Assembly (NCBI RefSeq): GCF_018143015.1
Contig: NC_054741.1
Location: 62,966,697-63,030,696, forward strand
DNA length: 64,000 nt
Direction of reading: 5' to 3'
Source of the DNA: Lytechinus variegatus
Lineage: Eukaryota; Echinodermata; Echinoidea; Temnopleuroida; Toxopneustidae
Shown: positions 1-64,000 of the stretch, piece after piece
How the letters are laid out: each line of letters opens with the position of its first letter
Position numbering within the stretch: position 1 is the first letter of the stretch
Program-made: the position numbers and the translations under genes
Notes under the pieces: model-generated
Seen by the model: only the letters and a program-made list of their open reading frames with translations
What the model was told of the DNA's origin: nothing
Databases searched by the model: none

Positions 1-510
1 TTTATTATTTGCCTGTGGTTTGTTAGCTTCTTCCAGTTCCGGCATTTTCCCGACATCTGATTTTCCTTCCTCGTGTTTAGTATCTAGTTCTTGGACGTTT
101 TCCGGTCGTCTAGTTGGTTTAAAAACGAATTCCACTTCACTATCGTCCAAGGAGTCTGACATTTCCTCTGTGGTAGAGTCTGGACCTGCACGTCTTCTCC
201 TTCTTTTTGTCTTCTTACTCAGATTCATCATTTGGGCCATTAAGTTTGATAATTGCTTCATAATGCGACTCTGTGTCTTCTCTGTTCTATTATCTATCTT
301 TGAGCTTATTGCATTAGACATTATTTCTTCAGAGGAACAACTTAGCTCATCTATTTCCCTCTCTCTGTGCGGTACCCCCGCCATGTTTATCCCACTTCTG
401 ACACCAATTTTGTAGCGGCCGCCGCTCTCGCTTATTTCTTCCATTCCGACCTCTACGTCAGGATGGTGTTCAGTCTGTGGTGGATCACCTGAGCTTTTCT
501 CTATTTCCAT
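1..510 (-). CDS. gag-like ORF of a gypsy-type LTR retrotransposon, 3' end off window
   Basis: An uninterrupted minus-strand frame of 170 codons runs from an ATG at 510 to the left edge. An in-frame TGA lies 12 bases upstream of that ATG. A second ATG at 384 lies just after the primer-binding site and is the more conventional gag start. The product is hydrophilic: an acidic N-terminus, a helical stretch around the ATG-384 Met, then a basic cluster (KKTKRRRRRAG) followed by acidic Ser/Glu segments, which suits a structural nucleic-acid-binding protein. No zinc knuckle, protease or polymerase is visible because the ORF leaves the window. The gag identity rests on its position beside the primer site, not on a recognised domain. 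A host gene is possible but less likely. Confidence 0.5.
   Translation of the reverse strand, partial: MEIEKSSGDPPQTEHHPDVEVGMEEISESGGRYKIGVRSGINMAGVPHREREIDELSCSSEEIMSNAISSKIDNRTEKTQSRIMKQLSNLMAQMMNLSKKTKRRRRRAGPDSTTEEMSDSLDDSEVEFVFKPTRRPENVQELDTKHEEGKSDVGKMPELEEANKPQANNK
391..406 (-). other. tRNA primer-binding site of the left LTR element
   Basis: On the minus strand the bases read TGGTGTCAGAAGTGGG, the form of primer site used by many gypsy-type elements with a Leu-type tRNA. It lies four bases inside the CTACA end of the presumed 5' LTR (plus-strand TGTAG at 411). This fixes the LTR/internal boundary and the minus-strand orientation. Confidence 0.75.
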
Positions 511-1690
511 TTTTTGTCTATCTCAATATTTTCCGAGCATGCAGTTTCCAAGATAATTATAATAAGAGTGGAAGAAAATGCTTGAGCGGCTCGCTATAGT
601 TTATTTGCAATTAAGGGTCGTTTCGTCAAAATATATGACTATGGGGGTACACAGCAAAGAAATTAAGACACAGGGGTTTGTGACTCAGATTTTAGTTTCA
701 ATGGCAAAAAGAAAAATGGTGCACTTTATTATTCAAATTGCACAAATATATATATATATACATGTACTTTACTCGCCACTGTTACAGGTAAACAATGTCT
801 AATATTTAGATAAGCTCTAAGATATTTTTGTTATCAGAGAAATAAGGGCTAATTATTAAACTTTTATTTTGGGCATCCAAGTATAAGAATTTTCCAAATC
901 TATAACCGGCGTCTAGCTTAAGAGAAAAACATCTATTTCCAGCTTCCCAGTCTCGACATTCGATCGTTTCCACGTCTGTTAATTCCGGCGTCGATATATA
1001 CGAAGAGATTGATTCCTAGACTATTTACTTCAGGTCGCTCGCCCAAAATAATTATTAAGAAAATTTATATCATAGCAAGATCTATACTTTTATTAATCTG
1101 GACCTCTATTGGGGAATTCTCATATTCAAACATACGGGTCAATATAGGGACTTAATTCAATTCATATCGAGGTTTCCAGCGTCTATATGCCTTGGCTATA
1201 GGCTTGTTTCCTGCGTCTGTTTACCTTTCCAAGTTTTCCAAGTCTTCCCCGTGGCAAGCCTTCCGCAGTCAGATTTCCGTTGTTTGTGCCAGCCCCGGCG
1301 ACTAAACGTATCTTATTTATATGGACAAATTGCGGACGTAGGTGAAAACGGTGCGCCGAGCGGGTTTGGATAGCACACACACGTCTACGCGCAGCGTATA
1401 ATGTACAGAGAACTCGAACTGTGCTTTATCGAAGCCAGTTTATTCACAATTTCTCGTTTATTACTTCAAAACATTCAATAAGTCGATACGTTTCCAAAAG
1501 GATATATCTTTTTGCACTGAAATATATACAGAACCGTTCATATCAATACTCAAAAAGATATGAATTAGTCAAAAATCTATCAAAATCGACCAGCGCTGCG
1601 ATCGGACGTACTGTGCATTCCAAACGCTCATCCGCACTTATGCAAATACGCCGGCTGTGCTCTTATGCAAATTATGTACGTTCATAAACA
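411..1690 (-). mobile_element. Presumed 5' LTR of the left-edge gypsy-type element; outer edge uncertain
   Basis: The inner boundary is set by the primer site at 391-406. The outer boundary cannot be proved because the partner LTR lies outside the window. Plus-strand ...TAAACA at 1681-1690 would give a minus-strand TGTTTA start and a 1.28-kb LTR. Within it, ATGCAAAT octamer-type motifs occur at 1640-1647 and 1665-1672, and AATAAA (minus strand) lies near 1438-1443. No host exon was recognised here. Confidence 0.4.
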
Positions 1691-1999
1691 CAGCCAGCGA
1701 TGAATTATTCAATCTATATCTACACCAATTCGATCATAAAAACTGCAAATCAACTTATCTCCTAACATTTCTTCATTAAAAACTCAGGCCTCATTTACAA
1801 ACTAGCTAATACATTAATCATTTTCTGATTTGGAATATGAAATCTCAAGTAATTTCTAATAATAACCGAAAGACATAATACTCACGGCTGAATGAGTTCT
1901 CGCGACAGCTATGAATAATGAGTAAACAATAGTCATGCGCAGGGCTGATTGTTTACGTCACGATCCTTGTTGCGGGATCGTTACAATATGCAACACGCA

Positions 2000-2137
2000 A
2001 TCTTATTGATCAATATGCAGAAGTGCGTGTCCTCTTGGCATGATCCGACCGGTGCGGCCATGCCTTTGATACCTCATGCAACTAGACATTTAAGTGCAAC
2101 CATAGGTCATACTTAAATCTTTGTGAAACACCCCCTG
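2000..2137. repeat. MITE copy, family 1 (ends TTTGTGAAACACCCCCTG)
   Basis: The right end, GTCATACTTAAATCTTTG followed by TGAAACACCCCCTG, is identical to the right end of the element at 22473-22687. Interior blocks such as CCTCTTGGCA and GATCAATA also match, some in inverted order. The left end is degenerate, so this is probably a damaged copy. Confidence 0.6.
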
Positions 2138-2245
2138 ACCATTCAAAGTGAAATAATGATATGATAATATACTAACTATAGAAATATATTCATTCTAATT
2201 AAGAGTTATTGATATAAAAGTTTGATTGAAATGAAGGTTATTTAA

Positions 2246-5041
<2,796 letters not shown>

Positions 5042-5811
5042 GATATCTGAATTATTTAGTAGATAAATGTATGTTTGTAATGAAGTATGTAGATGTATTT
5101 TGAGATAAAACAGCGATCTACAGTAGATGTTGATGTAGTATAGTACAGGTGAAATGATAGTCATGAGTTGCTGATGTGTAGATGAATCATGCACACAAAA
5201 GTGAACATTTCCAAACAAATGTACATTCTCATTATTCAGATAAAAATCTGTTCCCAAAGATTTTTTTCAAAGCATGCATTTTGTTTTTTTTCTTGGTAAA
5301 GTCTTTGGTAGACTTTATGCAATATATTTTTTTCTCTGTGGATATATTTGGTACTTATCAAGATTATTTTATTTGAGTCTAAACTTATATAAATCTCCAT
5401 TCACACAGGAATATAGACAATTAAATTTAATCAGAATTAATCTTGCCAACTGGATTGGATTATAGGATCACTTCCATTCATAAGTTCATTTGACAAGAGT
5501 AATTCTACATTTTGATTGATTTCTTAAAGTCTCTTTCTATTTTTTAAAGTTTTTTAAGTTATTAGTAAGGTATGAGTGATAGAAGTAAGTTGCTAGGTGG
5601 GTGCAAAAAGGCTGTTGATGGCAACACATGCAGGCATATCTAATGTGGCATGTGCCCCAGGCACCAATGGGAGACTGCATTGTAGGTTGCAAAATAGAAA
5701 CGGAATTGATAAACTTTTGAACTTTAGTCTCCTGAAAGTGCAAAGTATCAACGCTTGTGCAAGAGTCAGAAATTGAAAGCGGCATGATTCAAAACACATG
5801 TCCAGTATGCT

Positions 5812-6567
5812 GGGGTGGTATTCTGTAACTTTGTCATAACTTTTGTCATAAATTTTGTCATTTCTCTCCGAGATGTGACACCGCTATGATTGTCACAAAT
5901 CGGTATTCTGAACATTGTCTTTTCCCTGTCATATCTCTCAAAGTTCCCACCCATCTATTCGGAAGCAAACCAATCAAAATCATCGTTAGTTCCCAGTTGG
6001 AGCCCTTCTAGCCAATAGGAAAGCCCCGTGGCAGGTAGGGCGTATCCCCAAACCAGTTGCTGGCATCGCGCAACTACGCGTATATTGATGCGCTTAATTA
6101 CAAAGAGAGACAGGGAGCTGTGAAGAATTTTAGAGGAGAGGTAGAAAAGTAAGAAAAACAGAGAAAAAAGGAGGAATAAATATGTAGGGCCTAAGTAATT
6201 GTAGCATGAAGAAATAATTGTGAAAATTGTCATGGAAGATGAGTGAAACTAATACCATAATCTAATCTAAATAATATAATTATTTGCTTGACATTCAGTC
6301 GACAGGGTATCGGGATATTTGGTACTAAAAGATATGACAAAATTTATGACTGCTACCCCCTGTCATAACTTTTGTCATATCTTTTGCTTGTATAAAAGGA
6401 TTACGCGCATTTAAAGCCGCGTATTTTTGCTGCGCGCTAAAGAGAAGAGACAAAATTTATGACAATTTTTGTGACAAAAGTTATGACATCCACCAGAATA
6501 CCGATTTTGTCATATCTCTGAGATAAGATAAAATATGGAGAAAAGACAATGTTCAGAATACCGCCCC
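5812..6567. mobile_element. 0.76-kb terminal-inverted-repeat element (GGGGTGGTATTCTG)
   Basis: The left end GGGGTGGTATTCTG is matched by its reverse complement CAGAATACCGCCCC at the right end. Subterminal GGTATTCTGAACATTGTCTT (5901-5920) recurs inverted near 6542-6561. The arms are rich in TTTGTCATAACTTTTGTCAT-type repeats. No transposase is present. Confidence 0.8.
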
Positions 6568-7796
6568 GGTTTTCCTGAAATAGATCATTTGCAGCATCCT
6601 CATTCACTTTGCATTTTTAACTGATTCTACTTTTTGATTTTCAAAAATTTATTGCTTGCCATTCTTTCATATTAGATTTTTTTTAAGATTGTGAAAGTTA
6701 TGTTTATATTCCAAATATTTTAACAAATTGGATCTTAATACATGTAGTATTTTACTTAAAAAATGATTCAGGTTTTGTATTGCAGTATTCTTTTACCTCA
6801 TAGTGAAGTGTTGGCTTTTTAAAATTCAATCTTAAAAATTCAATTTCCATGACTTGTTTTGATGTTCATTTATTGCAATTGAGTTCTAATATAAAGTCAA
6901 GTAGTGGATTCATTTATCAGTATTTAGAAGAACTTTGTGAAGAAATATTTCTGAATGTCTTTATAAAGATGTGAAAAGGCAATGTTTATGGAAGGGATTT
7001 CTTTGGACAGGTTATTTTTCAGTGAATTGATGTTGGATAGATTGAAGGGGTTTTCAACTATAAGTTTTCAATTACTTGTCATATTTTTTTTTACCATACT
7101 GTACTTCTGGTACATATGGCATATGACACCTTAATAAAAAAAAATCACAGCTGACGTGTCTTCAAGTAGGAATCCTGTGTTTGCCTGAGGAATGTGAGGA
7201 TAGACAACAAAAATGCATATTTCTTACTAATAGAAATGGTACCTTATCAGATGCAATGAAATAGAATAATTGGTTTTGTTAGGCAATGCTTACAATTGCA
7301 TTTGCAATCAATTTGGGTCATATTTATTTTTTATTACTTTGATTTCCATACATATTTCTTTTACTGAAATAGGGACAAAAGCAGCAGAGTGATTGTTTTG
7401 CTTTTAATCTGTGGGAGAAGCCTTGTCAACCTTTTGAGGTTTCTTCTGCTAATAGGTGCAACAACTTTAGATTTGCAGGGAGCTTATCTTGTTACTTTAA
7501 TCATAGTCAACAATGGAATGTATCGATTTGAAGATCACATGGCTTAGAAAGGGTGTTCACACTGCATGAAAAAAAGGGGAAGAGATGAGAATGGAGTGTG
7601 CATTTGATGATTATTAGATTAGAAAATTCTACTATAAATGTTTGAGGCTTCAATTTTTTTTATCGCCTGAACATGTCAATGTCTTTGATAATGAAATTTC
7701 CACAACTGAAATTCCTAATGACAACCCTATAGGTTTGAATGTAGAATAGAAATAAAAGTAGAAGCAAAAATAATCTTCTTGAGTTAATGGCACTGA

Positions 7797-8266
7797 TGCT
7801 ATAGACCAGTTCGTAGTTACTTCATGGACAATTTTGGTCAAATGACCTTTCATTTCTTTCATCATGATTTCATGATTTCAAGATTTCAAAGCAAGATATT
7901 ACGTAAGCTTGCCTTACATAGCATGATGAAGAAATTGAATAGACCAGGTGACTAGAATAGCACTCAAATGAACACTTAATGAATGCATTTGTTGCATTCC
8001 TACTTTAAATGCATTTCTTAGCGTGTTGCACAATGTACTTTGCAAACTGTGAAATACCAGTCGTTCGTGGAAGCATTGTTGTTTTTTGTGGATGTAAATG
8101 AAAATGACAATTCAAAAGAATTTATGAATAATCAAGACATCAAAGTTGATGCTTATCTCATTAGATTTTAAAGCACCATGTCACTTTAGTACAAATGACC
8201 TGCTTCTGATCATGCCTAGAATCTTTTGATCATGCGCAGAAAGGAACTATGAACTGGCTTATTGAG
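7797..8266. mobile_element. MITE family 2, copy 1 (ATAGACCAGTTCGTAGTT)
   Basis: The left end ATAGACCAGTTCGTAGTTAC is mirrored at the right by GAACTATGAACTGGCTTATT. It shares AGACCAGGTGACTAGAATAG and the CAAATGACCT blocks with the copy at 55731-56162. It is noncoding. Confidence 0.7.
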
Positions 8267-10376
8267 ATAAATTTCTTGTGAAATTGGGAATTGAAGGGAA
8301 TTTACTATCTGTAGACTTTCATTTTTCATTTAATAGTGAAATATCTTTTTTATGTGGATAATTTTATTTATTTCATATTATGTGTACTTTATCAATAATA
8401 AGCTGTCATGAATACAAAATCAGATTCACAAAACTAAGAAAGGTCAAGACCCATAACTTATTAATAACATTAATTTCATTAAGTAGCAGTATAAGTAACA
8501 TTTCAAGCTAAAACAATAAGTTATACAGTGCTAAAACCTTTACCCTGGAATATATAATAATGTGAATGTAAAAGGTCAACCAGTATGCATATAAAGCTGT
8601 TGGAAACCCAGGAGGCATTTTATGAATTTTTATTGATTTTAAAGTTTGTAACCAAAACACGGAGAGTTATAGATAGTACAAGTATATGTAGAATGTCATA
8701 GTTTTGTTGTCGAGGGGAAACATAGGGGTCTTAACGAAATGTGCAATTACAGCTGTAGATGTAATTTTGCTGTAGAAAATGAATGGCTTTGTTAATAGTT
8801 ATAAATATGGTTGATTTGACCTTTTAATGAAATGTACATATTGTAAATATATATCTTAGATTCATAAGTATGAGGTCATAGATTACATAAATTGCCAAAG
8901 CATATTATTCTTAAACACAGATCACAATGTAAAAATATACATACACATGTAAATATTGAATTTTTCCATAGTGCATGAAACAATCGGCAAGTTGTCTCAG
9001 AATGAATATTCATGCCAACACCTGGGTGGAGAGTGGTAAAATGTAGATTTAGTCATGCTTTTAGACATCACTGCAGCAACAGGAATCAGATTGCAAGCAT
9101 TATGGCCTAGTGTGATCTGACATTGTGGCAGTTCAGAGTGATTGTAAGTACAGACATACATACACTATCACTTCGCCAAAGTGTGGCGTAACCCGTTTCC
9201 TTTGGATCTGTGTGGTCTGTGTACCAACCTTTAATATGGAAATTGAATTATTCATTATTCAATTATTCCAATAATTAATCATGGCTGAAAACAGAAGTGA
9301 TTCATCCAGATAACGTCTTGTTTTTGTTCTGTGTTGTTGTTGGCGGAAAAAAGGCGTGAAGGCTGTCCTTCCGGTCAGGCTTTTGCAGGATTTCTCTGTG
9401 CACATAGGCATTCCATTTCCAGAAAAACTCTAATGGATAGAATGATTTATTGAAAGTTGCAGTAGGATGTTGATAGGAGTAGAAACTAGATTGTTATGGA
9501 GGTAAATGCTGTATGTAGTTTCAATTCTCAGCTGTAGATAAATTGATCTTATCATGATACATTTAATGCAGATGAACATTAATGCTTAGACTTCATGCTG
9601 TCTAAGGTATCATAGACTTGTTTTTTTTCCTTTTATACTCTACATTCTCCACATTTCCATGGATATTTATTCAAAAAATCACCCAGCACTTCACATATGT
9701 GTAGGATGATATTAATTCATATGACTTGCCAAATATGTATAAAGTTATTTTTCATGTTCTAATAACAAACAATTGGACATGTATACTGATTACATTCCAC
9801 GGATAAGTAGTCAAATGTATATTGCTACTTGCACATGTATGCTACCATGTATTTCTGTAAATGTCCTGGCCTGTAATAACACATGTAGATGATATCGTAC
9901 TTGTTGAAGACAGATTGTTCTATTTCTTGAAAATTACTAAATATATTCCAAAAAGTTCTACTAGTTTTGAAAGTATCAGTGTGTATAGTACCTATCGTGC
10001 ATTAGTTATGTACATGTATCATATAGTAATATGGTATATTAAATGTGGATGTTCATAATCATTTTTATGTGCCTTGAAATGCTGTACAAACACTAGACAT
10101 CCTTCTAAATGTTGTCATATTACATAATGTATCTTTGGTGCACGACATTATATTCTATTAAAAAAAGAAAACTTGTTTATGATATATGTATAACATAACT
10201 CTATATGGTAGAATTTATAGTTAGAAATTATGGAAACATCTATAGCTGTGCTATTGTTGGCAATTTTGTGCTCCAATATTTATAATAAAAAAAAACTTCT
10301 GGACTAAGATCTATTTTTCCCCCAGTGTTTGAATGATTTTTTTTGGCGAGTGTTTTAAGTTGTGAAGACTAGAGAT

Positions 10377-10700
10377 AATAAACTTCTCAAAAAAAGTTTG
10401 GAAATCTGACGTTGATTGATAATCCCCCCTCGGCTATAGTGAATGCTAATGTGTGATTGATAACAATGAATAGATCATTTAATTCTTTTTAAAATGATAC
10501 CCACATGATATGATTATGGTTCACATGGGAGGTGCAGTACCTTGAAATGTGGGGCAAGGTCAAAATTCAAAAGTTGGGAGTTGGGAGAAATTATTGGCTA
10601 AACTCAGATTTCCAAACTTTTTTTGAAGAGTTTAGGAAGAAAATAGTTGGGAGAAATTAATGGCTAAACTCAGATTTCCAAACTTTTTTTTAGGAGTTCA
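10377..10700. mobile_element. Fold-back element with duplicated right arm
   Basis: AAAAAAAGTTTGGAAATCTGA at the left is repeated in inverse orientation twice at the right (about 10605-10628 and 10668-10692). The two right copies form a direct repeat of about 75 bp containing TTGGGAGAAATTA and GGCTAAACTCAGATTTCC. Confidence 0.65.
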
Positions 10701-12766
10701 GAATACATTAAAACAAAATCATGGTTAATTTTAGAAAATATTGATAACTATTACATGTAGGTTGTGAGGAATGCAAATGCACAAGAGGCAAGAGAGGAAG
10801 AAAATAAAGAGAGAAAGAGGGGAGGGGAAAGAGTAAATATAAAAATTGTACCAAAAAAAATGATTGACACATTTGAATTTCAGATAGCTTTCTTGATAAA
10901 TGTATATCTAATATTTTTGGAAATTTTTGGGTGAATCTATTCTGATCATAGACAACATTCAATTGTTGATGTGTTTCAGTTAAGGTAGACATAATGATTT
11001 ATGACATTGACTAGAAACAAAATTTGCATTGGACTTGGACTGGAAATCACAATTTTGAGCAATTTAGGGCCTGAAATGCTCTCACAAAACATTGTGTATC
11101 TTCAAAACTGCATACTTGTGTGATACCAATTTGTCTTAAATATTTGCAAGACTTCACAGGAAAATGTCATGGAATACTGCAGCGCAAGTTTTTCATGTTA
11201 CATGTGTGTTTGGTTAAACTAAGCACAGGCATGAAAAATATAGGGGATGAAGATCTGAATACCAGCAGTTTTCGGATAAAAGAGTTCAAATGGCTTTTAA
11301 TGTCTATAATTGTTTCAAAAGCTTGTTTGGTGATTCATTTTATTGTATGAGTAGACCATGGGTTCTCAATTAGCACAGTGCATTTTAACCCTTGCAATAT
11401 GGCACACTCAAGCCACTATGACAACCCCCCTCCCACAAAGTTTTGATGTTTCACAAATAATGTTGTGTTCATGTTAATAGTAGCAGTTTTGATGCCAACT
11501 AAAATGCCTCACATTTCAAAGTTTAGGAAGTGTCCACCTGTTGAACCCAATCAGATGCCCTCAGTGAGCAAATGAACCCCATGCCAAGCCATGACACTTT
11601 CTGGACGCACACAACTAATAGGATCCGGCAATTTCAGGAATCCCCTTTAGACCCATACCTAAAATGTTATGGTTGGAAAAATATTCATATAAAATCAACG
11701 GTGCATATCTGAACAATTTTTTCATATGGGCACAATGAGGGATTTATTACTACTGGATCTGTTCAGTTCCATGGGAGAGCATTAATATGTCAATGCTGGA
11801 TTTTATGGGACCTTAATTAGTTGCCCAAGAAACCATGTGAGCACTGTGACTGCAACCAAGTTTGCACATAGTCTTGGTTTGAGCCCCTGTAGCGCGTAAA
11901 AATGCTGCAAAACACCTTTTCATATCTTTAGAAGGAAAGTGGATGAACTACCAAACGATAAAGGTGTGGATGGTGTCATTATAAAGACTTATTTTTGGCA
12001 ATTGGCAATCATCCAGAGACTTCAGTGTAAATAAACAATCTATATGCAAACCTTTTACCATGGATACTTTATATTCTACATTTATTTACATCTGCAATCA
12101 TATATTCTCTTTATCTACAGTGTAGCAAGTGCTTGTACATGAATTCACACACTTTAACCTCAAAGATACAAGTTTTAATTGCCCTCAAGTATTGTCTTTT
12201 TAATAAATACTAAAGCTCTAGTTGAAAAAAGAAATCACGATCATTTTCTTTTTCTAATATTACTATTAACATATTAATTTCCTTGATTTTAATGAACCAT
12301 TCATTGATTAATTAATGGATGGCTTTTAAATCTTAATACCGAAAAAATCTGTAACATGAATCTGAGGCTGCTTTAAAATAATATAAAGAGTACATAAAGA
12401 ACAAAATACGACATACATAAGTACAAGAAGGCTTCTTGTTTTTGAATTTGGCAAGAATTACAAAGAATTTAATGCATCTTCTAGTCTGTCATGTCATTTT
12501 CCTCACTTTATTACCCGAGCCCTTGTGAAATGAAGGTTTGCAATGCATTGCAAATTTTATGATAGGTAATTCTGAATGCAAGATTCAGACCATCAATCAC
12601 TTGAAAATTTGAAATTGATAATTACAAGAGTAATGATAATTCAGTGGGAAAAACAGACTTAAGATTGAGTTTTTGGCAACATCCCCAAAGACTTTATTAA
12701 ACTGAAAATGCTTTTAACTATGCCTGACCAAGCATGCATGTCACAATGGTTTTCCTTTTATCATTT

Positions 12767-13545
12767 TCTTTTGGTTGTGATAGATATATTGACATACTCA
12801 AGGGGAATTTTCAAGCAGAGTTGGAACCAAGCATTCAAATTACTTTCTCTTGGCTGTAGGGGTATATTTGAGATCTAGATACAAGTATACTGGCATACAG
12901 GGAAGATTCAGTAAACACGTTCAAGCTAAAATTTGAATCACTCTCTTGACTATGTTTGCCTACATTATACTCAAAGGAAAATTTGAAGGATCGAATTACA
13001 GGGTTCCCAGCTTTTCGAGAAAACAAAATTCCCTGATGAAGTTTAAACATTCCCTGGTAATTATTTAAACCCATCCCCAGTTTTGCATGCTTTTAAGTTA
13101 ATGCAGTGAATCACATGTATTTTCAGTATAAAACAATGTAAAACTAAGTAAGTACTATTACACAGGCATGTAATGGCCTCCCTTCTCCCCATAAAGCCAT
13201 CTTTTCCTCACCTTATACTGAAAGAGCTTGATATACAACGAAATATAAGAGTCGGACTGACTACCATGCTTTCGACTTTTTTGCTGATCAAATTTCCGAT
13301 TTTCCTTGACTGGACAAAAGTAAAATAATTTTCCCTGATGGGCTGGGAACCCTGAATTACTTTCTCTTGGTTGCTGCATTTCATACATAAGTTTCAATGA
13401 AAGAGTTCAATATAAGCGTTTAAATCACTTTCTCTTGGCTGTTGTGATAGAAGTACGATCTAGATACATTTACAAACAGGGGAAGAAGTTTTGATGACAG
13501 AGTTGAAGGACTGCTCTTGAATCACTTTCTCTTTGCTGTGGTAGT
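12767..13545. repeat. Degenerate tandem array overlapping the last FERRY3 codons
   Basis: Units of roughly 60-100 bp begin with variants of TCACTTTCTCTTGGCTGT: near 12767, 12839, 12938, 13358, 13425 and 13522. Several units also share GATCTAGATACA and ACAGGG(G)AAGA. The unit at 13522 carries the real FERRY3 stop codon and its last codons (minus-strand ACAGCAAAGAGAAAGTGA). The array is interrupted by an inserted element at 12999-13354. Confidence 0.7.
12999..13354. mobile_element. MITE with CAGGGTTCCCAGC ends and 5-bp AATTA target duplication
   Basis: CAGGGTTCCCAGC at the left pairs with GCTGGGAACCCTG at the right. The flanks are AATTA on both sides, a plausible target-site duplication. The CAGGG ends recall hAT-derived MITEs, although hAT duplications are usually 8 bp. 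It sits inside the tandem array downstream of the FERRY3 stop. It has no ORF of note. Confidence 0.75.
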
Positions 13546-16500
13546 ATGAGTAAGGTCTACTGTCCTTGACATTCTGAAGATCTGAGGAAGCATTGAACTC
13601 AGCTGAGAGAACAGATCATCCGATATACCCTGCATAAATTAAAATGTGAAGAGACACACTTCTAACTCATTCAGACACCAACCACAACAGCCTTGTTGCC
13701 CTTAAAGGGATCGTTTAACTTTGTGAGCAGCTAATTTAAAAAATTCTCAAACTGAGACGAAACATGTGTATGAGTGCCTGTATTTGTCCTCAAAAACCCT
13801 GAAACAGACCACAATATAGGATGAAAAACTTTAATTTAAATACAAGTAGCAATTTATTAGCTTGATATTTAGAACCGTCTAGTAGATGGGTTCCAGCTTA
13901 TGACCAGTTTTCTCCAATTCAAAAAGTCTGTTGGCTATGTTGACTGCCTTCTGCTATGTGTATCTCCTATACACACGCTATTATTAGCTGCACTGTACAT
14001 TCAGTGTATACCTTGTACACACTGTATGTAGGCCATGCTGTGTTCTAGAGTTAATGTGTTGTGTTGCACAGATTCGCTCTATACACATAGTCATTGAAAC
14101 CAACTCCCAATTATTTTCAAACTTTGGTTTACATCTCCAAGGTTTTCAAATTGATCCTGTAGATATAATACTTTGAAACTTTTGGGATGGTATTTTTACA
14201 CTATAAACCTAATGTTTAGCCCATTTTCAAGAACCAAAATGAGAATTTTTTAAATCAGAACAAAGTGAAATGATTACTTTAAGATTCCCCTATTACTGAC
14301 AGCCGTTAAAACAATACAGGATTTGTATAGTGCATGTATCCACCTTGCCAGGTGCTCAAGGCGCTCCTACATTACCCCGGCTAAGCTAGTCTACTGATTC
14401 TGGTGCGCACAGCTTTTTGAGGAATTACTTCTTGCCGGTACCCATTTACCTCACCTGGGTTGAGTGCAGCACAGTGTGGATAAATTCTTGCTGAAGGAAA
14501 ACACACCATGGCTAGGATTTGAACTCATGACCCTCTGTTTGGAAGGCGAGAGTCAGAACCACTCGACCACGAAACCCCTAAGACAATTATTCAAAATATT
14601 ACCTGGCCCCTCCTGGCTTGCTTGCAAAAGATGAGCATCATGTCCTATGATTGGTAAACTGCTGATAGGTCTATATTCATTCTGTATCTGTTTCCATTCC
14701 ATCTCACATGGTCTAATCCTAGTTTGCTTAAAGGAGCTTTGTGGCCCAGAGGATTTGTCTCTGGACCCTGAAACAGAGGGTCGTGGGTTCAAATCCCAGC
14801 CATGGCGTAATTTCCTTCAGCAAGACATTCAACCTCTGTGTGCTGCACTCGAACCAGGTGATGTAAATGGGTACCGGCAGGAAGTAGTTCCTAAAAAAAA
14901 AGCTGTGTGCGCCTTAATCGGTTGCCTAGCTTAGCCGGGGTAATGATAACAGCACTGCCTTTTTAAAGCGCCATGAGCATCGAAAGATGGACCTGTGCGC
15001 TATATAAGTAGCCACCATTATTGTTATTATTAAAACCAGTACGTCTACTTTCTACTTGCTCTTATTACCACTGAGCCCATTTACTGTAAATGTCTAATTT
15101 CAAGGCTTTATCTATTTTGCTTCTTACACCTACCCAGTCTAACATCACTTAGTCTACATGGTTAGAAAAACTGTTATGGGCCAAATTTGTAATTTGACAA
15201 AGTAAAAAATGATAGACAAAGTTAAAATGACACAAATTGGACAATAGACTAAGTTGGTATTGGGTCGAGTGTAGTGAAGAGTGGACCACGGGCAGTTAGA
15301 CCCAATTGATACTTAGACCAAATGGTTAGACCATGTAGCCTATTTGAAATGCAGACCAACTGCTTGAAGACAAAGAGAAATATAAACCCTATGGTTTAAC
15401 TTATACTCAGGTTTTTTAAAGTTGTGGTTTAAGTATGGGAAGCCAAAAGTATCAAAATTTTTATTAAGTTGTATGTTTCTTATATTTAGTGTGCTCTTTC
15501 CTAATTCATCGATGGTGAAGACAATCATCTATTTATTCTTCCTACACAATTATGAATGATTTGAGAGCCGAATGAGCCAAAGTATGATATCTCTACTGTT
15601 AGTGATTATGTAACAATTGGCTGTCCATGCTTAAACCACAACTTTAAACCTGAGTTTATGTTAAACCCGACTTTAGAATACGGGCCTATGACTTACCTTA
15701 GGTACAACAAACTGAATGGTTCTTGACTCATTGCCTCCCCAGGTGGCCATCTCCATCATAAAACCTTTCACACATTTCAAGACTAACTCAGCTCGCTTGA
15801 TACACCATGGTATTGTCATTTCCTGCAGCCGGGATTAAATATATCAGAGATAATTGAAAAGCACAAGAAGACACGAGTATGATAGATATCTGGGCCTGTA
15901 ACAAAAGGACCGGCTCACACTATACGATTCGTTGCGATCTGATTTTCAAAGACAGCAACATTTGACATGAACATTCCAACCAATAAAAACTTAGCTATCC
16001 GAGGTCAGAATAGTTGTAGGACTAATTAAAAAAATAAAAATTCAATGTGGTTTGAGCCTCAATATAGGAATAAAAGCAAATTCAATTCCAAATCGTAATG
16101 ACGTCATCATCGGCTGCAACATGATGCTGATTTGGACTTTACTCAGACAACAGGGCTTGCCGCAAAGCAAAATTATGATTTCAATATTCCTAAGATTATG
16201 CCAAACTTCAAATAAAGTTTTTTCTTTTTGGGACTTTAATATTTAATGCAAAATGTGATTAAAAAAAATGTTGTATTGGATCGCACAGTGTGAGACGGGC
16301 TTTAAGCTAAGTGATTGACCGTGGGGTTGATTTTTAGAATGATCATACAAAATAATCATTGCTATCAATCCTATAAATAAGCCTATCGTTGACCACTAAA
16401 CCTTCATGATGTTTGGTTTGAATTGAGTGAATTAAAAATGATGCGTGCCTGTTCAGCAGAGTAACCACTCTTGATTGGATTAAAGAAAATAGATATCTTA

Positions 16501-19500
16501 AACAATTGAAAGTGGTTAAAATTCTTTCAAAAGGTATTTAGATGATATGTAAAATACAATGCCATTGAACTCAAATGTTCAGTTCCTGTATCTATATCTA
16601 AATCTAAGGGACAGATATTTTACTATGCGTTCTAGGATAGATTAAATATTTCTTATCAATTTCATGATAATCCGTTTGGTTTTACAGACAGCTCTACTAA
16701 CTGAGCCATCCTGTTTAACGCACAGTGAAACCTGAATATAAATACCATGCAAAGGGCGACAGGAAAATATGGTCTTTATGGACAAGGAAAGGTTCCTGTA
16801 ATACAAACATCTTTTTTTATGCGAAATTCAATTCCTGGGAAACCAAACTAACTTGTGATGTTTTAAGGACAGGAAGTTGCAAGTGCTGATGGGAGTTTCA
16901 CAAAGCTGTTTGTAAGGTAAGAGCCACTTTAACAATGACTGGGATTCTTTTTGTGGTAAATGGTAAACACAAAAAATATTCACTGGTGATGGTTTAGTAC
17001 AAAAGAAAGGATCACCAGTCGCTCTTAAAGTCACTCTTAACTTACACACAGCTTTATGAAATGGCCCCAGGTTTTGATTCACTTTTAACTTTATATTGGC
17101 TACGTCATGATTTGTAGTTCTATGAAACAAAGATCTGACTCAACTCACCTCATACATCTCATACATGAGGAATAATGGAAGGGTGATAGAGAGGATATCA
17201 AACTGGACAGCATACTTCAAGATATTCCTCAGCGCTAGGATACACCGATGTCTCGAGTTGATGTCGCTGGATCGTAAGCTGTCGTCAGATACCAGATGAA
17301 AGATGATATGACACTCGGCCAGATTGGAATGTCTTGTTACGTAGAAGTCACCTGAATGGCGAGAGAGAATAGTCTCTTCAATACAATGTTCCGTGATTCT
17401 CATAACAAATAGATAAAACCAAGAACAGCATTACAAATTCAATGTCCTAACAAAGGAATTAAGAGACACCACCATTTAGAACAAACGTTTTTAATACTCT
17501 TCTATATATGTGACTATCAACCCCTAAAACTAACAACAAATCGCCATAAATTAATTCTGAAGTTTCCATTGGTCTTGAAAAAGCAGATCCTAAGCTTTAA
17601 AATAATATATAACTTGTTAACATCGATCACAATAACCCTAGTGACCTGTTCTCATGCTACATGAAATACCATAAATTTTCCTTGCATTTTAAACAAAGAG
17701 TGAATAAATTCCCTCTTTTACATTTGCCATATGACAATCTTTACATTCGGAGTTTAATTAACAGCAAGAAGTTTGTTCACTCTACAACTATCCTATTTCA
17801 ACTTTGATTAATAGAAACCAAAATGAGTAAGAAACCTGTCAAGTACCCCAGAATATGTTCTAGGTTGATGTAAAGTTGAACATGAATTACAAAAAAGTTT
17901 TATGAAACAGCCGAACGAGGTGAAAATGGCATATGGACAGTTATGGGAAATAAAGTAATCTTGGGTATTGGGCATGCAGGGTTGATTTCTCACCTGTTTT
18001 AAGGTTTGTTGTGAGTTCACCATCTTCATGTAATGACGTTGGCCTGCTTCCTTCAGATCCACTGCTTGAACTACTGTCTGTATACACAATATTAAAACAC
18101 AATAAAAAAAAAAATCTTCTCTGAGATTTGTACATACAGAGTCAGGGTTGCATGCACTTTTTATATCTAAACTATGTGTACAACGCGACAATTTATATCT
18201 AAACTATGTGTACAACGCAACAATTTATATCTAAACTATGTGTACAACACAACAATTTATATCTAAACTATGTGTACAACACGACATTTTATATCTAAAC
18301 TATGTGTACAACACGACAAATTATATCTAAACTATGTGTACAACACGACAATTTATATCTAAACTATGTATACAACACGACAATTTATATTTTAACTATG
18401 TGTACAACACAACACACAACAATTTATATCTAAACAATGTGTACAACACAACAATTTATATCTAAACTATGTGGACAACACGACAATTTATATCTAAACT
18501 ATGTGTACAACACGACTGGGAAAATCTAGTTACAAGATAATGACAATTGATCAGCAATATCTATGCGTTGAAATAACCCAGCATTCAAGTAACACATTTA
18601 TGTTTGAATTAAAATGAAACCAGACCATCTCTACTACAGTATGCATTTGTGTATCAAGTTTGAAGTTGATCCCCAAAATGTTTTTTTCAATTCAATAAAG
18701 CATGAATGGGGTACTTTTATAACAACCTCTGTGACCTTTGACTTTGAAATTATGACCCGAAATTCTTATCCGGCCATTGTCATTCCAATATGCATAAATT
18801 GCATCACAGAAAAATACAGGGTGGAGGGAGCATGGGATATCATTTACCTCCTCCACTCAATCTCTTCTGTTCCTTTCTTCTCGCGTTGACCCTGAGGGCG
18901 CCCTGATGAATCACCCTCAACTGTGTCTCTAGGTCTGGGAAGTGAAAGTCTGTTGATTGCTGACACACTGTCGCAAAATCTAGACCACAAAAGAAAATGA
19001 AAAAATTGCATAGTACAATTTTTGTATCAATGCTGATTTGAAAGTAATATTTACCTCTATGTTATTCCAACACTTCCGAGAGTGAAATAATGCACATAGA
19101 TGTCTATCTTTCCAAACATTCAAAAAAGTTTTGGTTCTGATTTATTGATTGATTATCAGTTCATTTATATTGTACATCAATCCCTTTCTCTACATATCTA
19201 CATGTCTCTCGTTTTACTTATTAATCTATCAATTAATAAACCTCTTTGTTGATCTATAAACTGTATATTGATCAGTTGAGTTGTTTAACTTTCTACATCT
19301 TTCTATCTATCACTTATATATTTTAACATATCTATCTATCTACTAGTATCTCACCTCTTTTAATGCCAGTATAAGAGCTGATCCTATCATCTACCATAAG
19401 CACCACACCAGAGAGATTGGTTGAATACAATGAAAGAGCAGTCTGCAGTCGTTGTGGTTGAGGTATTAAGATTCCCCTGAGAAAACAAAACAATGACTGT

Positions 19501-22500
19501 TTTATCATTTTCAGTTTTTGTTATTAAGCATAGCATAAAATATGATCTATCTTGAAATAACAAAAGCTGATAAGGATGTGAGGGCATAAATAAATTATTT
19601 CACTCCGTAAAGTACCGGTATGCCAACAAAATTCAGTATGGGCCTAAATCATACCTTTGTTGAAAGTGCTTTACATGAAATTTCATATTCAGAGAATGTA
19701 AATGTTTCACATGCTGTCAAGTAAATTATCCATACAAATTAAAAAAGAAAGTATTGATAGCAATGGAGCATTATTTCTACAAATGTGTGCATGACAGAAT
19801 AAGTAAAACATTATTAAAGAGTTACCAGTTCAATAAAAAATGGTGAGTCATTCCTAGAAATTTGTTAAATATTAAGATCTGAATATGGCAGTGGCAAGGA
19901 GGGGGGGGGGGGGGAAGGGGGAGGGATGATTTCCTGTGCACTTACAAATCACTAGATTCGTTGTCCGTGCATTCAGGGACTTTGTTAAAATCAGCTCGAT
20001 AGACCCTCTTCTGGTTCTACTTAGATTTCTATATGCAATGGCACTCATTATGGGCTCAGATTTAACTAAATAATTTGTTTGCATCTTACCCTTCTCTATT
20101 GGGTTTATGCCTGCACAGATCTAAGACATTTATACTCATTAGCCTTAGGTTATGCATTGTCTTCATCTGAGCACCTGAGAGAGTAAAAAATAAATAGCAA
20201 AAAATGAGTATATCTAAAGAGTAAATTTCACTGAGCAAAACACTGAAAATTTAATCAAGATCTGAAATCCAATAACCAGTTATTGAATTTTTAAATTTAG
20301 CAATATTTTGTGAAAACTGTTATATGCACGTCGTCATTAATATTCATTAGGTGGGCTGATGACGTCTTATTCCTACTTTCCTTTTTTCTTATGTACGTAC
20401 ATGAAATTACAATTTCATTTTTAGGGCATGTATGAATCACTTGTCTTCCTTATAATAAAATAAGTTACAGCAAAGAATATCATTTGTCAATCCAATTTTT
20501 AGTTCTTGGGAGAAAAAAATTGTATCAAAATAATCTTATGTAATAAAATACAAAAGAACAAGTGGGGGGGGGGGGGGGGGCATCATCAGTTTGCTCACTG
20601 AATATTCATGAAAACATGCAAAGATATATTTCACCAAAATAATTTGAATCTCCAAAATGCTATAACCAAACATGCCATAATTCATTGCCCATTTCTGATA
20701 AAATTTGAACTGTTTTGTTTGCCTCATATATTTTTATCTGTTAAAATCATTGTTTCCAGCCTGAATTAGCTCTATGACAGAAATGCTTGCTATATGTAAT
20801 GTCTTTTAAAGTGGCCTCAAACACAAAAATGGTTTAACAAGTTGATATGAACAATTATAGCAAAATTAGACAAGTATAGAACTAACTTTTTTCTATCAAA
20901 ATTGGATCATAAGAAAGTTGCGGCACTTTTACTTATTTCATAAAACAGTATCATTGTCATGCACATCCTCGTCAGTATGCAAATGAGGGAGATGCTGATG
21001 TCACAGACTCACTATTTCTTTTTATTTTGTCAAATGAAATATGACATTTTTATTAATTTTTGGAAAAGAGGATTTCCACAAAATCACAATAAATTATGAC
21101 AATTTTCCTTTACCTAGATGAATAGTAAAACTTTCCTCCATTTTTGGTTGATCAGGAATGATTTCTTCAGGTTCAACAGGCATAGACTCTGACAACGCTC
21201 TGATCCTGCGACTGTTGAAAAAACACCAAACAACAAAACACAGCCCATTAAAATTTAATGAAAAAATATCAGTATTGCCATAGCAACGATCGCTTGTCAA
21301 AATTTAGCTACAATCTTTGGATTATATTGGATTATATTCCAACACCAGAATTGCCACCTAGTTCCTTCGGCCACAAAATACATGTTGCCAAATTGCTCAA
21401 ACAGTATCACAGAACAATGTTCCTAATAACATAAAGCTGATATTGAAACTTCTGATACTCTTCGTGTAGAAATTTATTTCCAATTTCTTTTATAGTGTCT
21501 GCTTATCCATATCAGGCAGCTTTAGATTTACGACGCTGTTTCTAAGACAAACTTACGATAATTGGCAGGAAAAGGAGTAGCTGTTTTGGGCGAGAATAGA
21601 ACAATACTAAATTGCAAAATAACTGTGTAAAAAAACTGTCGCAAATCTCAAGATTCTTATGGCTTTCCATAGACCTAAGCCCACATATATGCAGACTCGG
21701 TCTTCAAAGGGTTCAATCACTTACCTAACAGGGCCTTCTATACCATTCCCCATATCTTCATGTAGGTTCTTGATCCATTCATGAAACTCCTCCCGCTGAG
21801 AATCCTGAAGATTGCGCAACTCATTGCCCCATTTCGCCTCCTCTCTCTGCAATGCGTCAACCAAAGAAAATAAGACAACCAAATTATTATCACTTATAGA
21901 CAAATTGATGATTGAAAGATAATACACTTTATTGTACCCCTGAACTGACTGCCCCATTGTGCAACTCTCCGTAAGTCACATCAGCCTAATAGATCATAAT
22001 CAGTGTAAGAAGCTTAAAGAGAAATTCCAGTAGTTGCAGTAAACACTGATTTCATGACAAAGTCTGTAAAACAAGGCTTAATTGTCAGTATATCATCGAG
22101 GATCTAGATCTGGTACAGTTACATAAACTGAACTTTGTGAATCTTGAAATCTACGCTGAAAAATGTTCACACCGAAGATCCCCAACACAGATAAGCACAC
22201 GTGGGACAATGTATAATTATTGCTTAGAGCGTCGGTCCCGACGCTCTACCCGAATCCTGTGCTTATTTGCTGATTCCTCAGCAATTACACAATTTCTTCC
22301 AGAATCCTTTGGCACATGCATTTTATTTATACAAACAGACACTTTGGTGGTCATTTCATTGGATTCTGAACGAACTCATTTTGATATTGTTACCAAAACT
22401 AGCATTTACCTTTAAAGAAAACATTCTAAATACTGATAATCAATAAATAGAAAGTGAAACATGCACGAGACCTGGGGGGTGATTCACGAAGAGTTAAGTG

Positions 22501-25500
22501 TGACTTAGTATTGCCCTTAAATGCTTGGGTGCATGCGGTATAAAAGGCATGACCTCATTGCTCAGATCTTGCCAAGAGGAATCGCTACTGCGTATTGATC
22601 AATACGATTGTGCGTTTCATATCGTGCACGCAACGGCATTTAAGTGTGACTTTAAGTCATACTTAAATCTTTGTGAAACACCCCCTGAATTTTAAAATCC
22701 AATTACTGTACATGTATCACATTAGGAGTAAATGCAAGTGAGCCTGTTACATACCCATTAGATTATATAGAGATACCCTTGTCTTGTAAATGAGGCCTTA
22801 AACTACACTCGGCAAAAAAAGTTCTTGGACAAAGGGCAAATTATTGTATGTCAACATGACCAGACAATATTCCTCTTCCAGTATGACATGACATTTTCAT
22901 GTGAATAGTCATGCATGGGTGGTTAAATGCTTTAAAAAATAGCAATGTCAGTAAAAGAAATGGATCAGTCAGTGCATGGCTGGTTACAGGCATTAAACAA
23001 TAGCAATGTCAGTAAAAGAAAATTGCAAGAAAAACAATCAGTCATTCTTTCAGTTGTAAAAGTTTGTGTGGCATAAATATCCATTAAACGATAAAAGCAA
23101 ACTTAAAGTCAAATACCACTCTAAAAGTGGAAAGAGAGTTATCCACCTTGGATGCATCACTATTCCACTGGAATTTTAAGTCAAAGTTAGTCAATGAAAA
23201 AAGTGTCAAATTTCAGTATCTTGGCATAAGCAAAAGAAAATAATCCTTATCCTCCTATCTTCTGCAGGGGTGGTGGCCCTAGGTTGACCACTCCTAGGGC
23301 GGTCTCTAGCTTCATCAGTAGCCAAATACCTGCTGGTTCAAATTTGAAATTGTTGTTGGTGAAATTTGAAATATCGAGCCACTTGTCTGCCCAGACTGCA
23401 ACATTCCTATTGCTCTTGCACGCTCTTGATTGGAAAGCTTCATCTTGAAATTGAGTGTCTAAATGATCCATTTCATTATGCATCCCATGATGCATCCCTA
23501 AGCATTCAATTCAAATGATAACCACCTGCTGAAATTGTTGAATGTATGCCTACAGGATGGCCATGATCATTAGCCATTTCTTGCAATTTTCTTTTACTGA
23601 CATTGCAATTGTTTAAAGCATTTAACCACCCATGCATGACTTTTGTCATGAAATGTCATGTCACACTGGAAGAGGAATATTGTCTGGCCATGTTGACATA
23701 CAATAATTTGCCTTTAATCAAATATCTATATGGAATATTTAAACTTTTATAAGTGTCCACAAACTTTTTCTTGCTGAGTGTATATCATAATTGGTAAGAT
23801 TTGGGGCATGAATCTCATGGCAAAACTCATGTCCTTATTAAAGACACTGATCTATCTTGTACATTTTCCACATTCAACCTAATGTGGTAAACTGCACTGT
23901 GCCTGGATTGATCCTTGAGCCATATTGACACAAAGGATACAAAAAATAATGTACCGCAACAAGTCTATATCCCTATTTCTATTCCCCAAACCCAAGTCTT
24001 GTGAATGCATTAAGTGTATGTGCAAGGGCACCATGCAAGAGCACTGTACACACTTTATGTCACAATTACTTTAGCCAGAATTACATCATCAAGTTAAAAA
24101 ATAAAAACCTGAAATCAGAGGAACCAAAAGGCAAACGAACATAAATTGCTGCAAATAATAGTTTCAATTACATATCATACAGCTACATGCAATAGGTAAT
24201 AATAATACTACTGTCTGGCTTAATTTTCAGGAGATACCACATTATATTACAGGTCATGTAGATTCAAATCAGTGATAGGTCAATACGCCATCACGTGGCC
24301 ATAACTGCGATGATCGCATTTGTTATATTCTAGATTTTTACGTCACCTCAGTGAATATGACGGCTTTGCATTGTCAATTGCGGCACTATATTCACTAAGG
24401 TGACGTCACTCTCAGCCTTCAAATTACGTAACCAGGTAGTTTATTTGATGTGCGCGCTAGTGTTAATGCGTCGACTGCATGAAGAACATGTTTGAGGTAT
24501 TTTACAAAATTATTTTATCATGACGTAGATGGATCAGAGCTGCAGCAAGAATTTCTGATTAAAGAGAGCGAGAATGATGAATGCAATCTCTGATGGCAAA
24601 TCCACACAGACTATATAATATAGCAGATATTGCCTGGTCTATCTTTTTGATAAATAAGATTTCAACTCCCCTCTGAAGGTATATTTCCCCCCAGGAGAAT
24701 ATTTTCATTCAGCTGTGTCTTCGGGCAAAATATAATCCCTTGGGAAAAATATAACTCCGTTGGGGAGAGGAAAATTAATGTTATATTCAAACTCTAAGTA
24801 GGCAATATCTGTATAATATTTCCCTTAGTAGACCCACAATGCCCTTGTTAACACTCAAGGCAATACGAGACTACTTTGGGAAATATATATGGAATCTCCC
24901 TCAAGGCTCATAGCTAATCAGTATTATATAATTATTGCTTCACAGTCAATATAAAAAAACATAAACTTTGAAAGGAAACTAGAAAGTCATTACACATTGC
25001 AAATTTACCTGAGTGTTTTCAAAGTGAATAGCAGCAAGACGGTTGACATGTAGATCATCATGGGTTATATCAAGATTCTTAACAGCTCTTTCCATCTCAT
25101 TCGCTTGCCTGTAATGGATAAAATTACTTTCAACATTACTGGGAAAAATAGGAATATATATTCATCATCTCTCTAGTTCAAGCACCATTTTTTCACTCTT
25201 CTTGTGATTTATTTACATATCAACCATGGGCAGATGACTGAAGCTTGCATTGTGTGTAAACGTCTCTCCCCTGTTGCATAGATGCAAGCTATGTTACAGT
25301 GGAAGACACTCTGTCTCTCAGACAGGATGTTAAATGGAGCCCCCATGTAGAGGAGAGTCACCATTTTGCATGTTAAGAACCCACAGCACTATTCGTATAA
25401 GAGTAGGGGGAAACCCCGGTGTAGTGGTCCACCTGCAATTCCTCATCAGTTATATCGGGAGGAAAGACCTGCAGGTCACAGTGATTCAGTTTGCGTTTCA

Positions 25501-28500
25501 CCTCCCAGGCACAGGTGATGCAAAACAAATAATAGTAATCATTACCATATTACACATATATTATAGAGTATAAGGCAATCAGGAATTCAGGATGCAGTTC
25601 TATAATGAAACTATTCCTTTCTTTTTTTCAATCACAATGAATGATGGGATGAAATTATAGTATGCCACCATGTGATCATGATCACATGTTCTCTCCTACT
25701 TCAAGTAGTTTCATTCTTTGCTCTTTAGTCTTCTCTTGACATCACTCATAAACTAATCTAATAGGTTTTCATGATTTTTTCATAGATTTTTCTCTATGCT
25801 GGCCCATTGAAAAATAATAATAATGAGCAAGTTTAAGTTTGTGATATTTATGACAATGTGCACAATTACTTGCATCTAGTGCCTCATCTTGAACATGCTC
25901 CATTGGGCCTGCCACTAACACCCTCTAAACTGCATAGTCACATCATGGACAGAAAAAAACATCGCATCCATCACAGATTCAATCTACTTGTTTCTTCCAT
26001 GGCATATGACTTTTAAAATATATAATTCTTCTATCGTATCACTTTCTCTGTCAAGTGCACCTTAACAAAATCTGAGCTAATTTCAGTCACACTGCTATTT
26101 CAGTATTCATGATACCATTTATTGACAAATCGATGGGAAATTTGTAAGGCTGCTGTGAAATCCTGCATGTTTGGTAGCTTCTTTTTGTTAACTGAATACT
26201 GCAAATTTATTTGTTAAAGGTCAAGTCCGCCCCAGCAAAAAGTTGATTTGAATAAAAGAAAAAAAATCAATCTAGAATAACACTGAAAATTTCATCAAAA
26301 CCGGATGTAAAATAAGAAAGTTATCACATTTTAAAGTTTCGTTTATTTTTCACAAAACAGTGATATGCACAACTCAGTGACATGAAAATGAGACAGTCGA
26401 TGATTTCCCTCACTCACTATTTCTTTTGATTTTTATTGTTTTAATTAAACAATATTTCATTTTTTTGCAGATTTGACAGTAAGGATCAACTTGACTGAAC
26501 CATATAATATCAAACAATGCTAATTCCACATGTTCAGGGAGGAATTATCTTTGTTTCACTTGACAATGGGGAGAAAATTAGAAAATTTCATATTTCGCAT
26601 AATAAAATACAAAAGAAACAGTGGGTGGATGACGTCATCAGTCTCCTCATTTGCATACCGACCAGGATGTGCATATAACTATTTTGTGAAATTAAGCGAA
26701 AATTGGAAATGTCATAACTTTCTTATTTTACATCCGATTTTGATGAAACTTTCAGTGTTTTGTTTGTTGGATTTTTCTCTTTTTATTCAAGTCAGCTTTT
26801 TGCTGGGGTGAACTTGTCCTTTAAATAAACTAAAAAAATATCACACAGAGAGCTAAAGAGAGAAAATCAGAAACAGCAGGAAGTGAACTTACTTGTCTTG
26901 TAGTTTACGTAGTGCAGTATCCCTTTGTTTCACAATATCTTCAACAGCCATGGAATAGGTGTGTTCTAACTTGAAGATTGTCTCTAAAGCAGGAGAGTGT
27001 ATCAGGGTATGGAACATCTCTCCAAACACCGCTTCATCCTTGGGTTTGGTGTTTGGTGCATGGCTTACGCATTCCTGGTAGAATACAAGCACAAGAAACA
27101 CCTCTTTAATACACAATGCACTGATGTTCATAGACATGAACTTCGGTGTAATATGAAGATAGAACTTTTCTTATGCAGGGAGAGGATATTATTGCATATG
27201 GAACCTCTCTTCGTCTCCAAACACGGCTTCAGCATAATAATGGGTTTAGTGTTTGGCTTACACATTCCTTGTAGAATACAAACATAAGAAACAGTTGTGT
27301 AATACACAATACACTGAACTTCATGTTAGTGCATTGTATTTGGAGCTTTAAATATTATGGTTTCTATTGCAGGGAGGTTTATGGAATCTCTCCTTCATAC
27401 TTATGTTTGGTGTTGGATGCTTTGTCTTGCCAAGTCACTACATTGAGCTTAGAGCAAACTTTGCATATAAAATTCCTAAAGCCCCAGTCACATATAAACA
27501 CGGATCCTCACGGATCAACACGGCAATACCGGCATGATCCGGGGAGGTCCGGGATAGTTTTGCCCCGGATGACTGTAAACACGGCATCAACACGGCAGCT
27601 TCACACGGATCTACACGGACCATGCCGGCAGAGCATGTCGTCAACACGGACCGACACGTCAGCAACACGGACCTACACGTCAGCTACACGGACCAACACG
27701 TCAGCAACACGGACCAACACGTCAGCTACAAGGACCAACACGGACTAACACGTCAGCTACACGGACCAACACGTCAGCTACACGGACCAACACGTCAGCA
27801 ACACGTCAGCTACACGGACCAACACGTCAGCTACACGGACCAACACGTCAGCTCAAGGACCAACACGGCAGCTATATTGACCAGCACCGCAAATGAAAAT
27901 CTGTTCATAACAATGAGCTGATATTTATTTAATTATTTATTTATTTATCTACTTGTTCATGTTTTTCTCATCCTTGTCGCAACATTATGTTGTGTTTAAA
28001 AAAGATATCAAAACTTCTTTAACCAGTAAAAACGCTGTTTTTTATACAACACAGTTTACTGTTTTAACAGTAGTTGTTAAATCTTGAACGACAAATGTAA
28101 TTTCGATTTGATTTGATATCACTTCATTGAAATCACAATAAAGGAAAGAAATTTACAAAGTCTATAGAAAACATAATAACAATTAAGATAGGCACAGGTC
28201 ATGACGCATAACTGTCGATGCAGGGCAGTAGTATAAAACTTAATGTACAATTTCGATGTAACAGGTACATAACATATACATATAAAATGAAAAAAAAAAA
28301 TGAAATGTGAAATAACAAAGTTGGGAGTAAATATTAGAAAAAAAAAGAGAAAAAAATATTCATACATGCACTAAGTTTACAAATATTAGGTTGGGGCCAA
28401 TCTCCAAAGCGTAAGAAAATATCCTGAATCATTTAATCATCCATTTAAATAAATTAAGTAAGCCTGAGTCGAATCGATTTTAAAATCGGTGTTCGATCGA

Positions 28501-31500
28501 TGTCATCGAACACCGGTGCAGATTTTGCAAAATCGGTGCATCGAAAAAAAAAAAAAATACGTCGGCCGGCCGATTCGTTTGGTTTACACAATCAATCATC
28601 AAAATATCAGTAATGTCCAACTTTACTACTACTTACTTGATTTCTATTGCCCCCAAAATGAAACCGAATGAGTAATTATGATGCTATTCACCATTAATTT
28701 GAAGTTTATTTCGATCATAGTTCGAGTCTTACTCGTCTGCTCGTGCCGAGATAATTTATGCACGATGAATTCATGAATGGAAGTGGCCATCGATCGTGCA
28801 TGCGCAGTACTGTTCTTTAATCAAACCAGAAAATGGCCGGAAATTGACGCGATCAACGTAAAATAAATCTTGCTTTCATGAACAATATTAAAATCATGAC
28901 CATAGAACATTATTTAATCGTAATATTTAACAATAATTTGCATATGATAATCATTAATATGAATTTAGAGCTTGATGTGAAACGTTTGTATTTCGTTTCA
29001 ATTTTCAATGGCGGACATCTCATGACGATCGACTTGACTTCTTGAGTCGAGCTAGTGCACTTGTCTAAAAAAAATAATCATCACGTCAGGATTGATTCTC
29101 GAACATTGTCTACATGCAAAAACTCTGTTCAAGTTCGTAATATCACCATATAATATCATTTTACATGACAAAACAGAGAAAATTGCGTTTGATATTTTTT
29201 CCCATCAATTTGAAGCTAGTTTGTGCCCAACTTTGGGCTCTGATTTCATGAATGGGAAAATATGTCATACGTCATCAAACACGCATGCGCATTGTGCTTA
29301 TTTTCTCGGAGCTTGGAGGAGACGTCCAGAGATGGAACAATAGAAATAATCCCAGTATTATTTCTTCCATATGAACATAACATACTTTGCTGACATCGTC
29401 AATATTCTTAGTATGACCATAAAATCTTGTTAAATCGTAATAATTTAGATGAATTTAGGGCTCGATTCGACACATTCGTATTCATTTTGATCGCATGCTC
29501 AATTGCGTCTAAAAAACTGGATTGTCATTATCAGGATTAATTATCGAACATCGTCATAACTCATATTCCACAATCTTTCCTCACAATCGTTATATCAGCA
29601 TTGAATAGCAATTCAAATGACCATCCAGAGAAAATTACGTATTTATTCCCATAAATTTATTTGGAGCTCATTTTGGATCCAACTACACAATCTCAAGCAA
29701 GTTACAGCGCTCTCCGTTGATTGCAATTGTTTGCTGGCGCTGACGTCAAGCACGCCTGTCGTTTCGGGAGAGTGAGTGTACGGAGCTGCGGACGGGGCTA
29801 GTGAATGGACTGCGAATGCTAGTTGACCGAAAATCATTCGGATCGACTCTGCGTGATTCATGTCTTTATTATCGTTTCATTTTAAACTTATATGTTGTCA
29901 TCTGCAAATATCATTGTTGAAGATATTTTGGGAAGAATTCTGCTTTGGTCCCCGGCCTTTTTTGTGATCATGGAAAATACAAACGAACTTTGCTCTGTCA
30001 TCTGCTTGTGCAACGCTCACCCGGCCAACGCCAGCGCTAGCGCATACCGTCAGTGCGTAGTGCATATGCAAAGCGCATCGCATCGACGCAAAAACAAAAG
30101 ACAAAATTTCCCCGCCTTCAATATTCGATGCATCGATGTTCGATCGAATTAGAGCTGTCGAACACCGGTTTTCAAAAAAATCGATATGACTCAGGCTTAA
30201 AATTAAGCATGTTTGTGTCAACTGTTTAACAACTACTGAAAAGTTCATAAAGTAAATAGCGTTGGAATGATTTGATGGAAAAAAAGAACACGGACTGCCA
30301 AGGATACTCCAGGCAGCCACACGGACCTACACGGCAGCCACACGGACCATCCCGGATGGCTTTGCCAACCCGGCAGTCCACGGATGACGCCGGATGTTTT
30401 TGACAGTCAAAAACTGCCGTGTTGGCCTCCCAGACGTTCAAGGACCAACACGGACCACCCCGGACCTCCAAGGATGCCCAAGGAGCCAACACGGATCTCT
30501 CCCCGGACCACCCCGGATCAGATCCGGGGTGGTCCGGGCTCTATATGTGACTGGGGCTTTAACAAAAAGATTTCCATAAAGAAATTTACCTGTGTAAATG
30601 CTCTTGCCCATCTATCTGCAATATTTCCTATCTCCTCGTCACCACTGGACTGCAATACTTTGATAGCTTCCCCACCATTAGCATCGTGGAATGCTTCCGT
30701 TTCCTTGGCAATGAATTTGTCCAGTTCTTGTGTTAATTCTGAAATTTAAAAGATAGTTGCCAACTTGTCTTTAGGGAATAGTTAATGCCAGGAGTTAAAG
30801 ATCAATTTTTAAAACCAAGGAACAAACATCGGTAACATAATTTTCAATATTTGATCCGATAATCAGCATTATCACCCAAATCAGACATCTGAGCTGGTAA
30901 TTTGCAGAACCATATTGCTCTAGATATCTGAATATTAAGAAGAGATAGGTATATTGTTTGTATGCGCGTATTGACTTTGCATGCAGAGTCGATGCAAAAT
31001 ATACCGGTAGTTTCCCTGGTCTCACATCCGGGCATTTGAGGATGAGTAGAAAGAGATACGCTTCATAATGATCCACACAGCAACAATATACATCATAATA
31101 ATGACAACACTGGATCCATGTGCTGGATATGCGTCCCTAGGAATGTGATCTTATAATAACAAGGACGTTGTAATGGTAAAGTACAGAGCCTGGCACTTGG
31201 TATAAACATGACACAGTAGAACCATATCTTTGAAAGAAATATCACCATATTCATGATTTTTGCTTTGGATGATAATAAAAATATTGGCTCACTCTTCTTT
31301 CAGGGAACAAAATATATTGCCCTTAAAAGAACAATTAGCGACAGTGATTTTCCGTGATCACGGAAAACGGACGGAATTCACAGAAAGGGCCACTTGAAAT
31401 GTCGTGAACAACGATAAAATATTAAATTCTTAAAAAAGTGACCACTCTTCATCATAATTCAATACTGCCCCCCTGCATTCGCGCCTGTCCCACCAAACAC

Positions 31501-33917
31501 ACTTTCAAAAACTTTCAGATGACAGAGCTTGAATGAATTATTTAGTGAGAGTCTGAGTGAAAACAGAGTTATCTGCAACTCGATTCCTGAATAAAATACC
31601 GCCAGGTGACATTTATCATCATGAATGATCATGTTTATGAGATAAGACTCGCTACATTATGCATTAGTAGTAATTTAACCTACAACAATATGCATTGACT
31701 GCAGAGATGTCAAGTTCAAAGACCTAGTACTATGCCACCCATGGGTTCATATCGTCTCGCGAGCGAAGGATTATCAGTCATACGCACGCGACACACCACT
31801 ACACTTCGAAAATACAGTGGGCTTTTGCCCACATAAAATATTATGTATAAATAAATATTCCACATCCTGCTATGACACTTACCGAATCATTTAGATCCTT
31901 CCGTGACTTCTCCTTGAAGTTTCTTTCTAAAAATATGTATATTTTCTTGATCTTTAGTGAAGATTTTACGCAGATAGAAATCAGTCAGCGTTGATATCAA
32001 TTTTCTCCTGAAGAGGGCGCGCGATTTATATTCATATCAAAGACACGACAAGGGAAAGAATAGGCACCTACACTATTTTACACGCATATCGACGCAAGGC
32101 ATTACGCAAAGTCCGTAAAGTGTCCAATCTTTTCATTGTATAGACTTTGGTATACCGTATACGTATTATTGACGTTCGTCAAAGCTTGTACTGCTGGTTT
32201 CTTTCCAGGCACGTATATTATTTTCATTTTTTTTTATCAGTCATCTTTTTAAATTAATGCAAATGAGTGTTATCATCACCAATAATAATCATTAATTATG
32301 TTTTTTGAAGGCATTTCATTAATTGGTGCCCATAATTAGTAAATTAATCATGAGGATTGCGCATTCAAAGAATTTAGATACAGTTATAAAATTACCGAGG
32401 AGCTGAATCAAGGTTGTGAAATTATTAGCGCCACCAACGGGCTTCCTTGTATTTCCGTGGAAGAGACAAGCGAAGTCACTTTCGAGGCCGAGGTAAGCAA
32501 AATGTGCTTTTTTTATCGGATTATTATTTTATTATTATTTTTATATTCAACAAACTCTTGCTACTTACCGGCAAGAGCCCCGGTGCGTAGCGAGAAGGAG
32601 CTTCGGCAAATGTTAGGGTGTCTGAAGCCACACTGAAAAGTGTCAGCATAAAACAGGCTGATTTAGGGGAAAATATGGCACATATTTTTCGGGATGTTCA
32701 GGCTACTAGAAAAATGTGATCTGAATTGATTATTAACTTGTGTTTGGCATGTATGGAAAGAGAAAATTCAGGGGCTTCTTTTGACAGTAAGGACAAGTTT
32801 ATATGACCATTCTAAATGAGGATTTAGAGATAAATTGCAAACCCTTATTTTTGTGCGTGTTGAGATTGCCATTTCCCCATGCGTTTTCTATGGGAAAATG
32901 AAATTTCTGTTTTGCATAATTTTTTCACTTTGTCGCAATTTTTCATTGTGATCTGGTTTCCAAATCTTTATAAAAATCATACCATCAGAAAGAGCATAAA
33001 AAATCCTATTTGACTCTTTATGGACAAGTTTTTGGCATTAATACTAAATTTATAACAGCTCTCGGAAGCTAAAAATTTGGATTTGTGTGTGTCCATTTCT
33101 TAACTACACAGTCTATGGCAGAAAAATGCTGAAAATTGACCTAATTTCATTCTTCTTTTTTGCAGCCAATAATTGGATTTTTTTCAAAAATGTTACATTT
33201 CTGTAAGTCTGAAGGTCATTTCTCTTCAAATTCACAAAGAAAATGTGATATTTTCTTGAAATAAGAAAAATAATTTTTTTCTCCAGACACCCTTCGAATA
33301 TTACTTCAGCAATGAAGCGATGTTTGCCGACTACTTCGAAATCCAGGGTCAAACACGGTCTATTGTACGAGGTTAGTACATACTAACCTCGTACAATGTG
33401 TGAGTGGTGCTATGCGTGAGGTTTTCTGTGAATCTGAGTGATATCACAGACATTGTGACTTTGTGTACAATGTATATGGGGATAGGCTGTGATAGTTGCA
33501 TGAGACAGATTTGAGGGGATGAACAAGAGTCCATAATGCTTGAGTTGGTAGCTCTGTCTCTGTGACATTATGCAAAAATCATCCAACGCATGTCAGTCAA
33601 CGCACATTATCATGATTATGCGTCGCTGCGACATTATCCGATCGGTTGTAAACAAGGCCTACGTCTACCACGATCAGATTGACAGAAAACGCAAAAACAA
33701 GTGAATGGGACTGAAGTTTGAACAAGATATGACCGAGACAGGTTTATTTATGAAGCTTACCCTTTTCCACGAAACATGGGAGATTGTGTGCACACGTCAA
33801 CCGTCCAACGAATTCTTCAGCTGAAATTTTTAAAGGTATAGTAATTGGTACAGCTAATTTTGTCAAATATTCCTTTGTTTTGAAGGAAAACGTAAATTCT
33901 TTCTGCACAGAGTCCAT
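13522..33917 (-). CDS. FERRY3: FERRY complex subunit 3 (C12orf4 homologue), complete, 13 coding exons
   Basis: Exons from the start: 33761-33917, 30590-30738, 26893-27074, 25009-25108, 21725-21846, 21114-21211, 20090-20174, 19355-19476, 18848-18979, 17994-18077, 17149-17351, 15697-15822 and 13522-13629. All junctions are AG/GT and every phase matches, giving 1,668 nt or 555 residues; the human protein is about 552. Recognisable blocks in order: NLPCFVEKG (exon 1), [18 protein letters not shown] (exon 3), [11 protein letters not shown] (exon 4), [14 protein letters not shown] (exon 5), [11 protein letters not shown] (exon 6), [13 protein letters not shown] (exon 8), [19 protein letters not shown] (exon 11), [13 protein letters not shown] (exon 12) and [11 protein letters not shown] (exon 13). 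In mammals FERRY3 is a core subunit of the five-part FERRY complex, a Rab5 effector that links mRNAs to early endosomes. The start is the only in-frame ATG before the conserved first block. The exon 9-10 region is Ser/Gly-rich, as in human. Confidence 0.96.
13701..14283. mobile_element. MITE family 3, copy 1 (CTTAAAGGGATCGTTTAAC ends)
   Basis: The left end CTTAAAGGGATCGTTTAACT is matched at the right by the reverse complement of TGAAATGATTACTTTAAG. Left interior AAAAAATTCTCAAACTGAG and right GAGAATTTTTTAAAT are also inverted relatives. A second, more diverged copy is at 34897-35290. It lies in the last FERRY3 intron. Confidence 0.7.
14291..14580 (-). mobile_element. tRNA-derived SINE, minus strand
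   Basis: Read on the minus strand, the head has a pol III A box (TGGTCGAGTGG, plus 559-569 of this kilobase) and a B box (AGTTCAAATCC, 14515-14525). A body follows containing AAATGGGTACCGGCAAGAAG and CTAGCTTAGCCGGGGTAATG. It shares body and head with the opposite-strand copy at 14731-15032. Confidence 0.85.
14731..15032 (+). mobile_element. tRNA-derived SINE, plus strand
   Basis: The A box TGGCCCAGAGG is at 14742-14752 and the B box GGTTCAAATCC at 14786-14796. The body shares GGTACCGGCAGGAAGTAGTTC and AGCTTAGCCGGGGTAATG with the neighbouring minus-strand copy. It ends in GCGCTATATAAGTAGCCACC and an ATT-rich tail at 15018-15032. Confidence 0.88.
15125..15345. repeat. TAGACCA-type degenerate repeat
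   Basis: Recurring short motifs (TTAGACCAAATGG, TAGTCTACATGG, GTTAGACCATG) separated by 10-30 bp. The same style of sequence occurs at 55050-55196 and 55429-55500 around another element. Confidence 0.45.
15388..15668. mobile_element. MITE with GGTTTAACTTATACTCAGG ends
   Basis: The left arm carries GGTTTAACTTATACTCAGG and AAAGTTGTGGTTTAAG. The right arm carries CTTAAACCACAACTTTAAAC and CTGAGTTTATGTTAAACC, an imperfect inverted repeat of about 45 bp. It is noncoding and ends about 30 bp before FERRY3 exon 12. Confidence 0.75.
15906..16305. mobile_element. MITE with GGCTCACACTATACGATYC ends
   Basis: Left GGACCGGCTCACACTATACG and right GGATCGCACAGTGTGAGAC form imperfect terminal inverted repeats around 400 bp of noncoding sequence in a FERRY3 intron. 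Confidence 0.65.
16889..17070. mobile_element. Short MITE with TTTCACAAAGCTGT ends
   Basis: Left GGGAGTTTCACAAAGCTGTT plus TGTAAGGTAAGAGCC is inverted at the right as CTCTTAACTTACACACAGC plus TTTATGAAATGGCCCC. The arms are about 50 bp. It ends about 80 bp before FERRY3 exon 11. Confidence 0.75.
18157..18516. repeat. 32-bp tandem repeat, about 11 copies
   Basis: The monomer is AATTTATATCTAAACTATGT followed by GTACAACACGAC. Eleven units are contiguous with only point changes and one local expansion (ACACAACAC near 18410). There are no unique spacers, so this is a minisatellite and not a CRISPR array. It begins 80 bp upstream of FERRY3 exon 10 in gene orientation. Confidence 0.95.
19903..19925. 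repeat. Poly-G tract
   Basis: A G-rich run with one AA interruption in a FERRY3 intron. Similar G runs are at 20563-20580, 51767-51782 and 63908-63920. They could form G-quadruplexes and are error-prone in assembly. Confidence 0.9.
20230..21070. repeat. Diverged relative of MITE family 4 (see 26215-26823)
   Basis: Blocks such as CACTGAAAATTTAATCAAGA, TTTTGTGAAAACTGTTATATG and TTTCATAAAACAGTATCATTG are relatives of the arms of the element at 26215-26823. The outer ends are too degraded to define. Confidence 0.45.
22473..22687. mobile_element. MITE family 1, intact copy
   Basis: The left end TGGGGGGTGATTCACGAAG and the right end CTTTGTGAAACACCCCCTG are inverted repeats, with inner TTAAGTGTGACTT / AAGTCATACTTAA also paired. 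The same right end occurs at 2105-2137. Confidence 0.8.
22804..23782. mobile_element. 0.98-kb element with long inverted repeats and TA flanks
   Basis: TA-CACTCGGCAAAAAAAGTT at the left mirrors AACTTTTTCTTGCTGAGTG-TA at the right. Arms of about 170-200 bp share ATTATTGTATGTCAACATG, GACAATATTCCTCTTCC and CCATGCATGACT in inverted order. The TA dinucleotides suit Tc1/mariner-type insertion. An 82-codon minus-strand frame in the centre (23247-23495) has no recognised domain. Confidence 0.85.
24340..24406. repeat. Short hairpin with CRE-like TGACGTCA
   Basis: ACGTCACCTCAGTGAATAT (24340-24358) is followed by its imperfect reverse complement ATATTCACTAAGGTGACGT (24388-24406), extending into TGACGTCA. 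It may be a very short MITE or the core of one. Confidence 0.6.
24612..24841. mobile_element. Small MITE with TATAATATAGCAGATATTGCC ends
   Basis: Left TATAATATAGCAGATATTG and right GGCAATATCTGTATAATAT are inverted repeats around about 190 bp of noncoding DNA. It lies 170 bp from FERRY3 exon 4. Confidence 0.6.
26215..26823. mobile_element. MITE family 4 with AAAGGTCAAGTCCGCCCCAG ends
   Basis: The left end AAAGGTCAAGTCCGCCCCAG and CAAAAAGTTGATTTGAATA are inverted at the right as CAAGTCAGCTTTTTGCTGGG and TGAACTTGTCCTTT. Arms of about 150 bp continue with ATTTCATCAAAACCGGATG / ACATCCGATTTTGATGAAA. It ends 70 bp short of FERRY3 exon 3. Confidence 0.85.
27586..27885. repeat. 21-bp minisatellite (CACGTCAGCTACACGGACCAA)
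   Basis: About a dozen variants of a 21-bp unit alternate CACGTCAGC(T/A)ACACGGACCAA. It grew from the CACGGACC-rich arm of the surrounding transposon. The open frames across it are repeat artefacts. Confidence 0.9.
28024..30268. mobile_element. Fold-back MITE (family 5) split by a later insertion
   Basis: The left half at about 28024-28083 (AGTAAAAACGCTGTTTTTTA, TTTACTGTTTTAACAGTAG) and the right half at about 30205-30268 (GTTTAACAACTACTGAAAAG, AAGTAAATAGCGTTG) correspond to the two arms of the intact palindrome at 55197-55428. Between them lies the 1.74-kb element at 28459-30199. Confidence 0.55.
28459..30199. mobile_element. Nested 1.74-kb element with TAAGCCTGAGTC ends
   Basis: TAAGCCTGAGTCGAATCGAT at the left mirrors ATCGATATGACTCAGGCTTA at the right. 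Subterminal CGGTGTTCGATCGATGTC and TTCGATCGAATTAG / CGAACACCGG blocks repeat in both arms. The interior has only short frames and no recognisable transposase, so it is probably non-autonomous. Confidence 0.8.
33362..33397. repeat. 36-bp near-perfect palindrome
   Basis: ATTGTACGAGGTTAGTA, two bases (CA), then TACTAACCTCGTACAAT: 17-bp perfect arms. It lies in FERRY3 intron 1 and covers a possible plus-strand splice donor (GAG|GTTAGT at 33371/33372). Confidence 0.95.
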
Positions 33918-34182
33918 TCTTCCTCGCGCTCGCTCTGGATCAATCAAAATTGTGGGCGTGTCGTCGTCGAGAGACCTAGAGCTAGCTAGCTACGCGAATA
34001 GCGCTAGCCTAGCAGCGCTGACCATGATCATGACCATTGATATTGTTTTTCTCATAATTGTTTTTCGTATGTCTATTGCTATATTGAATGAAAACATTCT
34101 TTCGGAATTGTTACAAACAGATGGATGAAGAAGAACAAAATCCATGATGAAATAGAATCTTGTTCATGTTTATATCAACTTC

Positions 34183-34600
34183 AAGGGCGGAAATCTCTCC
34201 CAAAAGTATAGGCCGGGGCTAGCTGGTTGTCAAAAAAGGTTATCACCTCAAATGGCTCAAATGTGAGGTCATCATCTCGTCCAAAATGCATGTTTTATTT
34301 CGATTTTGAATGCTGTATTTCTTTCCATCATAAAATACTAAAAATAGTAGGGACCATTTGGATTTTTTGGGGACAAGCAATAAAAAATATAAATAATAAA
34401 TAAAAAAAGTTATCACCAACAATGTAAGGTCATCTCGTCCAAAATACATGTTTTATTTTGATTTTGAATGCTTTATTTCTTTCCATCATAAAAGACCCAA
34501 AATAGCAGGGAGGATATTTGATATGGTGTCTCGCTACTATTTTGGATGGGGGCGGGGGTGGACGCGTCCCCAGTGCCCCCTCGGGATTTCCGCCCATGGA
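34183..34600. repeat. Inverted-end repeat with an internal tandem duplication
   Basis: GGGCGGAAATCT (34184-34196) and GGATTTCCGCCC (34583-34594) are inverted. Between them a block of about 105-130 bp (AGGTCATC..CTCGTCCAAAAT, CATGTTTTATTTCGATTTTG, TTCTTTCCATCATAAAA) occurs twice, at about 34226-34355 and 34403-34510. Confidence 0.65.
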
Positions 34601-34896
34601 TAATTGGATATATTATGACATGGTTTTGAATACCCGGCCTCCCCGCCAGCAAAGAGCTATTCGTGTGCCCCTAACAGAAATGAAGTGATAATCAAAAGGC
34701 TTTTGAATATGTCCTATATCACTTCACTTCTGTAAGTTTCTTTTATTGAGGTTCATGATGTAAAATAAGTGGAAAATATTCAAAATATAATGTAAAACCT
34801 ATCGCTTGATTAAAAATGTAAAGTTTTCATCTCTGGATCCGCGCCTGCCGGACCCCCTACAAGTTTGACTCGTAAAGCCACCGACCTCCCCTCCCC

Positions 34897-35290
34897 CTTA
34901 AAGGTATATTGTTTAACTTTGTGAGCGGCCGAGGTTTAAAAAATTTTCAAACCAAGATTAAACATGTGTACAAGTGCATGTATTGGAACTAATATACCCT
35001 GAAAACAACCATTATTGAGAATGAAAAGCTAAAAATACAAGGCAAACCCCGATTTTGTAAATAGGCGTCTTATAGATGCCTAAATAGTACCAAAGAGTAT
35101 GGGATGAAATTAGGATGGTGTTTCCGGTCACTTTATATTTCAATTTTTGAAGCACTAAATAATTATTTTCGAACGCAATTTTTCTGGGATTCATTTTTGT
35201 AACATATCACAGACACAGGTGTCAAGAGTGTTCTAGCTCAGATTTTTAAAAAGTCAAACCAATTTTAACCAATTAAGTGAACGAAAATAT
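34897..35290. mobile_element. MITE family 3, copy 2 (diverged)
   Basis: TTAAAGGTATATTGTTTAACTTTGTGAGC matches the left end of the element at 13701, followed by AAACATGTGTACAAGTGC in the same order. The right end is weak (TTTTTAAAAAGTC near 35250). Confidence 0.6.
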
Positions 35291-36369
35291 CCCTCACAGA
35301 AATCAATAATTGTGTCGATCATTCCCCTTCCCAACCAGGACAACCGATCGATCGACACCCATGATAATCAGAATGCGAGCGAGCAGCCCGAGGTAAAAGT
35401 TTAGTCTTTATTAGACCCTAAAAAATTGCACATTTTAGGAAATTGTATAATCACGACCAGCTAGGGTGCGTATAATATGCGGAGCCGAAACAAGCCGAAA
35501 TAGAAATACTGACATGAAAGACGTGAAATTTTGAAGACTCATTTGTCTGCTAAGTTTGCGATCTTGTTGATAAAATAAATTAATTTTTCCCTTTTCCTTT
35601 GCGCCTTTTTTTTCCCTTTCTTTCATTTTCCTTGTCCATTTCCTTTGTTTTATTATACTTTTCATTATACCCTGTGTTGAGCGCATATAAGCTAGCATCG
35701 TGACGACGAGGCTGTTTCGGCCCCGAACTCCTTCACTATTTTCGATAGCCTGGATGCAGGGCCGTTTTTGCACGGCGGCCTGTTTATTTCAATCTTCTCT
35801 TGATTTTCTCTTGAACCACATTTTCATCTCTCCCTTTCCTTTTCCTTTCCCCTTCAAACCATTTCCTTCTTTCTTTCCATTTTGTGCATGACTTGTGTTT
35901 GTGTGTGGGGGGGTGGGGTGATGAATGGAAAGACTCTTGCCCCTTACCCCGGCAGAGAGCTCAGATATAGCTCTTTCGTTTACATTGACCTATGCTCATG
36001 ATCAGACACATGTCTCTTCATTTTTTCCAATTTCTTTTATTCCCCCTTATTCTCTTTCCAATTGCTCCCCCCTCTTCATTCTTTTATTTCTGTTTTTCTT
36101 CTCTCACTTTCCATTCTCCCCTTTGTTCTCTCTCTCTTTCCCTTTATCTTTTTTTCTACCCTTCTTCATTACTTTCTTTTCATCCTATTTCTTTCTCTTT
36201 TCCCCTGTCTATCCCTGTCCATTTTCTTTGTGTGTGTGTGTGTAGAGGGGCGTTATTGGCAATGCCTCGGCCCCATGGATACGCGACTGCATGGTTGTGA
36301 TCTATTGTCAAGTGCCCTTCATAAAAAAATGTTGTTGTTCGAGAGTTATTTAATCAGAGACATAGCAGC

Positions 36370-36610
36370 ACACTGTAAAAACTGTGGTGTTAAAACTGAC
36401 ACCAATTGGTGTTGATAGAGGACCACACCCTGAGGTGTTAAAATAACACCCTAGAGATTGAACATAGCACCAAAAATGTAAATGTATCAACCAAAGGTGT
36501 TGTAATAACATCTATAGGTGTAAAACTAACACCACCAATTTAACACCGGTGTAAAATAACTGGTGTGGTCTCCTATGTACACCGGTTAGCATCACAGTTT
36601 TTGCTGTGCA
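36370..36610. mobile_element. MITE family 6 copy (GGTGTTAAAACTGACACCAA)
   Basis: CACTGTAAAAACTGTGG at the left and CACAGTTTTTGCTGTGC at the right are inverted. The interior has repeated GGTGTTA/TAACACC units. Nearly the same order of blocks (GTGTTAAAACTGACACCAAT, AGAGGACCACACCCTGAGG, CACCAATTTAACACCGG) is found at 59630-59848. Confidence 0.85.
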
Positions 36611-37526
36611 GTTTCGTCCGTGACTCTGAACAAACGGCATATTTGCAATTATTCGTCAGCTCAACTCACGACCAAACTGCTGTTCTTGTTCACCAAAGAC
36701 CACCCAGCTGTTTCAATCTTCTTTGACGGGTATTTTCAATGCATTTATCATGTTTATAGTGTTATTATCCTACCCCCATTACACTTGCGAAAAGTTCCTA
36801 TTGGTCGACAGGTAATAATAACAATTTACATATTATGATACATATTGTGCACCCAATGGTGGTGGTATAATGATAATGCCACTTATGAGTCCTAAGAATT
36901 AAATCTGTCCCAGTCAACTTATTTTCATGCTATATATTTTCAGGCTTCTATATCAATTTTGTGTGCCATCCCTATAAGATTGAATGACGACGATCATCAC
37001 GATAAATCATTGCACCCACTTGATCAATGAAGAAAGAAATCTATGAACCATTTTATGAGGCCGCCATCATTTTCAAGATTGACAGCTCACGATGGCGGTC
37101 TCCTGCATTCGTTTAAACTGTTATTTTCTTTTAATTAAATATTGCTTTTTGTTGATATTTATTTTTCATTGCTTTATTATGACTATTGCTTTATCGTTTT
37201 GAAAAAAACTTAAATGTATCACCTAGATGTTATGTTGCATATTTATCTTGAATGCAGAAATAACATCAAATCAAATCAATAAAGATAGTTCTAGCGTATT
37301 TTAGAATCCACTCCGCAGACACTTTTTGGAACGTTGATTACCTATTGAAAATGCCCGTGGAATCACAACGGGCAGATCAGAGGTCAATGTTGAAAGTTGG
37401 TGGACCGGGACAGCACATCGTTTCAGACAGGACGGAAAATTGCAAATATGCCGTTTGAATTGTGCAGAAGTTATTACGACACTGCAGTTTTGATTCACCG
37501 ATTTTGGCTGCTTTATTCATGTTATT

Positions 37527-37746
37527 ACACTGCAAAAACTCCGGTGTTGATTTAACACCAGCCCAGAATGTATTATATATGTCCACACCAGAGAAGTATT
37601 GAAACAACACCAGTTTGGAATCAACCCGATGCTATCTGGTCTGAGGCCAAGACGAAACTGGTGTTATTTAACACTTCTCTGGTGTGGATATAGGCCTATA
37701 TAGATTCCGGGCTGGTGTTAAATCAACACCAGAGTTTTTGCAGTGT
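37527..37746. mobile_element. Palindromic MITE with ACACTGCAAAAACTCCGGTG ends
   Basis: ACACTGCAAAAACTCCGGTG at the left is inverted at the right (CACCAGAGTTTTTGCAGTGT). GTTGATTTAACACCAGCCC is also mirrored, giving arms of about 80-90 bp. It is related in style to the GGTGTTA elements at 36370 and 59630. Confidence 0.85.
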
Positions 37747-39025
37747 ATGAAGGGCTTTTGACAAAATATCATCAGCGTTATAGAAAGCGCATGCGAAGTG
37801 ATTGCTAAAATGTTGACTGTAATGATGCTGAGGGTGATAAAGAAAAGAAAATTATGATTATAATTAATGGTGATAATGGTGATGATAATGAAACTGATAG
37901 TGGCGTTTATAGGGATGACTAATTTTGATGACAATAATGATTACGGCGACGACGATGCTGATGATGACGGATGACGATTATGATGAAGATGATGACGTTA
38001 ATTCTTACTGACAGAATCCACATGGGCATGAGCTAGTACGGATTATGTTATTGTACTTAAAGGATTATATTTATATTTTTTTACCAGCATGTTTAACTAA
38101 TTACCTCTCATTCGTCGTATTGATAGCCTTCAGTATAGCCAACAAGGAAATGAATTAAAGGATAAATCATTCCAACGATTACTGACAGAATCTACATATC
38201 TAGCAGCAGTAACGATTGAATTGTATTATCGTACAAGAAAGGACTTGAGATATAAATTTTCACCATAATTGTCAATTCAAGTCTTATCCACATTATCAAA
38301 TTGCCGTTTTGATTACCAATTAATATACATCAAGTATCACAATTACTTCAAACAAGAAGTTAATAATCTACTCATACAAACATTTCAATCGTGACAAGAA
38401 TTTGACTTTGCTCATCAGTCTCGCTTTCTGTCTATATCAATCTTCTGATCGTAATAGATTAATTTAGAAAGCATCAACAATTCAGCTTTCTTCATTCACG
38501 CCATTTAGGATAAGGGGGTTGAGGCCCTCAGTTGAGGTCTGCCTCTAGACTGGACTCTTCGCAACATTGAAAATGGCCTGGGCCCGATTCATTTGCATAA
38601 AGAATTGTACATTAATACTAATAAGTATATTCGAGGAATTTTAGCCAGCCTCTTGTCTCGGTACTCTTAGTCATAATTAATTCCATCCATGGTGATCAGA
38701 CAGACAAACAGCCTGCTCACGGGGTGCTACAAAATAATGCGCCATCGGCCTTAAAAACCGATGATTTTACACACGGAAGATCATTGAAGAAAATAGAATC
38801 ATTGCTACCTGCTGACATCCATCAATCTTGTCGACTAGTGCATACTGTTTCAAAAAAATTATGAAATTAGAAGCTTTAAAGGAAAACGTATCTAAATTGT
38901 TATTTTAACCTATGATAAGCTTGGCGATTTTACAAGAAGGTATACCAGTCGCCGGAGACTCGCTGAAACCTTAATTGTCACGTACATGACTTGTATAAGA
39001 AGTCAGAAGCTTCAAGCTTGAAATC

Positions 39026-40429
39026 ATGGATGAACTCAAGTCGGGAGCCACTAATACGACAAGTGGTAACAATGATTTCATGTTCGAAAGTTACCCGCAG
39101 CGGGTCGTCATCGCATTCATTCTTTGTCTCATTACAGTCGTCGGCATCGTAGGGAACATCCACGTCATACTCGCTGTCCTGCTCTGTCGAAAGCTGAGGT
39201 CATCCACTAATTGGCTAATTGTCAATCTCGGCATGGCTGACCTCCTAACCTGCCTATTCCTCCCGTTCAATGTTGTAGCGATGGTGAGCAAAGACGGATG
39301 GCCGTTCGCAGAATGGATCTGCGCAATGACTGGAGTCGTGACGTTGACCTGTCTTGGAGCTAGCATCATAAGCCTTGTCCTCATCGCTCACAACAGGTGG
39401 ACTCTCCTCACAAAGCCTAGACATACATTTTACCGTATCTATTCCAGTCGTAACCTCATTGGCATGGCGATAGTTTCTTGGATGTACCCATTGTTGCTTG
39501 TCATAATTCCATCAATGGCAGGGCTCGCGAAATGGGGATATTCAGAAAACTACAAGACATGCCTTCAGGACACCACCTTGTCAAACTCCATTTTTTACAG
39601 CATTATAGGTTTGGTAGGCTGTATCATCCCAGCAGCTGTTGCTATCGTAATTATCTACATACTTGTCTACCAATTCGTTTCGCGCCATAATAAAGCATTG
39701 GGGAGAATGTTGACTGACGACTCGAGAGACGTTAGGACTTCCTGTATGGGTGTGGACAGCAGTTGGACAGACTCTCAGGGTCACCAGAAGAGCGTAGACC
39801 TGTCTGGACCAAGATCAACTTCAGTGAACTCGGTCACAGCTGGAGATACCACTCGCTCTACACTTCGGACTATGCCTATCAGCAATGTAGGAGAAGCAAC
39901 TAACCAGGACATTTCAGTGGACCACGAGCTAGCAGAAAGAAATGTTGCCAAAAGACAAATGGAATTGCAACTTCCCATCAGGCTTAGTGGAGACCTACTT
40001 GGTAACAGAGAATGGTCGATGGTGACATCCCAGGTTGAGAATCGAGCACCAGGGAACGAATTAAGCGAGATTAATCGAGAAATTTCAGCATCCAATCCTA
40101 CAAAAACCCCTGCTTCTGCTGTTGATTCGAGAAGTTCACCGAAGATTTCGCGCCACCACATCAACGTCACAAAACGTCTGTCCTCGTTGGTGATTTGTTT
40201 CTTTATTTGTTTCCTACCGTTCGGGATCTGCTTGATCGTACCTACCAGTGATCCTGTGGTTCCATGGGGACATCTCCTCTTTATGGTCAATAGCTGCATC
40301 AACCCTTTTATCTATGCAGGAACCATGCCGATATTTAGGAAGGTGATGATATCTATAGTACGTTGCAGGTTTCATAGCATTCCTGATCATGTAGATTTTG
40401 TTCGGTTTTGCCGTAGTCATGATGGATAG
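39026..40429 (+). CDS. Class A (rhodopsin-like) orphan GPCR, single exon
   Basis: A 467-residue open frame with seven hydrophobic segments. Landmarks: an N-glycosylation site NTT at residue 10; GN (43-44) in TM1; NLGMAD (67-72, the conserved Asp) in TM2; ECL1 Trp92 and the TM3 Cys99; HNRW (122-125) where most receptors have DRY; Trp in TM4; a Cys in ECL2 (KTCLQD); Pro in TM5; FLPF (396-399) in TM6; NPFIY (426-430) in TM7, followed by a short Cys-containing tail. The third intracellular loop is unusually long (about 150 residues, Ser/Thr-rich). The layout suits a peptide, amine or melatonin/moody-like orphan, but I cannot name a ligand. Intronless, lineage-expanded rhodopsin-like receptors are common in sea urchins. 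The first ATG was used; a short run of hydrophilic residues precedes TM1 and there is no signal peptide. Confidence 0.93.
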   Translation: MDELKSGATNTTSGNNDFMFESYPQRVVIAFILCLITVVGIVGNIHVILAVLLCRKLRSSTNWLIVNLGMADLLTCLFLPFNVVAMVSKDGWPFAEWICAMTGVVTLTCLGASIISLVLIAHNRWTLLTKPRHTFYRIYSSRNLIGMAIVSWMYPLLLVIIPSMAGLAKWGYSENYKTCLQDTTLSNSIFYSIIGLVGCIIPAAVAIVIIYILVYQFVSRHNKALGRMLTDDSRDVRTSCMGVDSSWTDSQGHQKSVDLSGPRSTSVNSVTAGDTTRSTLRTMPISNVGEATNQDISVDHELAERNVAKRQMELQLPIRLSGDLLGNREWSMVTSQVENRAPGNELSEINREISASNPTKTPASAVDSRSSPKISRHHINVTKRLSSLVICFFICFLPFGICLIVPTSDPVVPWGHLLFMVNSCINPFIYAGTMPIFRKVMISIVRCRFHSIPDHVDFVRFCRSHDG

Positions 40430-42686
40430 CGAGATTCGATGTTTTTTTTTAAGTTTTGTAAAGATGGGCGCTATAATTTTATCCATGCCAAGTTTTTGGA
40501 TATTAGAATTGCCTTTTGCGTACATTTAAAAAAAAATTATTAATTGAAAATGAAACATTTCAAAACAGTAAGAATGGAGCTGGCGCATCATGACTGGTGT
40601 AAGTCGGATTAAAATGCAAGCCCACTTTAACATTTCTGTGGAAAAGCGGAAGCTACCGCACTCCATCTTATTGTTATTCGTGACACCATGTACCTATCAC
40701 AAATGGTGACACTATCTTCAGACAAAATGCAATTGATTCTATGAGCAGGACGAAACAGTGATGGAAAACCTACGTTTACATCTTATGAACATGGTTTCTC
40801 CGACTTAGGACCCACACGCAATTTATCATGGCGTGCATTCTCAACTGGATTTCCATTGTTTTCCCTCATCTTTCTTTAAAATTAATATTTTTTCATTCTA
40901 TATAATTGATATTTGTACGTAGAAAATGTTACGTTAAACAATGCTATCATGCAGCCTGCTAGATTACACTTAGCATCTAAGCGTGCTTTCTCTTGCAATG
41001 TCAGTTAATGGTCATTGAGCACGCGGGGCCACTTCAAAGTTTTTTTTTGTTCAGTTTTCACCAAAGATGTGTAATCGGTTAATATTCTTAAAATTATTTA
41101 GAAAAAAATATTTATGATTAGAAAGGAAAAAAAGATGAATATGTAAAAATACTTACCACTCAACATTTTATTTCAATCACTTTCTTTCCCTCCCCTCCCC
41201 CCTCTCTGTCCCTTTCCACTCCGCATACTCTGTATTCTCTCCCCGATTCCCGTTTTAACCGTCTTTTCTTTCCTTCTTTTTCAACTTTGAATGGTTTGAA
41301 TTATCACTGCTCCACCAGCCGACTAAAGACGAAATCAAAATATCAGAACTGGAAAATATCAGTCACCATTCTTCTTCTGGTTTCTTTGATTCATCTTTTT
41401 CATCATCATCATCATCGACCACCACCCACCAGAACACTTTCACCACACAACCACCACAGCCACAACAACTGTACCATCAACGTTGTCATCATCACCATGG
41501 TCATTATCATCACTATTATCATCATCATTATTTTACAACCATATTAATGTCTGAAACAGAGTGCAACATGATTTTCTTACGAGCCTACATCGTATTGCAT
41601 ATTCTAAAATTTTATTAGGCATCCATGCAGTTAATAAATATATATAAATTGTTATTTTTTATGATTTGATAATGCACAAAATTTGTACATAAAGAACAAC
41701 ATCTTGGTATTTTAACGCTAACTTGCTTTATGGAACTAAATATAGTTAGATATATCTAACTAAATACAAACAAACTCAATTTACTCAGCCTCTCCAAAAC
41801 AATAGACGAGATAATATTAAATAGAATTGAATTTGGAAATATTTATCAAACAATGTTGATTGCCAGGACATGTGATTTTCGTCAACGAATATACTCAGAA
41901 AGGTTGCACTATCTATCTATCTGCAATGATGTAAGTAAATGAATTTATGCATGTGTTTATTTGCACCGTTACATGCTCATTTTCCTTGCATGGTTTAACA
42001 TAGGTTGGATCAACCAATTACCCTAAACTACGCAACCTCCAATTACACACCACATTACTTACATCCCGGTCTAGCTTCTGAGCTGCATTTCGGGATTACT
42101 GCAACCATGGAGTATTAATGCTGCGACAAGTAACAACTAACAATAAGTGAGAAATGTTTTAAAGGAACAAAAGTAATTTAAGTACAAATTGGCACTGAAT
42201 GGTTCCATATTTACTTTTTAAACACGAGTGCGATGATTTATCTTTGTTTTAAGTTTGATTGCAAACTTTCATTTTTTTAATTTCTCAAAAAATGTCATGC
42301 AGGGAATAGATGGCGCCGCCCATTCTTAAACTATAGTGTCACTTTGTCACTCGTGATGAATCAATCAATGGCAAAAATATATGTAAACATATTGTCACAC
42401 TAACATGATTTTACGTTAATCTTGTCTTGATTATCAAGTCTTAATTTGATAACCAATAAAATAATAATGTAATCAACATTGTCATTGATTTCAAGTTTTT
42501 ACAGACACGCACCAAATCATGTATATCCGATCATAATATTGCTATATCGATTGGGGATTGGCTTTGCTTTCAAACTTACAAAGAGGTTTTAACTTAGTAT
42601 TTAAAGTTTGTTTGTCCGAAATTTAATCTTTCATCTTTAAATGCTACATTTTCCACTTCTGAATTAGATCCCTGACAGCAGTGGAA
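40430..42686. other. Intergenic region between the convergent GPCR and SLC43-like gene
   Basis: AT-rich, with a (CAT/ATC)n tract around 41398-41530 and scattered AATAAA motifs (41634 is one) but no conserved exon. The two neighbouring genes converge here, so both 3'UTRs must end in this interval. Confidence 0.6.
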
Positions 42687-45600
42687 TTAAGGCATGTCAT
42701 CAAATTCTTCTTCTTTTTTGTGACAAGCACCAAAGCCGTTTGAATTTGGAATTTCTCGTCTTGTCTCAAAGTATTGCTTCTCGTGGTTTTTACCGTAGAT
42801 ATAGATGTAAAGAGGATATATCAAAGCCACGACGTTGGCAAGCATCATCCCAAAGACTACCTGTTTTGAAAATTCAGAGATGATTAAAATGTATATAAAA
42901 ATGAATCATATACGTAAAGGTGCAAAGTTCGCGATTGTAATATTAATTTTCTAAAGAAATTCTGTATATTTTTTTAGGTGTCAATATGGAATCTGCATAG
43001 ACAGTAAGAATGTGTTTCTTTTCTTTTCAGATTTTATGTTTTGTTATAATTTTCTTCAAAGTCAATTAAAAAACAGGTCATCAGTGATATGTGGTACTTT
43101 TATTATGCAAGTCATACGTGAATGTTCCCGCAACATTTGTTGTTCCATGTTAAAAACTGTCACTACACGAATGAAGTGAGCGTCTTGTGTGATAATGAAA
43201 CATTTTAAAGTTTGAAAGAATATAATGGGGGCGAAAAACAATAAAACCCTCCTGAAAAATCACAGAGCTGGTATTAATTATGATATATGCACAGAATTGA
43301 CATACATATCTAAGAAGTAAATTGTAAATAATTGCGGTTGTAAGTAATTGGATTGATCCAATAAATAATTCGTTTAATGAATTATCGATTTATTTGCAAA
43401 ATCTTTTACAATTAAATCATAGTGTTTATATATAGTTTTGTCTAAAGGCATGTAAATGAAAATGAAACTATTAATTTCATCAAATGCGGATTGTGCATGT
43501 TGTTTGAGAAAAGTGGTCTGTGATATAGCTTGAAATAATGTTGGTTGCAATTTGTAAGATCTCTTGATAATTTTACAGAAGAGAGGTTGCAGTTGTTTGT
43601 ATTTTAAATATAGATTCATTTCATTAAACATTGACTTTTGTACAGCATATGAAATGCCCCTTCATCGAACAAAAGGTACTTTCATGGCTGACTTTGTGAT
43701 AATCTGCATCTTTCTTACTTGTCATGCTTGTTGTATATGAATACTTCATTTAGTGTTTATAGCGCATATTAGAATTTAAATTATAAAAAGGAAATAGCAT
43801 GCATAATTCGTATATTATGTTATACTGCACATAGTGTTTTATGCACATAACTATGGCCCCATTGATAATGAAATAAAGACAAAACAGCTTCCTCCTGTCC
43901 CTCGGTTGAATATATTTTAAATGAATGAAATCAATAAAAACACCACTTTATTTCAATGGATGTTCAAAATGTTATTATTGATGGGTTTAACTATTTTCTC
44001 TTGCATAAAATCAAACTTATGTCAGTACGAAGTTCCCTGTCAATGACCAAAGTACCATCTTACCCATCTAGGATCCCCGTTCAGCGATTCCTGGATGACG
44101 ATGAAGAGTGGATACTGGGTGAGAGACATCAAACCAGCGATGAAATTTGCAGTCCCAAACACGGTCGGATAAAATTGCATTGGAAAACTGAAGAAACAAC
44201 GAAAAACAGCAGTTTTAATAACAATCATAGATATTGCAATATTATTTCATAGATTCTGACTAACTAAACAAAAGAAATCCAATTTAATTTATTACCCACT
44301 TTGAAAAAGAAATATAATACAAATATATCGGATTACAAACAAAACAATGAAATAACGGTTTATTCAAAGTGATCCCTGACAGAATTTCATTATGAAAAGA
44401 AATGGAAGGTTGTTCATTTTCAGAGATAGAATTCACTGTCAAATAAAATATACTAGTGTACAAACATATAATTAAACACAGGTTTGGGTGAAAGATGCTT
44501 CAGAAAATCTAATATAATATATATAACTTCTCTAGTATTATCAGGGCATGTGATAAAATGGGATTGTCAGGGTATTAAAATGAGCTCTCTGACACGATCT
44601 AAGTTATTCCAACGACAAAGTTTAATAAAAACAGGTAATACCAGGCGAGTAAAGGAACGAGATGTGTGTTTAATAAAACGCTAGCGGCCAAGAGGCCGAT
44701 CGCTAATCGAACAGGAATATCGATAACAGTCATAATCGATTAACAACATTTACAACAACAAACCATAATTATAAACATAATGGCGTGGCTAATTTCCTTT
44801 TGTTTCTTTTCCCCATGAAATCACAATACTAGTAGAAAGACCATTTAAAACGTACTTTAGAAACAAACATCAAAACTGACACGATATATGTTTTCCTATA
44901 TACAATCCCAAAACACTAATGGTTGAATACAGCAATCTTTCTCAAATCTTTTCTTGGTTAAAGCCACTTAAATAAACAGTCTAACCTTTCTAACATGTCT
45001 AACAGGTCTTGTACATTTAACAACATATATGCATAAAATCAATTCAATAAACTGATTATAAAACAATGTAGAAGTACATGCTTGACACATATAATTCATC
45101 ACCAACATTAAGGATTAAATCCATAAACATGTATTACAATAGACCCACTAAACAAAACCAAATTATATTACCAGTACACTCTCTATGCATCAATTTCATG
45201 TGTATTTCCTCTTCTTTTCCTTTGCAAAAGCTGTTAGATCATAATCACAATTACAATAGTATTAACAGTAACTAACCCTTCTATACTTAATACATTTCAA
45301 TACACTGTTATCGGTTACATATGGTTGTTATGGTATTGGTGCAATAAACATGGTATTCATGCAAAAGCACATATCAACTATCAATATCTTCATCAATCAA
45401 TTACATGTAACTGAACAAACGCATATCTGCTAAATACATCATTAAATATAAACGTGAAATAAGCACAGTAAATTATGTAAAAAGTCTCACCCTTTTTGAC
45501 ATAATCTACAATTAAACAACTTCATGATAAAGTCCTGTTATTCTAATACATACACTTATATCGGCATTGTTTCTTTCTCCTTCAAAAAAAAAACTGTAAA

Positions 45601-48600
45601 TGATAAATCATAAAAACAAATAAAATGAAGGCATTCGTAGACTCTGTCAAAATACCATCAATACGACGGCAAAGAAATGCAAGAGTGATCACAATCCAAG
45701 TCAAGGCTAGCTCCTTAAATAAATGACAACACACTTTACGACTAAAACAAAACTATGTAGTCATGCAATATGATATCGGTCTTGACGCCAAATCCAAGAT
45801 AATGTGTTACTCTTTGATCAGATACACAAGACATAGGCGTTGTAACAAAATATAAAAGTATAACGACATGAAAATGAATATACACATGAAAAGGACATAC
45901 TATATCAGTAAAATTGTTAACCTTAATTATCATCAATAGAAGAAACACATAATATAAAAAAGGCAAAAATTATCAATCAAACAAAGTTAAGATGTCATCT
46001 CAAAATGTAGTACAAACGTGTCTCCAGTAGTGTAAAGCATTAATTCCTGCATCTCCCTGATCTGTGTAACAGGTAAAAAGGAAATAAACAGCTAAAAAAT
46101 TCGTACGATAGTGAAAAGACCCCCCCAAAAGTAATAAAAATGAAATGATAACCAAAACCTGCAAACCAAGTGGGGGCACATTGAACTTCTCAATCACAGC
46201 ACATTCAAACAACCACATCCATTCACACCCAAGAAAAGGGGGCAGGTACACTTTCAAAACCAACCACACACATCAAAAAAACAAACAACTGTGTGTAACT
46301 GTGTATCAAAACAAAGCATTATAATCAACCAACCAAGTATGTATCACCAATACATAAATAACTGTCATAAACCTTCATAAATGGCACTCTATAATACATG
46401 TAATACAAATATCAATAAATCATGAAATCTCCAGCACTGTAATTAAAATCCTGTAATGCGTAATAAAATCAACAAGGGGAAAATAAAACAAGTACAAGAA
46501 AATGCGATTATACACTGTAAACAGAGTCCACTGGATGAGGAGGCATTAGGGGGGTTTAAAAGATAGATGGGACAGCAAGGCATGCATTAGGGGAGAATGA
46601 GGCCACGAATGGGGGCTAGAGTTCAGGGTACACGACTCTGGAGGATGGTTGTCAGCTGTACTGAAAGAGCCAGACCAGATCCAAAAGGCATCGCTCCATG
46701 ATGGGAAGTTGGGTCCAAGGGTAGTTGGATACGTTGCTGCACCACGGGGGCCCAGAGGCTGGAAGGCAAGTACGTCATTAGCAATGGTACTGTAGGAAAC
46801 TATCACATGATAACTAAGATTGGACCTACCGAGAGTAGCATGGGATATGGGGGATACTACATATGGACAGAAAGGGTCATGGGTATCAGGGGCTCTCGTC
46901 AACAAAGGGATAGGGACATCTATAGTAGATGGGAACTTGTTGGATGGGACGCTGCCATCGACAGGCGGCTGGGGGTCCGGTGAAGCATCAACATCTGAGC
47001 AAAATGAAAAATCTAAGTAATTGGTGGGGGCATCTACATCTGCTGGTGGTTGGTAGCGAAGGGCGACTACATCTGTGGGAGGTGGGACATCTAGGTAGTT
47101 GGTATAAGCATCTACATCTGTGAAAGGTGGGACATCTAGGTAGTTGGTATGAGCATCTACATCTGTGAGAGGTGGGACATCTTGGTAGTTGGTATTGGCA
47201 TCTATATCTGATGGTGGTTGGTGAGTGTTTATGTCATTGTCACAAACATTGAAGGTAGCTAGTTGATGATGGGCAGATGTGTGACTATCTGCTATGTTGA
47301 TGGCATGTAAGTGGGACTGAGTTAGAGTGTGTTGGTGCTCCAGCCCAGGGTAGCTATTGGGCTCTGTGTGACTAGTGGTAAGTGAAGTGGTAGCCTGTGA
47401 TTGATTGATGCCTGAGGTTGTGTGTGTCACTGTGTGAGATAGTTGCTGCTGTGTGGTAGCGTTTACACTGCCGACATCGATCTGTAGATTATCACATGAA
47501 ACTAGCAAACGCATTTCGTCACGCGGGACGGGCGAGCACATTTCGGTACACAGAACGTGCGAGTCGTTACGTGGAATGATCGAGCGTGTTACATTTGACT
47601 CATGTGAATCCGTCATGCGCAAATTGTTAACCGAGACTGAGATGTTTACGTTTTCAAGCGCTGTATTGTTGCATGAAGTTGTGCAAGGATCAGATGTGAG
47701 GGGATCACTTTCATCATTGTTACCGAGAGTGGGGCAGATGTTATTTTGCCCCGACAAATCGTCACACGAACCTGTATGAGTAGCCCTAAAACTAATAGAA
47801 CTACTCTCAACACTATTCCCTGAAGTGAGATGATTATCGCCATGGCAACGCGAATTGCCAGCGGAACCAGAATGGATATGAGAAGGTTTAACCTCTTCAG
47901 ACAAATCGTCACACGAACCTGTATGAGTAGCCCTAAAACTAATAGCACTACTCTCAACACTATTCCCTGAAGTGAGATGAGTATTGCCATGGCAACGCGA
48001 ATTGCCAACGGAACCAGAATGGATATGAGAAGGTTTAACCTCTTCAGACTCAGGAGAATCACTAAGGATGGGCTTTCTACCAGATGAGCAGGGCTCATCA
48101 TACAATGCATCCAAACTCTCAACAGGAAGGTTTTGCTCGGTAACCCTAGTAACGGGTACCAGTCTAGATTCATGCACCACAGAACATTGTTCATTTTCAT
48201 CGTATTCAAAGATTGCATTGTTACTGAAAATAATCTGATGCCTTGAAGGTCTTACCATGATATCATTGTCCTCCATGAATGGTGACCCAGCCACAATACC
48301 AACATCTTCACCAACAACTATTCCAAGATATTCCATTTTGACACCACTACTGACCAGACTAAAGTATGAATAACCCACAACATCATACTTGATATTAACT
48401 CTATCCATCTCGTACACATCATACATTGCTTGTTCACCAATAGCAATCTCCAATCCTAATTCATCAATTATGTTCTCACCAATCATGTTAATTTCACTCC
48501 CACTCTTCAATTCTACTCTTATTTTCCTTTCATCATCATGATCAAGATTAGCATAGAAGTAAGGAGGTGATTTCTTACCAGTTTTAACAACACTAGAGGC

Positions 48601-51600
48601 TGACTGCACTCTCGAGTCAGAAACTGATGAACGGGAGCACGGGAGCGGCTCCCCGGCAAAACTAACCGCATCGCCCTCTTGCGAAGCGGTGCCCTTGGCC
48701 ACAGGCATTATTACAACACAGTCATCAATATGCAAAGAGAGACAAAACCCGACCTAAACCAGTCACCGTAAGTACAACGGAACGCCTGGCCCTCAGAATA
48801 TAGGCTTGATTACCTGTAGCCTGGGTGGTAAGAAAACTATATCAGGCCCTCAGTCCGAACCACGAGCTGCCACCACGACAAAGTTTAATAAAAACAGGTA
48901 ATACCAGGCGAGTAAAGGAACGAGATGTGTGTTTAATAAAACGCTAGCGGCCAAGAGGCCGATCGCTAATCGAACAGGAATATCGATAACAGTCATAATC
49001 GATTAACAACATTTACAACAACAAACCATAATTATAAACATAATGGCGCAGCGTGTTTTCTCTATTATTTAACATTCCCTGGGTACTGAAAAGAATGAGC
49101 TGAAGAAAAAAAATCTTCACGAAAAATTAATGACTAGAAAGTGGTATGATTACAGAAGAAAATGACTCCTTTATGGTTGAATTTTGGAAGAACAATCCAA
49201 TAAAATTCACATAATTAAATCTTCATTTAAATTTCAAATAGCCATGAAACTTACGTTATAGGCACGATAGCAGCAGAGGCAGAGTAAAACATAGCCCTGA
49301 CCGCTGTGAGTAAGAGGAAAGTACCAAATTGTACAGGGAGGATTGGCACCATCATTAAACCAGACATGGCTATAGCTGTTACGGAAGATAATGCCACCGG
49401 TAACCAGCTATCTCGCAGATCAGCGTAAGGTCCCTTGGTATCATCTGTATCAAGAAGGCATACAAAATAATGTCTAACGTGATTTAAGAATATTCTTCTG
49501 TTTAGTAGTGAAATGAAAAATGCAAATTGTTTGAAATATAAAACTGTCAAGCGGGCTACTGTGAATTTAATCTTGACATAAGTTTATTTTTTAAATTCAT
49601 AGCATGGATCGACAAAAAGTTATAAAAATGAAGTAATGTAAGACCGTTAAATACTTTGAAGATAACATGTTCATTCAGGAGTATTTCATTGACAGTATCA
49701 ATCATTAAGATATATATATGTTCGTCTTATTATAAAGAAAAGCCATGTTTATTTTAGTCTTTATGTTATATCAACTAGTCTGATATAGCCTTTTCCACCT
49801 TAAAAGACTACTGATTTTGATGTTTTCGAAATATCAGGTCTACACATTCAACGCATATTTTGCTGATTAGGTATATTGCGTGAATTATTTAAAGCTTTAA
49901 AATATCAGGTAAAAACCCAAGTATCAAATGCATAAGTAATTTGACTTGTTAAAATTTGTTTTCATGGTATTGCAGTTTTTGTCGAGATAAATGATCATTA
50001 CAGTGGCAGATATCTTGACTTGTTTTTTATGCTACTTAAGACATTGGTATCAGTTATTTGGAATATAAATTGGTGTCGAATCTAAAGTTTCTTTTTCATG
50101 GTAATCTCTTTGAATATTGGTATTCTAGGATTTAGAATTTCATTTAATACATAGAGGCTTATTGCTCACATGTTGCAAAAGTGTACCAAACCGAGTAATT
50201 CTCTTAAAGTGTTACATCGGCTTCTTTTATAAACCTATTCCAAGGTTCACTATAGCAATGGCAGTACTAAATTTTCAGTGAATGAAGGCGTGTGTGTGGG
50301 GGGGGGGGAGGGGTGGATCGATGTCCATGTTCTAGCCGAAAAGGGGTACCAAAATGGCTGTGACCAGTGAAATACATTAATATGATTAAAGCTCTAGGTA
50401 GCGATGGGGTGGTACTTCTGCAGAATAAACATTCAAATCATTCCATATGATTTTGTATACTTTGGGTATATACTCTGGACTTACAGTTGGCTCTATAGGC
50501 ATATAGTTACAAAAAAAAACCCAAAACTAAAGGTGTAAAATGTTTATTGGAGTAACTACACTTCCAGGATCTCAACTAGTATTGATAATCATTTAGCCTC
50601 CAGTTTAAACGAAATTATTGCAATATATTATTTAAACATTATTTTTACCTTTCTTCGGTGATTTTTCAGAAAGTTCCTTTCGTCTGTCAAAGACGTATCC
50701 CATAATAGGCGATCCAATCAGACTTCCTATGGTGGTTATAGCTAAGATGTTTGTATAAAAACTTACTAGGGTGAAATGAGAAGAGCAAATAATGTTATGA
50801 TTATATATGTACAGTACATATTCTAAATTCTTGATGGTTAAAAAGGGTATCGTCAAGAAATTACCTTCAATCTTATGCATACAGGAAGAATAAACAAACT
50901 CTCTTCTAACGTGATATCTTCTTGACGATCTCGATAACTTTAAAATGGATTTTAATTCTATAGTATAAAGACTTCTGGGAATCATATACATGTATAGCGC
51001 ATTAAATTATATACTTTAGTGAATAGTTTCTGTGCTCTGTGAATCTAAATTGCTTATTGGTTATATTTTTGTTATGCTTAAAATAGGCTATTCTTTTGTG
51101 TGCATTTAAGCATTAATCAATGAACATCTCTCCTTACCAAATTTGACACCAATATGTTCATGTTGACTAAATGCAACGCAAAATGAAAACATAATAGAAA
51201 ACAATGCTTGTGATGTCATCGCTTCCAGTACGCTGTATCACGCATCTGCATTCGTTGGAAAGGGCTACAAGAAAACTATGACAAATACAGGCCTTTTGAG
51301 TGACACAAACCTGTTTCAGTATCGCCATCAGCGAGGAATGTCAACCACGGGTTCATGATCCCGATGACGAAGAAGATCTCGCCCTGGACCACGATCGTCC
51401 AGAACGTCATCAGGAGAAACATGGGCGACTTCAGGATCGACCAGGTAGTTGGGTAATCTTCGAGTCGCTGGTCTTCGGTTAGCTTGTCCCTGGTCGCTCG
51501 CCGAGCCGCCTTGGAAAGGTCGACGCTGGTCCCATTGCTGAGGCCCTGAACAGAGACTTTGTTATCTGTTTCGGGAATTTGGGTGACGTACCCATCTTAA

Positions 51601-54018
51601 GTTTTATATACGAAACAAGGACAAAGGAGTAGATTAATGGTTATTTTGCGAATATTGTGATTCTACATAATCAACACTAGGAAGAGGACAACACTGGCCA
51701 GAGGAGCATATTATTGAAGGTTTGAAATATAACAAAGACAAGCAGCTCTCGACATCAACGGCCACGGGGGGGGGGGGGGGGGCGGCCATTCCTAAAATTT
51801 TTTGAAGTACACTAGTGAAAACGAGAGGGTTTGAGTAGCAAAAACATAACAAAGTAGGAAGAAAAGGGAGAATGGAGAAACAAAATAAGACGGGTGTTGG
51901 GCCATGTTAAACATTATACCTCAATTAGTAATTGTTGAAAGCAGTCCTACCCTCCTATCAAATTTACCTGCATGGCGCCATCGATGCCAGGTGATATGAA
52001 TAATTTAACATTCACTTACAATTTCATCAGACTCATAAACACTCCTATAATTATCAAGATAAATGCTTCCAGTCATCATCGTCTGCTGACCATGTTATTG
52101 TATGACGTCATTAAAACTCTCATAATAAAAACTTTCTTATTGTTATTGGTTTTAGTCAAACCTTCATCATCATTTCTGTTTTAATTAACTTCAAGTTTAA
52201 TTATACAAATACTCGTCTTAGGACAACTTTTTTGAATTCCATACTTTCATTATTATCTCTCCGGTCTAATATTCATGATTGCTACATAATTTCATCCTCT
52301 CGACTCATCACAATTACCGTTTAAATCTTAATGGCTTTCCATAAAACTTTCTTTGAAAAAGTTGACGAATTTGAATACAATAATCGAACTGATCATAATC
52401 ATTGTGAAAGTATGTTCTACCTTCATGTTCATATCCTGCATTATCATGCCATATAACCATGCCATCGTGCTTCTCATAAACATCACTTTCCTTCGCTAAA
52501 CTTGCTTTCCCGCCTTCTTTCCTTTCGTGTTGATCATCTGAAGAATAGATATTGTTCTCATTTAAATTAGAATAACATTCCGGTGACATTTCATCACCGT
52601 CAACAGTCACGTGTTTATTATTGTTTTCCGTCAGCTCTGTTGCCGACTTCAACTCATCTTTGTGATGATCTGAGTTTTGGAAGGGCAACTCTGGGTTTCT
52701 GTCCTTGTTCTTGTAGCAGCATCCGCTTCCAAGTTGGTAGTCCTCAGGGAGTGGCCAAGGGATGTGGTCGCGGGGGAGGAGGAGAGTGTTAATCGTGAAG
52801 AAGAGGGTTGAGATAGCTAAAGCGATGAAGGACGCCCTCAGCGATACACCGGCATCGTATAACACCTACACAAGAAATAAACGAAACCAACAACTGGAAT
52901 TTGTGATATCAAGTATTTGGGGTTTGTTAAACTTGTTTTCTAAATGGGTATAAGGATTGTTTTGATTTTTATCACTTTATTTAAATTTTCAATAAAGGGT
53001 CAGAGGACACATAAGGTAAAACATGTACATAGTAATTTACAAACGTAACATAGGAAGTAAAACTAGTCTAAGTCCTAGTTCATTACGGCAGAGGCAGGAC
53101 ATATTTTAAGCATATATTAACATAATTATTGATATTGTTCTAAAACGTTTCGTTGCATTTACTGTATATTATACAAAATATTGACTAATGTATATTATTG
53201 TAGCTCTTCTGAATACTTCGGGATTTTTTTTCTTGAATTGCAGGAATTTGAAGTTATCTTTTCGGGAAAATTAATTTGATAAGTGAAATTACCATTGCCA
53301 GTTTGTCAACGATGGGTGAAGCACTAATAACAGATCTTTGGGGCAAGGAGTTGGTAATGATAAGACCCACATTTCCTGAAGGAGTCATACACGCAGGTCT
53401 AAATACTACGTGACAGTTCGAGGTAACGAAGGGCGATTAGTGTGCACATTAATTTGCTTGCAGGCGACTATAGTGAATTGCCCAAATCGGAAAGATCAAT
53501 ATCCTAAAAAGACCTTTAAAGAAAATAGTAAAATTGCTATATGATTGTTTCATCAGTGAAAATGATCTAAAAATCACACATTTACCTTGATAAAGAGTAA
53601 CACGCATGCGCTAGAATCACATGACCCGACGATGAGACCAATCACTGTCGACTTGTATTTGGTAAATAGATTCGATATCTAAGAGGAAGAAATACCAGTA
53701 AATACTGATGAAAATGGTTCTATGGCAATTTCATGAAACAAAGATATTTCTCCTTTGAAATCAATATGCAACAAATTTGACGATCTTTAGAAATTATCCG
53801 AGAACAAACTTATGCGAATAAAATGATAAGAATCAAACGACTATATATGATTTAATCAAACTTAGATAAGAATTGTTCTGAAATTTGAAAACTTCACATC
53901 TTGTGTAGATTATTAAGATTCGACCATGTCTTCGTTCATCATCGTCATCATCATCATCATGTCATCATCATCATCATCATCATCATCATCAACATCATCA
54001 TCATCATCATCATCATCA

Positions 54019-54054
<36 letters not shown>

Positions 54055-54245
54055 ATCATCATATCATCATCATCATTAACATCATCATCATCATCATCAT
54101 CAACATCATCATCATCATGTCATCATCATCATCATCAACATCATCATCATCATCATCATCATATCATCATCATCATCATCATCATATCATCATCATTAAC
54201 ATCATCATCATCTTCATCAAACTATAAAAAAACAACATTTTTTGT

Positions 54246-54298
<53 letters not shown>

Positions 54299-54581
54299 AA
54301 CTGTTAGAAAATGTATCATTAAAATAAAAGAAGTTTCTGCAGCAGAGTATCGAGAACACCTGTAATTTTACCAGATTGCTTAATCTTACAGGAAATTGGT
54401 ATTTGGTGTACGGAATCTTACAAATTTCCTTAAATAAAATACCCTTTAACCCTTTTGAAAAAGACCTGTTATGTTAAATTGCTGAAAAATCCTGTTTTAT
54501 GAACCTACATAATGATTCTGTTATTACTTTCTGCAAAATCTTCTTTTTTCAAATGTAAACACAGGTTTTTTAACAGTGTGA

Positions 54582-54675
<94 letters not shown>

Positions 54676-54676
54676 G

Positions 54677-54732
<56 letters not shown>

Positions 54733-54733
54733 G

Positions 54734-54785
<52 letters not shown>

Positions 54786-54805
54786 TACTACTACTACTAC
54801 TACTA

Positions 54806-54838
<33 letters not shown>

Positions 54839-57800
54839 TACTACTACTACTACTATCTTAATCTAATATTTGGATGGTCACTATTCACGACCGATCTGGA
54901 TTTATTTGAAATCCTTGACATTTTTGTTATGAAAAATGTCGCAAAAAGCCAATAAACATGATAAAGGAAATGAAATGAATTTGGAGTATAGATGATCTGC
55001 TTATGAACCGAAATTTACATTTGTAAAAAAAAGTGAGAAATGACAGGCGGACGAAATAAGTTTAGACTAAATAACAGTCAAATCAAGCATCAGACCAAGT
55101 GACGGTTGAACCAAAATAGAAAATAATTTAGATCAAAATTAATTGATTATAGACCATGGGGTGATGCTGTCAGTCGATTAGACCATTCTGCTTGTACACA
55201 GTAAAACGCTGTTTAAGATTTTATACAACGCTGTTTACTATATGAACCTTACACTAGTTGTTTAACAGTTTAAACAATCATGTCTAATTTATTGAAGATT
55301 AGATATTGAAAATTAAACTTTGTTGTATAAGATTTAAACACTTGTTTAAACTGTTTAAACAATTAATGTAAGGTTCATATAGTAAACAGCGTTGTATAAT
55401 TTTTTTAAACAGCGTTTTTATTGTGTAGACCAAATGGATACAAACCGTAAACCTAATGGTTTTATTTAATTAAATCCGGGTTAGACTACACTTTCATGGA
55501 GAGCCAGTTGTCAACTCATTCACCAAGTAAACATTATTCTTATCCTACTGCAAACAAAAATAATAATTGACTTGTGAAAAAGGTAGAATAGACAAATACA
55601 AAAATATTGTGAATTTTAATTGATTAATAATTGTCATTAATATGGACGATTGTGAAGCCAGGCATTCCATAGAAGTCTGGTTAAATAATTCTAGTTTAGA
55701 CCAGGCTTAAAAGTAGGTTATTAAGCCAGTTCATGGTTAGCTCACGATCAACTTTTCTCAAATGACCTTTGTGATTTTTCATTAGGATGAGCACTATCAT
55801 TTTCAAATGTAGATGTTGCGTAAGCTTTACCGGTAGAGTATTCAAATTCTAAGAACAAAAGGCATTGTATAGACCAGGTGACTAGAATAGTTCATCAGGG
55901 ATAATGTTTGGAAATCTGTATTATTGTCTGCCTTTGGCAAATTTGACTATTGTTTAGGCTACTGTCAAATACTAGTGATTATGAAGGCTATACTTATTAC
56001 TCTTCAGCTTGGATGTGATAAAATGAATATTTTGAAAGGAATACATGAATAATCATCAAATCACAAATGCCTATGTCAGTGAATTTGAAAGCCACCTTCA
56101 TGGTTTATCTAAAATGACCTTTTCTGCTCGTGCGCAGTTTACAACTGTATACAGGCTTATTAAACAGAATACCATCCATTGTAGCATACCTCAAACGTAG
56201 AGATGGTTATAAAGATTCCAGTCACTGCCATGATGATGGTTCCTGGGAACAGAAGATCAGGAACAGACGGGGAGCTGGCCGCTACACACAGGTATGCTAC
56301 GAAGAGCGATACACTACAACAGACGTCAAAATAGTAACAAAAAGGATAATTATTTAAGCAATGTTAAATGATAGTGTAGAATCTAAACAGTATGACTGAA
56401 ATACCCTTGGCAATTCAGTGAACCAATGTTTTTGTTTTAGGAACCCGTGAGGAGATGAAGACCATGACGACATGACCACAAAAAAATGAGATTGGGATAT
56501 TATACAGATATTGACTGATAGGGTGTGGGATATAAACATTCTTTGGACCTCTGGATTTATATTTTCCCGAGGGAAAATATGATCACGAGGGAAAATGCCG
56601 GTCGGTCAATATACAGTGCGTCCCAGAATAAACGAAACCGAGATTTAGCGATCATTTATCATTACTTAATCATAAATAAAATAGACAAATGACCTACCAA
56701 TTTAAAGCTTAGAATCTCCTCTTTCATCTGATATTACTTAGCTTATTTTTTATTCACGCATGAGTGAGCAAAAACAATTTGAAGAAAGGATACCAAAAAC
56801 TCATTTGGCGAGGGGTATCTGGGTTTCAAAAAGAAAACCACATTTATGAAAAGTTCAATATCTGCTCTTTAATTTGGTACCTCAATTACAGAAAATGGTC
56901 AAGAAATAAAAAAGTTCTGGTCATTTGAAATAAGGCTTGTATTTCCATAATTTCATGAGATAAACGTGTTTTCACCGGTTTCCCACAGAAGCTTTCGCAT
57001 GGTGAACAAAAGATTTAATGCATGGCTGATCGTCAACAAAACGGAGTGATGAGTGAGTTTGAAAGCCAGCCTGGAGAACCTCTTCATTTTATGAAATTAT
57101 TGAAAATCAAGCCTCATTTCAAATGACCAGAACTTTGTTATTTCTTGACCATTTTCTGTAATTTAGGTATCAAATTAAAGAGGAGATATTGAACTTTTAA
57201 AAAATGTGGTTTTCTTTTTGAAACCCAGATACCCCCGCCAAATGAGTTTTTGATATCCTTTCTTCAAATTGTATTTGCTCACTCATGCGTGAATGAGAAA
57301 TAATGTAAGTGATATCAGATGAAAGAGGAGATTCTAAGCTTTAAATTGGTAGGTCATTTGTCTATTTTGTTTATGATTAAGTAATGATAAATGATCGCTA
57401 AATCTCGGTTTCGTTTTTTCTGGGACGCACTGTATACATCGAATGTGGACCGGCTGGGAAAATACGTTGATTTCAATCATATCACGTGACGCGCTATGGA
57501 CCAATCGCGCATGGCTATATCTGCCTTGGCTATCTAATATATAGCTCTGTATCATATCATCATCCTGAGAATCCCTATGGGCGAAATATTGATGATGCAT
57601 ATTTATGTGGCATCAAACTTTAATAATGATAAAAAAATATATAGTCATGTAAAAATGATGACTAGGCCCATATACCAACCTAAATATGAGGCGGATGATG
57701 AGTGTCCCTCCTTTCTCGAATAGAATGCCCGAAAACAGCATACTGCAAGGTAGTATACTTGATGATATGGTGTAGATTAGTAACAGCCTAGCATCCTGTG

Positions 57801-58068
57801 CATCGCATTCGACCACGCCTTCATCCACCGAATCATCACGACGCTCAGTCGTCATCGATGTCGAAATAATTGTGATGGGTGACATCGATGGCGACCCCGA
57901 CATGGTGGTCGTTGTATTGTTTTCTGAAGGTGGGCATAGGTTGCTATAATAACCGAGGTCTTTGAGCACGTAGACGAGTGACGGCCATCCGAAGATGATC
58001 GCGGAGTGAAAGAAATTCTCGAGGACGGCGAAAGATAGCACCACCGTCTTCGTCGTAATGAACGCCAT
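42687..58068 (-). CDS. SLC43-family transporter, SLC43A3-like, complete, 9 coding exons
   Basis: Exons from the start: 57680-58068, 56190-56313, 53586-53678, 52421-52865, 51311-51565, 50649-50765, 49255-49444, 44064-44187 and 42687-42860. Borders are AG/GT and phases all agree, giving 636 residues; human SLC43A3 is 491 and SLC43A1/2 about 560. Family blocks: FGWPSLVYVLKDLGY (exon 1), CDAQDARLLLIYT (exon 1), NLFTKYKSTVIGLIVGSCDS (exon 3), AGVSLRASFIALAIS and LLPRDHIPWPLPEDY (exon 4), YTNILAITTIGSLIGSPIMG (exon 6), VPILPVQFGTFLLL (exon 7) and ANFIAGLMSLTQYPLFIVIQ followed by NGDPRW (exon 8). About 12 membrane helices are expected. In vertebrates SLC43A1/2 carry large neutral amino acids and SLC43A3 purine bases; the substrate here is not determined. 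Extra length lies in an N-glycosylation-prone loop after helix 1 (NNTTTT) and in a long hydrophilic Glu/Asp/His-rich central loop in exon 4. Exon 8-7 intron holds an LTR element. Confidence 0.95.
44612..44785 (-). repeat. LTR (3' copy in element orientation), 174 bp
   Basis: Base-for-base identical by eye to 48875-49048. It carries AATAAA on the plus strand at both TTTAATAAAA sites and GCGGCCAAGAGGCCGATCGC, a short inverted repeat (GGCC..GGCC). The termini are not the usual TG/CA. Confidence 0.93.
44793..44814 (-). other. Polypurine tract of the LTR element
   Basis: On the minus strand the bases read GGGGAAAAGAAACAAAAGG followed by AAA, eight bases or so before the left LTR copy, where plus-strand DNA priming is expected. 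Confidence 0.7.
46546..48735 (-). CDS. 729-residue ORF: retropepsin-like domain plus repeat-rich tail
   Basis: The start ATG at 48735 lies about 140 bp after the right LTR. Residues about 70-180 resemble a gypsy-type aspartyl protease: VELKSGSEINMIGENIIDEL at 74-93 matches the active-site strand, and AGSPFMEDNDIMVRPSRHQI (149-168) matches the flap-to-C-terminal block. The catalytic Asp position is Lys (K77), so the fold may be kept without proteolysis, or the domain is decaying. The remaining 550 residues are Ser/Thr/His-rich and disordered, with two tandem 49-residue copies (encoded at 47754-48047) and later repeats of TNYLDVPPxTDVDAxTNYLD type. No membrane segment or polymerase motif is seen. 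The frame is open throughout, which argues for selection or recent origin. Host-gene origin of the tail is possible. Confidence 0.75.
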   Translation of the reverse strand: MHIDDCVVIMPVAKGTASQEGDAVSFAGEPLPCSRSSVSDSRVQSASSVVKTGKKSPPYFYANLDHDDERKIRVELKSGSEINMIGENIIDELGLEIAIGEQAMYDVYEMDRVNIKYDVVGYSYFSLVSSGVKMEYLGIVVGEDVGIVAGSPFMEDNDIMVRPSRHQIIFSNNAIFEYDENEQCSVVHESRLVPVTRVTEQNLPVESLDALYDEPCSSGRKPILSDSPESEEVKPSHIHSGSVGNSRCHGNTHLTSGNSVESSAISFRATHTGSCDDLSEEVKPSHIHSGSAGNSRCHGDNHLTSGNSVESSSISFRATHTGSCDDLSGQNNICPTLGNNDESDPLTSDPCTTSCNNTALENVNISVSVNNLRMTDSHESNVTRSIIPRNDSHVLCTEMCSPVPRDEMRLLVSCDNLQIDVGSVNATTQQQLSHTVTHTTSGINQSQATTSLTTSHTEPNSYPGLEHQHTLTQSHLHAINIADSHTSAHHQLATFNVCDNDINTHQPPSDIDANTNYQDVPPLTDVDAHTNYLDVPPFTDVDAYTNYLDVPPPTDVVALRYQPPADVDAPTNYLDFSFCSDVDASPDPQPPVDGSVPSNKFPSTIDVPIPLLTRAPDTHDPFCPYVVSPISHATLGRSNLSYHVIVSYSTIANDVLAFQPLGPRGAATYPTTLGPNFPSWSDAFWIWSGSFSTADNHPPESCTLNSSPHSWPHSPLMHALLSHLSFKPP
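47754..48047 (-). repeat. Two in-frame 147-bp tandem units in the element ORF
   Basis: 47754-47900 and 47901-48047 both read ACAAATCGTCACACGAACCT.. on the plus strand and differ at only a few positions (for example GATTATCGCC versus GAGTATTGCC). A 147-bp period keeps the frame and encodes 49 residues each. Confidence 0.9.
48860..48875 (-). other. Probable primer-binding site of the LTR element
   Basis: Immediately inside the right LTR the minus strand reads TGGTGGCAGCTCGTGG. It begins with the TGG that pairs with a tRNA CCA end. The tRNA species was not identified. Confidence 0.55.
48875..49048 (-). repeat. LTR (5' copy in element orientation), 174 bp
   Basis: Identical to 44612-44785. The outer flank (CAGCGTGTTTTC) and the flank of the other LTR (TTATTCCA) do not show a clear target duplication. 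Confidence 0.93.
53940..54220. repeat. (ATC)n microsatellite
   Basis: A long, slightly interrupted ATC/CAT tract in the intron between SLC43-like exons 3 and 2. Its poly-Ser/His/Ile readings are not genes. Confidence 0.97.
54247..54855. repeat. (TAC)n microsatellite interrupted by a MITE
   Basis: TAC/ACT repeats run from 54247 to 54298 and resume at 54583-54855. The element at 54300-54580 sits exactly between them. The second tract is over 270 bp with rare GCT and TTC variants and gives a poly-Leu frame. Confidence 0.96.
54300..54580 (+). mobile_element. MITE family 7, copy 1, inside (TAC)n
   Basis: Ends ACTGTTAGAAAA and TTTTTTAACAGTGTG are inverted. Internal blocks AAAATAAAAGAAGTTTCTGC, GGTATTTGGTGTACGGAATC and GATTCTGTTATTACTTTCTG match, in reverse orientation, the element at 62126-62398. 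Confidence 0.85.
55050..55500. repeat. TAGACCA-type repeat carrying a palindromic insertion
   Basis: TTTAGACTAAATAACAGTC, AGACCAAGTGACGG and TTATAGACCATGGGG on the left and TGTAGACCAAATGGATAC on the right recall the degenerate repeat at 15125-15345. The palindrome at 55197-55428 lies within it. Confidence 0.45.
55197..55428. mobile_element. Fold-back MITE family 5, intact copy
   Basis: ACACAGTAAAACGCTGTTTA and ATACAACGCTGTTTACTATA with TGAACCTTACA are mirrored in the right arm (TGTAAGGTTCATATAGTAAA, CAGCGTTGTATAA, AAACAGCGTTTTTATTGTGT). The arms are about 95 bp with a short AT-rich centre. Split relatives of both arms are at 28024 and 30205. Confidence 0.88.
55731..56162. mobile_element. MITE family 2, copy 2
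   Basis: TTAAGCCAGTTCATGGTTAG at the left and TACAACTGTATACAGGCTTAT at the right are imperfect inverted ends. AGACCAGGTGACTAGAATAG and CTCAAATGACCTT are shared with the copy at 7797-8266. It ends about 28 bp before SLC43-like exon 2. Confidence 0.65.
56611..57434. mobile_element. 824-bp near-palindrome with mariner-type ATACAGTGCGTCCC ends
   Basis: ATACAGTGCGTCCCAGAATA at the left is inverted at the right end (CTGGGACGCACTGTAT). The arms are over 320 bp and align almost throughout (for example GATCATTTATCATTACTTAA, CTTAGAATCTCCTCTTTCAT, CAAATGAGTTTTTG). The centre of about 120 bp is unique. TA at the borders and the CAGTGCGTCCC ends resemble Tc1/mariner derivatives. No transposase is present. 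Confidence 0.93.
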
Positions 58069-58734
58069 CGTCGTTGTTCACACTGGTTACTCGACGACAA
58101 GGATGGATAGGCTTGACTGCAATATACAAATTACGGAAAATTTAGAAATAAAAATTTTGTACTTCGAAATGAATCTAAGAATTTCTCAGTTCTCCCAGCC
58201 CTATTATTTACTGATGTCGCTGAATAATTTGGCAAACATGGGTTATGTGTATTCAATTTGCGCCCTTTTGTGGTGTCAAACGATTCATATTTGAATTGAG
58301 AATCTATGTAAATCGTTTGGTACACTTACTAGAGTGAATTTTGCATTCATTGAGCATGTTTTGCCCTTTGGTACGACAATCAATCATTGAAATCAATAGT
58401 AATAAACATATGACATAGTCATGATTATAATAGAATTAAGTGGTTTGTAATGTGTGCACGGTGTAGAGGATCGATGCGGAACCTGAAAATAAATATGCAA
58501 CAAAATGAACAAATTTAACGAAATGAACAAAAGGAACGTAAGTCGGGGCATTGAAATTAATCTTGGTATCAGCATTCAAGCAGCAGAAATGTGTGGGTTT
58601 TAAAAAATCTGTTTTGACTTTCCGTTAATGCCCACAATCATTATATCGATTATTATGACAATTGAACGTCTAGATTGACTTGAACACCCTACTCTTTTAC
58701 GAATAGTGCATTGGTTTTAACGTACATAGGTTGT

Positions 58735-58915
58735 GATCTTATCTTATACTCGGGACCAATATTTGCGTCCTTTCCAATGGACGGAGAGTTTTCGAACTGC
58801 ATTCACACCTGCACTGTTTCGGCGTGAGCGCGACTCGAACCCCTCACGTTGAGATCTACGATCTTATCCGAAACAGACGCTCTAATCGACTGAGCTATAT
58901 ACGCTGTCTTACTCT
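58735..58915 (-). mobile_element. tRNA-derived SINE or tRNA-like fragment, minus strand
   Basis: The minus strand opens with AGCGTATATAGCTCAGTCGA (A-box-like) and has GGTTCGAGTCG (B box) at 58831-58841. An anticodon arm and acceptor stem do not pair properly, and a tRNA-unrelated tail follows, so this is a SINE rather than a working tRNA gene. Confidence 0.65.
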
Positions 58916-59629
58916 CCATGAATATGCACGGAGGCATATAATTCTGAAATAATTTGCCAAACCCTTTCTTCGAAAAGTATTTGCAGTGATTTTTGTTTGT
59001 TTTATGTTAACTCTCCCCCCTCACGGTTTCCTTATTGGTTGTGCAGTAAGAGCTCATCGACCACACGACACGCAGTCACAAGTCATACATGTATTTCTAT
59101 CATGTGCTGGTCTTTGTATTAATCATATTTTTTTTTTTATATTGTTCGGTTACATTTTAAAGAGACGTGATTTTGACCTGACAATTTTCGACAAGCAAAA
59201 AGAGCCATGGAGTTAAACGGACATAAAGATAGGGAGCGACACCGAGAATCTGTTTCCCGATCTTGGGCAACATACATATTCGCAGCCAGGTCAGGCCCTC
59301 ATTTGCCTTGACACCGAATATGATTGGCAGACGCTTTCTATAACGCAGGGAATCTTATGTCAAGAATCCTTCATAAACAAAACAACCTTTGTCGAAAATC
59401 GGTGAATCAAACCAGTAGTGTCGTCCTGGAGAGGGTTTCATGAAAGGACTTGTCAGACATTTTATCCGACAAGTACTGTTTTATCTGACAATTACTAAGG
59501 CGATGTGCGGACCTGGTCCACAAACTTTCGACAATGACCTCTAATCTGTCCGTTTGATTTGACGGGCATTTTCAATAGATTATAAACGTTGCAGAAAGCG
59601 TGTACGAAGTGGATGCTAAAGTACGCTAC

Positions 59630-59848
59630 TGCACTGTTCTGTGGTGTTAAAACTGACACCAATTGGTGTTAATAGAGGACCACACCCTGAGGTGTTACAG
59701 TAACACCCTAGAGGTTGAACATAAGACCAAAGAGTGTAAATGTAACAACCATAGGTGTAAAACTTACACCACCAATTTAACACCGGTGTAAAATAACTGA
59801 TGCGGTCCTCTATGTACACCGGTTAACACCACAGTTTTTGATGTGTGG
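59630..59848. mobile_element. MITE family 6, second copy
   Basis: GTGTTAAAACTGACACCAAT, TAGAGGACCACACCCTGAGG and CACCAATTTAACACCGG recur in the same order as at 36370-36610. The ends TGCACTGTTCTGTGG and CCACAGTTTTTGATGTG are weakly inverted. Confidence 0.85.
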
Positions 59849-60451
59849 CAAAGTATCAACACGGGGTAGAGCTTGGAATTAAATTAGTACGAAACCAATT
59901 AAGATAACATTTCGGAAGTCTGTGATAAGGATGTATTCAGTTGTATTATCACTTCCACTGAGGAAACGTTGTGTACTTGCACTGTCCATAAACATTCACA
60001 AACGGTGCTTATGCGAGATTGGGGAAACGTGCAAGGAAGTCTATACAATAAAACCGAAGGTAGAGGGGATGAAGAAAACTATTAATATTTGAAAATCATG
60101 TTAGGGAAGCTATATCAAATAAAAAAAACGGCAAAAGTGGGGCGATGAGTGCTGATACCCTGATCAGGTAAAACAATGAAGAAGATTTGTCACTCTTGTT
60201 CGCTCCAGCAAAAAAATGGATGGAACCTGATAGATGAAAACTATTTTCAAGTACATGGTATATCAATGATTGTCCGAATTTCTATTTCTAAGGAAAAGCG
60301 CAATACTTCTCTCAAAGACTGATAGATTGTCAAGTTACCTTCGTTGAAAATTCAGAGAGTCACCGGGGACATTGTCTGAATACTAATGACACGTACTTAT
60401 AGCCCATGATAATAGCCAAGGGAAGTTAAGTGAGTGAAGCTGTTGCTTATA

Positions 60452-60596
60452 ACTTGGTCAACATTTGATCTACGGCGGCCGTACGGCGAGTATTACTTTC
60501 GATTCAAACCACCTATCATTTAGTTGTACAAAAAAATGTTAAAATGGCTGTTTTCGACTCGCCGTACGGCCGCCGTAGAGCAAATGTGACCAAGGT
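60452..60596. mobile_element. 145-bp hairpin MITE with GC-rich stem
   Basis: ACTTGGTCAACATTTGATCT then ACGGCGGCCGTACGGCGAGT pairs with ACTCGCCGTACGGCCGCCGT and AGAGCAAATGTGACCAAGGT, a 40-bp stem with few mismatches around an AT-rich loop of about 65 bases. Confidence 0.85.
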
Positions 60597-60821
60597 ATTA
60601 GTTTTGGAAAATTTTGAATACTATATCAGACCTAATGTCGGATATATTTACTCTCTTTACAGTGTCGCAATGGTGTAGGTTTTGACTCGTGGGTAACAAG
60701 TATTGGAAAGATATAATAAGTTATAAACCTCAATAAGATTCACATAGTTCCTGAATTATCTGATAGTATTATCTGATAGTATATTCTCCTTGTAATGTAG
60801 TACAGATCTTTAAAGAGAGAA

Positions 60822-61728
60822 TATACAGTGTGTATTAAAACAGTTTACACTTTGAAAAAGCCCTAGAAATTAAAAAAATGTACAAGATGTGGGTAATTTT
60901 TTCCAATAAAAGTAAAAGGTTTGACAGGATGTTACACTTGAGTGAGCACCGTCCATTTTTGTAAAACTCGCAGAAATCTGTTTGCGTAGAAATGCTTGTT
61001 TTTGCCAAACCTTTGTCATACATTTCCCTTGCACTTTCAGTCAATATAAATAAAATGGATACATTCAAGCATTTTGTAACAATTTTGCCACCCAAATTGA
61101 AATTTCAACACTTAGTAAGCACAACCTTTACCCTTTTTGCGAGGACATAACTAAATCTGAATAAAGGTTTATATCAGACATCTCCAGCATTGTTTCACTA
61201 AGTTCTTATCATTTAAAGTGTGTTTACACTTCATTTTTTCCTTTAATACTTGTTTCTCCACAGTTTTTCCAAGCATGACAATGATTAACAAAATGAAAAT
61301 CAAGCCTAAGCAATTTCATGTAAATGACAGCTCAGTGTGAAGCAAATATCGTCGAGATGGCCTCGGTGTGTAGGGGAGTGGGGTGGGGCGCAATGCACTC
61401 TTCGAAATGTTTTGGGCAAGGAAGCAAATTAAAAAGGGTAAAAGATATCTTCAAATCAATTTTGTTAGCTAAATCCCACGTGTTCTTCAAGATTAAGGTC
61501 TACTTTTATTCGCATAACTATTTCAAAGTTCTGCGCAAATGATTTTTCACGAACTTTTCAAAAGTAAGTGGTGCTCACTCAAGCGGAAATATTTTTCGAC
61601 AGCTATATCGTCATATGCATAATTGGATCTGTACCAATGCTAAAATGTGGAAAAATCTTCAGGATATTACAAATATATAATTTTACAGGATTTTTTCTAA
61701 GTGTAAACTTTTTTTTATACGCACTGTA
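60822..61728. mobile_element. 0.9-kb element with TACAGTGYGTAT ends
   Basis: TATACAGTGTGTATTAAAAC plus AGTTTACACTTTGAAAAA at the left is inverted at the right as TTTTTTCTAAGTGTAAACTT and ATACGCACTGTA. Internal TTGAGTGAGCACC and GGTGCTCACTCAA are also inverted. TA borders and CAGTG ends suggest a mariner-type derivative. No transposase is present. Confidence 0.85.
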
Positions 61729-62125
61729 GGGTAAATGCATCAAAATATGGAACCATTTTTTTTAACGAATTCTACCGATATGATTATTGCTGTATATTTG
61801 AGTCCAAAACAGATACAGAAACCGAAATTCATATTTGGTAATTATCAGGAAGAGGCAGAACAATATCATTAATACAACTATCTTATTTAGTGAGCCCAAT
61901 CCTTTAGGGATTGATATAGACATTAAGGAAAATGTAAATTGTGATAATTTCTTTTAAAAATATACAGAACAAGGTTGAATATTGTATGATTGTATGACTC
62001 GGTTGATTTGTGTAATCTCATTAGTTATTCGTGTTTAATATATGATTAATTATTATTTTTTTAATCTCTTTATCAGAGGAACAGCATGCAGATTTCACTA
62101 TAGTATCAACTATGCGATATTAGTC

Positions 62126-62398
62126 TACACTGTTAAAAAAAAACCGTGATTTTACAGAAAAAAAGAAAAGATTTTGCAGAAAGCAATAACAGAATCATTC
62201 TGTAAATTAGAATAACAAGAATTTTTCTGCAATTTAACAGAACAGGTCTGTTCAAAAGGGAGAAAAGGGTGTTTTATTCAAGGAAATTTGTAAGATTCCA
62301 TACACCAAATACCAATTTATGTAAGATTACAGATGTTCTCGAGACTCATGCTGCAGGAACTTCTTTTATTTTAAGGATAATTTTTCTAACAGTGTATC
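62126..62398 (-). mobile_element. MITE family 7, copy 2 (opposite orientation)
   Basis: CTACACTGTTAAAAAAAAAC and TTTTTCTAACAGTGTAT are inverted ends. The body is the reverse complement of the copy at 54300-54580, for example GATTCCATACACCAAATACC and GCAGGAACTTCTTTTATTTT. Confidence 0.88.
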
Positions 62399-64000
62399 TT
62401 TTTAACAATCCAGTCGACTGACTAATGTTAAGAGCATACATGGAAAATTAACACATTTTTTTTCATAAGACGAAAATACATTAAGTTTATGTATGTTACC
62501 CGTGTGTCGTAAAACCTCCTTCAGATCCTCGGTCTCGTATAATCGCCGATTATACTCGTCATTCAACCAGATGAAGTAGGTTTTTTTCTCACAACTCGCC
62601 AATGTTCAAGTATCCAATCATAATCTTCGTAAAAGAGTTGAATTTTACTCTTCAATACCTTTTTCCTCTCACATGAGGGAAAGCGCAATCTTTATTACCG
62701 GTGAGACGAATTAATCTTACATGTAGTTCAGACATTGTGTTATCCTCTTCTCTGTGCATTTATAGGTCAGGTTATGATTCAGGCATGTTACAAAGATCTT
62801 GGTTATACAAACTAAACTTGATTGCTAGGCTATTTAATAAACGACTAAAGTCCACATTTTGTGCAAATTATCACGTAACACGACAAACATAAAGAACTGC
62901 TTGTGAGAGGGTGGATATAGGAATGTGGGGGAGGGGTGGTAGTGGGTATTTCTCTCGGAAGATCCCTAATCCCCCTGCACGCAAAGACACTAAACATGCT
63001 AAATATGTTTAGTTTTAGTGGATCATTGGCAGGGGCGGCGGAGCGAAGTAAGGGTACGGGAAAGGGTACCTATGAATGCAAAGGGGCTCTTGCTAACGGC
63101 ATCAAACGGGTCCTTCTTATGTATGAAAGGGGCACAGAACACGTTCGTGATGGGCACTTTTCTTAAGTAATTGGGGCACTGATTCGAAAAAGGGAACTTA
63201 AAAAAGGCAAGGGTGCACTTTCTTACACATAAGTCTGGTCCTTCTCAGGCAAAAAGGGGCACAGAACACGTTCGAGAGGGGCACTTTAGTTGCATAAAGA
63301 GGGCACTTTTCAGTGCTTCAAAAATTGTTGTGGGCACTGTACCCCCAGCCGGCTCCCTAAGATCGCCGCCTTTGATCATTGGATCTCGAAGACTGCGTCC
63401 TCATAATGATGTCTAAAAAGTCAAAACTAGAAAGGTGTATAAATACTGATGAAAAGTACCCACAATATCCATTTCCCAGTTCCAATGTTTGCTCTTTACT
63501 CTTCATTGCTTTGATAGACATGCAACAGTATACCACATTAAAACGCGGAATAGGGGGTGTTTTCCTCCTGGTTTTGGCGCGGAATGCGCAGCTAGACCGC
63601 GAATAGAGTGCAAAAACGCCTAAAATGAGAACAAATCCGAGAACAACATCCCCTTAATTACCTAAAACGTGAATGGGGTACGTAATTTGCTCATCTGGCA
63701 CATCTGCACAAAAAACCTGGACATCTCAGGGGACGTCTGCACAAAAATCAGCGTTTAGTGTATTCTAGTGGCCTGCTTTTCAATCCTGACCTCGTATATA
63801 GGTTACTTTTATCAGGAAAATTCTGGCAGATGCTGTCCATTCTTCAATGGCATTGACCTATCCGGAAAGGTTGTTGCCTGAACCTTGTAGCCCTGGCATG
63901 CCTGAAGGGGGGGGGGGGGTTCTGCCACTGAATATTTGACTGGACAGCATCAGCGAGAATCGTGGCCAAAAAAGACACCCTTAAAGCCCCTTTTACACCT

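What the first reader, a model, noticed from the sequence alone, without database searches (positions are those of the whole stretch)
46546..48735. LTR element whose only ORF is a retropepsin-like domain with Lys in place of the catalytic Asp and a long repeat-rich tail
Seen: one intact 729-codon frame between identical LTRs, with a protease-like core (LKSGSE at 76-81, AGSPFMEDNDI at 149-159) and 550 residues of Ser/Thr/His-rich repeats, but no reverse transcriptase, RNase H or integrase. Known: active retropepsins need DTG or DSG. Inference: a non-autonomous element that keeps a non-catalytic protease fold, perhaps to join the particles of an autonomous partner, or that carries a captured host sequence. 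An open frame of this length without polymerase is unusual.
Basis: partly seen in the sequence, partly recalled or inferred. Interest (0 to 1): 0.75.

Follow-up and report, generated by a model that had tools for sequence, protein, structure and literature searches.

The report
Jumping gene keeping a dead protease
A sea-urchin jumping gene that cannot copy itself still carries one long intact gene for a retrovirus-like protease whose cutting residue is gone, and related elements suggest that evolution has kept the rest of that protein, perhaps to bind a helper element's protease.

Summary
On the minus strand, 44613-49048 is a 4436-bp LTR element with identical 173-bp LTRs and one ORF (729 codons from TTG, 720 from ATG). 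It is a non-autonomous Troyka element of a sea urchin, almost certainly Lytechinus variegatus (CGCCA...CG termini; 3-bp target duplications in relatives). Non-autonomous Troykas are published as abundant in sea urchins; the texts I read describe no conserved ORF in them.

The domain is homologous to Asp-bearing Troyka proteases (profile E=1.5e-24). In 79 aligned rows the catalytic Asp is kept in 10 of 10 rows of the autonomous family and 4 of 69 others (K, R, H, F, V or I instead); the next residue is Ser in 78, the one after Gly in 73. The frame looks selected: domain omega 0.49 in the best-sampled family (p=0.002), about 0.2 across lineages (saturated); 15 of 16 ORF indels are multiples of three against 13 of 62 noncoding. 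Two smaller family tests were not significant.

Not shown: structure (two AlphaFold failures), a helper with the same LTR, expression, mechanism. Best guess: a pseudo-protease that still dimerises, linking the element to a helper's particle.

The parts
44613..49048 (-). whole element, 4436 bp, non-autonomous Troyka LTR retrotransposon
   Evidence: CGCCA...CG termini; flanking triplets CAA (44610-44612) and CAG (49049-49051), a 2-of-3 match, so no exact target duplication for this copy
48876..49048 (-). 5' LTR (173 bp)
   Evidence: 0 mismatches to the 3' LTR
48866..48875 (-). primer binding site TGGTGGCAGC, directly after the LTR
   Evidence: match to a tRNA-Leu 3' end is recalled, not tested
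46546..48735 (-). single ORF, 729 codons from TTG (ATG at 48706-48708)
   Evidence: P0001 (LOC121408592, Lytechinus variegatus) is the same protein from that ATG without one 49-aa repeat unit
48199..48567 (-). pseudo-retropepsin domain (residues 57-179)
   Evidence: hhalign against four Asp-bearing Troyka proteases, probability 99.6, E=1.5e-24; tblastn E=6.7e-15; fold not confirmed
48505..48507 (-). codon 77 (Lys) at the catalytic Asp position; Ser78 and Gly79 of the D-S-G loop kept
46549..48198 (-). long low-complexity tail, acidic, Ser/Thr/Pro-rich (D+E 11.6%, K+R 3.8%)
47753..48046 (-). in-frame tandem duplication, two 147-bp units, 97% alike; P0001, L009 and L010 have one unit
44786..46545 (-). 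3' noncoding region ending in a purine-rich stretch (possible PPT) before the 3' LTR
44613..44785 (-). 3' LTR (173 bp)

Best explanation
A recently inserted non-autonomous Troyka LTR retrotransposon. It moves (inferred) with the reverse transcriptase and integrase of an autonomous Troyka. Its one protein derives from the Gag-Pol protease region: a retropepsin-homologous domain that no longer has the catalytic Asp, plus a long acidic, disordered-looking tail. Shown: homology; loss of the Asp in 65 of 69 rows outside the autonomous family; retention of the Ser-Gly next to it; purifying selection on the domain in some comparisons; frame preservation by indels. Inferred: the protein is kept for a non-catalytic task that favours the element encoding it, most likely dimerising through the protease fold with the protease part of helper Gag-Pol, so that its own RNA or RNP joins the particle or the timing of helper proteolysis is changed. 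Rough split: identity as non-autonomous Troyka 0.97; selected non-catalytic retropepsin 0.9; dimerisation with helper Gag-Pol 0.35.
For: Termini and TSDs: 17 of 19 elements were parsed (14 non-autonomous including the window, 3 copies of one autonomous family); 16 end in CG and one (L063) in TG, all start CGCCA (partly by construction of the script), and 11 of 17 have an exact 3-bp duplication. These are the published Troyka marks (PMC12440569). An autonomous Troyka is present: five intact 1653-codon frames at 99-100% identity (28 of 1504 candidates scored) with RT and RNase H above Pfam cut-offs and integrase and protease matches below them. Homology. Catalytic Asp: 79 rows with a letter; D in 10 of 10 autonomous-family rows and 4 of 69 others; Ser 78 of 79, Gly 73 of 79. 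In 17 family representatives, chosen without the Asp-bearing L064 family, the Asp column ranks 95th of 118 for conservation, Ser is 16 of 17 and Gly 15 of 17. Selection on the domain: omega 0.486 (K family, 10 copies, p=0.002), 0.199 (30 core copies), 0.338 (D64+V63 set, 11 rows, p=1e-6). Indels: ORF 15 of 16 multiples of 3; noncoding 13 of 62; Fisher p=1.1e-7. Same ORF type in database proteins P0002-P0009 from unnamed ENA records.
Against: Domain omega is not significantly below 1 in the H family (0.55, p=0.09), the V family (1.03, p=0.94) or the autonomous family (0.48, p=0.16). Cross-lineage omega rests on saturated synonymous sites. Pairwise tail omega is 0.63-1.04, near neutral. Both AlphaFold runs failed (pLDDT 36 and 40), so the fold is argued from sequence profiles only. 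No helper with the same LTR was found, the autonomous PBS differs (TGCTGGCCGC), and 10 of 11 other PBS-junction sites showed no Troyka RT in the 1.2-kb stretch examined. Most copies in the indel test were chosen for open frames. Absence of RT was checked directly in 15 elements, and for the other rows is inferred from family or frame length. No expression data were available. The other two full copies of the window family each carry a stop.
Confidence: 0.55

Rival explanations
1. Trans-dominant brake: the pseudo-protease pairs with helper protease monomers and blocks or delays proteolysis. In the window's clade the catalytic Asp is mostly replaced by a basic residue, as in engineered HIV-1 protease subunits carrying Lys at that place.
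For: K, R or H in 35 of the 38 clade-A rows with a letter, F in 3; Ser of the active-site loop kept. PMC1865004 (passages only) uses D25K/G49W/I50W as protease-inactivating changes and cites McPhee 1996 on protease heterodimers as inhibitors; I did not see that paper (not held). That Lys favours heterodimers is recalled.
Against: The second clade uses V or I, so a basic residue is not a general requirement; blocking the helper's protease would also harm the element's own movement unless it only changes timing; no binding data.
Confidence: 0.2
2. Remnant: the frame is left over from an ancestral Gag-Pol and survives because copies are young.
For: Identical LTRs show recent insertion; tail omega near 1; two of three window-family copies have a stop; V-family omega 1.03 and H-family p=0.09; older copies are broken (L011, L012).
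Against: The best copies of lineages that differ by dS above 1 in the domain still have open frames of 513 (L018), 729 (window) and 852 (L013) codons; K-family omega 0.49, p=0.002; 15 of 16 ORF indels in frame, including 6 of 6 among window, L009 and L010 (two of the six are probably one event); L009 and L010 were not chosen for open frames.
Confidence: 0.1
3. The tail is the working part (RNA, particle or host binding) and the protease-derived domain is only a stable cap or oligomeriser.
For: The tail is 240-796 residues in the 10 ORFs, acidic in most, and ORF indels keep frame.
Against: The tail evolves near neutrally while the domain is more constrained; no tail motif stood up (PP[DE] enriched only in the repeat-bearing L017/L021 tails and weakly in L013).
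Confidence: 0.2
4. Captured or domesticated host gene carried by an LTR element.
For: NCBI models it as an ordinary locus (LOC121408592); no Pfam match.
Against: Direct similarity to the autonomous Troyka protease; the zinc finger of Troyka Gag is still present upstream of the domain in relatives L063 and L064 (read by eye); eight families with LTR pairs share the architecture.
Confidence: 0.03

Closest known systems
Troyka LTR retrotransposons (Kojima 2025, PMC12440569: parts 1-3 of 5 of the text plus find passages read; also treated as Kuafuorterviruses, PMC11673190, passages read)
   Same: CGCCA...CG termini, 3-bp target duplications, LTR 100-400 bp, protease homology; zinc finger CX2CX8HX4C in the autonomous L027 and in relatives L063, L064 (read by eye)
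   Different: Autonomous Troykas have a full Gag-Pol; this element has only a protease-derived domain plus tail, without the zinc finger. [quoted passage not shown] the parts I read describe no conserved pseudo-protease
RLG_Quinta, non-autonomous partner of RLG_Cereba in wheat (PMC11302176, abstract read)
   Same: non-autonomous LTR element that keeps one structural protein gene and is thought to be moved by an autonomous partner
   Different: keeps GAG, which it is proposed to contribute; here Gag is absent and the kept domain is a protease without its catalytic residue
TR-GAG elements of plants (search listing only; content recalled)
   Same: non-autonomous LTR elements with a single kept ORF
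   Different: the ORF is Gag
Engineered HIV-1 protease subunits with D25K (PMC1865004, passages; McPhee 1996 cited there, not seen)
   Same: basic residue in place of the catalytic Asp in a dimeric retropepsin
   Different: made in the laboratory, with two further changes; here natural, in several lineages, without evidence of binding

Membership tests
Troyka superfamily | 5'-CG...CG-3' LTR termini (CGCCA start) | tested here: met
   Window LTR CGCCATTA...CTTTGTCG; the other 16 parsed elements start CGCCA, and one of them ends in TG
Troyka superfamily | 3-bp target site duplication | tested here: inconclusive
   Window flanks CTG/TTG in element sense, 2 of 3; exact in 11 of 17 parsed elements, including sister copies L009 and L010
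Troyka superfamily | Gag zinc finger CX2CX8-10HX4C | tested here: not met
   Absent from the window ORF; present in L027, L063, L064 (sequences, read by eye). A non-autonomous derivative need not have it
Troyka superfamily | RT, RNase H and IN of Troyka type | tested here: not met
   None in the element; so a member only as a non-autonomous derivative, resting on termini, PBS position and protease homology
Retropepsin family (as homologue) | significant profile similarity to a retropepsin | tested here: met
   (E=1.5e-24) to four Asp-bearing Troyka proteases; the autonomous one matches PF13975 (E=7e-4) and PF13650 (E=1.4e-3), both below the curated cut-off; the Asp-bearing profile matches in the PDB 7efy (E=0.018; that it is DDI-type is recalled) and DDI2 4rgh (E=0.35), with an unrelated chain between them. 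The window domain itself has no Pfam or credible PDB hit; one of nine clade-A members matches PF09668 Asp_protease at E=0.069
Retropepsin family (as enzyme) | catalytic D-T/S-G | tested here: not met
   K-S-G
Retropepsin family (as enzyme) | retropepsin fold and dimer | tested here: inconclusive
   AlphaFold pLDDT 36 and 40 with 9-row alignments; dimerisation not testable here
TR-GAG / Quinta-type elements | single ORF encoding Gag | tested here: not met
   tblastn with the autonomous polyprotein covers only its residues 352-501, the protease

The most novel reading that the evidence does not exclude
Sea-urchin Troyka derivatives have evolved a natural class of pseudo-retropepsins that act as dimerisation partners of the helper's protease. 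In one clade a basic residue sits where the catalytic Asp was, a natural counterpart of engineered dominant-negative HIV protease subunits; the protein either carries the element into the helper's particle or sets the timing of the helper's proteolysis, and the ORF is held by selection because it acts in preference on the RNA that encodes it.
Probability: 0.25. Interest if true: 0.85.

Novelty: new variant of a known kind. Interest (0 to 1): 0.6.

Why it matters
Non-autonomous LTR elements usually keep no protein, or keep Gag (recalled; Quinta). Here several families of them keep a protease domain minus its catalytic residue. If confirmed, this is a natural set of pseudo-retropepsins, useful for learning what the protease fold does apart from cutting and how a parasite of a retroelement gains entry to its helper's particle. 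It also explains an annotated 'uncharacterized' sea-urchin locus, LOC121408592.

Tried and rejected
Pfam: no match for the window ORF or domain, nor for L013, L017, L018, P0006 or L063-L065; L024 had two weak unrelated matches (E=0.15, 0.41); of nine clade-A domains one matched Asp_protease PF09668 at E=0.069 and one an unrelated family at 0.13. PDB by sequence with the domain and the clade-A profile: one unrelated weak hit each. Structure prediction failed twice; no fold search was run on such models. The profile search with A4 returned only P0001 and P0009. Viral contigs: 13 pattern matches, no relative. LTR search for a helper with the same LTR: none. PBS-junction pattern: 39 matches against 5 for the reversed control; of 15 sites not near an element I knew, 11 were read in a 1.2-kb stretch about 2.1-3.3 kb downstream: 1 matched the K family and 10 matched nothing. 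A C-terminal PPD motif looked shared by eye but shuffles support it only in L017/L021 and weakly in L013: dropped. Domesticated host gene: rejected. A 'basic residue is universal' rule: rejected, since clade B has V or I and one clade-A family F. Earlier omega tests (reprinted where my script failed to read kappa) fixed kappa at 2 under omega=1; one search replaces them with the best of four kappa values, after which the H family (p 0.007 to 0.09) and the autonomous family (0.004 to 0.16) were no longer significant. Rows left out of the tally: L011 and L012 (decayed; L012 reads E at the site), L045 (left out by my script; reads V), P0001 (same as the window) and P0004 (lacks the site); L016, L041 and L044 had a gap there; L063, L064 and L065 are second fetches of the loci L047, L051 and L043, so three loci count twice. 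From the K-family omega test I dropped L044 and L055; L019 and L022 were not in the indel test.

Papers: eight searches listed no paper whose title or abstract start describes such an element; where more papers matched than were listed I saw only the listed ones. Only the held open-licence library was searched; Repbase and the Troyka paper's supplements were not readable here.
Full report
What is there. The ORF lies on the minus strand at 46546-48735 inside a 4436-bp element, 44613-49048, whose two 173-bp LTRs are identical. The order in the element's own sense is 5' LTR, PBS (TGGTGGCAGC, directly after the LTR), leader, ORF, about 1.8 kb of noncoding DNA, purine-rich stretch, 3' LTR. The ORF has 729 codons from a TTG and 720 from an ATG; a stop-free run of that length has probability about 1e-16 from base composition. 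The best database match is LOC121408592 of Lytechinus variegatus (P0001), the same protein from the ATG less one 49-residue repeat unit. The window lies in an 84.6-Mb contig of an 870-Mb genome, nearly the length of the contig holding P0001; I take the species to be L. variegatus and P0001 to be another assembly or allele of this locus (inference).

What family. The LTRs start CGCCA and end in CG. I parsed the ends of 17 of 19 elements by script (14 non-autonomous, 3 copies of one autonomous family): 16 end in CG, L063 in TG, and 11 have an exact 3-bp target duplication; the window matches at only 2 of 3 positions, and L018, L021, L022, L023 and L027 also lack an exact one (the script looked for a CG-start near the repeat border, so the start motif is partly by construction). 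L013 and L065 were not parsed; L065 read by eye has AAG on both sides. A literature search for 3-bp duplications led to Troyka, and Kojima 2025 (PMC12440569; [quoted passage not shown] The same genome has an autonomous Troyka: five intact 1653-codon frames at 99-100% identity (in which 28 of 1504 candidates were scored). Its RT and RNase H pass Pfam cut-offs; integrase zinc domain, rve and aspartyl protease matches lie below theirs. Its zinc finger fits the published CX2CX8-10HX4C pattern (sequence, read by eye).

Is the domain a protease relative. Pfam and PDB searches with the window domain find nothing credible. But tblastn of the autonomous polyprotein against the window region finds the domain and nothing else (E=6.7e-15), and profile-profile comparison of nine clade-A domains with four Asp-bearing ones (two autonomous, two of the L064 family) gives probability 99.6 and E=1.5e-24, placing Lys77 on the catalytic Asp. 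The Asp-bearing profile in turn weakly matches 7efy (E=0.018; DDI-type by recall) and DDI2 (E=0.35) in the PDB, with an unrelated chain ranked between them. AlphaFold with nine rows failed twice (pLDDT 36, 40). So homology is strong and the fold is inferred.

A radiation, not a single oddity. The own-genome protein search gave 66 match rows and a search with a zinc-finger-bearing relative 70, both including fragments and autonomous copies and both capped. LTR pairs were seen for eight families: window, L013, L017, L018, L024, L063, L064, L065; absence of RT was checked directly in 15 elements. For the other rows, most known only from short fetched stretches, non-autonomy is inferred from family or frame length. 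Two clades emerge in a tree rooted on the autonomous family (LG+G4, ultrafast bootstrap): clade A (100, 35 tips), holding the window, with K, R, H or, in one family, F at the catalytic site; and clade B (99, 23 tips), with V or I, in which L063 and L064 keep the Troyka zinc finger. The L064 family keeps D-S-G although it groups with a V family (support 88), so Asp was lost several times, or lost and regained. Counts over the 79 rows with a letter (72 locus rows, 7 database proteins): V 23, K 15, D 14, R 10, H 10, I 4, F 3; the next residue is Ser in 78, the one after Gly in 73 (three loci counted twice and some rows dropped, see Tried and rejected). D occurs in 10 of 10 rows of the autonomous family, several of them broken copies, and in 4 of the 69 others, all of the L064 family. 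In 17 representatives, chosen without that family, the Asp column ranks 95th of 118 for conservation while Ser is 16 of 17 and Gly 15 of 17; the flap region is the least like the autonomous protease in clade A (0.09 identity) and clade B (0.14). In HIV protease the residue after the Asp forms the dimer's 'fireman's grip' (recalled); its retention without the Asp is why I favour a dimerising, non-cutting role.

Is it kept by selection. Codon models for the domain: K family, 10 copies, omega 0.486, p=0.002; H family, 10 copies, 0.554, p=0.09; V family, 7 rows, 1.03, p=0.94; 30 core copies, 0.199; six lineages, 0.091; D64+V63, 11 rows, 0.338, p=1e-6; autonomous family, 10 rows, 0.48, p=0.16. The cross-lineage values are affected by saturation. 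The tail is near neutral by pairwise omega (0.63 to 1.04 where it could be computed). Yet indels keep the frame: in four families 15 of 16 ORF indels are multiples of 3 against 13 of 62 in noncoding DNA, p=1.1e-7. Most aligned copies were chosen for open frames, which biases this; L009 and L010 were not, carry a stop each, and with the window give 6 of 6 in-frame ORF indels, of which the 147- and 150-base ones are probably one event. Window, L009 and L010 differ by 1.2-2.3% from each other while each LTR pair has 0-1 mismatches (L009's 3' LTR also lacks 17 bp), so they are recent insertions from already diverged sources.

How it probably works. Selection on a protein in an element that must use another's reverse transcriptase suggests that the protein helps the RNA that encodes it. 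Retroviral proteases work as dimers formed between Gag-Pol chains (recalled). A pseudo-protease could pair with helper Gag-Pol and so be carried, with its RNA, into the particle, or could delay proteolysis. The basic residue in clade A recalls engineered D25K subunits of HIV protease (PMC1865004 passages). None of this was tested; clade B's V and I show that a basic residue is not required.

Limits. No helper with the same LTR was found, the Gag-based search for other autonomous Troykas did not complete, other species' DNA could not be read, and supplements and Repbase were out of reach, so a prior description of this ORF there cannot be excluded.

Noticed in passing
window:39026-40429 (+): Uninterrupted 467-aa ORF for a rhodopsin-family GPCR (PF00001, E=5.6e-39).
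   Followed up: partly
window:49250-58070 (-): Pieces that by eye look like exons of a membrane transporter beside the element (50632-50991, 52314-52865, 57613-58068); the latter two had no Pfam hit. The element may sit in or near that gene, in its orientation.
   Followed up: partly
L064 (G000:C3:66162800-66169300), also L048, L053: A non-autonomous Troyka family that keeps D-S-G and a zinc finger but no RT (checked in L064), grouping with a family that has V at that site: a possible intermediate or regained motif.
   Followed up: partly
L018, L021, L022, L023, L027 and window: Target triplets that differ by one base (CTG/CAG three times, and single other cases) in elements with nearly identical LTRs; cause unknown.
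   Followed up: no
L065 (G000:C2:76982600-76988600): Non-autonomous Troyka next to, and probably inserted in, another LTR retrotransposon's open frame (428 aa, RNase H-integrase by eye); the flanking triplet AAG is duplicated.
   Followed up: partly
window:47753-48046: The 147-bp in-frame duplication is absent from P0001, which comes from a contig of nearly the same length: length polymorphism or assembly difference.
   Followed up: partly
G000: 15 of 39 matches: PBS-junction matches not near any element I knew; 11 were sampled, 1 matched the K family and 10 matched nothing.
   Followed up: partly
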